64,000 nt of DNA. Origin: Hydrogenophaga sp. SL48 (GTDB taxonomy: Bacteria > Pseudomonadota > Gammaproteobacteria > Burkholderiales > Burkholderiaceae_C). Position numbers and translations under genes: made by a program. Where the stretch lies: NCBI RefSeq assembly GCF_021729865.1, contig NZ_CP063400.1, positions 3,658,001 to 3,722,000 of the forward strand, read 5' to 3'. How positions within the stretch are numbered: position 1 is the stretch's first letter; every line of letters begins with the position of its first letter. This document shows positions 1 to 64,000 of the stretch, piece by piece. The notes under the pieces are model-generated. The model made no database searches. It worked only from the letters and a program-made list of their open reading frames with translations, and had not been told where the DNA came from.

Positions 1-437
1 AAGGTGAACACCCAGACCGCACCCGCGGTGTTGCGGATTTCAGGGAACACCCGGCCGCGCAGCCCGAAGCTGTCGCGCAGACCGGTCTGCAGCGGGCCGC
101 TGAACTGCAGGAAGTCGGTGTAGGCGTAGGCCACCACATAGGCCGGCATGGCCAGAGGGAGCAGCAGCGCCCACTCGAACACCCGGCGCCCGGGAAAGTC
201 AAACAGCGTGACCGCGCTGGCCGCCGACATGCCCACCACCGCCACCCCCAGCGCCACGCTCAGGCACAGCAGCAGCGAGGTGAACACGTAATCCGGCAGC
301 ACGGTGCGCCCCATCTCGGCCAGCACCTGGCGGGCGGCGGCGTCCAGCTGCAGCCACGAACCCAGCAGCGACAGCACCGGCAGGGTCAGCAACAGGGCGA
401 GCAGCAGCAACAGGGCGGTGGGCCACCAGCGGGTCAT
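1..437 (-). CDS. fbpB: Ferric iron ABC transporter permease, FbpB type (partial, N-terminal part)
   Basis: Membrane-spanning subunit of a ferric-iron importer in the inner membrane. Only about the first 145 codons are in the window; the reading frame is open to the left edge. The ATG at 437 is followed at once by a hydrophobic segment (about residues 5-25), then a second (about 52-78) and a third (about 90-105) that contains the run LPLAMPAYVVAYAY, which is typical of FbpB-like permeases. The gene diverges from the ATPase gene at 580, so the two probably form one transporter expressed from a shared intergenic region. The periplasmic binding protein is not in the window. The substrate could also be another metal or an anion, but the Fur-like site between the genes favours iron. 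Confidence 0.75.
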   Translation of the reverse strand, partial: MTRWWPTALLLLLALLLTLPVLSLLGSWLQLDAAARQVLAEMGRTVLPDYVFTSLLLCLSVALGVAVVGMSAASAVTLFDFPGRRVFEWALLLPLAMPAYVVAYAYTDFLQFSGPLQTGLRDSFGLRGRVFPEIRNTAGAVWVFT

Positions 438-548
438 GGGCGGGCTTGTGGGGATGGATGGGATGAGGGCATGGCCGTGATCATGGCATGGCCTCTTTGG
501 CCACACCGGCCGCTGCGCGCCGCCTGGCTTGACCTGCGTCAACACAAA

Positions 549-563
549 TGAGAATTGTAGTCA
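549..563. promoter_or_regulatory. Putative Fur box in the fbpB/fbpC intergenic region
   Basis: The 15 bases TGAGAATTGTAGTCA lie between the divergent permease and ATPase genes, 17 bases before the ATPase start. They match the Fur 7-1-7 model (TGATAAT-N-ATTATCA) at 10 of 14 arm positions; the left arm matches 6 of 7. This is a modest match supported by the iron-transport context. No clear sigma-70 hexamers were recognised in the rest of the 438-579 gap. Confidence 0.4.
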
Positions 564-579
564 TCTAGAATGACCCACC

Positions 580-1707
580 ATGTTCCTCAACGTCAGCCAC
601 CTGAGCGTTCAGTACCCCGGCCAGCCGCATCCCGCCGTGGACGGCGTCTCGCTGGGCTTGCGGGCGGGCGACATCGGCGTGCTGATCGGCCCCTCGGGCT
701 GCGGCAAGACCACCCTGCTGCGCGCGGTGGCCGGCCTGGAGCAGGCCCACAGCGGCAGCATCACGCTGGAGCGCGAGACGGTGAGCGATGCAGGCCACCA
801 CGTGCCCGCCGAAAAGCGCCGCATCGGCATGGTGTTCCAGGACTACGCGCTGTTTCCGCACCTGAACGTGGGCCGCAACGTGGCCTTTGGCATCGCCTCC
901 CTGCCCCGCCACGAGCGCGACCGGCGCGTGGCCGAGGTGCTCCAGCTGGTGGGCCTGGACGGCATGCAGGCGCGTTTCCCCCACGAGCTCTCCGGCGGCC
1001 AGCAGCAACGCGTGGCGCTGGCCCGCGCGCTCGCGCCGCGCCCGCGCCTGCTGCTGCTCGACGAACCGTTTTCGAACCTCGACGTGGACCTGCGCGAGCG
1101 CCTGGCGCACGAGGTGCGCGGCATCCTGAAGGCCGCCGGCGCCACCGCCCTCTTCGTCACGCACGACCAGCTCGAAGCCTTTGCGATCGGCGACGTGATC
1201 GGCGTCATGCACGAAGGCCACCTGCACCAGTGGGACGACGCCTACGCGCTCTACCACCGGCCGGCCACGCGCTTCGTGGCCGAGTTCATCGGCCACGGCG
1301 TGTTCACGCCGGCCCAGATCCAGCAACACGGCGGCGACGTCGTGGTGCAGACCCCGCTGGGCGCACTGCTCGACGTGGACGAGTGCCCGCTGCCCACGGC
1401 CTACGAAGCGGGGCTGTGCGACGTGCTGCTGCGGGCCGACGACATCGTGCACGACGACCTTGCACCGGTGAAGGCGCAGATCACCCGCAAGGCCTTCCGG
1501 GGGTCCGAGTTTCTCTACACGCTGCGACTGAACACCGGCGAGACGCTGATGACCCACGTGCCCTCGCACCACAACCACGCCGTGGGTGAGTGGATCGGCA
1601 TCCGCGCCGAGGTGGACCACGTGGTCACCTTCGCGCGCGGCGGCCTGGCCACCTCGCCGCCCGCGCCGGGCGTGGCGCGCGTGGCGGGTCTCGCCGCTCA
1701 GCGCTGA
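580..1707 (+). CDS. fbpC: Ferric iron ABC transporter ATP-binding protein, FbpC type
   Basis: Cytoplasmic ATPase that drives uptake of ferric iron through the FbpB permease. The 375-residue protein has Walker A GPSGCGKT at residues 37-44, the Q-loop region VFQDYALFPHL at about 85-95, the ABC signature LSGGQ at 137-141, Walker B LLLLDE at 157-162 and the switch His in FVTHDQ. About 130 residues follow the nucleotide-binding domain, the place of the TOBE-like regulatory domain in FbpC, PotA and CysA relatives. The length is usual for the family. The start at 580 was chosen because the conserved N-terminal strand begins at once and the Fur-like site lies just before it. Polyamine or sulfate relatives share this architecture, so the substrate call rests on context. 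Confidence 0.82.
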   Translation: MFLNVSHLSVQYPGQPHPAVDGVSLGLRAGDIGVLIGPSGCGKTTLLRAVAGLEQAHSGSITLERETVSDAGHHVPAEKRRIGMVFQDYALFPHLNVGRNVAFGIASLPRHERDRRVAEVLQLVGLDGMQARFPHELSGGQQQRVALARALAPRPRLLLLDEPFSNLDVDLRERLAHEVRGILKAAGATALFVTHDQLEAFAIGDVIGVMHEGHLHQWDDAYALYHRPATRFVAEFIGHGVFTPAQIQQHGGDVVVQTPLGALLDVDECPLPTAYEAGLCDVLLRADDIVHDDLAPVKAQITRKAFRGSEFLYTLRLNTGETLMTHVPSHHNHAVGEWIGIRAEVDHVVTFARGGLATSPPAPGVARVAGLAAQR

Positions 1708-1726
1708 GCGGCGCACCCTTCGGATC

Positions 1727-3136
1727 TCAGCTCAGCGCGGCCTTCACACCGGGCAGGCGGGAAATCACCAGCCAGTCCAGCAACAGCACACTCAGCAACA
1801 CCGCGCCCGACAGCGGGAAGGCCAGCGCGGCCACCAGCATCACCACCGCGCCGGTCTTCCACAGCGCAAGGTTCTGGGGCCGTGGCGGCGCGGCCAGGCG
1901 CCCCGAGCCGGCCGGGCGGCGCTTCCACCACATGACGATGCCGCTGACGCACAGAAACGCCACGCCCGAACAGAACAGCACGTTGAGCCACGCGCTCCAC
2001 AGCCCGAGGTCGCCCTGGTGCAGCGCGATGCCCACCGCCATGACCTTGCCCATCGGCGCGTAGTCGGCAAACCGGGCCTCGGCCAGCACCCGCCCGGTGT
2101 AGCGGTCCACATGAACGGTGCGGTCACCCCAGGGGTTGCGCAGGTCACCGCTCATGCTGTCCGCCGAGATGGTGAACACACCGTCGGCGGCCTGGGGCAC
2201 CTGGATGTGGTGCTGGCCCTGGAAGCCGAGCGTTTGGGCCAGGCGGGCCACGCCGTCCAGATTGACCGGCTGGTCGCCGGGCACACCGGGCGTGCCGGCG
2301 GTGGAGCCCGACGCGGGCAGTCGCGTCTGCTCCAGGCCCCAGGGCACCTCGTGCAAGCCGTCGGGGTTCAGGCTCGCGTGTGTGGCGTCCGACTTCGGGA
2401 CCTTGTCCCACTTGGTGTCGGGGAAGCTGCCCCAGGGTTGCATCAACTGGCCGCCCCACACCCCGGTCCACGACAGACCGGTCAACAGAAAGCCCAGCAG
2501 CACCGCGCTGAGCCAGAAGCCCACGCTGGCGTGCAAGGACTTCCACCACGCGCGCCCGCGCGCCCGCAGGTTGGGCACCAGCACCTGGGCCCAAGCCGTG
2601 TCGCCGCGTGGCCACCAGAGGTAGAGGCCGCTGACGATCAGCACGATGCCCAGCCCCGCAGCGACCTCGATGAGGCGGTCGCCCACATCGCCGATCAGCA
2701 GCGTGCCGTGGATGCGCTCGGCCCAGGCAAACAGGGTGTTGTCCTTGTCCACCACCTTCAGTACCTCCGCCGTGTACGGGTTGACGGCGATGGCCTCGGT
2801 CGCGTCCTGGTGTTTCACCACAAACCAGCTCGGCGCATCGGCGCCGCGAGGGGTCACGTACTCCTTCAGGCTCGCCTCGGGAAACCGGGTGAACACGGCC
2901 TGGGCCTGCACCGTGACGGCCTGTGCTTCGGCCTGCGGCGCCACGCTCACCTTCCAACCCAGGCGGTCCTGGAAACCGGTGAAAAACACCATGACCAGGC
3001 CGGTGAGGGCCAGCATGAGCAGGAAGGGGACCACGTAAAGGCCGGCATAAAAATGCCAGCGCCAGGCGACGGCGTAAAAGCGCGGCAGCCTGGACGCAGG
3101 CACCGATGGGGCGGGGGGATCGATGGGGGTGTTCAT
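1727..3136 (-). CDS. PepSY-associated membrane protein (PiuB-like)
   Basis: A 469-residue inner-membrane protein of the PepSY-associated TM family, which often accompanies siderophore or iron uptake genes and is thought to act in reductive iron release. The start at 3136 gives MNTPIDPPAPS and then the first membrane segment, with WRWHFYAGLYVVPF (about residues 25-60). Other hydrophobic segments contain GLGIVLIVSGLYLWW, WLSAVLLGFLLTGLSW, FLCVSGIVMWWKRR and a C-terminal run ending LLDWLVI. Histidines near the membrane segments (WHFYAG, ERIHGTLL, ALHQGDLG) could bind heme or metal. The same frame stays open upstream to 3427, but that part overlaps the regulator gene and is a shadow. It follows the Crp/Fnr gene on the same strand by about 85 bases and is convergent with the iron ATPase gene. 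Confidence 0.82.
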   Translation of the reverse strand: MNTPIDPPAPSVPASRLPRFYAVAWRWHFYAGLYVVPFLLMLALTGLVMVFFTGFQDRLGWKVSVAPQAEAQAVTVQAQAVFTRFPEASLKEYVTPRGADAPSWFVVKHQDATEAIAVNPYTAEVLKVVDKDNTLFAWAERIHGTLLIGDVGDRLIEVAAGLGIVLIVSGLYLWWPRGDTAWAQVLVPNLRARGRAWWKSLHASVGFWLSAVLLGFLLTGLSWTGVWGGQLMQPWGSFPDTKWDKVPKSDATHASLNPDGLHEVPWGLEQTRLPASGSTAGTPGVPGDQPVNLDGVARLAQTLGFQGQHHIQVPQAADGVFTISADSMSGDLRNPWGDRTVHVDRYTGRVLAEARFADYAPMGKVMAVGIALHQGDLGLWSAWLNVLFCSGVAFLCVSGIVMWWKRRPAGSGRLAAPPRPQNLALWKTGAVVMLVAALAFPLSGAVLLSVLLLDWLVISRLPGVKAALS

Positions 3137-3221
3137 GGGTGTTGCCTGTTCAACATCGTGTGGGTGGGTGAAGTGAAAAATAGGGTTGGGGCAACCCGCT
3201 CTGACGGATGCCGGCACGGCG

Positions 3222-3863
3222 TCATGCCGCCACCGCCAACGCCGGGCGGCGGACCGTCCAGTCCATCGCCCGACCCATGGGCAGCAGCGAGAGCTTGTGC
3301 CGGGGTGGCCCGCTCTTGCGGCTGCGCGGGGGCAGCAACTGGGCCAGCGCACGACAGACCGTTTCGGTCTTGGCGTCCACCACCTGCGCCAGCTCACGCA
3401 GACCCGGCAGGGCCGCGCGGATGGCATCGGCCTGCCCGGTGGGGACCTCTTCGGGCGACTGCCAGGGCAGCCCCAGCAGGCGCAGCAGGTGCGCCATGCG
3501 CTGCATCACGCTGCCTGTGCGCAGGCGGGCCATGTCTTGCAAGCGCTCCTGCTGTTGCAACAGGACCTGGCGCATGAGCGCATCGCGCAATCCGGCAGAG
3601 CTCAGAGAGGGCTGTGACACCGCTTCGAGGCGGCATCCGGTGAACGCAATGGCCGTGAACTGGTAGCGCTGGTCGCACAGGCCTTCGATGCCGATGAGGT
3701 CACCGGGCAAGGCCAGCTGCACAGGCAGCGCCTGAGGGCCGTGGTCACGGTCCAGCCGCACCACGCCTTCGACCACGCGCCACACCGGCCCGGCCTCACC
3801 GGCCTGAAAAACGGTCTGGTTGCCGGCGACATCGCGCACCGGCGGCACTTCGGGTACCCACAT
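3222..3863 (-). CDS. Crp/Fnr-family transcriptional regulator
   Basis: A 213-residue DNA-binding regulator. The N-terminal part (about residues 10-110) reads as a cyclic-nucleotide-binding-like beta barrel, with GNQTVFQAGE and LALPGDLIGIEGL in the usual places. A long alpha helix follows (MRQVLLQQQERLQDMARL), then a winged helix-turn-helix near residues 165-190 (GLRELAQVVDAKTETVCRAL). No N-terminal cysteine cluster is seen, so it is not an Fnr-type iron-sulfur sensor. The start at 3863 is preferred over the upstream in-frame start at 3920 because AGGAGA lies just before it. It is in a minus-strand run between the copper genes and the PepSY gene and may control one or both; the effector is unknown. 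Confidence 0.8.
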   Translation of the reverse strand: MWVPEVPPVRDVAGNQTVFQAGEAGPVWRVVEGVVRLDRDHGPQALPVQLALPGDLIGIEGLCDQRYQFTAIAFTGCRLEAVSQPSLSSAGLRDALMRQVLLQQQERLQDMARLRTGSVMQRMAHLLRLLGLPWQSPEEVPTGQADAIRAALPGLRELAQVVDAKTETVCRALAQLLPPRSRKSGPPRHKLSLLPMGRAMDWTVRRPALAVAA

Positions 3864-3951
3864 GAAAGTCTCCTGAACATGAGAAGGGGCCACGCAAAAC
3901 CCTCCGCGGGCGCGTGGCATCCGGGCGGACGGGCAAGGCCGTCCGCAACAC

Positions 3952-4356
3952 TCAGGTCAGGAGAGGCGGGCCCCGGGCGGAGGGGCTGGGCGCTGCACGC
4001 GAAGCCCAAACGCGCGCCACAAACAGCGGGTGAGGCCAGTGACCCGCCTCGGTCTCCACCACCGGCAGGGAGGGAATCAGCGGCGCGAACCGCTCGGCGG
4101 CCAGGACGCAGTGACCACACAGGTCCATCGCCTCGGGGTCCTGCGACGGCACACCGCCCTGGTTGCCGACGGTGCCAGCGTCCACCTGCACCCATTGCAT
4201 GCCCTGGCTGGAACACACCTCCACCCAGTCGCCCTGTCCCGGCGCGCGCCACGAGGCCAGCGTGCGCGACACCGCGGGTGCCAGGGTGGCCAGCAGCATG
4301 GCGAACGCCAGCCCGTGCGCGATGCGCCGCAGCAGAGAGGAGCTGGCCAGGGACAT
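3952..4356 (-). CDS. DUF2946 family exported protein, copy 1
   Basis: A 134-residue protein of unknown function from a family often found beside copper or heme-copper oxidase assembly genes. The N-terminus has basic residues and a hydrophobic stretch (about 10-28, ending LAPAVS), which fits a signal peptide or anchor. The conserved block WVEVCSSQGMQWVQVDAGT (about residues 44-62) is followed by LCGHC, a possible metal-binding CxxC, near residue 80. It lies 38 bases downstream of the PCuAC gene on the same strand. A paralogue at 5683-6075 shares the WVEVCS-x2-GM-x-WVQ-x-D block, so the two copies bracket the Sco and PCuAC genes. Confidence 0.7.
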   Translation of the reverse strand: MSLASSSLLRRIAHGLAFAMLLATLAPAVSRTLASWRAPGQGDWVEVCSSQGMQWVQVDAGTVGNQGGVPSQDPEAMDLCGHCVLAAERFAPLIPSLPVVETEAGHWPHPLFVARVWASRAAPSPSARGPPLLT

Positions 4357-4394
4357 GGTGCAGGGCGGGTGGACGGAGTCGCAGCGACCGAAGG

Positions 4395-4913
4395 TCAGTG
4401 CTTGTGTGCCTCGGTGGGCTTCATGTCACCCTTCATCTCGCCCTTCATTCCAGGCTTCATGCCGCCTGCGGCTGCGGCGCTGTTGAGCGGACGCACCGGC
4501 GCCTGGATCTCGACGTTCTCGCGCTTGCCGTCCTTGCCCTCGAACACCAGCGTGACCGGCACCACATCACCCTCCTTCACCTGCGCCTTGAGGTCCAGCA
4601 GCATCACGTGGTAGCCACCGGGCTTCAGGTCAACAGCCTTGCCGGCGGGCAGGGCCAGGCCCGGCACCTGGCGCATTTTCATCACGTCTTTGTCCATTGC
4701 CATCTCGTGGATCTCGACCACGCCAGCCACTGGCGACCTGGCCTCGACCAGCTTGCTGTCGGCCTTGGCGGTCAGCTGCATGAAGGCGCCCGTGGCTTTT
4801 TGCTGGGCCACGGTGGCGCGGACCCAGGGGTCCTTGATCTCGACGCTGGACGGGCTTTGCGCCCAGGCACTGGCGGTCATGGCGAGCAGGGTGGTGATGA
4901 GCAGTTGTTTCAC
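4395..4913 (-). CDS. Periplasmic copper chaperone PCu(A)C
   Basis: Copper chaperone that delivers Cu(I) to the CuA centre of cytochrome oxidase or to Sco. The 172-residue protein has a signal peptide (about residues 1-19, cleavage near AWA-QS). It contains the family copper motif exactly: H69, ten residues, M80, twenty-one residues, H102, one residue, M104. The C-terminus is rich in Met and His (GGMKPGMKGEMKGDMK, then HKH), a second possible copper-binding tail. It lies 54 bases downstream of the SCO gene on the same strand, the classic partnership for CuA assembly. The family assignment is strong. Whether the tail is needed for binding is inference. Confidence 0.9.
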   Translation of the reverse strand: MKQLLITTLLAMTASAWAQSPSSVEIKDPWVRATVAQQKATGAFMQLTAKADSKLVEARSPVAGVVEIHEMAMDKDVMKMRQVPGLALPAGKAVDLKPGGYHVMLLDLKAQVKEGDVVPVTLVFEGKDGKRENVEIQAPVRPLNSAAAAGGMKPGMKGEMKGDMKPTEAHKH

Positions 4914-4967
4914 GGGAACTCCTGTGGAGGTTGAGGAAAGGGAGGGGGACGGGAAACGGTTGAACGG

Positions 4968-5618
4968 TCAGGCCGGCTGTTCCTGGAGCAGGCGTTTCAC
5001 GTCGGCGGCGTAGTCGTCAGCGGTCTGCTCGTGGCGCAGGGCGACGCGGATGCGGCCCTCGCGGTCGAACAGGTAGGTCAGGGCCGTGTGGTCCATGGTG
5101 TAGCTGCTGCCGGTCGGCACCTTTTTGTAGAAGACGCGAAACCCGTCGGCGGTGGCCTTGATCTGTTCCGCGCTGCCGGTCAGCGCGACGAACGAGGGAT
5201 CGAACGCCGCCATGTAGTCGCGCAGCAGCGCGGGCGTGTCGCGCTCGGGGTCCACCGTGACGAACAGCAGCTGCACCTGGCTTGCTTGGGCGCCCATCTG
5301 TTGCAGCACCGCCGCCGCGCGCGTCAACGCCGTGGGGCAGACATCAGGGCACTGCACGAAACCGAAATAGAGCATGACCACTTTGCCGCGGTAGTCGGCC
5401 AGGCTGCGCGCCTGACCGTTGAAGTCGGTCAGCGTGAACCCGCGCGCATAGGGAGCGCCGGTGATGTCGATGCCTTTGAACGCCCCTGGCGTGCTGGCAC
5501 CAGACAGGCGGTCACAGGCACTCAGGCCCCCGACGAGGGCGAACGCCCCCAGCCAGGCGCTGAACGCGCGTCGATCACGGCAGGCAGGCGCCTGCAAAGC
5601 ACGGGATTGAGGGAACAT
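4968..5618 (-). CDS. SCO1/SenC family copper-binding lipoprotein
   Basis: Thioredoxin-fold copper protein for assembly of the CuA site of cytochrome c oxidase, on the periplasmic face. The 216 residues begin with an N-terminal hydrophobic segment and a lipobox ending at C35 (GGLSAC), so it is probably a lipoprotein. The copper ligands are present: CPDVC with C90 and C94, and H177 in TMDHTAL. The phrase VTVDPERDTP is typical of the family. It is transcribed on the minus strand between the second DUF2946 gene and the PCuAC gene. Confidence 0.9.
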   Translation of the reverse strand: MFPQSRALQAPACRDRRAFSAWLGAFALVGGLSACDRLSGASTPGAFKGIDITGAPYARGFTLTDFNGQARSLADYRGKVVMLYFGFVQCPDVCPTALTRAAAVLQQMGAQASQVQLLFVTVDPERDTPALLRDYMAAFDPSFVALTGSAEQIKATADGFRVFYKKVPTGSSYTMDHTALTYLFDREGRIRVALRHEQTADDYAADVKRLLQEQPA

Positions 5619-5682
5619 GGAGCCATCCAGAAATCAGGGAACACACGCAGCACCCCCGGAGGGATGTGCGACCGTGGCGATT

Positions 5683-6075
5683 TCAGATGGCGAGCGGCGG
5701 AGCGCGGGCGTGGGCGACGGCCCAGGTGCCCGTGAGCGTGACAGCGTGGAAAAAGGCGGGGGGCGGCTCGGTCTGGCGCGGCAGCGGCTCGGCCAGGACC
5801 GCCACGGGAGGCAGATCGGCGGCACCGCCGTGCAGGGTGCACCAGGGGCAGTGCATGCTGGCGTCGGCCATTGGCGCCGATGGGCTGTCCGACGGCGTGG
5901 CGCCGGTGTCGGCCTGGACCCAGATCATCCCCGAGACACTGCAGACCTCGACCCAGTCGGAGCGGTCCGACGAGACCACCATGGCCTGCGCCACCGTGGG
6001 CGCCAGCGCGCCCAGCACCATGGCGAGCATGGCCAGCCAGGCGGTGAAACGGCGGTGGACGCGGGACAACGGCAT
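5683..6075 (-). CDS. DUF2946 family exported protein, copy 2
   Basis: A 130-residue paralogue of the protein at 3952-4356. It has an N-terminal hydrophobic segment (about residues 11-31, ending TVAQA), the block WVEVCSVSGMIWVQADTG at about 40-58, and HCPWC near residue 75, a candidate metal-binding CxxC. It appears to be the first gene of the minus-strand copper run (DUF2946, SCO, PCuAC, DUF2946) and diverges from the glutathione transferase gene. The function is not known; a role in copper or heme-copper oxidase assembly is inferred from neighbours. Confidence 0.7.
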   Translation of the reverse strand: MPLSRVHRRFTAWLAMLAMVLGALAPTVAQAMVVSSDRSDWVEVCSVSGMIWVQADTGATPSDSPSAPMADASMHCPWCTLHGGAADLPPVAVLAEPLPRQTEPPPAFFHAVTLTGTWAVAHARAPPLAI

Positions 6076-6184
6076 CCGCGCAGTTTATCAGCCCATGCAC
6101 ACGGAAGGCCTTGTTCCCTGGGCGACTGTCATTCAACGCGGGTCGCCACTACGATGGCCGTTCACCATCCCACAGGAGACATGC

Positions 6185-6829
6185 ATGCTCAAGCTCTGCG
6201 GCTTTTCCGCCAGCAACTACTACAACAAGGTCAAGCTCGCCCTGCTCGAAAAGGGCTTGCCCTTCGAAGAAGAACTGGCCTGGATCGGCGAGACCGACGC
6301 CGAAGCCAGTCCGCTGGGCAAGGTGCCCTACCTCAAGACGGACGAGGGCGCGCTCAGCGAGTCCACCGTCATCCTCGAGTACCTGGAAGCGAAGTACCCG
6401 CAACACCCGCTGCTGCCGGCCGACCCGTTCGCGGCGGCCAAGGTGCGTGAGCTGGTGCGTTACACCGAGCTGCACATGGAGCTGGTGGCACGCAACCTCT
6501 ACCCCGAGGCCTTTTTCGGCGGCAAGATCAGCGACGCCGCCAAGGAAAAAACCGGGCTGCAGCTGGAGAAGAGCGTGGCCGCGTTCGCGAAGCTGGCGAA
6601 GTTTTCGCCCTTCATCGCCGGCGACAGCTTCACCCTGGCCGACGTGGCCGCTGCGGTGCACCTGCCGCTGGTGAGCAGCGCCAGCAAACTGATCTACGGT
6701 CACGACTGCATGGCCAGCCTGCCGGTGCGCGACTACCTCAAGCGCATCGGCGAGCGGCCCACCGTGCAGCGGATCAACGCCGACCGCAAGACCAACACCG
6801 AACAGATGCTGGCACGGATGAAGAAGTGA
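6185..6829 (+). CDS. Glutathione S-transferase family protein
   Basis: Cytosolic protein of 214 residues. The N-terminal thioredoxin-like domain begins LCGFSASNYYNKVKLALLEKG, and the cis-proline and glutathione-binding part is KVPYL...LSESTVILEYLE (about residues 46-70). The all-alpha C-terminal domain has FIAGDSFTLADVAAAVHLPL (about residues 141-160), the usual N-capping signature. ATG at 6185 is preceded by AGGAGA, so the longer upstream reading frame is not used. The class and substrate cannot be told from sequence. The dispersed repeat begins at its stop codon. Confidence 0.85.
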   Translation: MLKLCGFSASNYYNKVKLALLEKGLPFEEELAWIGETDAEASPLGKVPYLKTDEGALSESTVILEYLEAKYPQHPLLPADPFAAAKVRELVRYTELHMELVARNLYPEAFFGGKISDAAKEKTGLQLEKSVAAFAKLAKFSPFIAGDSFTLADVAAAVHLPLVSSASKLIYGHDCMASLPVRDYLKRIGERPTVQRINADRKTNTEQMLARMKK

Positions 6830-6966
6830 AGCACCCCCCGCGCCGCTTCGCGTCACCCCCCTACAGGGGGGCGGCACTGGCCGTCCGGCAGAGCCGGCCC
6901 GGCGGTGCCTCTGGGCTGGACCTCGTCATGCCTCGTGCTCGCGCTTCGGCTCCATGTAAACCGAAG
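6830..6966 (+). repeat. Dispersed intergenic repeat, copy A
   Basis: A GC-rich element that begins directly after the transferase stop codon. Key blocks in order: CCCCCGCGCCGCTTCGCG, then ACCCCCC-TACA-GGGGGG (a hairpin), CGGCACTGGCCGTCCGGC, AGAGCCGGCCCGGCGG, and near the end CCATGTAAACCGAAG. It shares these blocks in order with copies at 45680-45816 and 40302-40430, and in reverse orientation at 56566-56656. It has no coding sense. Confidence 0.75.
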
Positions 6967-6971
6967 GGGTC

Positions 6972-7733
6972 TCAGTCGGTAGGGTCCGGCTGCAACAGAC
7001 GGGCCACTTCGGTCCGCAGGTCCTGCGCCCAGGTGCGGCGGTCGCGGCCCTGGTCGCGCTGGGGTTCGCCGTAGCGCACCACCGCCTGCACGCCGTCCGC
7101 CCGCAGCGTGGCCCAGAGCGATTGCATGAGCGTGGTGTCGCCGATGTACAGCGGCGCATCGCAGCGCTGGCCGCTGTCGCGGTCGGCGTAGCGCAACGCC
7201 ACCGGCAAGGCCGGCGCACCCGCGGCAATGGCGGCCTGCAGCAGGTTGGCGTGGAAGGTCAGCAGGGTCTGGCCGTCGCCCGTGGTGCCTTCGGGAAACA
7301 CCGAAATCACGTCCGGCGTGCGCAGGCGCTCGGCCACCTGGTGCACCACCCGCATGGCGTCGCGCCGGGACTCGCGCTCGATGTACAGGGTGCCTGCGGC
7401 ATCGGCCAGCCCGCGGATCACCGGCCAGTGCCGGACGTCGGCCTTGGAGACGAAGCGCGACGGCTGCGCGGCGTTCATGACCAGGATGTCGAGCCAGGAG
7501 ATGTGGTTGGCCACCTGCAGCAAGGGGCCATGGGTTGGCGGGGTACCCTGCACCACCAGCTCCACACCGAGGATGCCCAGCATCTGGCGCGTCCACTCCC
7601 TCACCATGAACTGGGTCTGGGCGGGCGTGAGCCGGCCGAACTCGCTGCGGATGACCCACAGGCCGTGCAGCACATGCCCGGTGGCGCGCACCAGCCGCCA
7701 CAGGGCACCCGCCCGCGACCGACCGATGCTCAC
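6972..7733 (-). CDS. 1-acylglycerol-3-phosphate O-acyltransferase family protein (PlsC-like)
   Basis: Membrane-associated acyltransferase, probably making phosphatidic acid from lysophosphatidic acid with acyl-ACP or acyl-CoA. The 253-residue protein has the catalytic motif NHISWLD (H-x4-D) near residues 92-98, preceded by the block PLLQVAN, and FPEGTT near residues 165-170, which binds the phosphate of the acceptor. A hydrophobic N-terminal part (HVLHGLWVI) fits membrane association. It overlaps the upstream pseudo-dihydroorotase gene by 4 bases and is the last gene of the pyr chain. Other lysophospholipid or ornithine-lipid acyltransferases share these motifs, so the exact acceptor is uncertain. 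Confidence 0.83.
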   Translation of the reverse strand: MSIGRSRAGALWRLVRATGHVLHGLWVIRSEFGRLTPAQTQFMVREWTRQMLGILGVELVVQGTPPTHGPLLQVANHISWLDILVMNAAQPSRFVSKADVRHWPVIRGLADAAGTLYIERESRRDAMRVVHQVAERLRTPDVISVFPEGTTGDGQTLLTFHANLLQAAIAAGAPALPVALRYADRDSGQRCDAPLYIGDTTLMQSLWATLRADGVQAVVRYGEPQRDQGRDRRTWAQDLRTEVARLLQPDPTD

Positions 7734-9058
7734 GCCGCAGCCTGTCGGCGTTCCGCCTCGTGCGCCACCTGGCCACCCACCAGCGTCATGCGCACCCGAA
7801 CGGGCAGCTCGTGGCCCTCAAACGGCGTGTGGCGGCCCTGGCTGCGCAGCAAGGTCGGGTCCACGCGCCAGCTCGCGTCGGGATCGAAGATGCACAGGTC
7901 GGCGTGCCCACCCACGGCAATCTGGCCCACGCTGTGCTGCAGCGTGCCCAGCGCATGCCCCAGTACCGCCTGAGGTCCTGAGGTCAAGACCGTCAGGGCC
8001 TGCATCAGACCCAGGCCGTCCTGTTGCGCCCATTTGCAGGCCAGGCCGAGCAGCAGCTCCACGGCTGTGGCGCCGGGCTCGGCTTCGGCGAACGGCAGGG
8101 TCTTGGCGTCGGCGTCCACCGGGTTGTGGTCCGACACCAGCGCGTCGATGCTGCCGTCGGCCAGGCCCTCGCGCAGGGCGTCGCGGTCGCGCTGCTGGCG
8201 CAGCGGCGGCTGCAGGCGGGTGCGGCTGTCGTAATAGCCGATGTCCGTGTCGGTCAGGTGCAGGTTGTGCACGCTCACGTCGCAGCTCACCGGCAGGCCC
8301 TCGGCCTTGGCCTGGCGCACGAGCGCCAAGCCCGCCGCGCTGCTGATGCGGCACAGGTGCACGCGCGCTTCACTGCCCTTGCCGTGCACCGCGCGCAGCA
8401 ATTCAAACAGGGTGTGCAGCGCGATCGTTTCGGCCATCACCGGGATGCCGGCCAGGCCCATGCGGGTGGCCAGCGGGCCACTGGCGGCGACGCCCTTGCC
8501 GAGCCAGAAATCCTGCGGCCGCAGCCACACGGTGTAGCCGAACGTGGCCGCGTACTGCAGCGCGCGCTGCAGCACCTGGGCGTTGACGATGGGCACCTCG
8601 GCCTGGCCGAAGCCGATGCAGCCGGACTCGGTGAGTTCGGCCATCTCGGTCAGCACCTCACCCTTGAGCCCACGCGTGAGCGCGCCCAGCGGGAACACGC
8701 GGGCTCGGTGCATTTTTTCCGCGCGGAACTTGAGCATGTCCACCAGACCGGGCTCGTCGAGCACCGGCTCGGTGTCGGGCGGGCAGACCAGCGAGGTCAC
8801 GCCGCCGGCGACGGCCGCCGTGGTTTCGCTCTCCAGCATGCCCGCGTGCTCCTGCCCCGGTTCACGCAACCGCACCGCAAGGTCCACCAGGCCCGGCGCC
8901 ACCACACAGCCGGTGGCGTCGATGGTCCGGTTGGGATGGAAGTCGGCGGCGACCTTGCCGATGGCGATGACGCGACCGGCGGCGATGGCGATGTCGGCCA
9001 TCTCGTCGCGGCCGCTGGCCGGGTCCATGACGCGACCGTTCTGAATCAGGATCTTCAT
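7730..9058 (-). CDS. pyrX: Dihydroorotase-like protein PyrC', probably catalytically inactive
   Basis: Homologue of dihydroorotase (442 residues) encoded directly after pyrB with a 4-base overlap. In active enzymes the segment after PGLVD holds the metal-binding H-x-H; here residues 59-65 read DLAVRLR, so both His are replaced (A61, R63). Later metal positions are also lost: the usual HAED region reads LRPQD, and the usual His in the HxxHVS block reads VHLCRIS. Only SDHNP keeps the Asp-His pair. This fits the known non-catalytic PyrC' subunits that form a structural complex with class A aspartate transcarbamoylase in Pseudomonas and relatives. A working dihydroorotase must lie elsewhere in the genome. 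Confidence 0.87.
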
Positions 9059-10020
9059 GCTTCATTTCCTGCAACGATGCCCATCACCGCCATGCGCACG
9101 GCGATGCCGAAAGTGACCTGCGGCAGGATCACGCTCTGCGGGCCATCGACCACGGCGGAGTCGATCTCGACCCCGCGGTTGATCGGGCCCGGATGCATCA
9201 CGATGGCGTCGGGCTTGGCCCAGCGCAGGCGCTCGGGCGTGAGGCCGAAGCTCTTGAAATACTCCTGGCTCGATGGCAGCAGCGCGCCGCTCATGCGTTC
9301 GTTCTGCAGGCGCAGCGTGATCACCACGTCGCAGTCCTTGATGCCCTCTTCCAGCGTGTGGCAGACGCGCACACCCATGTGCGACAGGTCGCCGGGCACC
9401 AGGGTACGCGGGCCGACCACGCGCACGTCGGGGCAGCCCAGCGTGGTCAGCGCGTGGATGTCGGAACGCGCCACGCGCGAATGCAGCACGTCGCCGACGA
9501 TGGCCACCGAGAGCTGCGTGAAATCTTTCTTGTAGTGCCGGATGGTGTACATGTCCAGCAGGCCCTGCGTGGGGTGCGCGTGGCGGCCGTCACCGGCGTT
9601 CACCACGTGCACGTGCGGCGCCACGTGCTGCGAGATCAGGTACGGCGCGCCCGATTCGCTGTGCCGCACCACGAAGATGTCGGCCGCCATCGCGGAGAGG
9701 TTGGCGATGGTGTCGAGCAGCGACTCACCCTTGGCGGTGGAGCTGCGCGCGATGTCCAGCGTGTAGACGTCGGCCGAGAGGCGCGTGGCCGCGATGTCGA
9801 AGGTGGTGCGGGTGCGGGTGCTGTTCTCGAAGAACAGGTTGAACACGCTTTTGCCGCGCAGCAGCGGCACCTTCTTGACCTCGCGATCGCTCACGCTCAC
9901 GAAGTTGGCGGCGGTGTCCAGGATCTGGGTGAGGATGTCGCGCGACAGGCCTTCGGTGGACAGCAGGTGGATCAGTTCGCCGTTCTTGTTCAGCTGGGGA
10001 TTGCGAGCCACGTCAGACAT
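9055..10020 (-). CDS. pyrB: Aspartate carbamoyltransferase catalytic subunit
   Basis: Catalyses carbamoyl phosphate plus L-aspartate to N-carbamoyl-L-aspartate in pyrimidine synthesis (cytosol). The carbamoyl-phosphate site STRTRT and the block [17 protein letters not shown] are both present, as is HPGPINRG near the C-terminus. The ATG at 10020 gives 321 residues and overlaps the pyrR end by 8 bases. A TTG at 10032 in the same frame would add four residues. The N-terminal extension before HLLSTEGLS is typical of class A enzymes that bind the PyrC' subunit. No pyrI gene is seen nearby. Confidence 0.95.
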
Positions 10021-10528
10021 CCTTGTTCTCAAGCACGAAGCGGAAACGCCCGTTGTCGTCGCGAGCCAGTTCGAGCAACTGGCTGACCGGCAGGCTCAGT
10101 GTGGCCGCACAGACGTTGGCCTGGATCGGCAACTCGCGCCCGCCCCGGTCCACCAGCACCGCGAGCTGCACACTGGCCGGGCGGCCATAGTCAAACAGCT
10201 CGTTGATCACGGCGCGCAGCGTGCGACCGGTGTAGAGCACGTCGTCGATCAGGACCACATGGGCGCCGTTCACGTCGAAGGGCAGGACGGTCTGCGCCGA
10301 CATGGCCAGGCCGCGCTGCGCGAAATCGTCGCGGTGCATCGACGAGGAGATGACCCCCGCATCGCCGGGCAAGCCCAGATCCCGCTGCAGACGCTCGGCC
10401 AGCCAGGCGCCGCCGGAGGTGATGCCCGCGAGCACCACAGGCTGGGACGTCGCGGCGATCAACGCTTTCACGCCCCGCAGCAGATCGGCGTAAAGCAGCT
10501 CGGCATCGAGCTGGATGGTTTGGGTCAT
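10013..10528 (-). CDS. pyrR: Bifunctional pyr operon regulator / uracil phosphoribosyltransferase PyrR
   Basis: PRTase-fold protein of 171 residues. The PRPP-binding motif [16 protein letters not shown] lies at about residues 93-108, and the flexible-loop region with SSMHRDD at about 60-66. In Bacillus PyrR attenuates pyr mRNA; in Gram-negative bacteria its regulatory role is less clear and it may mainly salvage uracil. The start at 10528 overlaps the ruvX stop by four bases (ATGA). Longer versions of this frame reach into ruvX and are not credible. No attenuator hairpin is evident because there is no leader between the genes. Confidence 0.9.
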
Positions 10529-10953
10529 GGCAGGCTCCTCAGAAACTGTTCCAGGATGATGCAGGCGCTGGCCGCGTCGGCGTCCTTGGCGCCCAGGCTG
10601 TGGGCTTCGGTGGTGCTGTAACGCTCGTCCACTTCGAACACCGGCAAGCCGTGGCGGCCACGCAGCTGGCGCGCGAACTTCCGTGCTCGCGCGGTGTTCT
10701 CGTGGGAGGCGCCGTCGGGATGAAAGGGCACACCCACGACCAGCGCGTCGGGCTGCCACTCTTTCAGGCGCGCCGCGATCTGGATGAATCGGGCGTCGCC
10801 CTCGGCGGCGATGGTGGCCTGCGGTGTGGCGGTGCGGGTGATCCGGTTGCCACTGGCGACACCGGTGCGCTTCAGGCCAAAGTCAAAGGCCATGAACATC
10901 TGGCACTGGGCCGGGACTTCGGGCGTGACGGGAACAGAAACCATCTCGCTCAT
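10525..10953 (-). CDS. ruvX: Putative Holliday junction resolvase / pre-16S rRNA nuclease YqgF
   Basis: RNase H-fold nuclease of 142 residues. The motif FDFGLKRTGVASG holds the first catalytic Asp (about residue 24), VVGVPFHPDG the middle block, and VDERYSTTEA the next acidic position, with a further Asp near the C-terminus (GAKDADAASA). In E. coli YqgF processes the 16S rRNA 5' end; the Holliday-junction function is a weaker prediction. It overlaps yqgE upstream and pyrR downstream by 4 bases each, so it is co-translated in the chain. Confidence 0.9.
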   Translation of the reverse strand: MSEMVSVPVTPEVPAQCQMFMAFDFGLKRTGVASGNRITRTATPQATIAAEGDARFIQIAARLKEWQPDALVVGVPFHPDGASHENTARARKFARQLRGRHGLPVFEVDERYSTTEAHSLGAKDADAASACIILEQFLRSLP

Positions 10954-11540
10954 GCGTGGCCCGCGTCGGGCGACAGCATCCAGGGCTGCAATCCCAGCAA
11001 GGCCATCGCGCGTTCGTAGCGCTGCTCGACCGGCGCATCAAAAATCACGCTCGGATCGGCCTCGACCGTGAGCCAGCTGTTTTCGGTGATCTCCGACTCC
11101 AGTTGCCCCTGCCCCCAGGACGCGTAGCCCAGGGTCACGAACACGCGGCGCGGGCCGGCACCCGATGACATGGCTTCGAGCACGTCGCGCGAGGTGGTCA
11201 TTTCCAGGCCGCCGGGAATGGAAAGCGTCGAGGCGTAAACCGTTTCCCCTTCCCCGGCGTCGATCGCATCGTGCAGCACGAAGCCGCGCTCGGTCTGCAC
11301 CGGGCCGCCCTGGAACACCGGCTGGTTCGCCAGGTCTTCGCGTCCGAGCGGGAGGTCAACCTTTTCAAACAGGCGGGGCAGCAGGATGTCGCTGGGTTTG
11401 TTGATCACCAGACCCAGCGCACCGCGCTCGCTGTGTTCGCACATGAAGACGACACTGCGGCCGAACAGCTCGTCGCTGAGCCCGGGCATTGCAATCAGGA
11501 AATGATTGGTGAGATTGATCGGGGCAGAATCGGCGGACAT
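10950..11540 (-). CDS. YqgE/AlgH family protein
   Basis: A 196-residue protein of the YqgE/AlgH family, commonly adjacent to ruvX, with no firmly known biochemical role. The family landmarks LTNHFLIAMPGL, VVFMCEHSERGALGLVINKP and FQGGPVQTERGFVLH are present, and VTLGYASWGQGQLESEI lies in the C-terminal half. The ATG at 11540 is the first gene of the minus-strand chain and is 62 bases from the divergent photolyase gene. AlgH was once proposed as an alginate regulator; the sequence does not decide this. Confidence 0.88.
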   Translation of the reverse strand: MSADSAPINLTNHFLIAMPGLSDELFGRSVVFMCEHSERGALGLVINKPSDILLPRLFEKVDLPLGREDLANQPVFQGGPVQTERGFVLHDAIDAGEGETVYASTLSIPGGLEMTTSRDVLEAMSSGAGPRRVFVTLGYASWGQGQLESEITENSWLTVEADPSVIFDAPVEQRYERAMALLGLQPWMLSPDAGHA

Positions 11541-11602
11541 GCAGTGATTTTAAGCCGCTGATCCACAGGCCCTTGCCCTTCCCCACACCCGAGCCAACCC
11601 CC

Positions 11603-13090
11603 ATGAACCGCTACGACCAAGGCCTGATGTGGTTCCGGCGTGACCTGCGGGCCGACGACAACGCCGCGCTCCACCATGCACTCAAACAATGCCGCCAGCT
11701 CTGGTGTGTGTTCGTCTTCGACACCGACATCCTCGACACCCTGCCCCGCGCGGACCGCCGGGTCGAATTCATCCATGCCTCGGTGATCGAGCTCGATGTC
11801 CGCCTGCGCGAGCTGGGCCGGGTCGCAGAGCACGAGGGCACCGGGCTGATCGTGCGCCATGCTCGCGCGCAGGACGACCTGCCGGCACTGGCCCAGCAGC
11901 TGCGCGTGCAGGCCGTGTTTGCCAACCACGACGACGAGCCCGCTGCGCATGCGCGAGATGCCCATGTGCGGGGGCAGCTGGCCCACGCCGGCATCGTGTT
12001 CCACGGCCACAAGGACCACCTGATCTTCGAGCGCCGCGAGGTGTTGACCCAGGCGGGCCATCCCTACGGCGTGTTCACGCCCTACAAGAACGCCTGGCTC
12101 AAGCAGGTGGATTCGTTCTATCTGAAGGCCTACCCGGTGGAGCGTTACGCCGCGTCGCTGGCGCCGTTGCCACAGGCCCTGGACGCCCCGATCCCGCAGC
12201 TCTCGGACATCGACTTCGAGCCCACCAACCTGGCGCAGCTGCCCATGCCCACCGGCGCCAGCGGCGCTCAGCAGCTGCTGGACGACTTTGTCGAGCGCAT
12301 CGACCGCTACGAGGCCACGCGCAACTTCCCGGCGGTCAAGGGGCCGAGTTACCTGAGCGTGCACCTGCGCTTCGGCACGGTCTCGATCCGGCAGCTGGCC
12401 TTCATCGCCTACCAGATGCACCTTCAGGGCATGCAGGGCGCGAGCACCTGGCTGTCCGAGCTGATCTGGCGCGATTTTTACCACCAGATCCTGGCCAATT
12501 TCCCGCACGTGGTCGAGAAGGCGTTCAAGCCCGAGTACGACCACATCAAGTTCGAACACGGCAAACACGCCCACGAGCTGTTCGCCGCCTGGTGCGAAGG
12601 CCGCACCGGCTACCCGCTGGTGGACGCCGCCATGGCGCAGATCAACCAGACCGGCTACATGCACAACCGGCTGCGCATGGTGGCAGCAAGTTTTCTGGTG
12701 AAGGACCTCGGCATCCACTGGCAATGGGGCGAACGCTATTTCGCCGAAAAGCTGATCGATTTCGACCTCGCCGCCAACAACGGCGGCTGGCAATGGGCCA
12801 GCTCCAGCGGCTGCGATGCACAGCCCTGGTTCCGCATCTTCAACCCGGTGACGCAGAGCGAGAAGTTCGATCCGCAAGGCAAGTTCATCCGCCGCTACCT
12901 GCCCCAGCTGGCGCAGCTGCCCGACGCCGCGATTCACGCGCCCTGGACGGCCCGCGAACTGGAACTGGTGGGCGCGGGCGTCGAGCTGGGCAAGACCTAC
13001 CCGCACCCCATCGTCGACCATGCCCTGGCGCGCGAACGCACCTTGCTGCGCTATGCGGTGGTGAAAAAACCCGGTTCGACGCCCACATGA
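11603..13090 (+). CDS. phrB: Deoxyribodipyrimidine photolyase (CPD photolyase, class I)
   Basis: Light-driven flavoenzyme that splits cyclobutane pyrimidine dimers. The 495-residue protein has the N-terminal antenna domain (WFRRDLRADDNAAL at about residues 10-23) and a C-terminal FAD and DNA domain with ELIWRDFYHQIL, HNRLRMVAASFL, and the strongly conserved stretch from KLIDFDLAANNGGWQW through the block containing DAQPW and FRIFNP. ATG at 11603 begins MNRYDQGLMWFRRD, matching the family N-terminus; an earlier ATG at 11573 would add a proline-rich stretch. It diverges from yqgE. Confidence 0.94.
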   Translation: MNRYDQGLMWFRRDLRADDNAALHHALKQCRQLWCVFVFDTDILDTLPRADRRVEFIHASVIELDVRLRELGRVAEHEGTGLIVRHARAQDDLPALAQQLRVQAVFANHDDEPAAHARDAHVRGQLAHAGIVFHGHKDHLIFERREVLTQAGHPYGVFTPYKNAWLKQVDSFYLKAYPVERYAASLAPLPQALDAPIPQLSDIDFEPTNLAQLPMPTGASGAQQLLDDFVERIDRYEATRNFPAVKGPSYLSVHLRFGTVSIRQLAFIAYQMHLQGMQGASTWLSELIWRDFYHQILANFPHVVEKAFKPEYDHIKFEHGKHAHELFAAWCEGRTGYPLVDAAMAQINQTGYMHNRLRMVAASFLVKDLGIHWQWGERYFAEKLIDFDLAANNGGWQWASSSGCDAQPWFRIFNPVTQSEKFDPQGKFIRRYLPQLAQLPDAAIHAPWTARELELVGAGVELGKTYPHPIVDHALARERTLLRYAVVKKPGSTPT

Positions 13091-13114
13091 AAAACCCCGG
13101 CGCGAAGGCCGGGG
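13090..13114 (-). terminator. Rho-independent terminator after chpA
   Basis: On the minus strand CCCCGGC pairs with GCCGGGG across a 6-base loop and is followed by five T. It lies 26 bases beyond the chpA stop codon and closes the pil-chp gene array. It overlaps the last base of the photolyase stop codon, so it can also serve that gene weakly from the other side. Confidence 0.75.
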
Positions 13115-13139
13115 TGGTGATCGGGCGTCGGCCGTGCGC

Positions 13140-16100
13140 TCAGGCTTCTGCGGCGGCGCTCTGAACGTAGTGCCCGACCAGGGCCAGCAACTCGTCTTCC
13201 GAGTACGGTTTGCCCAGGTAGTGGTCCACCCCCAGCTCGCGCGCGTGCTCGCGGTGCTTCTCGGCGATGCGCGAGGTGATCATGATCACCGGCAAACCCG
13301 ACAGGCGAGGGTCGCTGCGGATGTTGCGCACCAGATCGAACCCGTCCATGCGAGGCATTTCGATGTCCGACAGCACGACCGTCGGACGTTCGTGTTGCAG
13401 GCGTTCGAGCGCCTGCAGGCCATCGGCCGCGAGCGACACGCGATAGCCCTCACGCTGCAGCAGTCGCTGCGTCACACGGCGCACGGTGATCGAGTCGTCG
13501 ACCACCAGCACCAGCGGGACGGCGTTGACCACCATCTCCACCGGCAAACCGGTGTCGTCGTTGGTCGCGTTCAGCAAGCCTTGTCGCTTCTGTGCGTCCA
13601 CCCACGACTGCACCTGATCGCCATACACCGTGGCCAGCGCCACCGGGTTGTAGATCAGCGCCACCGCGCCCGAGGCCAGCACCGACATGCCGGCCAGACC
13701 GGGCAGACGAGACAGCTGAGGACCGAGGTTCTTCACCACGACTTCCTGGTTGCCGAGCACCTCGTCCACGTGCATGGCCACGCGTTGCGCAGCGCTTCGG
13801 AAAATCACCACGGGCAAGGTGCGTCCCTGGGCTTCCTGGGTCTGGGCCGATGACCGCAACAGCGCGCCAGCCCAGTAGAAAGGCACCTCTTCGCCACCCA
13901 CCGTCAGCGTGTTTTTCGCGTAGGCCTGCGCCAGCTCGTCGGTACCGACGCGGCGCACGAGTTCCACCTGCGTGGATGGCACCCCGATGGTGAGCGTGCC
14001 CGTGCGCAGCATCACCACCTGCGTCACCGCGGTGGTGAGCGGCAGCACCAGCTTGAAGTTGGTGCCATGTCCGGCGCGGGTGTGCGTCTCGATGCGCCCG
14101 CCCAGCGCGATCACGTCGTTTCGCACCACGTCCATGCCCACGCCACGGCCCGCCAACGAAGACACTTCGCTGGCCGTGCTCAGACCGGGGGTAAAGATCA
14201 GCTGCGCCGCCTGGTCGTCGGAGAGCGCCACACCGGCCTCGACCAGGTTCTGGGCCACCGCTTTCTCACGCAGGCGAACGAGGTCGAGTCCGGCGCCGTC
14301 GTCCTGGAACACCACGGACACGTCGTTGAGTTCCTGGGCCAGGCGAATCTCAATGTGGCCTTCCGCGGGTTTGCCCAGGGCCAGTCGCTGCTCAGGCATT
14401 TCAATGCCATGCACCACGCTGTTGCGCAGCAGGTGTTCGAACGCCGCCGTCATGCGGTCCAGCACGCCACGGTCCATTTCGATGTAACCGGCCGTGATGT
14501 CCAGTCGCACCTGTTTGCCCGTTTCTTTGGACGCCTGCCGCACCACCCGGTACAGCCGTTCGGAAATACCCTCGAACTCCACCATGCGGGTGCGCAGCAA
14601 ATCGCGCTGCAATTCGCGGGTCTGCCGCCCCTGCGCCACCAGGCCGTCTTCGGTCGCTTCCACCGCCCGCTGCAGGTTGCGCTGCACCGTGGCCACGTCG
14701 TTCACCGACTCGGCCATCATGCGGGTGAGTTCCTGTACCCGCGTGAAGCGGTCGAACTCCAGCGGATCGAACGACAGGTCGGCGTCGCGGGCCTGCGCCA
14801 GACGCGACTGCATCTGTGTTTCAGCCTGCAATTCGATGTCGCGCAGTTGGTGACGCAAACGGTCCAGGTTGCCCGTCAGGTCTTTCAGCGAGCCGCGCAA
14901 GGTCACCAGCTGGGACTCCATGCGCGAGCGGGTGATCATGACCTCGCCGGTCTGGTTGACCAGGCGGTCGAGCAGTTCGGGGCGGACCCGGACGGCCGCA
15001 CCAGCGCGCTGCGCCACCAGCACGGGTGGCTGCAGCAGCGTCATCCCGGTCAAGCCTTGAGCGCCTGGCGCGCGGGTGACAACCGGCAAAACCTCCGGCT
15101 CGGGCGAGAGTTCGGTCTGCGGCGCTTCTTCCACCGCAGTGACACCGAAGGGCTCGGCATCGAAGGTCTGTTCAGGGGCGGTCTGCACCACGCCCTGAGA
15201 CTCCACATCGCTGTTGCGCAACAGATCGAAGCGAGCACACAAAGCATCGTAGGAAGCCTGGAGGGGCTCCAGGTCGGCTCGCTGCAGCACGTCGGAACCC
15301 AGTCGCTCCACCGCCGTTTCAATGCGGTGAGCCATCTCGCCGAGTCGCAGAGCGCCCGCCAGACGCGCACTGCCCTTCAAGGTGTGCAGGTTGCGCAGCA
15401 CCTCGCCTCGGGCGCTGGTGTTGTCGGGTCGCCCCATCCACTGGCGCAGTGCACCACCCAGTTGCGGAAGCAGTTCCTGGGCCTCCTCCGCAAAGATCGG
15501 GAACAGGTCCACGTCGATCGTGTCGAGCACATCGATGTCGTCGTCAATGTCTTGCGCCGGACCCCGCTCGGCAACCTCCGCAGGCAGCGGGGACAACAAC
15601 GTGTCAAGTCCAGCAACAGCGGACGGTTCGAAGTCCGTGGGCACAAAAGCAGAAGGAACCGTGCCCACCTCCGCCGGCAGGTCCAGCACCTCCACCGGCT
15701 CGTTCTCGGGCTGAGTCGCCTCGTGGTCCGGTGCCTCGGCGTCGGGCGCGGCGTCCGCTTCCGTTGGCTCAGCGAACCCTGTGTCCGTGGGTGCGGGCAG
15801 GTGCAGCAGACGGTCGAGCGCACTCAGCAACTCGACATTGGGCTCCTTGAAGAAACCGGCGGCAAACTGATGGAGCAGCCGACGGATGTCCTCGGCCGCG
15901 TCCACAAACAGCTGAGCCTGTTCGATCGTTGCCGCTTGTCCACCCTGTTGGTGCAGGGCCACCGAAGCCAGCGAATGCTCCAGCGCTCGCGCGATGTCAG
16001 AGAGAGGCTGAAAACCCACTGTGGCTGAGCTGCCCGCAAGCGAGTGAGCAAGGGCCTCGGCCTGATCGGGAACGGGTTCGTGGTGTTCCAGCGCCCATTC

Positions 16101-19100
16101 CGACAGACAGGTGCTCAACCGGCGCGACCATTCATCGGCCTCGTTGAGGTAGACGTTGTAAAGCCGGATGCCAATGCGCAACGGCCCGATCTGGCGCGTC
16201 TGCTCGTCGGGCACGTCATCGTTGATGTCGGCAGGAACGGACGTGTCCAGCGCCTCGACGGAGACATCAATCACGTCTGTGAAAGACACCTCCTGCTGCG
16301 CATCGGGGACCGCTTCCAATTCCTGCGGCTCATCGGAGACCACCTCCAATGCCACCGGCTCCGCGACGACCTCTTCCACGAACACACTGTCGGGTTCGTC
16401 CGGATGGAACACTGGCCCCGGAAGACCGTCCTGCAAGTCGGGGGCCTGAGGCAGCGCCGCCTCGGTGTCCAACGAGATATCGTCGAACATGGAGGATGGG
16501 TCATCGGATGAAGACCCATCGACCGCCGGACCCGATGGAAGCGAAGCTTCGATGTGTTCGGAAGCGTGCGGCGCCAGGCCCTCAAAGGCCATGTCACTGA
16601 GCAGCGGGGCTGGTTCACCCGACGCTGGCGGTGTCGCCGTCGGCGAATCGAAACTGAAATCGAGGTCCACTGCCGCAGAATCACCAAAGTCCGCAGCCGG
16701 CTCTTCGGGCGCATCCTGAGCGACGACTTGCGCATCTTCGGTCTCGACTTGCACGGGCGCTTGCTCCGGCTCGTCTCCGCTGACCACGGTCTCGAAAGGT
16801 TCCGGCGCCTGCACGGCAGCACCCAGCGAAAGGTACTGCCCCTGATCGCGCCAAGCCTGCGCACTGATCCGGAACGGCTGGGCCTTGCGGTCGCCATCGC
16901 GGTGTTGGGCAATGTCTTCCACCCATTGAGCCAGCACGTTCAGCGAGTCTTCTGCCAGAGACCGCAACGGCGCCTCCGTCGGACGCTGCTCGGCGAGTGC
17001 TGCGTTGAGCACCTGTTCCATCGCCCAGGCCGCCTCGCCGAACTCCGACAAGCCCACCATGCGCGAGCTGCCTTTGAGTGTGTGATAGGCACGGCGCAGG
17101 GTGCTGAGGTGCTCCAGATCGGAAGGCTCATGCGCCAGTGCCGCCACGGCATCTCGCCCATGGGCCACGACTTCGCGTGCCTCCTCCAGGAAGATGTCCA
17201 GGAGGTCGTCGTCATCGTTTCCACCAGCGTCAAACACCGGCGCAACCGGCGCGCGAACGTCCTCAACGCCCGTCTGCGCCAGGCCGATCAGCGCCTGGGC
17301 CCCGGCCACAGCATCGTCGCCGACCACCGCCTGCGCCGCTTCCCGAGCGGCCCGTGCCACGCCCGGCTGCTCGACCAGAGAGGCCTGATCGGCCAGCGAA
17401 CCCAGCTGCTCGCTGAGGTCGGCCAGATCCACCGTGTTCTGCGCGCTGTCGACCACGCGCTGCACGTCGGCGCTCAGCGCATGGGCCTCTTGATGTGTGG
17501 CCTGCGCGCGGGGAACGTCCACCACGGTACGCCCCATCAACGGCTTGAGTTCGCCAGATTCTTCGTCAAAGACAAACAGCTTCTTGGCCAGCGCGGGCTG
17601 GTAGTTGAGCATGTCCACCAGGAAACTGAGCGCGCTCAGGTTGTTGCCCAGCTGCTGAAACGTTCCGGCCTGACGGGCCATCACCTCGTCCACCTCGGTG
17701 TCCAGGATCTGCTCCACCGAGCTGCGCATGCGCCCGACCGTGTTCACCGCCTGGTCCAGACCCAGAACCGAGAGCACGCCGCGCATCTGCACCAATTGAG
17801 ACACCGCCACATGCAAACAGGCTTTCTCGCGCGGTGCCCGGAAAAACTGGTCCAGCGATTTCTCGACCTCCCCCAAGGACACCTTGAGCTCACCCACCAC
17901 ACTGCCCAGCGTCTGCCGGTCGCTCACGCGCCGGTAAAGCTGCTCCATCCAAGGTTCCAGGGGTTGTGCTGGCTCGCCGGCAAGAACCTGCTCCAGACGT
18001 TCGGCCAACGCCTGTGTGCGGGCAGTGAGTTCCTGATCGTTGGGGTCAAAATCCTCGAACGCAGCTTCGAGGTACAGCGTGGTGGTGGCCACCTCCATGG
18101 ACAGCTCGGGCTTCAGCGTCCCCGGCACTCGGGCCGCCTGTTCGGCCGCCTTGACCAGCGCACGGGCCAGCACGGTGCTCGCGGGGTGCAACCTCAGCAG
18201 GGAGTCACCGATCAGGCTGTACTGGTCCTGTACCTGCCTGGCGCGGCTCATGTCACCGCCTGCCATCAGCGACCAGGACTCCTTGCCGGCGTTGATGCGT
18301 TTGCGGGCCTGCACCAGGAGGGCTGGATCAAAACGCCCCAGCGTCGCCTGGCTGTAGTCCACGGCAACGGCATCGGTCAGACCAAACGCCTGGCGCACAG
18401 CCACCAGATGGGGCGTGGCCACGCCTTCCCTGGGCTGGGCCTGCGAGCAAAAGAACAACAGGTCATGCAGCAGGGTCTCTGACACATCGCCGCGCGTCTT
18501 CTCCTGTGCCAGCCCGGACAGTTGCAGCAGAATGCGCGAAGCCGCGCGCTTGACGTACAGGTCGGAGGGCACCAGGTTCTGGGCCACCGCTTCAAAATAC
18601 GCGGCCGCCACACGCCAGAAAGTCACCACCCTGGGCACATCCGAACCTGCCGACAAGCCGGCACACATTCGAGACAGCTGGGTCCCGACGGCGGGGCTCG
18701 GCGACTTGATCATGAGCAACACGACCCGGTCGAACCGCGAACGCATCTGGGCGTCGGCCTTCTGCGGCTCCACACCCACCGGTGCATTCACATCGATGCC
18801 ACGCTGGTCAAAGGCCCACAGATCCGACGGATGCACCCGCTCAGCCGCGGCCAGTTCCTGCACCTCGCGGTATTGACTGAAGAGCGCGACCGGCTGGACC
18901 TGCTTGTTGTTCAGGATGGCTTCGAGGTATTCGATCAGTGCGAAACTGGCACGCTCGACCTTCCCTGCCGCTTCATTCGTGCAGGTCTGAGGACGTTGCA
19001 CAAACCGCTGCACCGCCGCTTCCATGGCGCGCAGCACCTGGGCCGGGGCAATCAGCCCCACCATTTCAAGCGCACCCACGGCCTGGTGCAACTGCTGTCG

Positions 19101-19295
19101 CGCCACCCGCAAAGAACCCGGATCCACCGCCTCCAGGTCGCTCAGCCGGGATTGCTCCGTTTCACGGACAAAGCGCTTGATGGCCTTGTTGGCACCGTCC
19201 AGCGACTTGCGCAACTCCTCGAAGACCCAGGCCAAGGGGCCCAGATCGGCGAGTTGTGCATCCGTGGAAAAGCTGTCGTGCTGGGTGTCGAGCAT
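13140..19295 (-). CDS. chpA: Hybrid chemosensory histidine kinase ChpA (PilL), CheA-like with several Hpt domains and a response regulator
   Basis: A 2051-residue CheA-type kinase of the type IV pilus (Pil-Chp) chemosensory system. The N-terminal half has several histidine-phosphotransfer-like domains. Three keep a phosphorylatable His: H738 in AYHTLKGSSRMVGL, H1084 in LAHSLAGSSATVG, and H1304 in LHTLKGSARLAG. Others (for example near LHQAVGALEMVGL and VSQLVQMRGVLSVLGL) look divergent. The kinase core has N-box HLLRNSVVHGIE, FQDDGAGLDL and AGRGVGMDVVRND. A CheW-like domain (VVMLRTGTLTIGVPSTQ) and a C-terminal receiver with D1977 in LSDIEMPRMDG follow. A long acidic linker separates the middle Hpt domains. 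It lies 27 bases after pilJ. Confidence 0.93.
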   Translation of the reverse strand: MLDTQHDSFSTDAQLADLGPLAWVFEELRKSLDGANKAIKRFVRETEQSRLSDLEAVDPGSLRVARQQLHQAVGALEMVGLIAPAQVLRAMEAAVQRFVQRPQTCTNEAAGKVERASFALIEYLEAILNNKQVQPVALFSQYREVQELAAAERVHPSDLWAFDQRGIDVNAPVGVEPQKADAQMRSRFDRVVLLMIKSPSPAVGTQLSRMCAGLSAGSDVPRVVTFWRVAAAYFEAVAQNLVPSDLYVKRAASRILLQLSGLAQEKTRGDVSETLLHDLLFFCSQAQPREGVATPHLVAVRQAFGLTDAVAVDYSQATLGRFDPALLVQARKRINAGKESWSLMAGGDMSRARQVQDQYSLIGDSLLRLHPASTVLARALVKAAEQAARVPGTLKPELSMEVATTTLYLEAAFEDFDPNDQELTARTQALAERLEQVLAGEPAQPLEPWMEQLYRRVSDRQTLGSVVGELKVSLGEVEKSLDQFFRAPREKACLHVAVSQLVQMRGVLSVLGLDQAVNTVGRMRSSVEQILDTEVDEVMARQAGTFQQLGNNLSALSFLVDMLNYQPALAKKLFVFDEESGELKPLMGRTVVDVPRAQATHQEAHALSADVQRVVDSAQNTVDLADLSEQLGSLADQASLVEQPGVARAAREAAQAVVGDDAVAGAQALIGLAQTGVEDVRAPVAPVFDAGGNDDDDLLDIFLEEAREVVAHGRDAVAALAHEPSDLEHLSTLRRAYHTLKGSSRMVGLSEFGEAAWAMEQVLNAALAEQRPTEAPLRSLAEDSLNVLAQWVEDIAQHRDGDRKAQPFRISAQAWRDQGQYLSLGAAVQAPEPFETVVSGDEPEQAPVQVETEDAQVVAQDAPEEPAADFGDSAAVDLDFSFDSPTATPPASGEPAPLLSDMAFEGLAPHASEHIEASLPSGPAVDGSSSDDPSSMFDDISLDTEAALPQAPDLQDGLPGPVFHPDEPDSVFVEEVVAEPVALEVVSDEPQELEAVPDAQQEVSFTDVIDVSVEALDTSVPADINDDVPDEQTRQIGPLRIGIRLYNVYLNEADEWSRRLSTCLSEWALEHHEPVPDQAEALAHSLAGSSATVGFQPLSDIARALEHSLASVALHQQGGQAATIEQAQLFVDAAEDIRRLLHQFAAGFFKEPNVELLSALDRLLHLPAPTDTGFAEPTEADAAPDAEAPDHEATQPENEPVEVLDLPAEVGTVPSAFVPTDFEPSAVAGLDTLLSPLPAEVAERGPAQDIDDDIDVLDTIDVDLFPIFAEEAQELLPQLGGALRQWMGRPDNTSARGEVLRNLHTLKGSARLAGALRLGEMAHRIETAVERLGSDVLQRADLEPLQASYDALCARFDLLRNSDVESQGVVQTAPEQTFDAEPFGVTAVEEAPQTELSPEPEVLPVVTRAPGAQGLTGMTLLQPPVLVAQRAGAAVRVRPELLDRLVNQTGEVMITRSRMESQLVTLRGSLKDLTGNLDRLRHQLRDIELQAETQMQSRLAQARDADLSFDPLEFDRFTRVQELTRMMAESVNDVATVQRNLQRAVEATEDGLVAQGRQTRELQRDLLRTRMVEFEGISERLYRVVRQASKETGKQVRLDITAGYIEMDRGVLDRMTAAFEHLLRNSVVHGIEMPEQRLALGKPAEGHIEIRLAQELNDVSVVFQDDGAGLDLVRLREKAVAQNLVEAGVALSDDQAAQLIFTPGLSTASEVSSLAGRGVGMDVVRNDVIALGGRIETHTRAGHGTNFKLVLPLTTAVTQVVMLRTGTLTIGVPSTQVELVRRVGTDELAQAYAKNTLTVGGEEVPFYWAGALLRSSAQTQEAQGRTLPVVIFRSAAQRVAMHVDEVLGNQEVVVKNLGPQLSRLPGLAGMSVLASGAVALIYNPVALATVYGDQVQSWVDAQKRQGLLNATNDDTGLPVEMVVNAVPLVLVVDDSITVRRVTQRLLQREGYRVSLAADGLQALERLQHERPTVVLSDIEMPRMDGFDLVRNIRSDPRLSGLPVIMITSRIAEKHREHARELGVDHYLGKPYSEDELLALVGHYVQSAAAEA

Positions 19296-19322
19296 GTTGT
19301 TTCAGGCCTGACGGCAAGGAAA

Positions 19323-21599
19323 TCAGGCGATCTTGAATCGCGACACCGATTGGCGCAGTTCTTCGGCCATGGCAGAGAGTTCGCGCACCTGCTGGGCGGT
19401 GGACCGTGTGCCCTCGCCGGTTTGCTCGGTCACCGCAAAAATGTGCTGGATGTTGCCAGCCACCTCGTTGGCCGATTCGGCTTCACGCAAGGTCGCACTG
19501 GAAATCTGTTCGATCAGCTCGGCGAGTCGGCGCGACACGCGGTCGATCTCGGACAGCGCGGTACCGGCGTTGTCGGAGAGCTTGGCCCCTTCCACCACAC
19601 CTTGCGTGGAGCGCTCCATGGCGGCCACCGCGTCTTGCGTGTCGGTCTGAATCGCCTTCACCAGCGCCGCGATCTGGCGCGTGGCGTCCGCGGAGCGTTC
19701 GGCCAGGCGCTGCACTTCTTCGGCCACCACCGAGAAGCCGCGACCGGCTTCACCGGCGGATGCGGCCTGGATGGCGGCGTTCAGGGCCAGCACGTTGGTC
19801 TGTTCGGTGATGTCCGAGATCAGTTCGGTGATTTCACCGATCTCCTGCGACGATTCGCCGAGACGCTTGATGCGCTTGGACGTTTCCTGGATCTGGTCCC
19901 GGATGGCATTCATACCGCCAATGGCGTCCTGCACGGCCTGAAGACCGGACTCTGCGGCCTGCAGTGAGGTGCGCGCCACATGGGCCGACTCCTGCGCCTG
20001 CCCCGACACCTGGTTGATGCGTTGCGCCATGTCCAGCACCGACTGACCCGTCTCGCGGATCTCGCGCAGTTGTTCGGTGGAGGCTGCCAGCAGTTCGGTC
20101 GAGGTGCTTTCCACCGCAGACGTCGTCTGCGCCACGCGCGTGGCCGTGGCCTGCACGTTGCCCACCAGCGATCGCAGCTCTTCCACGGTGTAGTTCACCG
20201 AGTCGGCGATGGCACCGGTGATGTCTTCCGTCACCGTCGCTTCCTGAGTCAGGTCGCCCTCGGCCACCGTCTGCAATTCGTTCATGAGCCGAAGAATGGC
20301 CGCCTGGTTGGCGTCATTCACGCGCTTGGCGTCCTGCTGCTGGGACTCGGCCACCACCTTTTCGCCCTCAGCCACCAACTGCCGCTGCCGGCTGTCCTGC
20401 AACTGGAGGTAGGCCAGACCGACACCACACAGCAACGTGAACAAGGATGACAGCAACAAAGCGACCAGCTCGGTGCCGCCCACGCCCGCACTCGAGGACA
20501 GGTCGCTCTGAAGCTTCTCCAGACCGAGTCGGAGCGGTTCACTGTCCGCAATGATGCCGGCCTGCGCTTCGCGCGCCGACACAAGTCCTTGCAGGTTGCC
20601 CAGAATGGCGCCGGCTTCGGTTCGTGTCTGTTCGTACAGCTTGAGCAGCGCCTCGAGGCGCTCGCGAATCTGGGGATCGCTGGACGACTTCAGGCGCAGT
20701 TCGGTGCTGCCGTTGAGCAGGCCATCGGCGATTTCCTTGAAGGTGTTCAAGTCCTTGCCAAGCAGGAACACCGCTTCAGGACTCACGCCTTCCATGGTCA
20801 GGAATTCGTTGGCCGACTTGCCGATGCGCTGCGTCAACATCACCAGCTGGCCGGAGGCCGAAATCTCGGTGGCAGGCGCGCCCAGCTGCAGTTTCAATGA
20901 AGACACCGTTTCCGCGATCTCCAGCAAGTCAGAAGACTGGCGGTTGATGGAGCGCAGCGCATCGCCCACCTGGGTCAGGGTCTTCTGCTGGCCGAGAATG
21001 ACTTCTGCGTTGGTTCGGGCACGTTCGACCACGGGCCCAAGTTGCGCCAACTGCTCTTGAAACTCTGGTCCCAGCGCATCCATCGTTGCCGCCTGCTGGG
21101 CCGCACCCGATCCACCCGCTTCACCACTCCCACCCTGCTTGAAGGCGATGACGTTGCCAGAGAGGATGTCCGAGCTTTCCCGCACTTCGACAAAAGCCGG
21201 CGGACTGCCGATCAAGGCCTGCGAGGCGCTTTTGGCCAGTCGCTGGGACTGCATCAAGGCCTGGCCGCTGGCCGCCACCTGCTGACTCACTTTGTCGGTC
21301 TTGTTCAGGACGAAAAACACCACGGCCGCGAGCACCACCACCGCGAACAGCAACAGGGTACCCAGGATGCGTCGGTGTTGTTCAGCCGTCCTGCGGCCCA
21401 GCAAAGGCAGCCTTAGGAGGCCAGAACCCACCGCATCCTCGTTCGGCTCACTCAACCGACTCTCGGCGAAGCCGTCATCGTCTGCATCGGCTGGTGCGAG
21501 TCGCTCTGCCGCGACACGCGCGAGCTCGTCGGGAGATGCATTGCTCAGATCAGGCTCTGCGGCATTTTTGTTTTTGAACAGTCGATCAAGCAGAGCCAT
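19323..21599 (-). CDS. pilJ: Type IV pilus methyl-accepting chemoreceptor PilJ
   Basis: Membrane receptor that feeds surface or pilus signals to the ChpA kinase. The start at 21599 gives [12 protein letters not shown] and 758 residues; an earlier in-frame start at 21650 is less likely. The order is a cytoplasmic N-terminal part, a membrane segment (about residues 70-90), a periplasmic PilJ-type region with repeated helical blocks (LPLLGKD-like, [15 protein letters not shown]), a second membrane segment ([22 protein letters not shown]) and a long cytoplasmic coiled coil. The receptor tip has [24 protein letters not shown], the hairpin that binds the CheW protein and kinase. The long cytoplasmic N-terminus ahead of the first segment is usual in this family in Burkholderiales. 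Confidence 0.93.
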
Positions 21600-21688
21600 G
21601 AGAAAACCTTCCAACTGAAAATCAGGGCCGAAACCGACCCGGTCATCCAAACAAGACGAACACCGAAAGCGCCAGCCTCAAACCGGCG

Positions 21689-22228
21689 TCAAGCCGCGAT
21701 CGAAAGAAACTCCGTGTCACCGGCGAGCGCCTGCAGGTTCAACTCCTGCCACGAACGGCCTTCGCCGTCGATCAGGCGCCGGGCAAACCAGGCCGGCGCA
21801 TCCGGCTGGCTCTCGGCCAGGCTTTCAAACATGGCCGGGTTGCGGAGGCCCAGCAGGCGATCGATCCACAACACGGCATTGACACCCAAGGCAGCATGCA
21901 AACTGACCAGCCGCGACTCGGACGTCACGCGATCAGACACCCGCGCGTCAGGGCCCGCCGCCACTGCACCACTCAGTTGCCCCAGGTCGACAACGCCATG
22001 AAGGCCCCCTCGCAGACTCGCCACGCCGACGTACCAAGGCTTGGTGTAAGGCACCGTTTGCAAGTTGGCCCAGGAGAAAATCTCACCGGACTGCACGAGC
22101 GGCACCAAGAACCGGTGACCTCCCGTCTCTACCGCCAACCAAGACGCCGTGACCGCCTCGGACTTGGCGGCGGTCAACCGCTCCGCCAGACGCACCTGAA
22201 GATCTTTGAGTGACTGTCGTTTGGCCAT
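21689..22228 (-). CDS. pilI: CheW-like adaptor PilI
   Basis: Adaptor (179 residues) that couples the PilJ receptor to the ChpA kinase. The CheW-like beta-barrel begins near residue 30 (WLAVETGGHRFLVPLVQSGEI), with VPYTKPWYVGVASLRGGLHGVVDLGQL in the usual RGxxxPVxDL position. The C-terminal block (PAWFARRLIDGEGRSWQELNLQAL) is typical of PilI. It lies between pilH and pilJ on the same strand with short spacers. Confidence 0.9.
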   Translation of the reverse strand: MAKRQSLKDLQVRLAERLTAAKSEAVTASWLAVETGGHRFLVPLVQSGEIFSWANLQTVPYTKPWYVGVASLRGGLHGVVDLGQLSGAVAAGPDARVSDRVTSESRLVSLHAALGVNAVLWIDRLLGLRNPAMFESLAESQPDAPAWFARRLIDGEGRSWQELNLQALAGDTEFLSIAA

Positions 22229-22262
22229 GCTCGGAGGGTCTCAATAAACTGAGGGCGAGGCC

Positions 22263-22631
22263 TCAGTCGAGCGCCCGGATCTTGGAAATCAGTTCCTCGG
22301 CATTCACCGGCTTGGTGACGTAGTCACGCGCGCCTTGACGCATGCCCCAGACGCGATCGGTTTCCTGATTTTTGCTGGTGCACATGATGATGGGAATGTC
22401 GGAATACTGGGGATCCCGGGTGATCGCCCGAGTCAACTGAAAACCATTCTGACCGGGCATCACCACGTCCATCAGGATCAACTCCGGCTTTTCCTCGCTG
22501 AGCCGACGAAAGGCCTCTTCGGCATTCTCAGCGGTTCGAACTTTGTAGCCATTTTTCACCAGCAGATCGGACAGGACCATCAGTTCGGTCTTGGAATCAT
22601 CCACCACCAGTATTTTTTGAATCGGCATCAT
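22263..22631 (-). CDS. pilH: Response regulator PilH (single receiver domain)
   Basis: CheY-like single-domain response regulator of 122 residues in the twitching-motility pathway. The acidic pocket DDS is at residues 11-13, the phosphorylation site D55 in LILMDVVMPG, the Thr/Ser position in MCTSKNQ and the Lys in VTKPVN. It overlaps pilG by 4 bases (ATGA at 22628-22631); a second Met codon three bases later could also serve as start. In Pseudomonas PilH opposes or resets PilG output. Confidence 0.92.
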   Translation of the reverse strand: MMPIQKILVVDDSKTELMVLSDLLVKNGYKVRTAENAEEAFRRLSEEKPELILMDVVMPGQNGFQLTRAITRDPQYSDIPIIMCTSKNQETDRVWGMRQGARDYVTKPVNAEELISKIRALD

Positions 22632-23023
22632 GGGGCTCCTGTGAGATGGGCGCCAAACTGTTGCACGGCTTGCAGCAGCTGGTCTTTGGTGAAGGGTTTG
22701 GTGAGGTATTCCTGGGAACCGACCATGCGCCCACGCGCCTTGTCGAACACGCCGTCTTTGGACGACAGCATCACCACAGGAATGCTGGCGAAACGCGCGT
22801 TGCGCTTGATGATGGCACAGGTCTGGTAACCGTCGAGGCGCGGCATCAGGATGTCGCAGAACACCAGATCGGGCTGGTAATCGTTGATCTTGGCCAGGGC
22901 ATCGAAGCCGTCTTCAGCCAGAAGGACCTCGTGCCCACCCTGCTTGAGAAAGATCTCGGCGCTGCGTCGGATGGTGTTGCTGTCGTCCACCACCAGGACT
23001 TTGAAAGTGGGCGTTGTGTTCAC
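22628..23023 (-). CDS. pilG: Response regulator PilG (single receiver domain)
   Basis: CheY-like single-domain regulator (131 residues) and first gene of the pil-chp array. DDSNTIRRSAEIFL (residues 13 on) matches PilG, the phosphorylation site is D57 in VFCDILMPRLDG, and SSKDGVFDKARGRMVGSQEYLTKPF contains the conserved Ser and Lys. In Pseudomonas PilG promotes pilus extension through the adenylate cyclase CyaB and FimL; which output is used here cannot be told. Between its start and the rubredoxin gene (23024-23106) no promoter hexamers were recognised. Confidence 0.93.
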   Translation of the reverse strand: MNTTPTFKVLVVDDSNTIRRSAEIFLKQGGHEVLLAEDGFDALAKINDYQPDLVFCDILMPRLDGYQTCAIIKRNARFASIPVVMLSSKDGVFDKARGRMVGSQEYLTKPFTKDQLLQAVQQFGAHLTGAP

Positions 23024-23106
23024 GGCAGGTTCACTCCAGAAAGCGATTCAGAACAGATCACGGAACAGTGTCGCATGAGACAAACCGGACAAGGTGCCAG
23101 AGATGC

Positions 23107-23280
23107 TCAGATTTGGACCATCTCGAAGTCTTCCTTGCGCGCGCCACACTCGGGACAGGTCCAGTTCATCGGCACATCGGCCCAGGCCGTTCCAGGCGCA
23201 ATACCCTCTTCTGGCGACCCGGTGGCCTCGTCGTAAATCCATCCGCAAATGAGGCACATCCAGGTCTTGGTATCGGTCAT
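23107..23280 (-). CDS. Rubredoxin
   Basis: Small electron carrier of 57 residues with one Fe(SCys)4 site. The four ligands are C9 and C12 (CLICGW) and C42 and C45 (CPECGA), with the usual WIYDEATGSPEEGI between them and NWTCPECG at the second knuckle. The start codon is at 23280 and the stop at 23107-23109. It sits upstream of pilG on the same strand and 129 bases from the divergent ThiD-like gene. In Burkholderiales a rubredoxin next to thiD and pilG is common, so its presence here need not mean a direct link to pili. A TACAAT hexamer on the minus strand upstream may be its -10 element. Confidence 0.93.
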   Translation of the reverse strand: MTDTKTWMCLICGWIYDEATGSPEEGIAPGTAWADVPMNWTCPECGARKEDFEMVQI

Positions 23281-23409
23281 GGTGGTGGGAGCAGTGTCTT
23301 AGAATCCGGCCATTGTATCGACCCATAGAGGGCCGCCAGTGGACTCTCTCTGCTGGAAATCCCCGAAGACAACCGCTTCGGTGAAACGCGTCACGCAACC
23401 CTCATTTTC

Positions 23410-24360
23410 ATGCTCCAAACCCCTTCACCCCCTGCGCCCGACACCGTCGCGGAGCCTGGCGAAACCTCGCTGCCCTGCGTGATGGTGTTCAACGCCAACG
23501 ATCCGAGCGGCGCGGGTGGCCTGTCCGCGGACCTCACCGCGATGTCCAGCGCCTCGGCCCATGTGCTTCCCGTGGTCACAGGCACCTACGTGCGTGACAC
23601 CTCCGAGATCCACGACCATTTCGCTTTCGACGAAGAAGCGGTGACCGACCAGGCCCGCGCAGCGCTCGAAGACATGCCGGTGCAGGCTTTCAAGGTCGGG
23701 TTTGTCGGCAGCCCCGAGAACCTCGCGGCCATCGCTGGCATCACCACCGACTACGCGGAGGTGCCGGTCATCACCTACATGCCCGACCTGTCCTGGTGGG
23801 ACGAACTGGAGATCGAAACCTACCTCGACGCCTGCGTCGAACTGTTGCTGCCGCAAACCACCGTGCTGGTGGGCAACCACAGCACGCTGTCGCGCTGGCT
23901 GCTGCCCGAGTGGGAAGGCGACCGTGCACCGAACGCGCGCGAGGTCGCCCGCGCGGCCGCCGTGCACGGTGTGCCCTACACGCTGGTGACCGGCTTCAAT
24001 GCCGCCGACCAGTACCTCGAAAGCCACCTGGCCAGCCCGGAAGCGGTGCTGGCCACGGCCCGCTACGAGCGGTTCGACGCCACCTTCAGCGGGGCGGGCG
24101 ACACCTTGTCTGCGGCGCTGTGCGCCCTGATCGCCTCGGGCGCGGATCTTCAATCGGCCTGCGCCGAAGCACTGACCTACCTCGACCAGTGCCTGGACGC
24201 CGGCTTCCAGCCCGGCATGGGTCATGCCGTGCCCGATCGCCTGTTCTGGGCCCATGAAGACGACGAGGACAGCGATGCGCCGGGGGAAGACCGCGATGGC
24301 GAAGCCTCTGACAGCCGGCTGGACTCCGGTGACTTTCCACTCGACACCACCAAACACTGA
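23410..24360 (+). CDS. thiD: Hydroxymethylpyrimidine/phosphomethylpyrimidine kinase, ThiD-like
   Basis: Ribokinase-fold kinase of 316 residues, predicted to phosphorylate the thiamine pyrimidine (HMP or HMP-P). The N-terminal block VMVFNANDPSGAGGLSADLTAMSS corresponds to the ThiD ATP and substrate loop, VGFVGSPEN follows, and FSGAGDTLSAAL (about residues 221-232) holds the anion hole and catalytic Asp. The protein is longer than E. coli ThiD (about 266 residues), and its last 40 residues are acidic and low complexity (HEDDEDSDAPGEDRDGE). The sequence belongs to a divergent branch, so substrate is less certain than the fold. It is followed 28 bases later by hemL. Confidence 0.72.
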   Translation: MLQTPSPPAPDTVAEPGETSLPCVMVFNANDPSGAGGLSADLTAMSSASAHVLPVVTGTYVRDTSEIHDHFAFDEEAVTDQARAALEDMPVQAFKVGFVGSPENLAAIAGITTDYAEVPVITYMPDLSWWDELEIETYLDACVELLLPQTTVLVGNHSTLSRWLLPEWEGDRAPNAREVARAAAVHGVPYTLVTGFNAADQYLESHLASPEAVLATARYERFDATFSGAGDTLSAALCALIASGADLQSACAEALTYLDQCLDAGFQPGMGHAVPDRLFWAHEDDEDSDAPGEDRDGEASDSRLDSGDFPLDTTKH

Positions 24361-24388
24361 TCCCTTTGCATCCTGACAGGCACGCCCC

Positions 24389-25690
24389 ATGACCGACCGC
24401 AACCTCGCGCTGTTTGAACGCGCCAAACAACTCATCCCTGGTGGCGTGAACTCGCCCGTGCGTGCGTTCCGTGCCGTGGGTGGCACGCCGCGTTTCGTGC
24501 AGCGAGCACAAGGCGCGTACTTCTGGGACGCCAACGGCCAGAAGTACATCGACTACATCGGTTCCTGGGGTCCGATGATCCTGGGCCACGGCCACCCGGC
24601 CGTGTTGGACGCGGTGCAGAAAGCCGTGCTCGAAGGCTTCTCCTACGGCGCACCGACCGAGCGCGAAGTGGAGCTGGCCGAAGAGATCATCAGGCTGGTG
24701 CCCAGCATCGACATGGTTCGGCTGGTGAGCTCGGGCACCGAAGCCGGCATGAGCACGATCCGCCTGGCGCGCGGCGCCACCGGCCGCAAGAAGATCATCA
24801 AGTTCGAAGGCTGCTACCACGGCCACGCCGACGCCCTGCTGGTGAAAGCCGGCTCGGGCCTGGCCACCTTCGGCAACCCCACCAGCGCGGGCGTGCCGCC
24901 CGAGGTGGTGCAGCACACCATCGTCCTCGAATACAACAACGTCGAACAACTCGAAGCCGCGTTTGTCGAGCATGGCGCCGATGTGGCCTGCCTGATCATC
25001 GAGCCGATCGCCGGCAACATGAACTTCGTGCGCGCCAGCGTGCCGTTCATGAAACGTTGCCGCGAGCTGTGCACGCAGCACGGCGCGCTGCTGGCGTTTG
25101 ACGAAGTGATGACGGGCTTCCGCGTCGCGTTGGGCGGTGCGCAGAGCGTGTACGCGAAGCTCATCCCGGGCTTCGAACCCGACATGACCGTGATGGGCAA
25201 GGTCATCGGTGGCGGCATGCCGCTGGCCGCCTTCGGCGCCAAGCGCGCTGTGATGGAACAGCTCGCCCCGCTGGGCGGCGTTTACCAGGCCGGCACGCTG
25301 AGCGGCAACCCGGTGGCGACAGCCTGCGGTCTGGCCACGCTCAAAGAAATCCAGAAGCCGGGCTTCTATGAAGCGCTGTCGGCCACCACACAGTCGCTCG
25401 TGAGCGGACTGACCTCCGCCGCAGCGGCCGAAGGCGTGACGCTGTGTGGCGACAGCCAGGGCGGCATGTTCGGCTTCTTCCTGTTCGACGAACTGCCGCA
25501 GAACTACGCCAAGGTGATGACCACCGACGGCCCGCGCTTCAACACCCTGTTCCACGGCCTGCTGGACCGCGGTGTGTACATCGCGCCGGCGCTGTACGAA
25601 GCCGGGTTTGTGAGCGCGGCACACACGGCACAGGACATTGCCGACACCGTTTCGGCGGCGCGGGACGTGTTCAAGCTGCTGGGCAAGTAA
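24389..25690 (+). CDS. hemL: Glutamate-1-semialdehyde 2,1-aminomutase
   Basis: PLP enzyme that makes 5-aminolevulinate from glutamate 1-semialdehyde, the second step of the C5 tetrapyrrole route. The 433 residues include the N-terminal block [20 protein letters not shown], the family phrase [32 protein letters not shown] with the PLP-contacting Asp, and the Schiff-base Lys K271 in [16 protein letters not shown]. Length and start agree with the family. A terminator follows at 25713. Confidence 0.97.
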
Positions 25691-25712
25691 ACGCTCCTGC
25701 TTTGCGTCTCAA

Positions 25713-25741
25713 CGGCCGGCTTTGTCCGGCCGCTTTGTTTG
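25713..25741 (+). terminator. Rho-independent terminator after hemL
   Basis: CGGCCGG (25713-25719) pairs with CCGGCCG (25726-25732) across a 6-base loop and is followed by CTTTGTTTG, a weak T-rich tail. It begins 22 bases beyond the hemL stop codon. Confidence 0.7.
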
Positions 25742-25992
25742 TATTCGTTGCGTTGCGCGTTGCTTGCACTTGCTGGCGAACCCACCTGTCAGCGGGACAG
25801 GGGGTTGGGGCAGTCCGGTCGCAGACTCCATTCGCGGTTGCCAAGGAGGGTGATCGCCCATCCGGCGTTCACGAAGCAACAGCAGCGGACCCGAACAGCC
25901 GCCCGCGAGGTGAGCCGGAGAACGGATGCCCCGACTCCCTGCCCTCCCACCGTGCTGGCGAGAAGCAGCACACACGCAAAAGCAGCGGGAGG

Positions 25993-26019
25993 AAAAAGAA
26001 AAGGGCTCCGAAGAGCCCT
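25993..26019 (-). terminator. Rho-independent terminator for the dusB-fis-purH run
   Basis: On the minus strand AGGGCTC-TTCG-GAGCCCT forms a perfect 7-base stem with a stable TTCG tetraloop, followed by TTTCTTTTTCC. It lies 66 bases downstream of the purH stop. Confidence 0.85.
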
Positions 26020-26052
26020 CACCCCAACCCGCTCCCAGAGGGAGATGGGGTC
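26020..26052. repeat. C-rich palindromic element (REP-like)
   Basis: The arms ACCCC (26021-) and GGGGT, with CTCCC-AGA-GGGAG inside, form an imperfect hairpin directly beside the purH terminator. Elements of this composition recur between genes in many proteobacteria. Only this copy was recognised in the window. Confidence 0.4.
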
Positions 26053-26084
26053 AGGCACTTCTCGCGAAGCGCCCGGTAGGTCCA

Positions 26085-27671
26085 TCAATGCCGGAAGTGG
26101 CGCACGCCCGAATACACCATCACCACACCGCGCTCATCCGCCGCATCGATCACTTCCTGATCGCGCATCGAGCCACCGGGCTGAATGACGCAGGTCGCAC
26201 CCGCGTCCACCACCACGTCCAGACCATCGCGGAACGGGAAGAAGGCGTCGCTCGCCACCGCAGTGCCCTGCAGCGTCAGGTTCGCGTGACCCGCCTTGAT
26301 GCTGGCGATGCGGGCCGAATCGAGGCGGCTCATCTGGCCGGCGCCCACGCCCATGGTCATGCCGTCCTTGCAGAACACGATGGCGTTGCTCTTCACGAAC
26401 TTCGCCACCTTCCAGGCGAACAGCAGGTCTTCCAGTTGCTGCTCGGTCGGCTGCAGCTTCGTGACCACCTTCAGGTCGGCGCGCTGCAGCACATGGTTGT
26501 CAGCGCTCTGCATCAGCAGGCCCGAGCCGATGCGTTTCACGTCGTTGAGGTTCAGGCCCTTGTCCCACGCGGTGGGGCCACCCGGCGGCAGTGTGATTTG
26601 AAGCACGCGCACATTGGCCTTGGCCTTGAAGACCTCCAGCGCTTCGGGCGTGTAGCCCGGCGCCATCAGCACCTCGACGAACTGCTTGCTGATGGCCTGG
26701 GCACCCGCGCCATCCAGCACGCGGTTCAGGGCGATGATGCCGCCGAAGGCGCTGGTCGGGTCGGTCTGGAAAGCCTTGCTGTAGGCCTCCAGCGCGTCCT
26801 TGCCCACCGCCACGCCGCAGGGGTTGGCGTGTTTCACGATCACGCAGGCGGGCAAGTCGAAACTCTTGACGCATTCCCAGGCCGCGTCGGCGTCGGCGAT
26901 GTTGTTGTAGCTCAGCTCCTTGCCCTGCAGCTGCTTGGCCGTGACCAGCGAGCCGGGGGCTGGGTACAGATCGCGGTAGAAGGCGGCGGTCTGGTGCGGG
27001 TTCTCGCCGTAGCGCAGGTCCTGCAGCTTGACGAAGCGGCCGTTGGACTGGCCGGGGTACTCGGTGCGCTTCGGAACGCTGGCGCCTTCCTCGAACTGAA
27101 TGGACGAGAGGTAGTCGCTGATGGCGCCGTCGTACTGGCTGATGCGGTTGAACGCGGCCACCGACAGGCCAAAGCGGGTTTTGTCGCTCAGCTTGCCGCT
27201 GGCTTTCAGTTCGTCAATCACGGCCGGGTACTGGGCCGCATCGGTCAGCACCGCCACGTCCTTCCAGTTCTTGGCGGCGCTGCGCACCATGGCCGGGCCG
27301 CCGATGTCGATGTTCTCGATCGCGTCTTCCAGCGTGCAGCCGGGCTTGGCCACGGTGGCTTCAAACGGGTAGAGGTTGACGATCAGGATGTCGATGGTGT
27401 CGATGCCGTGCGTCTTGAGCGCGGCCATGTGCTCGGGCACATCGCGGCGGGCCAGCAGGCCGCCGTGCACCTTGGGGTGCAGGGTCTTGACGCGGCCGTC
27501 CAGCATCTCGGGGAAGGCCGTGACCTCTGCCACCTCGGTCACGGTCAGACCCTTCTCGGCCAGCAGCTTGGCGGTGCCGCCGGTGGAGATCAGGGACACG
27601 CCGAGACCGTGCAGGGTCTGGGCCAGTTCGACGATGCCGGTCTTGTCGGAGACGGAGATGAGTGCGCGCAT
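26085..27671 (-). CDS. purH: Bifunctional AICAR formyltransferase / IMP cyclohydrolase
   Basis: Catalyses the last two steps of IMP synthesis: AICAR plus 10-formyl-THF to FAICAR, then ring closure to IMP. The 528 residues have the N-terminal MGS-like cyclohydrolase domain ([27 protein letters not shown]) and the C-terminal formyltransferase domain with the catalytic Lys-His pair in [13 protein letters not shown]. It ends with [17 protein letters not shown], as in E. coli PurH. It lies 51 bases after fis on the same strand. Confidence 0.97.
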
Positions 27672-27722
27672 GGAAAGGGTTCTCGGGAAGGTTTTGAATA
27701 CGGTTCGTGCAAAGGCGGCGGC

Positions 27723-27962
27723 TCAATCGATGAGCTTGTGCTCCAGCAGCTTCTTGCGCAGGGTGTTGCGGTTCAGGCCCAGCCATTGCGCGGCGCGCGA
27801 CTGGTTGTTCTGCGACTGCTGCATCACGACTTCGAGCAAGGGCTTCTCGACCGCCTTGACCAGCATGTCGTGCAGGCCGGCGGGGTCGGTGCCGTCGAGG
27901 TCTTGAAAGTACGCTTCAAGGCTGGCACGCACACAGTCGTGCAGGTTGTTGTGGGAGCTCAT
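27723..27962 (-). CDS. fis: Fis family nucleoid-associated regulator
   Basis: A 79-residue DNA-bending protein. The C-terminal helix-turn-helix reads NNQSRAAQWLGLNRNTLRKKLLEH, the Fis and NtrC-type recognition fold; the N-terminal part (DCVRASLEAYFQDLDG, GLHDMLVKAVEKPLLEVVM) is the dimerisation helix pair. It overlaps the dusB stop by 4 bases (ATGA), the dusB-fis arrangement widely conserved in proteobacteria. E. coli Fis is 98 residues; the shorter length is usual in Burkholderiales. Confidence 0.94.
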   Translation of the reverse strand: MSSHNNLHDCVRASLEAYFQDLDGTDPAGLHDMLVKAVEKPLLEVVMQQSQNNQSRAAQWLGLNRNTLRKKLLEHKLID

Positions 27963-28999
27963 GCGGCCAGTTTCCAGTTGTCTTCTCGGGTCATGGGGTG
28001 GTCGGGGCCGGTGGCGGCCCAGGCGTCAAAACTGTCGCGCACGCAGTCCAGCTGCGCCTGCGCGGTGGTGAGCGCGTTGATGCGGTTGCGGAACACCACC
28101 GCGGCGCCCGCGGGCAGGGGAAGCGCCTGCGCGTACCAGCCCAGGTGCTTGCGCGCGCTGCGCACGCCGGTGAACTCGCCGTACAGGTGGTAGTGGTCTT
28201 CCAGGTGATCGAGCAGCCAGGCTTTCACCTCCAGCAGGTCGGGCGGTGGCAGCACCTCGCCCGTGGCGAGGAAATGCGCGATCTCGCGGAAGATCCAGGG
28301 CCGGCCCTGGGCGGCGCGACCGATCATGATGGCGTCGGCGCCGGTGCGCTGCAGCACCTCGCGCGCCTGCTGCGGGCTGGTGATGTCGCCGTTGGCCACC
28401 ACCGGGATCTTCACGCGGCTCTTGATGTGGGCCACGGTGTCGTGTTCGGCCAAGCCCTTGTAGCCCTGCTCGCGGGTGCGGCCGTGCACGGTGAGCATCT
28501 GCACGCCGGCGGATTCGGCCGCGAGCGCGATGGCCGGCGCGTTGCGAACGTCGGCGCACCAGCCGGTGCGCATCTTCAACGTGACCGGCACACCGTGCGG
28601 CGCGGCGGCGGCCACCACGGCCTCGACGATCTCGATGGCCAGCGCTTCGTCCTGCATCAGCGCGGAACCTGCCCACTTGTTGCAGACCTTCTTGGCCGGG
28701 CAGCCCATGTTGATGTCGATGATCTGCGCGCCGCGCTGGATGTTGTAGCGCGCGGCGTCGGCCATCATGGCCGCGTCGGTGCCGGCAATCTGCACCGCGA
28801 TCGGACCCGGCTCACCGCTGTGGTCGGCGCGGCGCGAGGTCTTCAGGCTGTCCTGCAGGTCGGGCCGCGAAGTCACCATCTCGCTCACCGCGTAGCCCGC
28901 GCCCAGCCGCTTGCAGAGCTTGCGGAACGGCCGGTCCGTGACGCCCGCCATGGGCGCGACAAACAGGGCATTCGGCAGGGTGTACGGGCCCAGTTGCAT
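27959..28999 (-). CDS. dusB: tRNA-dihydrouridine synthase B
   Basis: FMN enzyme that reduces uridine to dihydrouridine in the tRNA D-loop. The start at 28999 gives MQLGPYTLPNALFVAPMAGVTD and 346 residues; the frame is open much further upstream but that part has no family similarity. NMGCPAKKVCNKWAGSALM contains the catalytic Cys, and IGRAAQGRPWIFREI is the FMN phosphate block. It overlaps fis by 4 bases and diverges from the YqaA-like gene. Confidence 0.95.
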   Translation of the reverse strand: MQLGPYTLPNALFVAPMAGVTDRPFRKLCKRLGAGYAVSEMVTSRPDLQDSLKTSRRADHSGEPGPIAVQIAGTDAAMMADAARYNIQRGAQIIDINMGCPAKKVCNKWAGSALMQDEALAIEIVEAVVAAAAPHGVPVTLKMRTGWCADVRNAPAIALAAESAGVQMLTVHGRTREQGYKGLAEHDTVAHIKSRVKIPVVANGDITSPQQAREVLQRTGADAIMIGRAAQGRPWIFREIAHFLATGEVLPPPDLLEVKAWLLDHLEDHYHLYGEFTGVRSARKHLGWYAQALPLPAGAAVVFRNRINALTTAQAQLDCVRDSFDAWAATGPDHPMTREDNWKLAA

Positions 29000-29134
29000 G
29001 ACGCGGGATGAATTCGGGTGGGGGGTGTGGCGGGGCCCCGCCCGTCGGCAAAGCCGTGGAAGGGGAGGGGCATTGTATCTGCCTCTTTTTTCAGCAGGCG
29101 ATATGCTCTCGCCTCTTTCACCACACGCCCCTTC

Positions 29135-29617
29135 ATGCCCGACTGGCTTGTTTCCCTGTTGCACTGGCTGGCCATGCCCGAAGCGGGTCTGGGCGCGCTG
29201 TTCGTGGTGTCGCTGCTGTCCGCCACCTTGTTGCCCGTGGGGTCCGAGGCGGCGCTGTTTGGCCTGCTCAAGCTCAACCCCGACCTGTTCTGGCCCGCCA
29301 TCGCGGTGGCCACGGTGGGCAACACCCTGGGCGGCGCGGTGAGCTGGTTCATGGGGCTGGGCGCGCACCGGGTGGTCGACAAGGCGCGCCACCAACCCAC
29401 CGAGCTGCACGCGCTGCGCTGGCTGCAGCGCTTCGGCCCCAAGGCCTGCCTGATGGCCTGGCTGCCCCTCATCGGCGACCCGCTGTGCGCGGTGGCGGGC
29501 TGGCTCAAGTTCCCGTTCTGGCCGTGTGTGGCCTACATGGCGGTGGGCAAGCTGCTGCGCTACCTGGTGCTCACGGTGCTGCTGCTCAAGGTGTTCCCGG
29601 GGGGACTCCCCGTCTGA
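29135..29617 (+). CDS. YqaA/DedA-type membrane protein
   Basis: Inner-membrane protein of 160 residues from the YqaA branch of the DedA/SNARE-associated family; the role is not established, but DedA proteins are linked to lipid carrier flipping and membrane homeostasis. Hydrophobic segments contain LGALFVVSLLSATLLP, PAIAVATVGNTLGGAVSWFMG and a C-terminal segment ending YLVLTVLLLKVF. The phrase LPVGSEAALFGLL and the G-rich NTLGG block are typical of YqaA. ATG at 29135 gives MPDWLVSLLHW; the upstream in-frame part overlaps the divergent promoter region and is not coding. The gap to dusB contains a 14-base perfect palindrome at 29029-29042. Confidence 0.78.
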   Translation: MPDWLVSLLHWLAMPEAGLGALFVVSLLSATLLPVGSEAALFGLLKLNPDLFWPAIAVATVGNTLGGAVSWFMGLGAHRVVDKARHQPTELHALRWLQRFGPKACLMAWLPLIGDPLCAVAGWLKFPFWPCVAYMAVGKLLRYLVLTVLLLKVFPGGLPV

Positions 29618-29670
29618 ATGCGCGGGCGGGTTCGCGCCGATACTGGCGGCCCCCCCTCATCCGCACCACC

Positions 29671-30873
29671 ATGACCCCTCCCCGTTCCGGCGCCGCGCCG
29701 GCGCCCGCGCTGTGGGCCCTGATGATGGGCAACTTCGTCATCGGCACCGGCATCATGGCCGTGCCGGGCACGCTCAACGACATCAGCCGGTCGCTGGACG
29801 TGTCCATCCCGCAGGCCGGGCAGCTGATCACCGCCGGCGCCATCCTCATGGGACTCGGCGCGCCCGTGTTTGCCACCCTGGTCGCGGGCTGGGACCGCCG
29901 GCGCCTGCTCACGCTCTCGCTGCTCTGGTACGGGCTGCTCATGGGCCTGAGCGCCCTGGCACCCAGCTACGGCGCACTGCTGCCGCTGCGCGTGCTCGCG
30001 GTGATCTCGCCCGCCATCTTCACGCCCCAGGCGGCCGCCAGCGTGGGCCTGATGGTGCCGCCCGAGCGGCGTGGTCGCGCCATCACCTTTGTGTTCATGG
30101 GCTGGTCGGTGGCCTCGGTCATGGGCATGCCGCTGTCGGCGTGGATCGGCGGCGCGTTCGGCTGGCGCTGGGCGTTTGGCCTGGTGGCTGTGATGGCCGT
30201 GCTCAGCGCGGCCTGGGTCTGGCGCGCCATGCCCGACGGCATCCGGCCCGCCGCCCTGTCGCGCGACGCCTGGCGCCAGACCCTGGGTTCGGCACCGCTG
30301 ATGCTGACCCTGGGCGTGACCCTGCTCTCGGGCTTCGGGCAGTTCATCCTGTTCGCCTATTTCGCGCCCTACCTGCAACAGACGCTGGCCACCAGCGCCA
30401 CCACGCTCTCGCTGATGTTCCTGTGGTTCGGCGCTTTCGGCCTGGCGGGCAACGTGGGGCTCACGCGCTGGGTGGACCGCCTGGGCGCGCCGCGCGCGGT
30501 GCTGCTCACCCTGGGCCTGATGGCGCTGAGCCTGGCGCTCTGGCCACTGGGCCGCCACGGCCTCTGGGTGCAGGCGCTGGTGATGGTGCCCTGGGCGCTG
30601 GGCTGCTTCGCCGCCAACTCGGCCCAGCAGGCGCGACTGGTGCACCTCTCACCGGTGCTCGCGCCCGCCACCGTGGCGCTCAACACCTCGGCCATCTACG
30701 CCGGTCAGGGCCTGGGGGCGGCGGTCGGCGGGTTGCTGATCGCGCAGGGTCAGATGCTCAACCTGAACGTCGTGGGCCTCGCGCTCATGGTGGCCGCCAT
30801 GGCGCTGAGCTGGCAGGCCGCGCGGGTTAAGAAGCGTTCGCCGTCCGGCACAGCCGGGCCGCCAGCCGCCTAA
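29671..30873 (+). CDS. MFS transporter (DHA1/AraJ-like)
   Basis: Major facilitator with 400 residues and about 12 membrane segments. The first segment (ALWALMMGNFVIGTGIMAVPG) begins near residue 13. The motif-A loop after segment 2 reads LVAGWDRRRLL, and RGRAITFVFMGWSVASVMGMPLSAWIGG contains the motif-C region of drug/H+ antiporters. The start at 29671 was chosen because it gives the family N-terminus; the upstream frame lies over the YqaA gene. The substrate cannot be told. The gene is convergent with the AraC-type regulator. Confidence 0.82.
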   Translation: MTPPRSGAAPAPALWALMMGNFVIGTGIMAVPGTLNDISRSLDVSIPQAGQLITAGAILMGLGAPVFATLVAGWDRRRLLTLSLLWYGLLMGLSALAPSYGALLPLRVLAVISPAIFTPQAAASVGLMVPPERRGRAITFVFMGWSVASVMGMPLSAWIGGAFGWRWAFGLVAVMAVLSAAWVWRAMPDGIRPAALSRDAWRQTLGSAPLMLTLGVTLLSGFGQFILFAYFAPYLQQTLATSATTLSLMFLWFGAFGLAGNVGLTRWVDRLGAPRAVLLTLGLMALSLALWPLGRHGLWVQALVMVPWALGCFAANSAQQARLVHLSPVLAPATVALNTSAIYAGQGLGAAVGGLLIAQGQMLNLNVVGLALMVAAMALSWQAARVKKRSPSGTAGPPAA

Positions 30874-30883
30874 AGCCATCACT

Positions 30884-31687
30884 TCAGCCCGCCTGACGGC
30901 AATCCACAAAAGCCTTTGGAGCCAGCATCTCGGTGGGCAAGAGATCGAAGTAACGCCGGATCGCCCGGGAGGCGTGCGAGGCATCGTAGAACCCCCCGGC
31001 GCCGACCAGCTCGGTGGCGCTGTGCGCCTGGCCGCGCTGCTGTGCCTCGCAGGCGCCGACGGCCACCTGATAGAGCCGGACCCACGACTGGTAGCTCGAC
31101 AGCGTCATGCCCACCTGCTGGCGGAACAGCTTGCGCACGTGTTCGGCCGAAAGCCCCAGTTCTGCGGCCACGGCGGCGGGGTCCGCACGCCCCTCAACCC
31201 GCACATGCAGGCGCTCACGCAAACCGGTCAACCGGGCATCCAGCTGAGCTGCCCCCGACTGCGCCTGCACCTCGGCCAGCACCGCTCCCACACAGCGCCC
31301 GACCTGGGCGGCAGGCACTCCGCCGGTGCACAGCGCCGGCAGATCCATGCCGTGGCGACCCATCAGATCGGCATCGGGCCAGGGCGCCACGCCGGCCAAC
31401 GCTCGCCGTTGCAAGCCGGCGCCCGCAGCGGACAGAGGATCGGCATACAGAAAGGCCATCGCACTGGGCCGGGTCTTGCCACTCCAGGCACCGCCCGCAT
31501 GCATGAACACCGGTGCACGGACCTCGCTGCCGTCGCGCAGCGTGAGCGTGGCCGACCTCGGCCCGGAACCCCACACCAGCGCGGGCGCGACGTTCTGGGA
31601 CAGGTTGAAGCGCAGCTCGGGGTCGGCGTACATCAGCCAGTCATGGCCCAGGTAAACCACTCCGGCAATGGCGTGTCCTTCCGGCAT
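30884..31687 (-). CDS. AraC-family transcriptional regulator
   Basis: A 267-residue regulator. The C-terminal double helix-turn-helix starts near residue 170 (AVAAELGLSAEHVRKLFRQQVGMTLSSYQSWVRL) and ends with GGFYDASHASRAIRRYFDLLPTEML, the second HTH. The N-terminal part (about residues 1-130) resembles the cupin-like ligand domain of the family without a recognisable ligand. It is divergent from the tannase-like gene (139 bases apart) and convergent with the MFS gene, so either could be its target. Confidence 0.82.
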   Translation of the reverse strand: MPEGHAIAGVVYLGHDWLMYADPELRFNLSQNVAPALVWGSGPRSATLTLRDGSEVRAPVFMHAGGAWSGKTRPSAMAFLYADPLSAAGAGLQRRALAGVAPWPDADLMGRHGMDLPALCTGGVPAAQVGRCVGAVLAEVQAQSGAAQLDARLTGLRERLHVRVEGRADPAAVAAELGLSAEHVRKLFRQQVGMTLSSYQSWVRLYQVAVGACEAQQRGQAHSATELVGAGGFYDASHASRAIRRYFDLLPTEMLAPKAFVDCRQAG

Positions 31688-31825
31688 CGGTGATTACCCG
31701 CGGTTCCCCGGGGCGTACAAGACGCCGGGACCCCCGATTCCTAGCATGGGCCACGCCCGTCGCACCGTGGCAACAGCCCGGGCCGTCCCGGCCGCGCGAG
31801 CGATCCCCACTTTGCAAGGAAGACG

Positions 31826-33499
31826 ATGATGAAACATTCATTCAGCATAAACCCGGTGGCGCCTCAAGGGCGCCGCGTCCTGACCCTGACCAGCCTGCTG
31901 CTGGCAGCCTGCGGGGGCGGCGACGACGCGCCACCACCACCGGCGTCGCGTCCACTGGCCCAGTCGTGTGCGTCGTATGTGCCCAGCAAGCTGCCGGTCA
32001 ACGCCCGCTTCGAGCGCACCGAACTGCGGAAAGCCCAGACCGTGAACGAATCGCACTACGGCACCGGCGAGGCCATCACCCTGCCCAGAGCCTGCATCGT
32101 GCGCGGCACCATCGTGTCCGGCCCCGGCTCCACCATCCACTGGGCCGTGGAGCTGCCGGAAGGCAAGGACTGGAACGGCAAGACCATGACGCTGGGCGGC
32201 GGTGGTTTCGACGGCTTCATTCCCACGGACGACCCCTGGCACGTGAAGTACGTACAGGGTGACGCGGCGCTGCCGTTCGTGCGCATCAGCTCCGACTCGG
32301 GCCACCAGACGGAAGACTTCGCCTGGGGCACAGACCCGGTGGCCCTGCAGAACCACGCCCAGGAAGCCAACCACCTGGCGCTGCAGGTGGGCACGCACAT
32401 CGCCACCCAGTTCTACGGCAAGGCCCCCAAACGGCGCTACATGGTGGGCCACTCCAACGGCGGCCGCTCGGGCCTGATCGCCGCCGACCGCTACCCCAAC
32501 GACTACGACGGCGTGCTGGCCATGGCCCCCGCCATCAGCCAGCAGGCCCATCAGGTCAACATGGGTGACTTCAACCGCTGGATCTACGGCCGCCACCCGG
32601 ACGGTAGCGTGAACGCCGGCGTGCCCGCGCAGGCGAACTGGATCAGCCCCGCCAAGTCGGCCCTGTACGCGGCCGCCGAGATCGCGGCCTGCGACACGCT
32701 GGACGGACTGGCCGACGGCATCATCGGCAACGTCGAGGCCTGCACCTACGTGCCCACCAACCTGCAATGCGCGGACGACGTGGCTGGCATCCAGGACGAC
32801 AGCTGCCTGACCACGGGCCAGATCGAGGCCATCCGCCTGAACTACGCCGACAAGAGCGTGCCCCTGACCCTGGCCAACGGCATGACCGGCTACGAGCGCT
32901 ACGGTCGCGGCGGCGCCGCCACCGGCGACTGGCAGGTCTACGCCTTTGGTTTCGAGTACGCCGGCGGATTCCTGAGCAAGGGCTTCAGCTACATCGCCCC
33001 CACATCGGTCATCCAGGCACTCACAGGCTCAGCAACAGCCGACGCCATGAACCACGACCCGCTGAGCATGAGCACAAAGTGGCAGGCGCTATCCCGCACC
33101 ATGGAGCCCTCGACCGACCTGGGACGCTTCGCCCAGCGCGGCAAACTGCTGGTCTGGTACGGCCTGGCCGACACCTGCGTCTCGGTGTACCGCACCGCGG
33201 CCTATCTGGACCGGGTGCGCCAGAGCAGCGGGAGCGCCAAGTTCGACCGCTTCGCGCGTTTTGTCACTTCGCCGGGGGTGGGGCACGACCTGACAGGGCC
33301 GGGAGCGGCCAAGGCCGACCTGATCACCGCCCTGGTGGAATGGGTGGAAAAAGGCGTCGCCCCTGACCATCTGGTGGCCACCGGCTCATCCGACGCCGGC
33401 ATGTTCGAGCGCCCGCTGTGTCCTTTCCCCAGCTTTCCGAAATACCGGGGCAGCGGCGACACCGCCCAGGCCAGCAGCTTCATCTGTGCGGTGGACTGA
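31826..33499 (+). CDS. Tannase/feruloyl esterase family lipoprotein
   Basis: Alpha/beta hydrolase of 557 residues (or 556 if the second ATG is used), predicted to cleave esters of plant phenolic acids. The N-terminus has a lipobox ending LLLAAC (C at about residue 29) and then GGGDDAPPPP, so it is probably a surface or periplasmic lipoprotein. The nucleophile is S210 in GHSNGGRSG; the Asp candidate is in LVWYGLADTCVSVY and the His in SPGVGHDLTG. Cysteines near these residues fit the disulfide-linked triad of the tannase family. RBS AAGGAAG precedes the start. It diverges from an AraC-type regulator gene. Confidence 0.82.
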   Translation: MMKHSFSINPVAPQGRRVLTLTSLLLAACGGGDDAPPPPASRPLAQSCASYVPSKLPVNARFERTELRKAQTVNESHYGTGEAITLPRACIVRGTIVSGPGSTIHWAVELPEGKDWNGKTMTLGGGGFDGFIPTDDPWHVKYVQGDAALPFVRISSDSGHQTEDFAWGTDPVALQNHAQEANHLALQVGTHIATQFYGKAPKRRYMVGHSNGGRSGLIAADRYPNDYDGVLAMAPAISQQAHQVNMGDFNRWIYGRHPDGSVNAGVPAQANWISPAKSALYAAAEIAACDTLDGLADGIIGNVEACTYVPTNLQCADDVAGIQDDSCLTTGQIEAIRLNYADKSVPLTLANGMTGYERYGRGGAATGDWQVYAFGFEYAGGFLSKGFSYIAPTSVIQALTGSATADAMNHDPLSMSTKWQALSRTMEPSTDLGRFAQRGKLLVWYGLADTCVSVYRTAAYLDRVRQSSGSAKFDRFARFVTSPGVGHDLTGPGAAKADLITALVEWVEKGVAPDHLVATGSSDAGMFERPLCPFPSFPKYRGSGDTAQASSFICAVD

Positions 33500-33553
33500 G
33501 CCGGCGGCAGAGCATGCGCACCGCGCTACACCCGGCACAAGGCGAGCCGTGCG

Positions 33554-34327
33554 TCAGAACCGTTCGTAGGGCAGCAGGTAACGCCACTCGCCCACCGGCA
33601 GGCCGGCCAGCGAGATGCGGCCCAGCCGCAGGCGACGCAAAGCGGTGAGCTGCAGGCCGGCGCGCTCGCACAGGTGCGCCACCTGCCCGGGCCGGTTGCC
33701 CTTGATCGCCAGGCGCAGGCGCAGTTCGCTCTGCCAGCTGGCGCGCGCCGAAGGCACGGCCCAGCCGTCAAAGAACAGCGCCTTGCCCAGCGAGCGCAGC
33801 ACCGCCTCGCGACGGGCGTCGTCTTCCAGATCGGGATCGGCCGCCACCTCGGCCAGCCACTCGTGCTCCAGCTGCGCCGCGTCGTCGGTCATCTTGCGCG
33901 CCACGCCCGGGTTCTGCGTGAACACCATCAGGCCGCTGGCCTTGGTGCCCAGCGGTGCCACCGGCAGCAGCTTGTGCAGGTGCGCCTTGAGCGGGCGCAC
34001 GCCCGAGCGGTCGCCCTTGAAGCGGTTGGCGTGGGTGAACCACTTGGCGGCGAGTGCGTCGGGCAGCAGCGGCTCGTCGGGCAGCACCCGGGTGGCCGGC
34101 TTGTGCCAGATCAGCGTCATCGACTCCAGCGGTTCCAGCTTGGCCTTGGGGTCCAGCACCACGGTCTGGTGGTCGCTGACGCGCTCCATCGGCTCTTCGA
34201 CCACCCGGCCATCCACGCGCACCCAGCCCCCGGCGATGTAGTTCTCGGCGTCGCTGCGCGAACAGGGCAGCTGGGCCGCCAGGCGTTTGGCCAGGCGTTG
34301 GGGTTCGGGCCGGCCGGTGTCGGACAT
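33554..34327 (-). CDS. RsuA/RluB-family pseudouridine synthase homologue lacking the catalytic Asp
   Basis: Protein of 257 residues with an N-terminal S4-like RNA-binding domain (QRLAKRLAAQLPCSRSDAENYIAGGWVRVDGRVV, residues 10-43) and a pseudouridine-synthase-like core. In RsuA and RluB/E/F the active site is GRLDxxTSGL; here residues 124-133 read APLGTKASGL, so the catalytic Asp position is Gly (G127). The two strands around it (HKPATRVLPDE, GLMVFTQNPGVARKM) and the C-terminal block RRLRLGRISLAGLPVGEWRYL keep the family pattern, so it is not random decay. It may bind RNA without modifying it. The start at 34327 lies 8 bases after ychF on the same strand. Confidence 0.8.
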   Translation of the reverse strand: MSDTGRPEPQRLAKRLAAQLPCSRSDAENYIAGGWVRVDGRVVEEPMERVSDHQTVVLDPKAKLEPLESMTLIWHKPATRVLPDEPLLPDALAAKWFTHANRFKGDRSGVRPLKAHLHKLLPVAPLGTKASGLMVFTQNPGVARKMTDDAAQLEHEWLAEVAADPDLEDDARREAVLRSLGKALFFDGWAVPSARASWQSELRLRLAIKGNRPGQVAHLCERAGLQLTALRRLRLGRISLAGLPVGEWRYLLPYERF

Positions 34328-34335
34328 GGCGACGC

Positions 34336-35427
34336 TCAGGAAGAAAAGAGGAAGTTCATCACGTCGCCGTCCTTGACGACGTATTCCTTGCCTTCGGCGC
34401 GCATCTTGCCGGCGTCTTTGGCGCCCTGCTCGCCCTTGAACTGGATGAAGTCGTCGAAGGCGATGGTCTGGGCGCGGATGTAGCCCTTCTCGAAATCGGT
34501 GTGGATCACGCCGGCCGCCTGCGGGCCGGTGTCGCCCACGTGGATGGTCCAGGCGCGCACCTCTTTCACCCCGGCGGTGAAGTAGGTCTGCAAGCCCAGC
34601 AGCTTGTAGGCGGCGCGGATCAGGCGGTTCAGGCCCGGTTCGGTCTGGCCCAGTTCCTGCAGGAATTCGAGCCGGTCGGCGTCGTCCATCTCGGAGAGTT
34701 CGGCCTCGATCTTGGCGCAGATGGCCACCACGGGCGCGTTCTGTTTGGCGGCAAATTCTTTCAATCGGTCCAGCAGCGGGTTGTTCTCGAAACCGTCTTC
34801 CGACACGTTGGCCACGAACATCGCGGGCTTGGCGGTGATCAGGAAAAACTGCTTGAGCAGCGGCAGCTCTTCCTTGCTGAAGTCGATGCTGCGCACCGGC
34901 TGGGTGTCGTTGAGCGCGGCCTGGCATTTCTCCAGGATCGCCACCAGCTTGATCGACTCCTTGTCGCCCGAACGCGCGGTCTTCTGCACGCGGTGCAAGG
35001 CCTTCTCCACCGCGGCCAGGTCGGCCAGGCAGAGCTCGGTGAGGATGACCTCGATGTCGGCGATCGGGTCGACCTTGTTGGCGACGTGGATCACGTTCGG
35101 GTCTTCGAAACAGCGCACCACGTTGACGATGGCGTCGGTCTCGCGGATGTGGGCCAGGAACTTGTTGCCCAGGCCTTCACCGGTGCTGGCACCGGCCACC
35201 AGGCCGGCGATGTCCACGAACTCCACGATGGCGGGCACGACGCGCTCGGGCTTGACGATCTCCGACAGCTGGGCCAGGCGCGGATCGGGCACCTCCACCA
35301 CACCGGTGTTGGGCTCAATGGTGCAGAAGGGGTAGTTTTCAGCCGCGATGCCGGCTTTGGTGAGGGCGTTGAAAAGGGTGGACTTGCCGACGTTGGGCAG
35401 GCCCACGATGCCGCATTGGAGACTCAT
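34336..35427 (-). CDS. ychF: Redox-regulated ribosome-associated ATPase YchF
   Basis: Obg-like P-loop protein of 363 residues (OLA1/YchF) that prefers ATP over GTP and binds ribosomes. The P-loop GLPNVGKST is at residues 9-17, with [18 protein letters not shown] and the [20 protein letters not shown] switch region following; the C-terminal TGS domain has [19 protein letters not shown] and [30 protein letters not shown]. The length is as in E. coli. It is divergent from the CO-sensor gene with 101 bases between. Confidence 0.96.
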
Positions 35428-35528
35428 GGTTTACCTCGAAAATCAACCCGAAAGTGTATGCGATGCCCCGCCTTGCGGTAGGCTTTGCCCGGTCCGGCAG
35501 CTCCCGGATGCGCACGGAGACACAAACC

Positions 35529-36287
35529 ATGGAAGTCCAGACAGCCGGCACCTCGCCCCTGTACCTGTTCGAAAAGTTCGAGGTCGGCGTGATCCATCTG
35601 GACGCCGGGCGCAACGTGGTGGCGATGAACGATTTCGCCCGCAAGGTGCTGCCGGTGGGTGACAAGCAGCCGTTCGACAAACTGGTCACCTCGTTCCACC
35701 CGGAGCGCTCCAAGCCCAAGGTGAACTTCCTGCTGGACCAGGCCGCGGGTTGTCCCATGGTCAGCTCCACGCCCATGACCATGATCATCAACATCCCCGA
35801 ACAGGTGCTGCTGATCAAGGTCACCCGGCTGGGCGACCACCTCGGCGCCACGACCGGCTTCGTGCTGGTGTTCTACGACGTGACCCAGGTGGTGAGCCAG
35901 GAAGCCCCGGCCACCGCCGAGCTGCCCGCGCCCGCGAACCTGCGGCTGCACCGCATTCCCATGGTGGCCAACCACAAGGTGTCCTTCGTGGACACCGCCG
36001 ACGTGCTGAGCCTGGAGTCGCAGGCCCACTACACCCGGGTGCTCACACGCGAGGGCTTTCATTTCTGCAACCTCAGCATCGGCGACCTGGAGGCCCGGCT
36101 CGACCCGGCGCTTTTCATGCGGGTGCACCGCTGCTTCATCGTCAACCTGCACGCCGTGGCCGAGCTCGGGCGCGAAGGCAGCAAGACCCATGTGGTGCTG
36201 AAAGGCAAACACCGGGAGCCGGTGCCGGTGGCGCGCGGCGACGTGGGGCGGCTGCGCGAAGCCCTGGGTTTGCTCGCCAAGCACTGA
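35529..36287 (+). CDS. rcoM: RcoM-like CO-sensing heme transcriptional regulator (PAS + LytTR)
   Basis: Regulator of 252 residues with an N-terminal PAS domain (about residues 10-125) and a C-terminal LytTR DNA-binding domain (about 150-250). In RcoM of Burkholderia xenovorans heme is held by H74 with C94 in the ferric form and M104 in the ferrous form. The same blocks occur here: FHPERSK (H57), GCP (C75) and MTMIINIP (M85), with spacings of 18 and 28 instead of 20 and 30. The LytTR part has LRVHR-like FMRVHRCFIVNL. The ATG at 35529 gives MEVQTAGTSPLY; the frame upstream adds 25 residues without support. It precedes the cox genes, divergent from ychF, so it most likely activates cox in response to CO. 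The symbol is by analogy. Confidence 0.85.
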   Translation: MEVQTAGTSPLYLFEKFEVGVIHLDAGRNVVAMNDFARKVLPVGDKQPFDKLVTSFHPERSKPKVNFLLDQAAGCPMVSSTPMTMIINIPEQVLLIKVTRLGDHLGATTGFVLVFYDVTQVVSQEAPATAELPAPANLRLHRIPMVANHKVSFVDTADVLSLESQAHYTRVLTREGFHFCNLSIGDLEARLDPALFMRVHRCFIVNLHAVAELGREGSKTHVVLKGKHREPVPVARGDVGRLREALGLLAKH

Positions 36288-36354
36288 TTTCGGGGTGATT
36301 TCAAGGCTAGGGACATTCCCGGATTGCCAGACGGCGCGCGCTTGATCTGAGCAT

Positions 36355-36402
36355 TTCGTGCACCGGCACGCGCAGTTCGTGCAGAAATCCGGGCGTTTGA
36401 TG
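36355..36402 (+). promoter_or_regulatory. Three TTnnnG direct repeats at 21-bp spacing, putative RcoM operator of the cox operon
   Basis: TTCGTG at 36355-36360, TTCGTG at 36376-36381 and TTGATG at 36397-36402 lie exactly 21 bases apart, so they face the same side of the helix. The first two extend to TTCGTGCA. RcoM and other LytTR proteins are known to bind direct repeats of this form, and TTnnnG triplets are reported for RcoM. The third copy resembles a -35 hexamer (TTGATG), as expected for an activator site overlapping the promoter. No good -10 was found at 17-18 bases. The site is between the rcoM stop and the coxM start. Confidence 0.65.
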
Positions 36403-36509
36403 GGCCCCCGGGCCCAAGACCCGACGATGGCGTCGGAATCAGGGTCTCCCCCAGACTGGGTCGTCGTTGACAAATGTCAATCGCGCCACCCCATCCAGAG
36501 GAGACAAGC

Positions 36510-37373
36510 ATGATTCCACCGCGTTTCGAGTACCACGCGCCGACCTCCGTCGGCGAGGCCGTGGCCCTGCTGGGCCAGCTCGGCTCCGAGGCCAAGCTGC
36601 TGGCCGGCGGCCACAGCCTGCTGCCCATGATGAAGCTGCGTTTTGCCGAGCCGGCGCACCTGATCGACATCAACCGCATCCCCGAGCTGCGCGGCATCCG
36701 GGAAGCCGGCAACACCGTGGTGATCGGCGCGATGACGACCGAGAACGAGCTGATCAACTCGCCGGTGGTTCAGGCGAAGCTGCCGCTGCTGGCCGAGGCC
36801 GCGAAGCTGATCGCCGACCCGCAGGTGCGCAACCGCGGCACCATCGGCGGCGACATCGCCCACGGCGACCCGGGCAACGACCACCCGGCGCTCTCCATCG
36901 CCATCGAAGCCTCCTTCGTGCTCGAAGGCCCGAATGGCCGCCGCACCGTGGCCGCCGACGGCTTCTTCCTCGGCACCTACATGACGCTGCTGGACGAGAA
37001 CGAGGTGATGGTCGAGATCCACGCCCCGGCGTTCGCACAGGGCACCGGCTGGGCCTACGAAAAACTCAAGCGCAAGACCGGTGACTGGGCCACGGCCGGC
37101 TGCGCGGTGGTCATGCGCAAGAGCGGCAACACGGTGAGCCATGTGCGCGTCGCGCTGACCAACGTGGCGCCCACCGCCCTGCGCGTGGAAGCCGCCGAAG
37201 CCGCGCTGCTCGGCCAGGCCTTCACGCCCGCCGCCGTGCAGGCCGCCGCCGACGCGGCCATCGCCCTCTGCGAACCCGCCGAAGACCTGCGCGGCGACAT
37301 TGAATACAAGACCGCCATGGCCGGCGAGATGGTCAAGCGGGCCCTGGCCAAGGCCTGGGCCCGCTGCGTTTAA
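36510..37373 (+). CDS. coxM: Aerobic CO dehydrogenase medium subunit (FAD-binding)
   Basis: Flavoprotein subunit of the molybdenum CO dehydrogenase, which passes electrons from the 2Fe-2S clusters to FAD and then to quinone. The 287-residue protein has the FAD motifs AGGHS at residues 32-36 and TIGGD at 111-115, at the same numbering as described for CoxM of Oligotropha. [20 protein letters not shown] and [10 protein letters not shown] are family blocks. ATG at 36510 is preceded by AGAGGAGA. It starts the coxMSL order, 15 bases before coxS. Confidence 0.95.
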
Positions 37374-37388
37374 ACACAGGAGACACCC

Positions 37389-37874
<486 letters not shown>

Positions 37875-37889
37875 TCAGGAGAACACCAC

Positions 37890-40301
<2,412 letters not shown>

Positions 40302-40430
40302 ACCACCCCCGCCGCGCTGCGCGCGACCCCCTCAAGGGGGCGGCGCTGGCGGCCAGGCAAAGCCCGATCCGCGGCGCCCTGGGCTGGCGTGTCTTCACGC
40401 GCAGCGTGTCGCGCTCCGGTCGGCGTGTCG
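40302..40430 (+). repeat. Dispersed intergenic repeat, copy C
   Basis: Starts directly after the coxL stop. It shares with copies A and B the order CACCCCCGCCGC-GCTGCGCGCG, ACCCCCTC-AAGGGGGCGGCG, CTGGCGGCCAGGCAAAGCC and CCTGGGCTG. It is more divergent than A and B. It lies between coxL and coxG and so would be transcribed within the cox operon, where the CCCCCT/AGGGGG hairpin may affect mRNA stability. Confidence 0.65.
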
Positions 40431-40461
40431 CAGATCCCTGATTCAACGAAGGTATATCCCC

Positions 40462-41100
40462 ATGGAAGTCAAACTCGACAAACGTTATCCGCTCGACGTG
40501 GATCCGGCGCGCGCCTGGGCCATCCTCGCCGACCTCAAGGCGGTGGCCGGCTGCATGCCCGGCGCCGAGCTCACCGAACAGCTGTCCGAAACCTCTTACA
40601 AGGGCGGCGTGAAGGTCAAGGTCGGCCCGGCCGTGGCCCAGTTCGGTGGCACGGTGGATGTGCTGGAACAAAGCGAGGCCGACCGCAAGATGGTGTTGCG
40701 CGGCAAGGGCGCGGACAAGGGCGGTTCGTCCGCCTCGATGGACCTGATCGCCGCCATCGAAGCCGACCCGGCCAACCCGGCGCACAGCGTGCTGCACGGC
40801 GACGCCTCGGTGATCGTCAACGGCAAGTTCGCGCAGTTCGGCGGCCGCATGATGGTGCAGGTGTCCGAGATGATCCTGCTGCAGTTCGTCGAGAACTTCC
40901 GCCAGGCGGCGCTGGCGCTGCCGGCACCGGCCTCGGTAGCCATGGCAGCCGATGCCACCGCCGCCTTCAACACACCGGCCGCAGCACCGGCGGCAGCTCC
41001 CGCCGCAGCTCCCAAGGTGGCGGGCGAGATCAACGGCCTGGCCATCGCTTGGGCGTTGATCAAGAACTGGTGGCTGGGCCTCTTCGGCAAAAAGGCTTGA
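40462..41100 (+). CDS. coxG: CoxG-like SRPBCC protein, CO dehydrogenase membrane anchor
   Basis: Protein of 212 residues with an SRPBCC fold (about residues 1-150), starting KLDKRYPLDVDPARAWAILADLKAVAGCMPGAEL, the CoxG family signature. In Oligotropha CoxG recruits the CO dehydrogenase to the cytoplasmic membrane. A low-complexity Ala/Pro linker (about 160-190) leads to a C-terminal amphipathic or membrane-touching helix ending IKNWWLGLFGKKA. Here coxG lies directly after coxL, whereas in Oligotropha it is placed after coxF. It is followed two bases later by coxD. Confidence 0.92.
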   Translation: MEVKLDKRYPLDVDPARAWAILADLKAVAGCMPGAELTEQLSETSYKGGVKVKVGPAVAQFGGTVDVLEQSEADRKMVLRGKGADKGGSSASMDLIAAIEADPANPAHSVLHGDASVIVNGKFAQFGGRMMVQVSEMILLQFVENFRQAALALPAPASVAMAADATAAFNTPAAAPAAAPAAAPKVAGEINGLAIAWALIKNWWLGLFGKKA

Positions 41101-41102
41101 GC

Positions 41103-42035
41103 ATGGACACGTCCGCCGCACCGGGTGACCGAGCGCTGCGCGAATCGCTGCAGCGGGTGGGTTACCTCGCCGATGCCGACCTCGCCACCACCGTGTGGCT
41201 GGCCGGCGAGTTGCAGCGCCCGCTGCTGCTCGAAGGCGACGCGGGCGTGGGCAAGACGGCGCTGGCCACCGCACTCGCCGAGGCCCAGGGCGCGGTGCTG
41301 GTGCGGCTGCAGTGTTTCGAGGGCCTGGACCTGGCGCAGGCGGCCTACGAATGGAACTACGGCCGCCAGCTGATGGCGATCCGCCTGCACGACGGCCAGC
41401 CCGGCACGGTGACAGAGGCCGACGTGTTCAGCCGCGAGTTCCTGCTGGAGCGCCCGCTGCTCAAGGCCATCAGCCAGGACGGCCCCTGCGTGCTGCTGAT
41501 CGACGAGATCGACCGCGCCGACGAGGCCTTCGAGGCCTTCCTGCTTGAGGTGCTGGCCGACTACCAGATCACCGTGCCCGAGATCGGCACGCTGCGCGCG
41601 CGCCACATCCCGCGCGTGGTCCTCACCAGCAACGGCACGCGCGAGCTCTCCGACGCGCTGCGCCGCCGCTGCCTCTACCACCACCTCGACTACCCCACTC
41701 TGGCGCGCGAGATCGCCATCGTCAAGACCGCGCTGCCCGAGGCCGACACCCGGCTGGTGGAAGACGCGGTGCAGTTCGTGCAGCGCCTGCGCGTTGAGGA
41801 CCTCACCAAGATCCCCGGCATCGCCGAGACGCTGGACTGGGTCAACGCCCTGCACCGCATGCACCACCACACCCTGCCCGAGGACATGGCGGTGCTGCTG
41901 ACCACGCTGGGCTGCCTGCTCAAGACGCGCGAAGACCGCTTCGGCCTCGGCGCGGACCGCGCGCGCCAGCTGATCGAAGGCCGGCGCACGGTGGGCGTGG
42001 CCGAAAAAGCCCCGGCGAACGCGGCGGCCTCATGA
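41103..42035 (+). CDS. coxD: CoxD, AAA+ ATPase of the MoxR type for CO dehydrogenase active-site maturation
   Basis: ATPase of 310 residues needed in Oligotropha to insert sulfur and copper at the Mo site of CO dehydrogenase. Walker A is GDAGVGKT at residues 45-52, Walker B VLLIDEIDR at 130-138, sensor 1 in VVLTSNGTREL and the arginine-rich RRRCLYHHLDYP sensor region at about 185-200. MoxR ATPases partner with VWA proteins, and here the coxE VWA gene overlaps its end by 4 bases (ATGA). The start at 41103 lies two bases after coxG; the much longer upstream frame is a shadow. Confidence 0.94.
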   Translation: MDTSAAPGDRALRESLQRVGYLADADLATTVWLAGELQRPLLLEGDAGVGKTALATALAEAQGAVLVRLQCFEGLDLAQAAYEWNYGRQLMAIRLHDGQPGTVTEADVFSREFLLERPLLKAISQDGPCVLLIDEIDRADEAFEAFLLEVLADYQITVPEIGTLRARHIPRVVLTSNGTRELSDALRRRCLYHHLDYPTLAREIAIVKTALPEADTRLVEDAVQFVQRLRVEDLTKIPGIAETLDWVNALHRMHHHTLPEDMAVLLTTLGCLLKTREDRFGLGADRARQLIEGRRTVGVAEKAPANAAAS

Positions 42036-43219
42036 ACACCACGCCCGCGCTCGCCCCCAGCGAAACCCTGGCCGGTTTCGCGGCCCTGCTGCGCGACCAC
42101 GGGCTGACGGTGGGCGTGGCCGAGCAGCGGGCCATGCTGCAGGCGGCGCTGATCGTGGGTGGACTGAACGGTCCGCGCCTGAACGCCGCCTGGCGCGCCA
42201 TCGCCTGCCACAGCGCGCGCGAGTGGCGGCTCTGGCCCGACCTCTTTGCGCGCTACTGGCACCCCGAGCGCCTGCGCGGCACGGTGCGCGTGAGCGGGCA
42301 GACGCGGCCACAGCGCGACCTGCGCCAAGCCGTGCAGCAGATGCGCGAGCAGATGGACGCCGCGCAGCAGCCGCCCACCGCCGCCAAGGCCGCACCCCAG
42401 ACCGCCGCCGACGCGCCCCACGCGGGCGCGGGCGACAGCGAGTCCGGCACACCGCGCGCCATGGGCGGCGCCAGCCGCAGCGAGCCCCAGATGGAAGCCC
42501 TGCACCGGCGTGACGGACAGATGTGGCTGCCGCAGGAGCTGGGCGCGCTGCAGCGCCTGGCGCGCCAGATCACCGCGCAGCTGCGCCCGCTGCCCACGCG
42601 GCGCTGGCGCCACGCACCCCCCGGCCACCGGCTGGACCTGCGCCAGACCCTGCGCCGCAGCGTGGCCTGGGGCGGCGAACCGCTGGCACCGGCCTGGCAG
42701 GTCAAGCGCGTGGAGCCACCGCGCCTGTTCATCCTGGCCGACGTGAGCCGTTCGATGGAATCGCACGCCGCGCTGTTCCTGCGCATCGCGCGCGCCTTCG
42801 CCATCGAGGCCCAGGCCCGCGTGTTCGTGTTCCACACCCGGCTGACCGAGGTGACGCCGCTGATGCAGCGCGACTCGGCCACGGTGCAGGAAAAGATCAA
42901 CGCCGTGACCGCCGGCTTCGGCGCCGGCACCCGCATCGCCGCCAGCCTGCAGGACTTTGCTCGGGTGCACGCCCGTGCCCAGCTGCGGCGCGGCGCGCGC
43001 GTGTGGGTGATGTCCGACGGCTTCGACACCGATCCGCCCGAGCAGCTGGCCGACGCGCTGCGCGCCCTGCGCGGGCATGGCGCGCGCATCACCTGGTTCC
43101 ACCCCACGCGCCAGGCGCCCGCCGCGGCCGCGGTGCGGAACGCCCGCGAACACATTGACCGCTTCGTCCCGCTGGCCAGCCTCGCCGACCTGGCGGCGGC
43201 GCGGCCGGTGCTGCACTAG
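42032..43219 (+). CDS. coxE: CoxE, VWA-domain maturation factor of CO dehydrogenase
   Basis: VWA-containing protein of 395 residues that works with the CoxD ATPase. The metal-ion-dependent adhesion motif is DVSRS at residues 237-241 (LADVSRSMES), the Thr site in the AGFGAGTRIAASL block and the downstream Asp in VMSDGFDTDPPE. A proline/alanine-rich linker (about 110-150) separates an N-terminal helical part. The ORF overlaps coxD by 4 bases and ends 24 bases before coxF. Confidence 0.93.
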   Translation: MNTTPALAPSETLAGFAALLRDHGLTVGVAEQRAMLQAALIVGGLNGPRLNAAWRAIACHSAREWRLWPDLFARYWHPERLRGTVRVSGQTRPQRDLRQAVQQMREQMDAAQQPPTAAKAAPQTAADAPHAGAGDSESGTPRAMGGASRSEPQMEALHRRDGQMWLPQELGALQRLARQITAQLRPLPTRRWRHAPPGHRLDLRQTLRRSVAWGGEPLAPAWQVKRVEPPRLFILADVSRSMESHAALFLRIARAFAIEAQARVFVFHTRLTEVTPLMQRDSATVQEKINAVTAGFGAGTRIAASLQDFARVHARAQLRRGARVWVMSDGFDTDPPEQLADALRALRGHGARITWFHPTRQAPAAAAVRNAREHIDRFVPLASLADLAAARPVLH

Positions 43220-43243
43220 ATACATCCACACAGGAGACACGCC

Positions 43244-44209
43244 ATGAACCGCAATGACTGGATCGCCGACGCCGCCCGGCTGCAGGCACAAGACCGCGCG
43301 TTCGCGCTCGTCACCGTGCTGCGCGCGCAGGCGCCCACCTCGGCCAAGGCCGGCGACAAGGCCCTCGTCACCGCCGACGGCCAGATCCACGGCTGGATCG
43401 GTGGCGGTTGCGCGCAACCGGCGGTGGTGAAAACCGTGCGCCAGGCGCTGGCCAGCGGTCAGCCGCAGAGCATCCGCATCGCGCCCACCGACGAGACCGC
43501 CGAGCGCACGCTGGGCGACGTGCTGGAGTTCGGCATGGCCTGCCACTCGGGCGGCACGCTGGAACTGTTCATCGACCCGGTGCTGCCCGCCCCGCAGCTG
43601 GTGGTGTTCGGCGACTCGCCGGTGGCGCGCGCGCTGACCGGGCTGGCCCCGCGCATCGGCCTGCAGACGGTGCTGGTGGCCGAAGGCGCGCAGGCGGGCG
43701 ATTTCCCCGACGCGGCGCGCGTGATCGGCAGCGACAGTGCGGACGCGTTGGCCCAGGCTTTGCCGGCCGGTGGCCTGGTGGTCGTCGCCACCCAGGGCCG
43801 GCGCGACCTGCAGGCCCTGCGCGCGGCGCTGGCGCTGCAGCCGCAGGCCCTGTGGTTCGTGGCCAGCGAACGCAAGGCCGGTGTGTTGCGCGAGAGCCTG
43901 GTGAGCGCGGGTGAAGAACCGGCCCGGGTGGCCGCCATCGTGTCGCCAGCGGGAGAGCCCATCGGCGCGCAGACGCCGGAGGAGATCGCGCTGGCGGTGT
44001 TGGCGACCGTGGTCGCGGCGCGGCGCGGCCGGCCGGTGCGGGCCACCACCCCGGTGGCCGAGAAGCCGGCACCGAAGTTCAAGCTCGATCTCCCGCCCAT
44101 GGCCATGGGCAGCTGCTGCGGCGGTGGTACAGCCAAGGCCGCCGACGCAGAATCGGTGCCCGAAGCGGCCCCACCGGTGGTGGCCGTCAAATCCTGTTGC
44201 GGAAGCTGA
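43244..44209 (+). CDS. coxF: CoxF-like XdhC-family maturation protein with a Cys-Cys tail
   Basis: XdhC-family protein of 321 residues, expected to handle the molybdenum cofactor or its sulfuration for CO dehydrogenase. The N-terminal XdhC block reads GWIGGGCAQPAVVKT (residues about 50-64) and TLGDVLEFGMACHSGG; the C-terminal Rossmann part starts QLVVFGDSPVARAL. The last 35 residues contain two Cys pairs, GSCCGGG and KSCCGS at the very end, which is not a general feature of XdhC. It follows coxE by 24 bases after AGGAGA. The Cys tail may bind copper or sulfur, but this is inference. Confidence 0.86.
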   Translation: MNRNDWIADAARLQAQDRAFALVTVLRAQAPTSAKAGDKALVTADGQIHGWIGGGCAQPAVVKTVRQALASGQPQSIRIAPTDETAERTLGDVLEFGMACHSGGTLELFIDPVLPAPQLVVFGDSPVARALTGLAPRIGLQTVLVAEGAQAGDFPDAARVIGSDSADALAQALPAGGLVVVATQGRRDLQALRAALALQPQALWFVASERKAGVLRESLVSAGEEPARVAAIVSPAGEPIGAQTPEEIALAVLATVVAARRGRPVRATTPVAEKPAPKFKLDLPPMAMGSCCGGGTAKAADAESVPEAAPPVVAVKSCCGS

Positions 44210-44290
44210 CCATGAGACCCCCACGTTCATTTCATTCACTGCCCCCAAAGGGGGCGCCATCGCCCTTGGGGCGGCCCGGCGGGCGCTGAC
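44210..44290 (+). repeat. Possible degraded copy E of the dispersed repeat
   Basis: Directly after the coxF stop. It has CCCCCAAAGGGGGCGCC (hairpin) and GGGGCGGCCCGGCGG, similar in order to copies A-D, but the intervening blocks differ. It is weaker evidence than the other copies. Confidence 0.4.
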
Positions 44291-44971
44291 ATGGGTTGCA
44301 TTCTCAAAGGCGGTGGCGGCCTGTACAGCCGCGTGGTGGTGGGCGCGGTGCTGCTCGCGGCCGGTTCGGCCTCGCGCATGGGCCACAGACCCAAGTGCCT
44401 GCTGGAGCTGGGCGGCGTGTCGCTGATCCGGCGCCAGCTGATCGCGCTCTCGGGCGCGGGCGTGGACGAGCTGGTGGTGGTGCTGGGGCACCACGCCGAG
44501 CGCATCGAGCCGGCGGTGCGCGACTTCCCGGTCACGCTGGTGCGCAACCCGGACCCGGACGCGGGCCAGGTCTCGTCGCTGCGGCTGGGCCTGCAGGCGC
44601 TGACCGGCAAGATCGACACGGTGCTGGTGGCGTTGGCCGACCAGCCGCTGATCAACTCGCAGGACATCAACGACCTGATCGGTGCCTACAAGAAGCGGCC
44701 CGAGGGCACCGAGGTGGTCCAGCCCACGGTGGACGGCCTGCCGGGCAACCCGGTGATGTTCAGCCAGAGCGTGCGCGAGCAGATCCTCGCGGGCGCAGCC
44801 AGCGTCGGCTGCAGGCAGTGGCAGGCGGCCAACCCGCAGGCCGTGCACCCCTGGGCGAGCAGCAACCAGCGCTACCGCACCGACGTGGACACGCCCGAAG
44901 ACATCGAGGCGCTCGCAGCCCGCACCGGCCACCGCCTTCTGTGGCCCAAAGACCTGCTGAGCGAAGCCTGA
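44291..44971 (+). CDS. MocA-type molybdenum cofactor cytidylyltransferase
   Basis: Nucleotidyltransferase of 226 residues predicted to join CTP to molybdopterin, giving the MCD form that CO dehydrogenases use. The signature LLAAGSASRMGHRPK (about residues 20-34) is the NTP-transferase loop with the conserved Lys, and VALADQPLINSQDI (about 116-129) has the metal-binding Asp. GNPVMFSQSVREQIL and DVDTPEDIEAL are family blocks. The N-terminal 14 residues before VVVGAVLLAAG are unusual, and an internal GTG near 44333 could be the true start. Its place in the cox locus supports the MCD role. Confidence 0.85.
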   Translation: MGCILKGGGGLYSRVVVGAVLLAAGSASRMGHRPKCLLELGGVSLIRRQLIALSGAGVDELVVVLGHHAERIEPAVRDFPVTLVRNPDPDAGQVSSLRLGLQALTGKIDTVLVALADQPLINSQDINDLIGAYKKRPEGTEVVQPTVDGLPGNPVMFSQSVREQILAGAASVGCRQWQAANPQAVHPWASSNQRYRTDVDTPEDIEALAARTGHRLLWPKDLLSEA

Positions 44972-44983
44972 GCCACCACTGAA

Positions 44984-45676
44984 ATGGAACCCGATCCGCT
45001 GCTCGCGCTCTGGTCCACGCCGCTTGGCGTGCATCACTTCACACTGGCACACGACATCAACCCGCTGCTGGTGCGCGTGTTCCGTGCCCTGCGCGCGGGC
45101 GACGAGCGCGCCGATCCGGCGGCGGCCTTCTACGCCAGCCGCGACGATCTGCTGCAGCGCATCCGCCTGCCGGAATGGGGCCAGCTGGTGCGCTTCACCG
45201 TCGACAGCCTGCGCCAGACCGTCGCGCTGGCCAACCAGGGCGCCTGGCCCGAGGCCACGCCGGGTCTGCAGATCGCGCTGCGCGGCATCTGGTTCCAGAT
45301 CGCCAACCGGGGCGCCCACCACGACGTGCACACACACGGCAACTGCTCGTGGTCGGGCGTGTACTGCGTGCAGGCGGACGGTGCCGAACCACGCGCCGCC
45401 CACCCGCTGCTGGGCGCCACCAACGGTGTGACGCGTTTCTACGGCCCGCACTTCAACCACCTGGGCGGCGCGCACATGGACTTCGGCAACGCCTACCTGC
45501 AGTCTGCCCACCTCGACATCGAGCCGCTGCCGGGCCAGCTGGTGGTGTTCCCCTCGTGGCTGCCGCACCAGGCCATGCCCTACGACGGCGAGGCGGACCG
45601 CATCATCGTCTCGTTCAACGCCAGCGTGCACGCGGCGGCGGGCAGCGACCAGTTGCACGCCTACAGCCATGTCTGA
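44984..45676 (+). CDS. Putative 2OG-Fe(II) oxygenase family protein
   Basis: Protein of 230 residues resembling the family of putative 2-oxoglutarate/Fe(II) oxygenases known by TIGR02466. The central block ANRGAHHDVHTHGNCSWSGVYCV has candidate metal ligands (His and Asp or His), and SWLPHQAMPYDGEADRIIVSFN contains the second His with the downstream Arg that would hold 2-oxoglutarate. Its substrate is unknown. It sits 12 bases after the MocA gene, with no promoter recognised, inside the cox locus. A repeat (copy B) begins just after its stop. No role in CO oxidation is established. Confidence 0.7.
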   Translation: MEPDPLLALWSTPLGVHHFTLAHDINPLLVRVFRALRAGDERADPAAAFYASRDDLLQRIRLPEWGQLVRFTVDSLRQTVALANQGAWPEATPGLQIALRGIWFQIANRGAHHDVHTHGNCSWSGVYCVQADGAEPRAAHPLLGATNGVTRFYGPHFNHLGGAHMDFGNAYLQSAHLDIEPLPGQLVVFPSWLPHQAMPYDGEADRIIVSFNASVHAAAGSDQLHAYSHV

Positions 45677-45679
45677 ATT

Positions 45680-45816
45680 GAAGCGCCCCCCGCGCCGCTT
45701 CGCGTCACCCCCCCAGGGGGGCGGCACTGGCCGTCTGGCAAAGCCAGCCCGGCGGTGCACCCTCTGGGCGTTGCTTCTTGCGCTGCGGGTGGCGCTCCGG
45801 CGCCATGGGAAACCGA
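45680..45816 (+). repeat. Dispersed intergenic repeat, copy B
   Basis: Nearly identical to copy A for its first 75 bases: CGCCCCCCGCGCCGCTTCGC, ACCCCCC-AGGGGGGCGGCAC, TGGCCGTCTGGCAAAGCCAG, CCCGGCGGTGC. It ends CCATGGGAAACCGAAG, as A ends CCATGTAAACCGAAG. It begins at the stop of the oxygenase-like gene. Confidence 0.75.
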
Positions 45817-45817
45817 A

Positions 45818-46714
45818 GTGAACCATCCCCTGCGCCTCTGCGCGGCTGGGTTGGAGCGTTTCATGCGCGGCGGTGGACGGTCCGCGCTGCGTCGACTGGA
45901 CACGCTGGTGGCCTGGGTGCTGCTGGGCTGGCTGGGCCAGCGCCTGGGCTGGTCGTTCGCCAGCGGCGTGCTGCCGGTGGTGCTGTGGTGGACGCTGCGC
46001 TGCAGCGGCACGGCACGCTGGGCGCACGCCGCCACGCCCCGGGTCTGGCTGCTGGCCAGTGCGGTGGGGCTGCTGGCAGTGCTGCCCCTGCTGCCGACCG
46101 GCCCCGCTGCGCTGGCGGTGCTGCTGCTGGCCGCCGCGCTGTGGGGCGGCTGGAGCGCATCACTCGCGCGCACGGCCGGCGACACCACGCCCACCCTGCC
46201 CGGCCTGGCCATGGGCCTGATGATGGGCAGCCTGTGGCTGGGCAGCCAGTGGTGCCTGGGACCGGGCTGGACCCCGGCGCAGGCGGTGGCCTTGCACGCC
46301 GGCCTGATGCTGGGCGTGCCGCTGCTGGTGGCGGCGCTGCGGCGCGCGGGTTGCTGGCCCGCGTCGGCTGCGGCCTGCCCCCCCGCCGCACTGCTGGCCG
46401 CCGGGGCCTTGCTGATGGCCTGGCCGGACGCCACCGCGTGGCGCCTGGCGGGCATGGGGCTGCTGGTGCTGGCCTGGACCGTTGGCGCGCACAGCGCACA
46501 CCCAGCTGCCCTGAGCCGCACCCACGTACCTGCCGGCCTCGGCCCTGCCCTGCTGCTGGCCGTCGGCTGGCTGGCGCCCACCCACGGCCCGGCGGCGATG
46601 CAGGCCGCCTGGGCCATCGTCGCGGTGCTGGCCCTGGCCGACCTGCTGCGGTGGCGCCCGCACCGCCCCTCTGTGGCCCTCAAACCCCCTCAACGCTGGA
46701 GTGATGTGTCATGA
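45818..46714 (+). CDS. Integral membrane protein of unknown function
   Basis: Very hydrophobic protein of 298 residues if GTG at 45818 is used; an ATG 42 bases on (LERFMRGGG) would also fit. About eight hydrophobic segments can be seen, including WVLLGWLGQRLGWSFASGVLPVVLWW, PRVWLLASAVGLLAVLPLL, AALAVLLLAAALWGGW, and LGPALLLAVGWLAP. No family signature was recognised. It overlaps the next gene (XdhC/CoxI-like) by 4 bases. Some cox operons contain membrane proteins (CoxB, CoxC, CoxH, CoxK), but no specific similarity was seen. The amino-acid composition is typical of the region. Confidence 0.6.
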   Translation: MNHPLRLCAAGLERFMRGGGRSALRRLDTLVAWVLLGWLGQRLGWSFASGVLPVVLWWTLRCSGTARWAHAATPRVWLLASAVGLLAVLPLLPTGPAALAVLLLAAALWGGWSASLARTAGDTTPTLPGLAMGLMMGSLWLGSQWCLGPGWTPAQAVALHAGLMLGVPLLVAALRRAGCWPASAAACPPAALLAAGALLMAWPDATAWRLAGMGLLVLAWTVGAHSAHPAALSRTHVPAGLGPALLLAVGWLAPTHGPAAMQAAWAIVAVLALADLLRWRPHRPSVALKPPQRWSDVS

Positions 46715-47712
46715 ACAGCCTCGACATCGATGTCATCCGCACCGCCCTGGACTGGCAGTCGCGCGGCCACCGCGTGGTCATGGGCACGGTGGTGCGCACC
46801 TGGGGCTCGGCCCCGCGCCCGCCGGGTTCGCTCATGGTCATCCGCGACGACGGCCAGGTGGCGGGATCGGTCTCGGGCGGTTGCATCGAGGACGACCTGA
46901 TCGGCCGCGTGGCGCGCGGCGAGCTGGCGCTGAGAAAGCCCGAGACCACGACCTACGGCGAGACGGCCGAAGAGTCGCAGCGCTTCGGCCTGCCCTGCGG
47001 CGGCACGGTGCAACTGGCGCTGGAACCGCTCTCGCCGGCCTCGCAGCTGCGCGAGCTGCTCGCCGCCATCGAAAGCCACCAGCGGGTGCAGCGCCGGCTG
47101 GACATGGCCACCGGCGTGGCCCGCCTGAGCCCGACCAGCGAAGGCGACCGCGTGCGCTTCGACGGCCAGACGCTGACCACCGTGCACGGCCCGCGCCTGC
47201 GCCTGCTCATCATCGGCGGTGGCCAGCTCTCGCGTTACCTCGCCAGCATGGCGGTGATGCTGGACTACCAGGTGACCGTGTGCGAGCCGCGCACCGAGTA
47301 CCACGAAGGCTGGGAGCGGCTGGAGGGCGTGACGCTGTCCACCACCATGCCCGACGACCTGGTGCTGGCGATGCGGCTGGACGAACACAGCGCGGTGGTG
47401 GCCGTGACGCACGACCCCAAGCTGGACGACCTGGCACTGATGGAGGCGCTGCGCACGCCGGCCTTCTACGTCGGCGCGCTGGGCTCGCTGCAGAACAACG
47501 CGAAACGCCGCGAGCGCCTGCTGGACTTCGACGTGAGCGCGCAAGAGGCGGCGAAGCTGCACGGCCCGGTGGGCCTGAACCTGGGCGCGCTCACGCCACC
47601 GGAGATCGCCATGAGCATCGTGGCCGAGATGACCGCCATCCGCCGCGGCATGGACCTGAGCGGTCCGCTGAGCAACTGGTCGGGCTCGAAGACGGTCTGC
47701 CTGACCTGCTGA
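46711..47712 (+). CDS. XdhC/CoxI-family protein
   Basis: Second XdhC-family protein of the locus, 333 residues. The N-terminal block [32 protein letters not shown] (about residues 33-63) and [13 protein letters not shown] are typical; the C-terminal Rossmann-like part begins [13 protein letters not shown] at about residue 169 and contains [16 protein letters not shown] and FYVGALGS. In Oligotropha CoxI is an XdhC homologue. It overlaps the upstream membrane protein gene by 4 bases. It may serve CO dehydrogenase or the molybdenum hydroxylase encoded just downstream. Confidence 0.85.
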
Positions 47713-47812
47713 AGCCGCTGCAGCGATCGCGCCGGCGCATTGGCGCGATTGTTCAAGACCGCCGCGGCCGCCTGGGCCACAGTCGCCGTGTGTTCAACAC
47801 ACAGGAGACGTC

Positions 47813-48283
47813 ATGCAGATTCGGGTCAATCAAACGGTTCGGGAGGTTCCGCCCGGCTGGGAGGACGAAACCCTGCTGGTGGTGCTGCGCGAGGCGCTCG
47901 GGCTCACGGGCACGAAGTTCGGCTGTGGCGCCGGGCAGTGCGGCGCCTGCACCGTGCTGGTCGATGGGCGCCCCCGGCGGTCCTGCCTGACCCCGGTGGA
48001 GGGGGTGCGGGGGTCGGCGGTCCAGACCATCGAAGGGCTGGCCGCCCCGGACGGCCGACTGCACCCGGTGCAGCAGGCCTGGCTGGACCTGTCCACCCCC
48101 CAGTGCGGCTACTGCCAGGCCGGGCAGATCATGTCCACGGTGGCGCTGCTGCAGGCCCGCCCCTCGCCGGCCGCGGCCGACATCGAGGCGGCGCTGGGCG
48201 GCCACCTCTGCCGCTGCGGCACCCAGCAGCGCATCCGGGCCGCGGTGCTCCGGGCCGCGCAGCTCATGAGGGGCGAACCATGA
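47813..48283 (+). CDS. 2Fe-2S subunit of a molybdenum hydroxylase, IorA-like
   Basis: Protein of 156 residues with two iron-sulfur sites: CGAGQCGAC and SCLTP at about residues 42-62 (plant-type) and CGYC plus CRC at about 101-137. It resembles the small subunit of isoquinoline 1-oxidoreductase and related aldehyde or heterocycle dehydrogenases that transfer electrons to a cytochrome rather than to FAD. It begins a three-gene set with the large subunit (overlap 4 bases) and an AraC regulator. AGGAGA precedes the ATG. The substrate is unknown. Confidence 0.83.
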
Positions 48284-50343
48284 AGCGCCGGCAATGGCTG
48301 CAGGCGGCGGGCGTCCTGAGTGTGGGCTTTGTGGCGGGTTGCGCGCTGCCGGTGATCCCCCGGCGCCCGGTCGCCGGGCATGCCGACGCGCTCGGCTGGG
48401 TCCGGCACCAGAACGGCCGCTACGAGCTGCTGCTGCCCCGCATCGACATGGGCCAGAACATCGGCACCGCGCTCAAGCAGGTGGCCTGCGACGAGCTGGG
48501 GGTGGACTGGGACCGGGTGACGGTGCGCCAGCCCCACACCCAGCAGATCGCCCGCGTGCGGGCCACGGTGGGCAGCGAGTCGGTGAAGGACTTCGCGCTG
48601 CCGCTGGCCCAGGCCTGCGCCACCCTGCGCGACGCGCTGGCCGCCGGCCACCACACGGGGTCGCGCCGGGCCGAGCCGCGCCCGCTCGGCGAACTGCGGG
48701 CGTTTCAGCCGGGCGCCCGCCATGTCGGCCGGCGCGCGCCGCTGGAGGAAGGGCGCGCCATCGTCACGGGCGCTCCGCTGTACGCGGCGGACGTCCGCCT
48801 GCCGGGCATGGCCTACGGGCGCGTGCTCAGGGCACCGGTCTCGGCCGACCGGCCCTCGCGGCTGACAGGGTGGAACGCGGCCGCGGCCCGGGCGGTGCCC
48901 GGCTGCCTGGCCATCGTCGAGGACGCCCGGCTGACGCAGCGGCTCGCCACGGGCCTGGGCATCGTCGCCCGCACGCCGGGCGCGCTGGACCGCATCGAGG
49001 CCGCGCTGCAACCGCAATGGCAACACGGCGAAAGCTTCACGCAGGCCGACATCGACCGCCTGATCGACGTGGACCGCCACATCGCCGCGGCCAGCCTGTC
49101 GAACCCGGTGCACGGCGACACCATGGACCTCACGGCGCCCTGGGACATCGACTTGCGCATCGACACCCCGATGGCCGCGCACAACGCCATCGAACCGCGC
49201 GCCGCCGTGGCGGCCCGGGGCGCCGACGGCGTGCTCGATGTGTGGGCCGGCACGCAGGACGCCTTTTATGTGCGCGATGTGATCGCCCAGGCCCTCGGCC
49301 TGAACGACACCACCGTGCGGGTCCATGGCCGCCGCGTCGGGGGCGGCTTCGGCGGGCGCACGGTCTGCACCGTCGAACTCGAAGCGGCCGTGCTGGCCCA
49401 GGCCACCGGGCTGCCGGTCAAGGTCCAGTGGACCCGCGCCCAGGAGTACCGGCAGGGTTTCCACCGTCCGCCGTCCAGCCACCGCATCCGGGCGCGCCTG
49501 CGCCACGGCGAGCTGGTGGACTGGTGGCACGCCTTCTCCAGCAGCCACATCCTGTTCACCAACGCCGGCATGCCGGTGTGGATGCAGCGGCTGGCCGACC
49601 TGGTGGGCGACAAGGGCGTGGCCCGGGGCGCCGAACTGCCCTACCGCGCGCAGCGCCGCCGCACCGGGTTTGCCGTGACGCGCCTGCCGGTGTTCACCGG
49701 ACCCTGGCGAGGCCTCGGCGCCGGCCCCAACGCACTGGCCATCGAGTCCGCCGTGGACGAGTGCGCGCGCCTGGCGGGGGTGGACCCGGTGGCGTTCCGG
49801 CTGCGCCACGCGACCGACCCGCGCCTGGCCCGGGTGCTGCAGCGCGTCGCCGACCACGCCCCCGCGGCCCCGGACACGGCGGCGCCCGCCCGCCACGGGC
49901 GCGGGGTGGCCTGCGGCATCTACAAGGCCAGCAGCTACGCGGCCGTGCTGGCCGATGTGCGGGTCGAGCCCGACGGCACGGTGCAGGTGCTGCGCCTGCG
50001 CTGCGCCCACGATTGCGGCACCGTGATCAACCCCGACCAGGTGCGCGCCCAGTGCGAGGGCAACCTGGTCTGGGGCCTGGGCATGGTGCTGCACGACCGC
50101 CTGACGGTGGCCGGCGCACAGATCGGACCCGGCAGCCTGGGCGAGGCGCCGATCCCGACGCTGCGCGAGGTTCCGCCGATGGAGATCGTGCTGGTCGACG
50201 AAAAAGACCCGCCGGCCGGCGCGGGCGAAACCGCCATCGTGGCCGCCGCGGGCGCCATCGCCAACGCCATCCGTGACGCCACCGGCGTGCGCATCACCCG
50301 GTTCCCGCTGGACCCCGCCACGCTCACAATGCGGCCTTCATGA
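48280..50343 (+). CDS. Molybdopterin-binding large subunit of a molybdenum hydroxylase, IorB-like
   Basis: Protein of 687 residues with a twin-arginine-like N-terminus ([14 protein letters not shown], then VAGC, a possible lipobox at about residue 21), so it is probably exported in the folded state to the periplasm or membrane. The molybdenum domain has [12 protein letters not shown] and [17 protein letters not shown] near the middle, and [18 protein letters not shown] near the end with the active-site Glu. It lacks the long N-terminal part of CoxL, as IorB-like subunits do. It overlaps the small subunit gene upstream and the regulator gene downstream. The substrate cannot be told. Confidence 0.82.
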
Positions 50344-51257
50344 ACGACTTCGCTTCGGCCGCCATGATGAAGCTCGTGCGCGACGGGCTCGCCCGCCAGG
50401 GCATCGCGCCACCACCTCCCACGCCCGCGAGGGACGGGCGCGTCGCCCTGGGCGACAAGCAGGCCCTGCTCGCCCGGCTCTGGGCGCAGCACGGCCCCGG
50501 TCCGGTGGCCCGCATCGGCGAGGCCATCCACGGCGTGCAGGACGACCCCACGCTGCGCGCCCTGGTGCTGGCGGTCGACCCCCCGGACCTGCTGGCGCGC
50601 TGGCAGCGGCTGGAGCGCTTCGTGCACTCCCGGCACCGCACCCTAGTCGAGGCGCTGGGGCCGGCGCAGCTGCGGCTGCAGCACGTATCGCTGGCCTCGG
50701 CGCCGGCCCCCGCGCCGGCCGAAGACCTGCTGGTGATCGGACTGCTGGTGGCCCTGTGCGAGCGGGTGCTGGGACAAGGGGTGCGCGCGCGGCCGGTGGG
50801 CGGCCGGCTCTGGCTGCGCCAGCAGGGCCGGTGGCGCGACGGACCCTGGCCCCAGGCGTGGCACACCTGGGAGCTGCACTGGGACCCCGTCGCCAGCGCC
50901 CCCCAGGCCCCCGTGACCGAACCCGTGGCCTCGGACCGCTGGCTGGCGCAGCTGCAGGCCCGGCTGCGCGCCGACCCGGGCCGGCCGTGGCGGGTGGACG
51001 ACCTGGCCCGCGCCTGCGCCCTCTCCGCCCGCAGCCTGCAACGCCACCTCGCGCAGCGCCAGCTGGGCTTTGCCCGCCTGCTGACGGAGGTCCGGGTGCA
51101 GTGCGCGGCCGAGCTGCTGACCCGCAGCGACCTCTCGGTGGCCGAAGTGGGCTACCGCTGCGGTTTTGCCGACCAGCCCCACTTCTCAAGGCACTTCCGT
51201 GGCTGCACCGCCGTGACACCGGCCCGCTACCGCGATCAGTTTTCCCTGGCGCGCTGA
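50340..51257 (+). CDS. AraC-type regulator of the Ior-like hydroxylase
   Basis: A 305-residue protein. The C-terminal double helix-turn-helix begins WRVDDLARACALSARSLQRHLAQRQLGF (about residue 218) and continues SVAEVGYRCGFADQPHFSRHFRGCTAVTPARY, the AraC signature. The N-terminal part (about residues 1-200) shows no recognised ligand domain, but its first 30 residues have SAAMMKLVRDGLARQGI. The ORF overlaps the large subunit stop by 4 bases (ATGA), so it is co-transcribed with the enzyme; autoregulation or regulation of another operon are both possible. Confidence 0.8.
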   Translation: MNDFASAAMMKLVRDGLARQGIAPPPPTPARDGRVALGDKQALLARLWAQHGPGPVARIGEAIHGVQDDPTLRALVLAVDPPDLLARWQRLERFVHSRHRTLVEALGPAQLRLQHVSLASAPAPAPAEDLLVIGLLVALCERVLGQGVRARPVGGRLWLRQQGRWRDGPWPQAWHTWELHWDPVASAPQAPVTEPVASDRWLAQLQARLRADPGRPWRVDDLARACALSARSLQRHLAQRQLGFARLLTEVRVQCAAELLTRSDLSVAEVGYRCGFADQPHFSRHFRGCTAVTPARYRDQFSLAR

Positions 51258-51282
51258 GACCGGCGCGCGGCCCGGGCCGACC

Positions 51283-52176
51283 TCAGTCGAAGCGCCAGTC
51301 GGCCCCCACGGCCTGCCCGACCTTCAGCACCAGGCCATCGCCTTCCAGCACGATGGCGTTCATGCCGAACGTGATCGCGCCGTCCAGGCGCGGGTCGGCC
51401 CGGTAGGCCTGCATCGCGTCGCCCACGGCGGGGGTGGACGTGGCGGTGGCCGGGTCGATGTTGGGGATGGGGCAGCGCGCGCAGGGCTTCACGTTCTCCA
51501 GCGCCGCCACACCGTCGTCGGCCTGCACGCGCCAGGCACCGATGCGGTCTTCGTCGTGGGACTCGACGCCCGACAGCACGATGTTGGGCCGGAAACGCCG
51601 CAGGTCCACCGGCGTCTCACCCGCCTTCGCCAGCCGCGCATTGAGTTCGTCCAGCGAGGCGGTGCTGGTCACCAGCACACCGAAACCGTCGGCGAACTGC
51701 GTCAGCGACTCCCGTCCGCCGGTCCATTTCAGGCTGCACAAGCGCTTCACCTCGGGGTCGAAGCGGGCCAGGCGCAGGCGCTTCAGGTCGGCCGGCGCGT
51801 CCGGCCCGAGAAAGTCGCTGAACCACTGGGCCGCCAGGTCGCCCATGTCCCAGGCCTCAACGGTGTCGTCCCAGACCCGCACGGTCAGCGGCGACTCGGC
51901 GGCGTCCAGCGCCAGGTGCAGGGCCAGCATGCCCGGCGCGCGCAGCACCAGCTGCCCCATGCGGAACGACGGCTGGATCAGCGCCATGCGCGGCAGCTCG
52001 CGCTGGGTCACGAACTCGCCTTGCGCATCCACCACCATCCAGCTGCGGTCCCATTCCAGCCCGGTGGGCGTGAGCACGGCCTGGTCCAGCGCCACGCCGG
52101 CGCAGGATTTGACGGGGTAGACCCAGAGCTGGTGGATGCGGGCTGAGACGTCGGCGGCGTTGAAATCAAAGGTCAT
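51283..52176 (-). CDS. MOSC-domain protein with N-terminal beta-barrel (YcbX/mARC-like)
   Basis: Protein of 297 residues with the MOSC N-terminal barrel (IHQLWVYPVKSCAGVALDQAVLTPTGLEWDRSWMVVD, residues about 14-50) and the MOSC domain (LKRLRL...KPCARCPIPNIDPATA). The Cys in KPCARC is the conserved Mo-binding residue in mARC/YcbX, which reduce N-hydroxylated compounds with the molybdenum cofactor. No ferredoxin domain is fused. The start at 52176 gives MTFDFNAADV. It lies next to the Ior-like cluster, convergent with its regulator, and diverges from the FAD monooxygenase gene. Confidence 0.85.
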   Translation of the reverse strand: MTFDFNAADVSARIHQLWVYPVKSCAGVALDQAVLTPTGLEWDRSWMVVDAQGEFVTQRELPRMALIQPSFRMGQLVLRAPGMLALHLALDAAESPLTVRVWDDTVEAWDMGDLAAQWFSDFLGPDAPADLKRLRLARFDPEVKRLCSLKWTGGRESLTQFADGFGVLVTSTASLDELNARLAKAGETPVDLRRFRPNIVLSGVESHDEDRIGAWRVQADDGVAALENVKPCARCPIPNIDPATATSTPAVGDAMQAYRADPRLDGAITFGMNAIVLEGDGLVLKVGQAVGADWRFD

Positions 52177-52245
52177 GGCAGTGAGCAGAAGGGAGACAAG
52201 CGGGCGCGGGCAGGCGAAATTGTGACCTGCTCCTAAAATCCCCCC

Positions 52246-53412
52246 ATGGCGATCACCCCCACCCCTGCGGCCGGCACCCGGCGATTCGATGTCTGCATCC
52301 GGGGCGCCGGCGTGGTGGGGCAGACGCTGGCGCTGCTGCTGGCGCGCGAGCGCCTGCGGGTGGCCCTGGTCGGCACACCGCGTCCGGCCCACGCCGGCAC
52401 CGACGTGCGCGCCTACGCGCTCAACGCCGCCGCCAAGGACCTGCTCAGCTCGCTGCGCGCCTGGCCCGACGACGGCGACGTCACCGACGCCGCGCCCAGC
52501 GTGACCCCGGTGGGCCGCATGGCCGTGTGGGGCGACGACGGTGGCGAGCTGAACTTCTCCGCCGCCGACCAGCGCAGCGAAGCCCTGTCGTGGATCGTGG
52601 ACGTGCCGGCGCTGGAGCGCCGCCTGGCCAACGCGGTGCGCTTCCAGGGCTCGGTCGAATGCCTGACCGAACCCGTTCCCGCAGCCCTGACGGTGGTCTG
52701 CGAAGGCAAACGCAGCAGCACCCGCGACGAGCTCGGCCTGGAGTTCGAGGTCAAGCCCTACCCGCACAAAGCCATCGCGGCGCGCCTGCGCTGCGCCCAG
52801 CCCCACGGCGGCGTCGCGCGGCAGTGGTTTTCGCAGGGCGAGATCATGGCGCTGCTGCCGCTGGAAGGGGACACGGGGAACTCTGTGGCGCTGGTCTGGT
52901 CTGTCCCTGTTCAGCAGGCCGACACCTGGCTCGCGGCCGACGCCCAAGCGCTGGCCGACGCGGTGCAGACCCGTTGCGGTCAGGCGCTGGGCGAGATGCA
53001 GCTGCAGGGGCCGGCCCAGGCCTGGCCCCTGGAACTGTCTCGCGCCCGCCGCTGGATCGCGCGCACGCCGCAGGGCAGCGTGGCGCTGGCCGGTGACGCG
53101 GCCCACGCCATGCACCCGCTGGCCGGGCAAGGCCTCAACGTCGGCCTGGCCGACGTGGCCGAGCTGGCCCGGGTGATCCACGAGCGGGAGTACTGGCGCG
53201 AGTTGGGCGACCTGAAGCTGCTGCGGCGCTACGAGCGCGCGCGGCAGGCCGAGGTCGGCGCCATGGGCTGGCTGACCGACGGCCTGTTCGGCCTGTTCGG
53301 TCAGGCCGACACGCGCGTCCAGGCGCTGCGCAACTGGGGCATGAGCGGTGTGGACCGCCTGGGACCGCTGAAACACTGGCTGGCCCGCCAGGCCATGGGG
53401 CAGGCGGGCTGA
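52246..53412 (+). CDS. FAD-dependent monooxygenase (UbiH/UbiF/VisC family)
   Basis: Flavin hydroxylase of 388 residues, of the family that hydroxylates the ring in ubiquinone synthesis. The Rossmann block is CIRGAGVVGQTLALLLARE (residues about 17-35) and the second FAD motif GDAAHAMHPLAGQGLNVGLADVAEL at about 283-307. The NADPH-linked DG motif is degenerate. Paralogues (UbiH, UbiF, UbiI, VisC) cannot be told apart by eye. It lies 45 bases before dsbC on the same strand. Confidence 0.82.
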   Translation: MAITPTPAAGTRRFDVCIRGAGVVGQTLALLLARERLRVALVGTPRPAHAGTDVRAYALNAAAKDLLSSLRAWPDDGDVTDAAPSVTPVGRMAVWGDDGGELNFSAADQRSEALSWIVDVPALERRLANAVRFQGSVECLTEPVPAALTVVCEGKRSSTRDELGLEFEVKPYPHKAIAARLRCAQPHGGVARQWFSQGEIMALLPLEGDTGNSVALVWSVPVQQADTWLAADAQALADAVQTRCGQALGEMQLQGPAQAWPLELSRARRWIARTPQGSVALAGDAAHAMHPLAGQGLNVGLADVAELARVIHEREYWRELGDLKLLRRYERARQAEVGAMGWLTDGLFGLFGQADTRVQALRNWGMSGVDRLGPLKHWLARQAMGQAG

Positions 53413-53457
53413 TCCGCCCGCTGGGCTTTTTTCAACTTTCGCGCCTCGGGCGTCAAC

Positions 53458-54171
53458 ATGAACCTCTTCAAAACCTCCCTGGTGGCGCTGCTCACCACCC
53501 TGGCTCTCGGCGCTGCCGCCCAGGAAGCCACCATCCGCAAGAACCTCACCGAGCGCCTGCCCAAGCTGCCGGCCATCGACGAGATCAGCAAGACGCCGAT
53601 GGACGGCCTGTACGAGGTGCGCATCAACCAGAGCGAAATCTTCTACACCGACGCCGCCGGCAACTTCCTGATCCAGGGCAACCTGATCGACACCAAGGCC
53701 CAGGAAGACCTGACGGAAAAGCGGCTCGCGAAGCTGACCGAGATCGACTTCAAGGACCTGCCGATGAAGGACGCGTTCACCATCGTGCGCGGCAACGGCA
53801 AGCGCAAGCTGGCGGTGTTCGAAGACCCCAACTGCGGCTACTGCAAGCGCTTCGAGCGCGACCTGGCCAAAATCGACAACATCACGGTGCACGTGTTCCT
53901 CTACCCGATCCTGAGCCAGGACTCGGCCGACAAGTCGCGCAACATCTGGTGCGCCAAAGACAAGGGCAAGGCCTTCCTCGACTGGATGGTCAAGGACGTC
54001 ACCCCGCCCGCCGCGACCTGCGACACCTCCGCCGTGGCCCGCAACTTCGAGTTCGGCAAGAAGTCCCGCATCACCGGCACCCCGACCCTGATCTTCGCCA
54101 ACGGCACGCGCGTGCCGGGCGCGGTGGACGCCGCCCGCATCGAGAAGCTGCTGGCCGAAGCCAAGCCCTGA
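53458..54171 (+). CDS. dsbC: Thiol:disulfide interchange protein DsbC
   Basis: Periplasmic disulfide isomerase (237 residues). A signal peptide ends near residue 21 (LGAAA-QE). An N-terminal dimerisation domain leads to the thioredoxin domain with the active site CGYC at C126-C129 (FEDPNCGYCKRF). A second Cys pair lies in NIWCAKDKG and ATCDTS, as in DsbC. GTPTLIFANGTRVPGA holds the cis-proline. Confidence 0.93.
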   Translation: MNLFKTSLVALLTTLALGAAAQEATIRKNLTERLPKLPAIDEISKTPMDGLYEVRINQSEIFYTDAAGNFLIQGNLIDTKAQEDLTEKRLAKLTEIDFKDLPMKDAFTIVRGNGKRKLAVFEDPNCGYCKRFERDLAKIDNITVHVFLYPILSQDSADKSRNIWCAKDKGKAFLDWMVKDVTPPAATCDTSAVARNFEFGKKSRITGTPTLIFANGTRVPGAVDAARIEKLLAEAKP

Positions 54172-54188
54172 ACCGCACCCGCCGCCCG

Positions 54189-54665
54189 ATGACGACCGCC
54201 CTGCACGATCCCGACGACACCGCCCTCGCCACCACGCTGGGTCACGCTGGCCTGATTCCCTTCGCGCTGCTCGCCGCCCTGCTCTGGCTGGTGAACGCCG
54301 ACCTGCTGCCCTGGGTGTCCATGGCGCTGGCGGCCTACGCCGCGCTCATCGTCTCGTTCCTCGGCGGCATTCACTGGGGCATCGGCTGGATGGCGGGCCA
54401 CGTCGCCGCCGCGCGCGGCGACACGCCGCACCACCGCCAGCGCAACCACTTCCTCTGGGGCTTCGTGCCCTCGCTGCTGGCCTGGCCCGGCCTGCTGATG
54501 CCGGCTTTTGCGGGGCTGGCCTGGCTGGGTTTCGTGCTCGTCCTCTGTTACCTCGTCGACCGCACGCTCTACGCCCGGGCCGGCCTGCAGGCCTGGCTCA
54601 CGCTGCGCTTCCGCCTCTCGGCCATCGCGGCGCTGTGCTGCTTCATCGGCGCGGGGGCACTGTGA
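54189..54665 (+). CDS. DUF3429 membrane protein
   Basis: Integral membrane protein of 158 residues and DUF3429 type, with no known function. The segments include GLIPFALLAALLWLVN, AALIVSFLGGIHWGIGWMAG, the phrase FLWGFVPSLLAWPGLLMPAF and LAWLGFVLVLCYLVDR. The start at 54189 is chosen after the dsbC stop. The next gene overlaps its stop as GTGA, so translation is probably coupled. Confidence 0.78.
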   Translation: MTTALHDPDDTALATTLGHAGLIPFALLAALLWLVNADLLPWVSMALAAYAALIVSFLGGIHWGIGWMAGHVAAARGDTPHHRQRNHFLWGFVPSLLAWPGLLMPAFAGLAWLGFVLVLCYLVDRTLYARAGLQAWLTLRFRLSAIAALCCFIGAGAL

Positions 54666-56512
54666 GCACGCCCCCCCGCAAGACGGCACGTCGCCGCGCC
54701 GCCGCCGAGACCGCGCTGCGCTACCGCGTCGAGGTGCTGAGCCTCCAGGCGCACCTGTTCGCGGTCACGCTGGAGATCGACCACCCCGCCGCGAAACAGC
54801 GGGTGGCCCTGCCGGTGTGGATTCCGGGCAGCTACCTGGTGCGCGAGTTTTCACAACACCTGCAGCGGCTGACCGCGAGCCAGGGGGGTGAGACGCTGCA
54901 CGCGCGCCAGCTGGACAAACACCGCTGGGAGATTGAAACCCAGGGCGACACCGGCGGCCCGCAGACGCTGACCGTGCGCTGCGAGATCTACGCCTTCGAC
55001 GCCTCGGTGCGCACCGCCTTCCTCGACGGCACGCGCGGTTTTTTCAACGCCACCAGCCTGTGCCTGATGGTGCCGGGCCGGGAAGACGAGCCCTGCGCCC
55101 TGGACATCGCGCCCGGGCAGGCGCCCGCCGGCTGGCACATCGCCACCGGTTTGCGCGCCGAGCAGGTGGATGCGCAGGGTTTCGGCCGCTACATCGCCAA
55201 CGACTACGACGAACTCGCCGATGCGCCGGTCGAGATGGGCAGCCACTGGCACGGCGGGTTCGTGGCCTGCGGCGTGCCGCACCGTTTCGTGGTCAGTGGC
55301 GCGGGCCCCTGGTTCGACGGCCAGCGCCTGCTGGACGACACGCGCCGCATCTGCGAAGAACAGATCCGCTTCTGGCACGGCGACGGCGCCCCGCCATTTG
55401 CCGACTACCTCTTCATGCTGCACGCCAGCGCCGACGGCTACGGCGGTCTGGAGCACCGCAACTCCACGGCCCTCATCGCGCAGCGCAGCGACCTGCCGAA
55501 ACTGACCGACAGCCCGGACAAACCGCCCGCCCTGAAGGCCACCGACGGCTACACCACCCTGCTGGGCCTGATCAGCCACGAGTACTTCCACACCTGGAAC
55601 GTCAAGCGCCTGCGCCCGGCGGAGTTCAAGCGCCACGACTACACGCGCGAAAACCACACCGAGCTGCTCTGGTTCTTCGAGGGATTCACCAGCTACTACG
55701 ACGACCTGTTCCTGCGCCGCGCCGGCCTGATCGACGACACCTGTTACCTGCAGCTGGTGAGCAAGACCATCAACCAGGTGCAGCAGAGCCCCGGCCGCCT
55801 GGTGCAGAGCGCGGCCCAGGCCAGCTTCGACGCCTGGACCAAGTACTACCGCATCGGCGAGAACACGCCCAACGCCACGGTCAGCTACTACACCAAGGGT
55901 GCGCTGATCGCGATGTGCTTCGACCTGACGCTGCGCACCGAGGGCCGGCATTCGCTCGACGACGTGATGCGCGCGCTCTGGCAACGCACCGGGGGCGGCC
56001 CCATGCGCGAAGCCGACGTGTCCACGGTGCTCAAACGCCTGGGAGGCCGCAGCTTCGCGACCGAGCTGAGCGACTGGGTGCACGGCACCGACGCCCTGCC
56101 GCTGACCCGCCTGCTGGAGCAACAGGGTGCCAAGGTGCACCAGGAAAAGACCCCGCTCGCGCAGCGCCTGGGCCTGCGGGTGTCAGAAAACGGCGGGCTG
56201 GTGCTCAAGAACGTGTTGCGCGGTGGTGCCGCCGAAGCGGCCGGCATGGCCGCGGGTGACGAGTGGCTGGGCATCGAGTTCGCGCCCACCCGGCGCGGCG
56301 GCGAAGTGGAAGCCTGGCGCGTGCGCCGTCTCGACGAGGTGGCGATGCTGCGCGGTCAGCGCACCCAGCTCACCGCCCTGATCTCGCGAGACGGGCGCCT
56401 GCTGCGCTGTCCGCTGACATGGCCCGGCGAGGAACAGGCCGTGCGCCTGTCGGTGGGCGATGCTCCGCGGCTGGCCCGGTGGCTGGCGAAGACCGCTACT
56501 GCGACGCCGTGA
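54662..56512 (+). CDS. M61 family zinc metallopeptidase with PDZ domain
   Basis: Metallopeptidase of 616 residues, related to glycyl aminopeptidase. The zinc-binding HEYFH is at residues 306-310 (ISHEYFHTWNVKRLRP) with the distal Glu E340 in WFFEGFTSYYDD. The N-terminal part is beta-rich (WIPGSYLVREFSQHLQRL is a family block) and the C-terminal PDZ-like region has NGGLVLKNVLRGGAAEAAGMAAGDEWLG (about residues 508-535). No signal peptide is visible in the chosen start, a GTG at 54662 overlapping the previous gene. Other starts would remove conserved sequence. Confidence 0.9.
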   Translation: MSTPPRKTARRRAAAETALRYRVEVLSLQAHLFAVTLEIDHPAAKQRVALPVWIPGSYLVREFSQHLQRLTASQGGETLHARQLDKHRWEIETQGDTGGPQTLTVRCEIYAFDASVRTAFLDGTRGFFNATSLCLMVPGREDEPCALDIAPGQAPAGWHIATGLRAEQVDAQGFGRYIANDYDELADAPVEMGSHWHGGFVACGVPHRFVVSGAGPWFDGQRLLDDTRRICEEQIRFWHGDGAPPFADYLFMLHASADGYGGLEHRNSTALIAQRSDLPKLTDSPDKPPALKATDGYTTLLGLISHEYFHTWNVKRLRPAEFKRHDYTRENHTELLWFFEGFTSYYDDLFLRRAGLIDDTCYLQLVSKTINQVQQSPGRLVQSAAQASFDAWTKYYRIGENTPNATVSYYTKGALIAMCFDLTLRTEGRHSLDDVMRALWQRTGGGPMREADVSTVLKRLGGRSFATELSDWVHGTDALPLTRLLEQQGAKVHQEKTPLAQRLGLRVSENGGLVLKNVLRGGAAEAAGMAAGDEWLGIEFAPTRRGGEVEAWRVRRLDEVAMLRGQRTQLTALISRDGRLLRCPLTWPGEEQAVRLSVGDAPRLARWLAKTATATP

Positions 56513-56565
56513 GCACGGCCACGCTCACTGTTCCAGTGAGGCCTGGAAGCCTGTCCGACGCCAGA

Positions 56566-56656
56566 ACCCGTGCAGCCCAGGGCAGCGCCGGGCCGGCTCT
56601 GCCGGACGGTGGTGACGCCCCCTGGGGGTAGCGCGAGGCGCTGCGGGGGGCATCCA
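56566..56656 (-). repeat. Dispersed intergenic repeat, copy D (reverse orientation)
   Basis: Read on the minus strand it starts just after the stop of the 56659-57222 gene: CCCCCCGCAGCGCCTCGCG, ACCCCC-AGGGGG-CGTC, CCGTCCGGCAGAGCCGG, CCCGGCGCTGCCCTGGGCTG. The order of blocks is the same as in copies A-C. Confidence 0.7.
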
Positions 56657-56658
56657 CG

Positions 56659-57222
56659 TCAGTGGGTGGGCAGGCGCGGCACCACGTCCGCGTCAAAACG
56701 CTGCACCGTGGCGGCGCTGCGGTGGTTTTTCAGACCCTCCCGGATGCGCGGCAACTGGTCGCGCAACTCGACCGCGGTCTTGCACGCTTCGACGCGGATG
56801 GCCAGCGCTTCGCCCGGGGGCCCCACCTGGTCGTTGATGAAGCGCACCACAAGCCGACGGGCGTCGGCAAAGGAGAGGGGCGGTGAGACCACGGGAGCCG
56901 CGGGCGCGGCATCGACCGTCGGCACGGCCCCCGCTGCAGGGGGGGACTGCCGCGCACCCTGGACCCGGGTGTCGCTGACCGGCAGCGGTTCACGAAACGG
57001 CGCGGGCGGCTCGGGCGCAGCGATCCAGCCGTGGGCCAGCAGCTGCTCCAGCAGGTCGGCTCCACCCCCCAGGCCCGCGCTGAGCTTGTCCAGCTCGGAC
57101 CGGCTGCGCTGGCCGTCGACCATGATGAGCACGGATCGAAGTCGTGGACCGAGTTCGGGCACCCGTCGTGCCAACGCGTCCCGACCCTTGTCGGTTTTCA
57201 CAAGCAAGGTATTTTTTTCCAT
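56659..57222 (-). CDS. Hypothetical protein
   Basis: A 187-residue protein with no family recognised. The start at 57222 gives MEKNTLLVKTDKGRDALARR; the frame is open further upstream but without similarity. The first 70 residues (LRSVLIMVDGQRSRSELDKL, DLLEQLLAHGWI) look like a small winged-helix type fold common in Burkholderiales proteins of unknown role. A Pro/Ala-rich linker (about residues 75-120) leads to a helical C-terminal part (ADARRLVVRFINDQVGPPGEAL, VELRDQLPRIREGLKNHR). It is separated from paaK by 129 bases and may be independent. Confidence 0.5.
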   Translation of the reverse strand: MEKNTLLVKTDKGRDALARRVPELGPRLRSVLIMVDGQRSRSELDKLSAGLGGGADLLEQLLAHGWIAAPEPPAPFREPLPVSDTRVQGARQSPPAAGAVPTVDAAPAAPVVSPPLSFADARRLVVRFINDQVGPPGEALAIRVEACKTAVELRDQLPRIREGLKNHRSAATVQRFDADVVPRLPTH

Positions 57223-57351
57223 GAGACCCCAACCAATCGCTTGCACTGTACTGGCAGCGCCCTCGTTTGGACAGCGGGGTTTCACCTGTGGTCTTTCGCC
57301 CTAGGCGGTCCGGCCAGCATGGTCTCTCGACCCGACCGCCCCACGCCGCAC

Positions 57352-58647
57352 TCAACGCTTGCGCAAATCCACCACCCGCTTGGCCTTGCCCTGGCTGCGC
57401 TCCACGCCGCCCTCTGGCTTCAGGTCCACCTCGACGCTGCTGCCCACATAGACCTTGACTTCGTGGCGCAGCAGCTCGGCGGCAGCACGCGCCTCGATGC
57501 TGTCGGGTGACAGGCCGGGCCGTGTCTCCACCACCACGGTCAGGTTGTCCATCGGCCCCTCGCGCGTGAGCACGCACTGGTAGTGCGCGGTCAGCTCCGG
57601 GCGCCGGAGGATCAGCTCCTCGATCTGCGTCGGGAACACGTTGACGCCGCGCACGATCATCATGTCGTCGCTGCGACCGGTGATCTTTTCCATGCGGCGC
57701 ATGCTGCGCGCCGTGCCCGGCAGCAGGCGCGTGAGGTCGCGCGTGCGGTAGCGGATGATGGGCAGCGCTTCCTTGGTCAGGCTGGTGAACACCAGCTCGC
57801 CCATCTCACCGTCGGCCACCGGCTCGCCGGTCTCGGGGTGGATGATCTCTGGATAGAAGTGGTCTTCCCAGACGGTGGGGCCGTCCTTGGTCTCGACGCA
57901 CTCGCTGGCCACGCCCGGGCCCATCACTTCCGAGAGCCCGTAGATGTCCACCGCGTCGATGTCCATGCGCGCTTCGATCGCCACGCGCATGTCGTTGGTC
58001 CAGGGCTCGGCGCCGAAGATGCCGATGCGCAGGCTGCTCTCGCGCGGGTCCAGGCCCAGGCGCTGGAACTCGTCGGCGATGGCCAGCATGTAGCTGGGCG
58101 TGACCATGATGATGTCGGGCCGGAAGTCCTGGATCAGCTGCACCTGGCGCTCGGTCTGGCCGCCGCCGAACGGCACCACGGTCAGGCCCAGTTTCTCGGC
58201 ACCGTAGTGCGCGCCCAGGCCGCCGGTGAACAGGCCGTAGCCATAACTCACGTGCACCAGATCGCCCGGGCGCGCGCCGCTGGCGCGGATGCTGCGCGCC
58301 ACCACCGTGGACCAGGTGTGAATGTCCTTGAGCGTGTAGCCGACCACCGTGGGCTTGCCGGTGGTGCCGCTGCTGGCGTGGATGCGCGCGCACTTCTCAC
58401 GCGGCACGGCGAACATGCCGAAGGGGTAGCTGTCGCGCAGGTCCTTCTTGGTGGTGAAGGGAAATTTCGCCAGATCAGACAGCGAGCGGCAGTCGTCCGG
58501 GTGCACGCCGGCCTCGTCGAACTTGGCCTTGTAAACGGAAGAGTTCGCGTAGGCGTGGCGCAGCGTGGCCTGCAGGCGTTTGAGCTGCAGCGCGCGCAGC
58601 TCGTCGATGCCGGCCTTCTCGATCGGTTCGAGCGGGAAGTGGTTCAT
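57352..58647 (-). CDS. paaK: Phenylacetate-CoA ligase
   Basis: Activates phenylacetate with ATP and CoA to phenylacetyl-CoA, first step of the aerobic phenylacetate pathway. The 431 residues have the N-terminal blocks FTTKKDLRDSYPFGMFAV and HASSGTTGKPTVVGY (ATP-binding), GYGLFTGGLGAHYG, the AMP-binding core DIYGLSEVMGPGVASEC and the C-terminal lid (EKITGRSDDMMIVRGVNVFPTQIEE). Overlaps paaI by 4 bases (ATGA). Its product is used by the PaaABCDE epoxidase, not in the window. Confidence 0.95.
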   Translation of the reverse strand: MNHFPLEPIEKAGIDELRALQLKRLQATLRHAYANSSVYKAKFDEAGVHPDDCRSLSDLAKFPFTTKKDLRDSYPFGMFAVPREKCARIHASSGTTGKPTVVGYTLKDIHTWSTVVARSIRASGARPGDLVHVSYGYGLFTGGLGAHYGAEKLGLTVVPFGGGQTERQVQLIQDFRPDIIMVTPSYMLAIADEFQRLGLDPRESSLRIGIFGAEPWTNDMRVAIEARMDIDAVDIYGLSEVMGPGVASECVETKDGPTVWEDHFYPEIIHPETGEPVADGEMGELVFTSLTKEALPIIRYRTRDLTRLLPGTARSMRRMEKITGRSDDMMIVRGVNVFPTQIEELILRRPELTAHYQCVLTREGPMDNLTVVVETRPGLSPDSIEARAAAELLRHEVKVYVGSSVEVDLKPEGGVERSQGKAKRVVDLRKR

Positions 58648-59084
58648 GCGCCCTCCTCTTCCGGAAACACCTGGCCGGGAATCACCGCGCTCTTGCCGCG
58701 GAACATCGCCACCACCTCGCCCTTCTGGTTGGTGACCTTCATATCGTAGATGCCGTGGCGGCCCTGCAGGGTCTGCTCAACCCCCTCGCAGGTCAGCACA
58801 TCGCCGGCGTGGGCCGGCTTGAGGAACTCGATGCTGCAGCCGGCGGCCACCGCGTTCTTGTTGTGGCTGTTGCAGGCGAAGGCAAAGGTGGAATCGGCCA
58901 GTGTGAAGATGAAGCCGCCGTGGCAGATCTGGTGGCCGTTGAGGTGCAGCGGCTGCACCGTCATGCGGATCACCGCCCGGCCGGGTTCGACCGTCAGCAG
59001 CTCCATGCCCATGGTGCCCTTGCTGGCGACGTCCACGGCGAACATGGTTTCGCCCACCTTGGTGGCGCGTTCTTGTGGCGTCAT
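58644..59084 (-). CDS. paaI: Phenylacetic acid degradation thioesterase PaaI
   Basis: Hotdog-fold thioesterase of 146 residues that hydrolyses stalled phenylacetyl- or hydroxyphenylacetyl-CoA intermediates, releasing CoA. The family signature GHQICHGGFIFTLADSTFAFACN (residues about 50-72) holds the catalytic Asp/Asn region, and GCSIEFLKPAHAGD follows. The ATG at 59084 overlaps the paaG stop by one base (TGATG), so translation is coupled. Confidence 0.94.
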   Translation of the reverse strand: MTPQERATKVGETMFAVDVASKGTMGMELLTVEPGRAVIRMTVQPLHLNGHQICHGGFIFTLADSTFAFACNSHNKNAVAAGCSIEFLKPAHAGDVLTCEGVEQTLQGRHGIYDMKVTNQKGEVVAMFRGKSAVIPGQVFPEEEGA

Positions 59085-59890
59085 CACTCCCCCTTGAACT
59101 GCGGTGCGCGTTTCTGGCGGAACGCCATCACGCCTTCGATGTAGTCGTGCGTGGCGCCCAGCGCCGACTGCGTGTCGCGCTCCACGTCGAGCTGCTGGTC
59201 CAGCGTGCGGGTGCCGGCGTCGCGCAGCAGCGCGCGCGTGGCGACCAGCGCCTTGGTGGGCATGGTGGCCAGCTTCTCGGCCATGGCCAGCGCGGCGGCC
59301 AGCGGGTCGTCCTGCACGTCCCAGATCATTCCCCACTCCTTGGCCTGTGCTGCGGGCAGTTTGTCGCCGGTCATGGCCAGCGCCATGGCGCGCGCCAGGC
59401 CCAGCCGCTCGACCAGGAACCAGCTGCCGCCAGCATCGGGGATCAGGCCGATCTTGCTGAAGGCCTGGATGAAGCTCGCGCCCGGCGCCGCGATGGCGAT
59501 GTCGCAGGTCATGGCCAGCGAGGCGCCCGCGCCGGCGGCCACGCCGTTGACGGCGGCGATCACGGGCATGCGCAGCGACTGGATGCGCCGCGCCGTGGGG
59601 TTGAAGGCCTGATCAATCACCGGGCCGGGGTCGGCGCGCTTCGCCAGATCGGGCCCGGGTTCGAAGTCGAACTCGGCCAGGTCGGCTCCGGCACAGAAGC
59701 CGCGCCCGGCGCCGGTGAGCACCAGCGCGCGGATCACCGGGTTGGCCTCGGCCTGGTCCAGCGCGGCCCACAGCTCGCGGTGCATCTGGCGCGTGAAGCT
59801 GTTGAGCGCTTCGGGGCGGTTGAGCGTGATCAGGGCAACGGCACCGCGCTCTTCACAGAGCACGGTGCTGCCCGCGGCGGGGGCGTTCAT
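59084..59890 (-). CDS. paaG: 2-(1,2-epoxy-1,2-dihydrophenyl)acetyl-CoA isomerase PaaG
   Basis: Crotonase-fold isomerase of 268 residues that converts the ring epoxide into the oxepin in the phenylacetate pathway. It has the CoA oxyanion block [13 protein letters not shown] (residues about 61-73) and [21 protein letters not shown], and [17 protein letters not shown] with the catalytic Asp of PaaG at the place where hydratases use Glu. The start at 59890 is 63 bases from a strong TetR-type palindrome. First gene of paaG-paaI-paaK. Confidence 0.92.
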
Positions 59891-59952
59891 GGGTGGCTGT
59901 CTCCTGCCGCGGTGCGCGGCGCCTGGGGTTTGAATGGCCCGGACAATCTACC

Positions 59953-59978
59953 ATTAACCGACCCATCGGTCGGTTAAT
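59953..59978. promoter_or_regulatory. Perfect inverted repeat, putative PaaR (TetR family) operator
   Basis: The arms ATTAACCGACC (59953-59963) and GGTCGGTTAAT (59968-59978) are perfect inverse complements with a 4-base spacer. ACCGACC/GGTCGGT is the core commonly seen in TetR-type operators of Burkholderiales phenylacetate genes. It lies between paaG (minus) and the enoyl-CoA hydratase gene (plus), so one site could control both. The regulator gene is not in the window. Confidence 0.7.
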
Positions 59979-60019
59979 GTTTTCCCTTGGGTGCCGCCCT
60001 GCGGAGCCGCCCGCTATAG

Positions 60020-60035
60020 TTGACGTTGACGTCAA
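60020..60035. promoter_or_regulatory. Palindrome TTGACGT-TG-ACGTCAA upstream of the enoyl-CoA hydratase gene
   Basis: Seven-base arms TTGACGT and ACGTCAA with a 2-base spacer, 28 bases before the ATG of the hydratase gene. Palindromes of this shape are used by MerR-type regulators such as LiuR of branched-chain and fatty acid catabolism; this assignment is uncertain. The left arm also contains a TTGACG hexamer that could serve as -35 element. Confidence 0.4.
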
Positions 60036-60063
60036 TCCCGACCGATCCATCCGAGGAGACCCC

Positions 60064-60852
60064 ATGAGCGAAGCCGCCCCCCCCGAATTCATCACCGTGC
60101 GCACCGAAGGCCGCGTGGGCATCGTCACCCTGAACCGCCCCAAGCAGCTCAACGCACTGAACGACCAGCTCATGACCGAGCTGGGCGCCGCGCTCAAGGC
60201 CTTCGACCTGGACGACGGCATCGGCTGCATGATCGTCACCGGCAGCGAAAAGGCCTTCGCCGCCGGTGCCGACATCGGCGCCATGGCGACCTACAGCTTC
60301 GCCGACGTCTACAAGGGCGACTACATCACCCGCAACTGGGAAACCATCCGCAGCGTGCGCAAGCCGGTGATCGCGGCCGTGAGTGGCTTCGCCCTGGGCG
60401 GCGGCTGCGAGCTGGCGATGATGTGCGACTTCATCATCGCCGCCGACAACGCGAAATTCGGCCAGCCCGAGATCAAGCTCGGCATCATCCCCGGCGCCGG
60501 TGGCACGCAGCGCCTGCCGCGCGCGGTGGGCAAGTCCAAGGCCATGGACCTGGTGCTCACCGGCCGCATGATGGACGCGACCGAGGCCGAGCGCGCCGGG
60601 CTGGTGAGCCGGGTCGTGCCGCTGGACAAGCTGATGGACGAAACCCTGGGCGCCGCGCTCATGATCTGCGAGTACTCGCAGATCAGCGTCATGGCGGCCA
60701 AGGAATCGGTGAACCGCGCCTTCGAAGGCGGCCTGGCCGACGGCGTGATGTTCGAGCGCCGCATGTTCCACGCCCTGTTTGCCACCGAAGACCAGAAAGA
60801 AGGCATGGACGCGTTCGTGAACAAACGCAAGGCGGTGTTCAAGCACGCCTGA
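60064..60852 (+). CDS. Enoyl-CoA hydratase
   Basis: Crotonase of 262 residues that hydrates 2-enoyl-CoA in fatty-acid or aromatic degradation. The oxyanion motif is [11 protein letters not shown] (about residues 64-74) and the two catalytic Glu are in [11 protein letters not shown] and [21 protein letters not shown], the classic hydratase pattern. ATG at 60064 follows GAGGAGA. It is divergent from paaG and may work as PaaF in the phenylacetate route, but the general fatty acid role is equally possible, so no symbol is given. Confidence 0.9.
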
Positions 60853-60866
60853 TCGGATCGACGGTC

Positions 60867-60896
60867 TTGAAAGCCCGCCCAAAATTTGGCTATAAT
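60867..60896 (+). promoter_or_regulatory. Sigma-70 type promoter of the tRNA gene
   Basis: TTGAAA (60867-60872) and TATAAT (60891-60896), separated by 18 bases, the -10 being perfect. The start would be near 60903, just before the tRNA 5' end at 60907. Confidence 0.75.
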
Positions 60897-60906
60897 TCTG
60901 GGCTTC

Positions 60907-60983
60907 GGCGATATAGCTCAGTTGGTTAGAGCGCAGCATTCATAATGCTGATGTCGGTGGTTCAAGTCCACCTATCGCCACCA
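60907..60983 (+). tRNA. tRNA-Met (anticodon CAU), elongator type
   Basis: 77 bases with an encoded CCA end. The acceptor stem GGCGATA pairs with TATCGCC, the D-loop has AGCTCAGTTGGTTAGAGC, the anticodon arm GCAGCATTCATAATGCTG presents CAT, and the T-arm GGTGGTTCAAGTCCACC is complete. G1-C72 pairing rules out initiator Met. A tRNA-Ile with CAU (lysidine) is possible but the sequence resembles the Burkholderiales elongator Met form. Confidence 0.9.
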
Positions 60984-60992
60984 GAACACACC

Positions 60993-61027
60993 AAAAAGCG
61001 GGTCCGGCAACGGCACCCGCTTTTTTT
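60993..61027 (+). terminator. Rho-independent terminator after the tRNA
   Basis: AAAAAGCGGGT pairs with ACCCGCTTTTT across an 11-base loop and is followed by further T. It starts 10 bases after the tRNA end; because of the A tract before the stem it can also work in the other direction. Confidence 0.88.
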
Positions 61028-61054
61028 GTTGCCCGCTCCCTTCCAACGCTCGCC

Positions 61055-61615
61055 ATGGCCATCAAATCCACCATCTTCAAGGCGAACCTCCAGATCGCCG
61101 ACATCGACCACGGCTACTACGCCGACCACGCGCTCACGCTCGCACGCCACCCCAGCGAGACCGACGAACGCATGATGGTCCGGCTGGTGGCGATGGCGAT
61201 CCATGCCCACGAGCTGCAGGACACCTGCCACGGCGACGGCACGCTCGCCTTCGGCGCCGGCCTGTCGGACCCGGACGACCCGGACGTCTCGCTGACCGAT
61301 TTCACCGGTCGCAAGCGGATCTGGATCGAGGTCGGCCAGCCCGAGGACAAACCGGTGTCCAAGGCCTGCAGCAAGGCCGATGCCGTGATCCTCTACGCCT
61401 TCGGCTCGGCGGCCGACGTGTGGTGGCGCGGCATCGAGACCAAACTGACCCGCCTGGACAAGCTGCAGGTCTGGCGCCTGCCGACCGAGGTGGCGCCCGC
61501 GCTGGCGGCCATGGCCGAGCGCAGCATGCAGCTGCAGGCCACGGTGCAGGAAGGCGCGCTCACCCTGAGCAGCACGCTGGGCAGCGTGCACATTGAGCCG
61601 ATCCGCTGGAAGTAA
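61055..61615 (+). CDS. yaeQ: YaeQ family protein
   Basis: A 186-residue protein of the YaeQ family with a PD-(D/E)xK nuclease-like fold and no confirmed activity; one report linked YaeQ to suppression of an rfaH defect. The N-terminal block KSTIFKANLQIADIDHGYYADHALTLARHPSE and GAGLSDPDDPDV, WIEVGQPEDKPVSKACSKAD (candidate active-site Glu and Lys) match the family. The length is usual. Confidence 0.93.
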   Translation: MAIKSTIFKANLQIADIDHGYYADHALTLARHPSETDERMMVRLVAMAIHAHELQDTCHGDGTLAFGAGLSDPDDPDVSLTDFTGRKRIWIEVGQPEDKPVSKACSKADAVILYAFGSAADVWWRGIETKLTRLDKLQVWRLPTEVAPALAAMAERSMQLQATVQEGALTLSSTLGSVHIEPIRWK

Positions 61616-61631
61616 GACGCACGTTCGCGCG

Positions 61632-62225
61632 TCATTTCGCGTGTTTTCCGGGCGCCCAGCCCTGATCGCCCAAGGTACGCGAGGCCAGCGCCTCGGGCAC
61701 CGCTTCCAGCGGTGTGGCCAGGGTGTCGTTCCAGCGGTTGAGGAAAGCGAACATCGCGACCACCCCCAGGATTTCCACGATTTCACCGTCGTTCCAATGC
61801 GCTTGAAGCTGCGCGAACTGGGCGTCGGTCACGGCATTGGGCTGTGAGGCTGCGGCCAGCGCGAAGTCCAGGGCCAGGCGCTCGCGCTCGCTGTAGTGCG
61901 GGCTGTGTGCGTAGGTCCAGATGTCGGCCAGCTTGGCCTCGCTCGCACCAAAGTTTTTCGCGCCCAGCAGGGTGTGCGCCTGACAGTACAGACAGCCCGA
62001 GGCTTTGCTCACGACATGCCCGATGAGCCTGCGAAAGCCCAGGTCCACCTCGCCGTCCGGATCCATCACGGCCGCGTTCATCACCGCCAGTGCCTGCGCC
62101 AGCTTGGGTCGGCGCTGCATGGTCAGCACGCTGTTCGGGGTGAATCCCAGGGTACCGAGGAAGAAGTCGAAATGGGGTTTGAGTTCGGGCGTGGTGTCGG
62201 GCGGCAACGGCGAGAGGCGGGACAT
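61632..62225 (-). CDS. Carboxymuconolactone decarboxylase/AhpD-like protein
   Basis: A 197-residue protein of the AhpD-like alkylhydroperoxidase/peroxidase-related family. The motif CLYCQAH with C78, C81 and H84 corresponds to the redox-active Cys pair and His of AhpD. RRLIGHVVSKASG precedes it, with the upstream Glu. The C-terminal half has HWNDGEIVEILGVVAMFAFLNRWNDTL, a second AhpD-like helix pair. The start at 62225 gives MSRLSPLPPD. It diverges from the exported-protein gene. The redox substrate is not known. Confidence 0.85.
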   Translation of the reverse strand: MSRLSPLPPDTTPELKPHFDFFLGTLGFTPNSVLTMQRRPKLAQALAVMNAAVMDPDGEVDLGFRRLIGHVVSKASGCLYCQAHTLLGAKNFGASEAKLADIWTYAHSPHYSERERLALDFALAAASQPNAVTDAQFAQLQAHWNDGEIVEILGVVAMFAFLNRWNDTLATPLEAVPEALASRTLGDQGWAPGKHAK

Positions 62226-62325
62226 GGGATCTCCGGTGAAACGACGGTCGGCCACTGTACGCCGGGCGGTCGCCCCATGAGACAATGCCCACCCGCCCTC
62301 ACAACCCAGCCTCTGGACGAACACC

Positions 62326-62718
62326 ATGAACCGCTGCCCCGTTTCCCTCTCCACCACGGGCGCCCGCCGCCGCGCGGCGCTCCTGACGCTCGGCTTGGCC
62401 GTGGCCGGACTGTCCTTGCCTACACTGGCGCAGAACCAGCCCCGCATGTTCCCGGCCAAGGCCCTGCGCGGCACGCTGGTCGTGACGCAGCCACCCCTCG
62501 TGACACTTGACGGCAAGGCCGCCCAACTCTCACCCGGCGCGCGCATCCGCGGCACCAACAACATGCTGCTGCTCTCGGGCGGCCTGGTGAACCAGACGTT
62601 GACCGTGAACTACACGCTGGAAGCTCACGGCATGGTGCACGACGTGTGGATCCTGACCGAAGCCGAAGCGGCCGAGAAGCGCCACACCGCCGCCAGCGCG
62701 GCCGCCGCGGCCAACTGA
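62326..62718 (+). CDS. Small exported protein of unknown function
   Basis: A 130-residue protein with a signal peptide: [25 protein letters not shown] (cleavage near residue 36). After it comes a short beta-rich domain ([52 protein letters not shown]) and a tail rich in Ala (AASAAAAAN). No family was recognised. The ATG at 62326 starts [12 protein letters not shown]; an internal start is possible. It precedes miaB on the same strand but with about 120 bases between. Confidence 0.6.
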
Positions 62719-62836
62719 GCCTCACGGTCTCCCCTCGGCGCCCGCCTTGCGGCAGCGTCCAGCGCATGACCCCCCGACATCCGCCTGCAGGCAGGCCCCG
62801 CGCGCCCTCGGTGCCGCGCATTTCCCATTGAAGATC

Positions 62837-64000
62837 ATGAGCAAAAAAGTCTTTATCAAAACCTTCGGCTGCCAGATGAACGAGTACGACTCGGACAAGA
62901 TGGCCGACGTGATGAACGCCGCCGAAGGCTACGAGCCCACGCAGGACGTCAATGAGGCCGACCTGATCCTGTTCAACACCTGCTCGGTGCGCGAGAAGGC
63001 ACAGGAAAAGGTGTTCTCCGACCTCGGCCGCGTGCAGCACCTGAAAAAAAAGGGCGTGCTGATCGGCGTCGGCGGCTGCGTGGCCAGCCAGGAAGGCGCC
63101 GAGATCATCAAGCGCGCGCCCTATGTGGACGTGGTGTTCGGCCCGCAGACCCTGCACCGCCTGCCGGAGCTGCTGGCGCGCCGCGAAACACAGTCGCGCC
63201 CGCAAGTGGACATCAGCTTCCCCGAGATCGAGAAGTTCGACCACCTGCCGCCCGCGCGGGTCGACGGCTGCAGCGCCTTCGTGTCGATCATGGAAGGCTG
63301 CTCCAAATACTGCAGTTACTGCGTGGTGCCGTACACGCGCGGTGACGAGGTGAGCCGCCCGTTTGAGGACGTGCTGGTGGAGATCGCCGGCCTGGCCGAC
63401 CAGGGCGTGCGCGAGGTCAACCTGCTGGGCCAGAACGTCAACGCCTACCGCGGCAAGATGGGCGACACGGCCGAGATCGCCGACTTCGCCCTGCTGCTCG
63501 AATACGTGGCCGACATCCCGGGCATCGAGCGCATCCGCTACACCACCAGCCACCCCAACGAGTTCACGCCGCGCCTGATCGAGGCCTACGCGAAGATCCC
63601 GAAACTGGTGAACCACCTGCACCTGCCGGTGCAGCACGGGTCGGACCGCATCCTGATGGCCATGAAGCGCGGCTACACCGCCATGGAATACAAGAGCACG
63701 GTGCGCAAGCTGCGCGCGATCCGCCCCGATCTGGCGATGAGCAGCGACTTCATCGTCGGTTTCCCCGGCGAGACCGACGACGACTTCAACAAGCTGATGA
63801 AGCTGATCGACGACATCGGTTTCGACATCAGCTTCAGCTTCATCTTCAGCCCGCGCCCGGGCACACCGGCCGCCAACCTGCCCGACGACACGCCGCACGC
63901 CGAGAAGCTCAGGCGCCTGCAGCACCTGCAGGCCGTGATCGAGGCCAACGTGGCCCGCATCAGCGCGAGCCGGCAGGACACGGTGCAACGCATCCTGGTC
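62837..64000 (+). CDS. miaB: tRNA-2-methylthio-N6-dimethylallyladenosine synthase MiaB (partial, C-terminus outside the window)
   Basis: Radical-SAM methylthiotransferase that adds the 2-methylthio group to i6A37 of tRNAs. The first 388 residues are in the window. The auxiliary 4Fe-4S cluster is held by C12, C49 and C81, and the radical SAM cluster by C154, C158 and C161 (CSKYCSYC). Also present are the VVPYTRG motif, [10 protein letters not shown], and the substrate-site block [12 protein letters not shown]. The C-terminal TRAM domain is beyond the right edge. Confidence 0.97.

Follow-up and report, generated by a model that had tools for sequence, protein, structure and literature searches.

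Direct repeats between an rcoM-like gene and coxMSL in Hydrogenophaga sp. SL48 as a probable RcoM operator

The stretch of 64,000 nucleotides from Hydrogenophaga sp. SL48 analyzed here (the window) carries an RcoM-like regulator gene directly upstream of an aerobic CO dehydrogenase (cox) operon, and the spacer between them raises the question of whether the regularly spaced TTnnnG boxes that it contains form an operator and, if so, for which protein and with which effect on the cox genes. An initial annotation had placed TTCGTG at 36355 and 36376 and TTGATG at 36397, with spacings of 21 and 21 bases, and a regulator gene 68 bases upstream; the sequence confirms all of this, the stop codon of that gene ending at 36287 and box 1 starting at 36355. 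From sequence comparison, the RcoM encoded by the adjacent upstream gene very probably has its operator in these boxes, through which it would activate coxMSL in its CO-bound form. The case is built on the boxes themselves, their spacing, their conservation, their link to rcoM, and their register with a -10-like hexamer, all of which are observed.

The predicted controlled genes, coxMSL (36510..40301), lie on the forward strand and comprise coxM (36510-37373), coxS (37389-37874), and coxL (37890-40301), each identified by its Pfam domains. For coxL, the curated model of the aerobic CO dehydrogenase large subunit, TIGR02416, scores 1559 bits for a cut-off of 991, and the protein contains AYRCSFR, which we take to be the form I motif. 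The cox cluster looks patchy within the genus, a coxM match at E <= 1e-90 being found in 0 of 4 other same-genus genomes, in each of which few candidates were scored.

The upstream gene (35529..36287, forward strand) encodes a PAS-LytTR protein of 252 aa. Pfam assigns LytTR to residues 150-246 (E 9e-18, above the cut-off) and PAS_4 at E 9e-4, below the cut-off. Its H57, C75, and M85 align with H75, C95, and M105 of the Paraburkholderia aromaticivorans protein, against which, rather than against the P. xenovorans sequence, the comparison was made; these three positions are one residue off His74, Cys94, and Met104 of RcoM-1. M85 is invariant in the alignment (36/36), and H57 and C75 are kept in at least 90%. 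His74 and Cys94 are presumably heme ligands of RcoM-1. Met104 is likewise presented as a heme ligand of RcoM-1 in the title of a reference listed in PMC9670170. The predicted structure, with a mean pLDDT of 72 and low values in parts of the first half, gives good matches to LytTR structures, its C-terminal half matching those of AgrA and ComE, and less good ones to PAS structures, including heme PAS domains; a search of solved structures by sequence gave no match at E 0.01. Judged by its LytTR and PAS domains, its His/Cys/Met ligand positions, and the structure model, the predicted product is RcoM-like, in agreement with the RcoM-like gene initially annotated. Autoregulation of rcoM was considered and set aside, none of the TTnnnG pairs at 21 bp in the window (12 on the forward and 18 on the reverse strand) lying in 35428-35528.

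Box 1 (36355..36362) and box 2 (36376..36383), both TTCGTGCA on the forward strand, are strong and kept in relatives, and box 3 (36397..36404, same strand), TTGATGGG, is weak; 13 bases separate neighboring octamers. A matrix trained on 68 relatives, window excluded, ranks boxes 1 and 2 as the two best of the 214 spacer positions and box 3 as the third, the latter with 0.3 versus 14.3 bits. The half-site extends beyond TTnnnG to TTCGTGCA, of which box 3 is a degenerate copy. Across both strands of the 64-kb window, where TTnnnG occurs 598 times on the forward and 740 times on the reverse strand, the triple at 36355 is the sole one with 21/21 spacing, and 36355/36376 is the only TTCGTG pair at 21 bp. 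Boxes 1 and 2 agree fully with the published RcoM1 half-site TTCNNGCA, with 13-bp gaps, and box 3 with 3 of its 6 specified bases. That RcoM uses triplet sites, as the initial annotation had stated, is corroborated by an excerpt of PMC11347149, which quotes for RcoM1 three copies of TTCNNGCA separated by 12-13 bp; operators of this kind (RcoM1 type) are thus already known.

To assess conservation, one genome was searched for each species; this yielded 69 rcoM relatives, 68 of which have coxM downstream. The exception (L063), a MAG named as Thiomonas, holds an rcoM relative at 64% identity and shows no coxM, coxS, or coxL match within 4 kb on either side. Leaving it out, the window and 68 relatives provided 69 spacers, 182 to 998 bases long. 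When all spacings from 15 to 30 were tried, the best TTCGTGCA-like pair stood at exactly 21 bp in 65 of the 69 and at 30 bp, the edge of the tested range, in the other 4; a TTnnnG pair at exactly 21 bp was present in 64/69. The strict pair TTC[AG][AT]GC at 21 bp occurs on the coding strand of 43 of the 68 relatives' spacers (one more has it at 20 bp), never on the opposite strand of these spacers, and has no occurrence with 21-bp spacing in the remaining 498 kb of the relatives' loci. Boxes 1 and 2 are rich in column information, as is the C that stands two positions upstream of the last base preceding each of them; much of the gaps is poor in it. Among 11 Hydrogenophaga-like spacers, identity reaches 94% in box 1 and 87% in box 2 versus 61% and 64% in gaps 1 and 2; the TT/G columns of box 3 are 85% identical in these 11 spacers and 48% identical over all 69, near gap level (43-48%). 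Since the spacers are related (their effective number as independent sequences is about 25), this conservation partly reflects descent. With near-identical copies of the first set excluded, 25 further loci divide into 13 whose best pair is spaced by 21 bp and 12 in which it is spaced by 20 bp, both spacings being about two helical turns. Conservation of the boxes in related intergenic regions, on which the initial interpretation had been made to depend, is therefore what was found, boxes 1 and 2 being more conserved than the gaps; the exact 21-bp spacing holds in 65/69 spacers and gives way to 20 bp in 12 of the 25 further loci. As the boxes are conserved in relatives, the regulator is RcoM-like, and an RcoM1 triplet is published, the interpretation of the boxes as an RcoM operator appears supported at the sequence level.

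How the boxes relate to the promoter can be approached from a predicted -10 hexamer, CAGACT (36452..36457, forward strand), which lies at a fixed distance from the boxes, 47 bp past the end of box 3, and predicts a start near 36464. Most relatives have a -10-like hexamer reading TACACT, AATACT, or TATAGT, compared with which CAGACT is a poor -10, and no sigma-70 consensus promoter was found in the window's spacer; the predicted promoter is one with a weak -10 and no recognizable -35 box. Of the 69 spacers, 55 have a strict TTnnnG in slot 1, 65 have one in slot 2, and 25 have one in slot 3; 13 have it in all three slots and 64 in two or more. The occurrences in register total 145, compared with at most 9 off register. 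Of the three TTnnnG boxes claimed at the outset, two are thus strong and kept, and the third is weak. When the whole downstream region was searched, a TATAAT-like hexamer lay 53-55 bp past the slot 3 position in 47/69 spacers and 34 bp past it in 14 Thiomonas-like ones. The first register, in which the Thiomonas-like hexamer was 20 bp closer, was replaced by a shift of one slot, after which these spacers have a CTGATG-like slot 1 (12/14 fit YTnRTG), strict TTnnnG in slots 2 and 3 (14/14), and the hexamer 55 bp on. This shift was chosen after the distances were known, so the in-register totals lean towards it, and because the choice of hexamer was confined to 94-99 bp, its occurrence at 95-97 bp in 69/69 spacers is no evidence alone. 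In a less circular test on 90 loci, which used only the coxM start to locate the hexamer, the first strong box lies 94-98 bp from it in 52 loci, 74-78 bp in 21, and elsewhere in 17; 73 of 90 loci are hence in register, versus a mean of 11.2 and a maximum of 22 for random positions, and five permuted hexamers placed 9-34 loci in the register bins. On the basis of these controls, the slots seem largely fixed relative to the -10-like hexamer, the strong pair falling in slots 1-2 in most lineages and in slots 2-3 in others. No description of this register or of the slot shift was found in the literature searched, which had the main RcoM papers outside its scope, and we place little weight on novelty.

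The uneven occupancy of the slots bears on whether all three belong to the operator. The working operator could be the strong doublet only, with a single RcoM dimer on boxes 1 and 2 and a third TTnnnG that is an in-register relic or an accident: slots 1 and 2 are strictly filled far more often than slot 3, TTnnnG is absent from slot 3 and from one base to either side of it in all 29 Limnohabitans-like spacers, and PxRcoM is described as a homodimer in an excerpt of PMC9670170. We nevertheless regard this as unlikely, given that slot 3 carries TTnnnG in all 14 Thiomonas-like spacers, that it ranks third among the window's 214 positions, that some distant loci, such as L138, have three good boxes, and that CoxC needs all three of its repeats (PMC11347149, in excerpt).

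Coming back to an operator of RcoM, we infer binding, CO dependence, activation as the direction of control, and the start site. CO would replace Met85 on the heme of the PAS domain, the alignment suggesting His57 as the other ligand, and the LytTR domains of the CO-loaded dimer would then have strong contact with boxes 1 and 2 and weak contact with box 3, the three sites lying two turns apart on the same side of the DNA. The boxes would be centered near -105, -84, and -63 from the predicted start at about 36464, upstream of the promoter, from where RcoM may contact RNA polymerase and thereby activate coxMSL. These positions and the lack of a sigma-70 consensus make the layout fit an activator that recruits RNA polymerase, and, according to excerpts of PMC11347149, RcoM1 is an activator whose binding site precedes the -35 region. 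Like RcoM-1 of Paraburkholderia xenovorans LB400, the window has a PAS-LytTR regulator beside aerobic cox genes and the repeated half-site TTCNNGCA, which in LB400 has gaps of 12-13 bp (PMC11347149, in excerpt); unlike in LB400, the third repeat is degenerate. In P. aromaticivorans, which together with Afipia carboxidovorans served as a positive control, the gene for an RcoM-like protein of 35% identity runs divergently from ompW and coxMSL, with the triplets TTCGCGCA-21-TTGATGCA-21-TTCAGGAA before ompW and TTAACGTA-21-TTCGTGCA-20-TTCGAGAA before coxM. Canonical LytTR sites, such as those of AgrA and ComE, also consist of direct repeats about two turns apart, but of two 9-bp repeats at 10-13 bp instead of three (PMC11347149, in excerpt).

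A closer parallel in number of repeats is the CoxC operator at PcoxB of Afipia carboxidovorans OM5, where, according to excerpts of PMC11347149, three direct repeats TTNNNGCN with two-turn spacing are read by a LytTR protein. In this species we found TTCATGCG-21-TTGGTGGA-20-TTTGGGCA, 309 bp before the annotated start of a "transporter" gene that we take to be coxB; the published ones are no more than 282 bp away from the coxB start, and depending on which coxB start is right, the two are likely the same. CoxC is a repressor (PMC11347149, in excerpt), which lends some plausibility to a scheme in which the boxes serve repression, RcoM blocking the promoter until released by CO. Yet the same excerpts describe CoxC as a membrane MHYT sensor whose repeats overlap the -35 box, whereas in the window the sensor is of the PAS heme type and the predicted -10 lies well downstream of the boxes: neither an MHYT-LytTR regulator nor repeats overlapping a -35 box is found there, the -10 being itself a prediction. 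As the array is clear of the -35 region, box 3 ending 47 bp before the predicted -10, as the regulator is PAS-LytTR, and as the lack of a sigma-70 consensus is expected of an activated promoter, we hold repression to be very unlikely.

On the link between the boxes and rcoM, 47 further coxM loci were collected with coxM rather than rcoM as the query (30 of 39 coxM places were fetched in one search). The best pair scores 18-24 in the 29 loci with rcoM directly upstream on the same strand versus 14.5-20 in the 14 with none in the locus, the rest of the genome aside (Mann-Whitney p = 1.5e-7, loci treated as independent). The two ranges overlap, 3 of the 29 scoring at or below the highest of the 14, and 8 of the 29 rcoM spacers are near-identical to members of the first spacer set. 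L117, L118, L160, and L161, with an inverted or partial rcoM match, belong to neither group (scores 19.0, 21.5, 19.0, and 20.0). Imperfect controls among the 14 are L128, L129, and L155, with only 200-439 bases upstream, L137, with a run of 100 N, and the distant L120 and L121 (43% CoxM); the remaining 8, a subset picked after scores were known, reach at most 17.0, versus a minimum of 18.0 in the 29. Among 150 family genomes, an rcoM match better than 1e-50 occurs in 11, and coxM adjoins it in 11/11. One of the coxM loci without rcoM (L158) has an upstream gene for an MHYT-type membrane protein, as seen from motifs by eye, perhaps a CoxC-like sensor. Binding of the boxes by a different LytTR protein or other factor, rcoM being nearby incidentally, could appeal to the one genomic match to the RcoM-like protein besides itself (2 matches at E <= 0.001), and it is most improbable in view of box pairs that track rcoM across loci and agree with the published RcoM1 half-site (PMC11347149, in excerpt). 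Hardly credible at all is a chance pattern: a bare TTnnnG triple arises in 0.8% of first-order Markov spacers of equal length at 20-22 bp spacing and in 0.135% of 20,000 at 21/21, but a TTCGTG pair at 21 bp arises in 0 of 20,000, and the boxes are conserved across the set of 69 spacers and linked to rcoM. Against the operator reading itself stand the 17 of 90 loci off register, the weak box 3 and the strict filling of all three slots in no more than 13 of 69 spacers, the poor -10 hexamer of the window, the overlap of scores, and the relatedness of the spacers.

These elements can be joined, tentatively, into a fuller reading of the RcoM operator, which is possible and would be less than an even bet: three fixed slots two helical turns apart, about 54, 75, and 96 bp before the -10, would hold the strong pair in slots 1-2 or 2-3 according to lineage, the slot left over having degenerated into a weak box still in register. 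The strong pair would be gripped by a single RcoM dimer, and the CO threshold would be set by an additional subunit or dimer at the weak slot. In the window's lineage, oxygen would exert further control through a second site, of FNR type, at the start. The locus offers a sequence-defined predicted operator and promoter, with testable geometry, for the control of CO dehydrogenase in Hydrogenophaga-like and related bacteria, and the one-slot shift among lineages may serve as a natural experiment on a dimeric regulator reading three repeats. The signature TTCGTGCN-N13-TTCGTGC between rcoM and coxM could further serve as a predictor of cox operons under RcoM control in genome sequences.

Beyond the cox site, which is one of 7 places with the exact pair pattern in the 5.43-Mb genome, there may be further targets. 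Four of the other 6 (L100-L103) lie in open frames with a third-position G+C of 0.84-0.91; the value is 0.79 for L105, and the non-coding cox site likewise has a 236-codon open frame at 0.79, so L105 and L106 are not assignable as coding by open frame. Allowing one mismatch, the genome holds 60 + 47 matches versus 24 + 31 for a reversed control.

At the RNA level, Rfam gave one match, below threshold and on the opposite strand inside coxM, no terminator was found, and neither the box region (z 0.82) nor the leader (z -0.49) folds better than shuffled sequence. An inverted repeat, CCCGAC-N6-GTCGG, occupies the place of a -35 box at 36420-36436; the folding of the 36421-36436 dyad is modest relative to shuffles (z -1.53), and a loose pattern finds such a dyad in 17/69 spacers. 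At 36463-36473, GTCGTTGACAA fits the motif GTCNTNGACAA, which lies about 12 bp past the first base of the -10 hexamer and occurs in 24/69 spacers and also in L115 and L128, loci without rcoM and without a box pair. Lastly, the palindrome TTGACAAATGTCAA at 36467-36480 (predicted +4 to +17) is what we take to be an FNR/Anr-like palindrome. TTGACNNNNGTCAA occurs at 14 genomic places (reversed control, 0), and among 8 of these that were inspected, one (L164) stands just before a gene that by eye looks like ccoN of a cbb3 oxidase; TTGA[CT]N4[AG]TCAA is found in the last 90 bases of 14/69 spacers.
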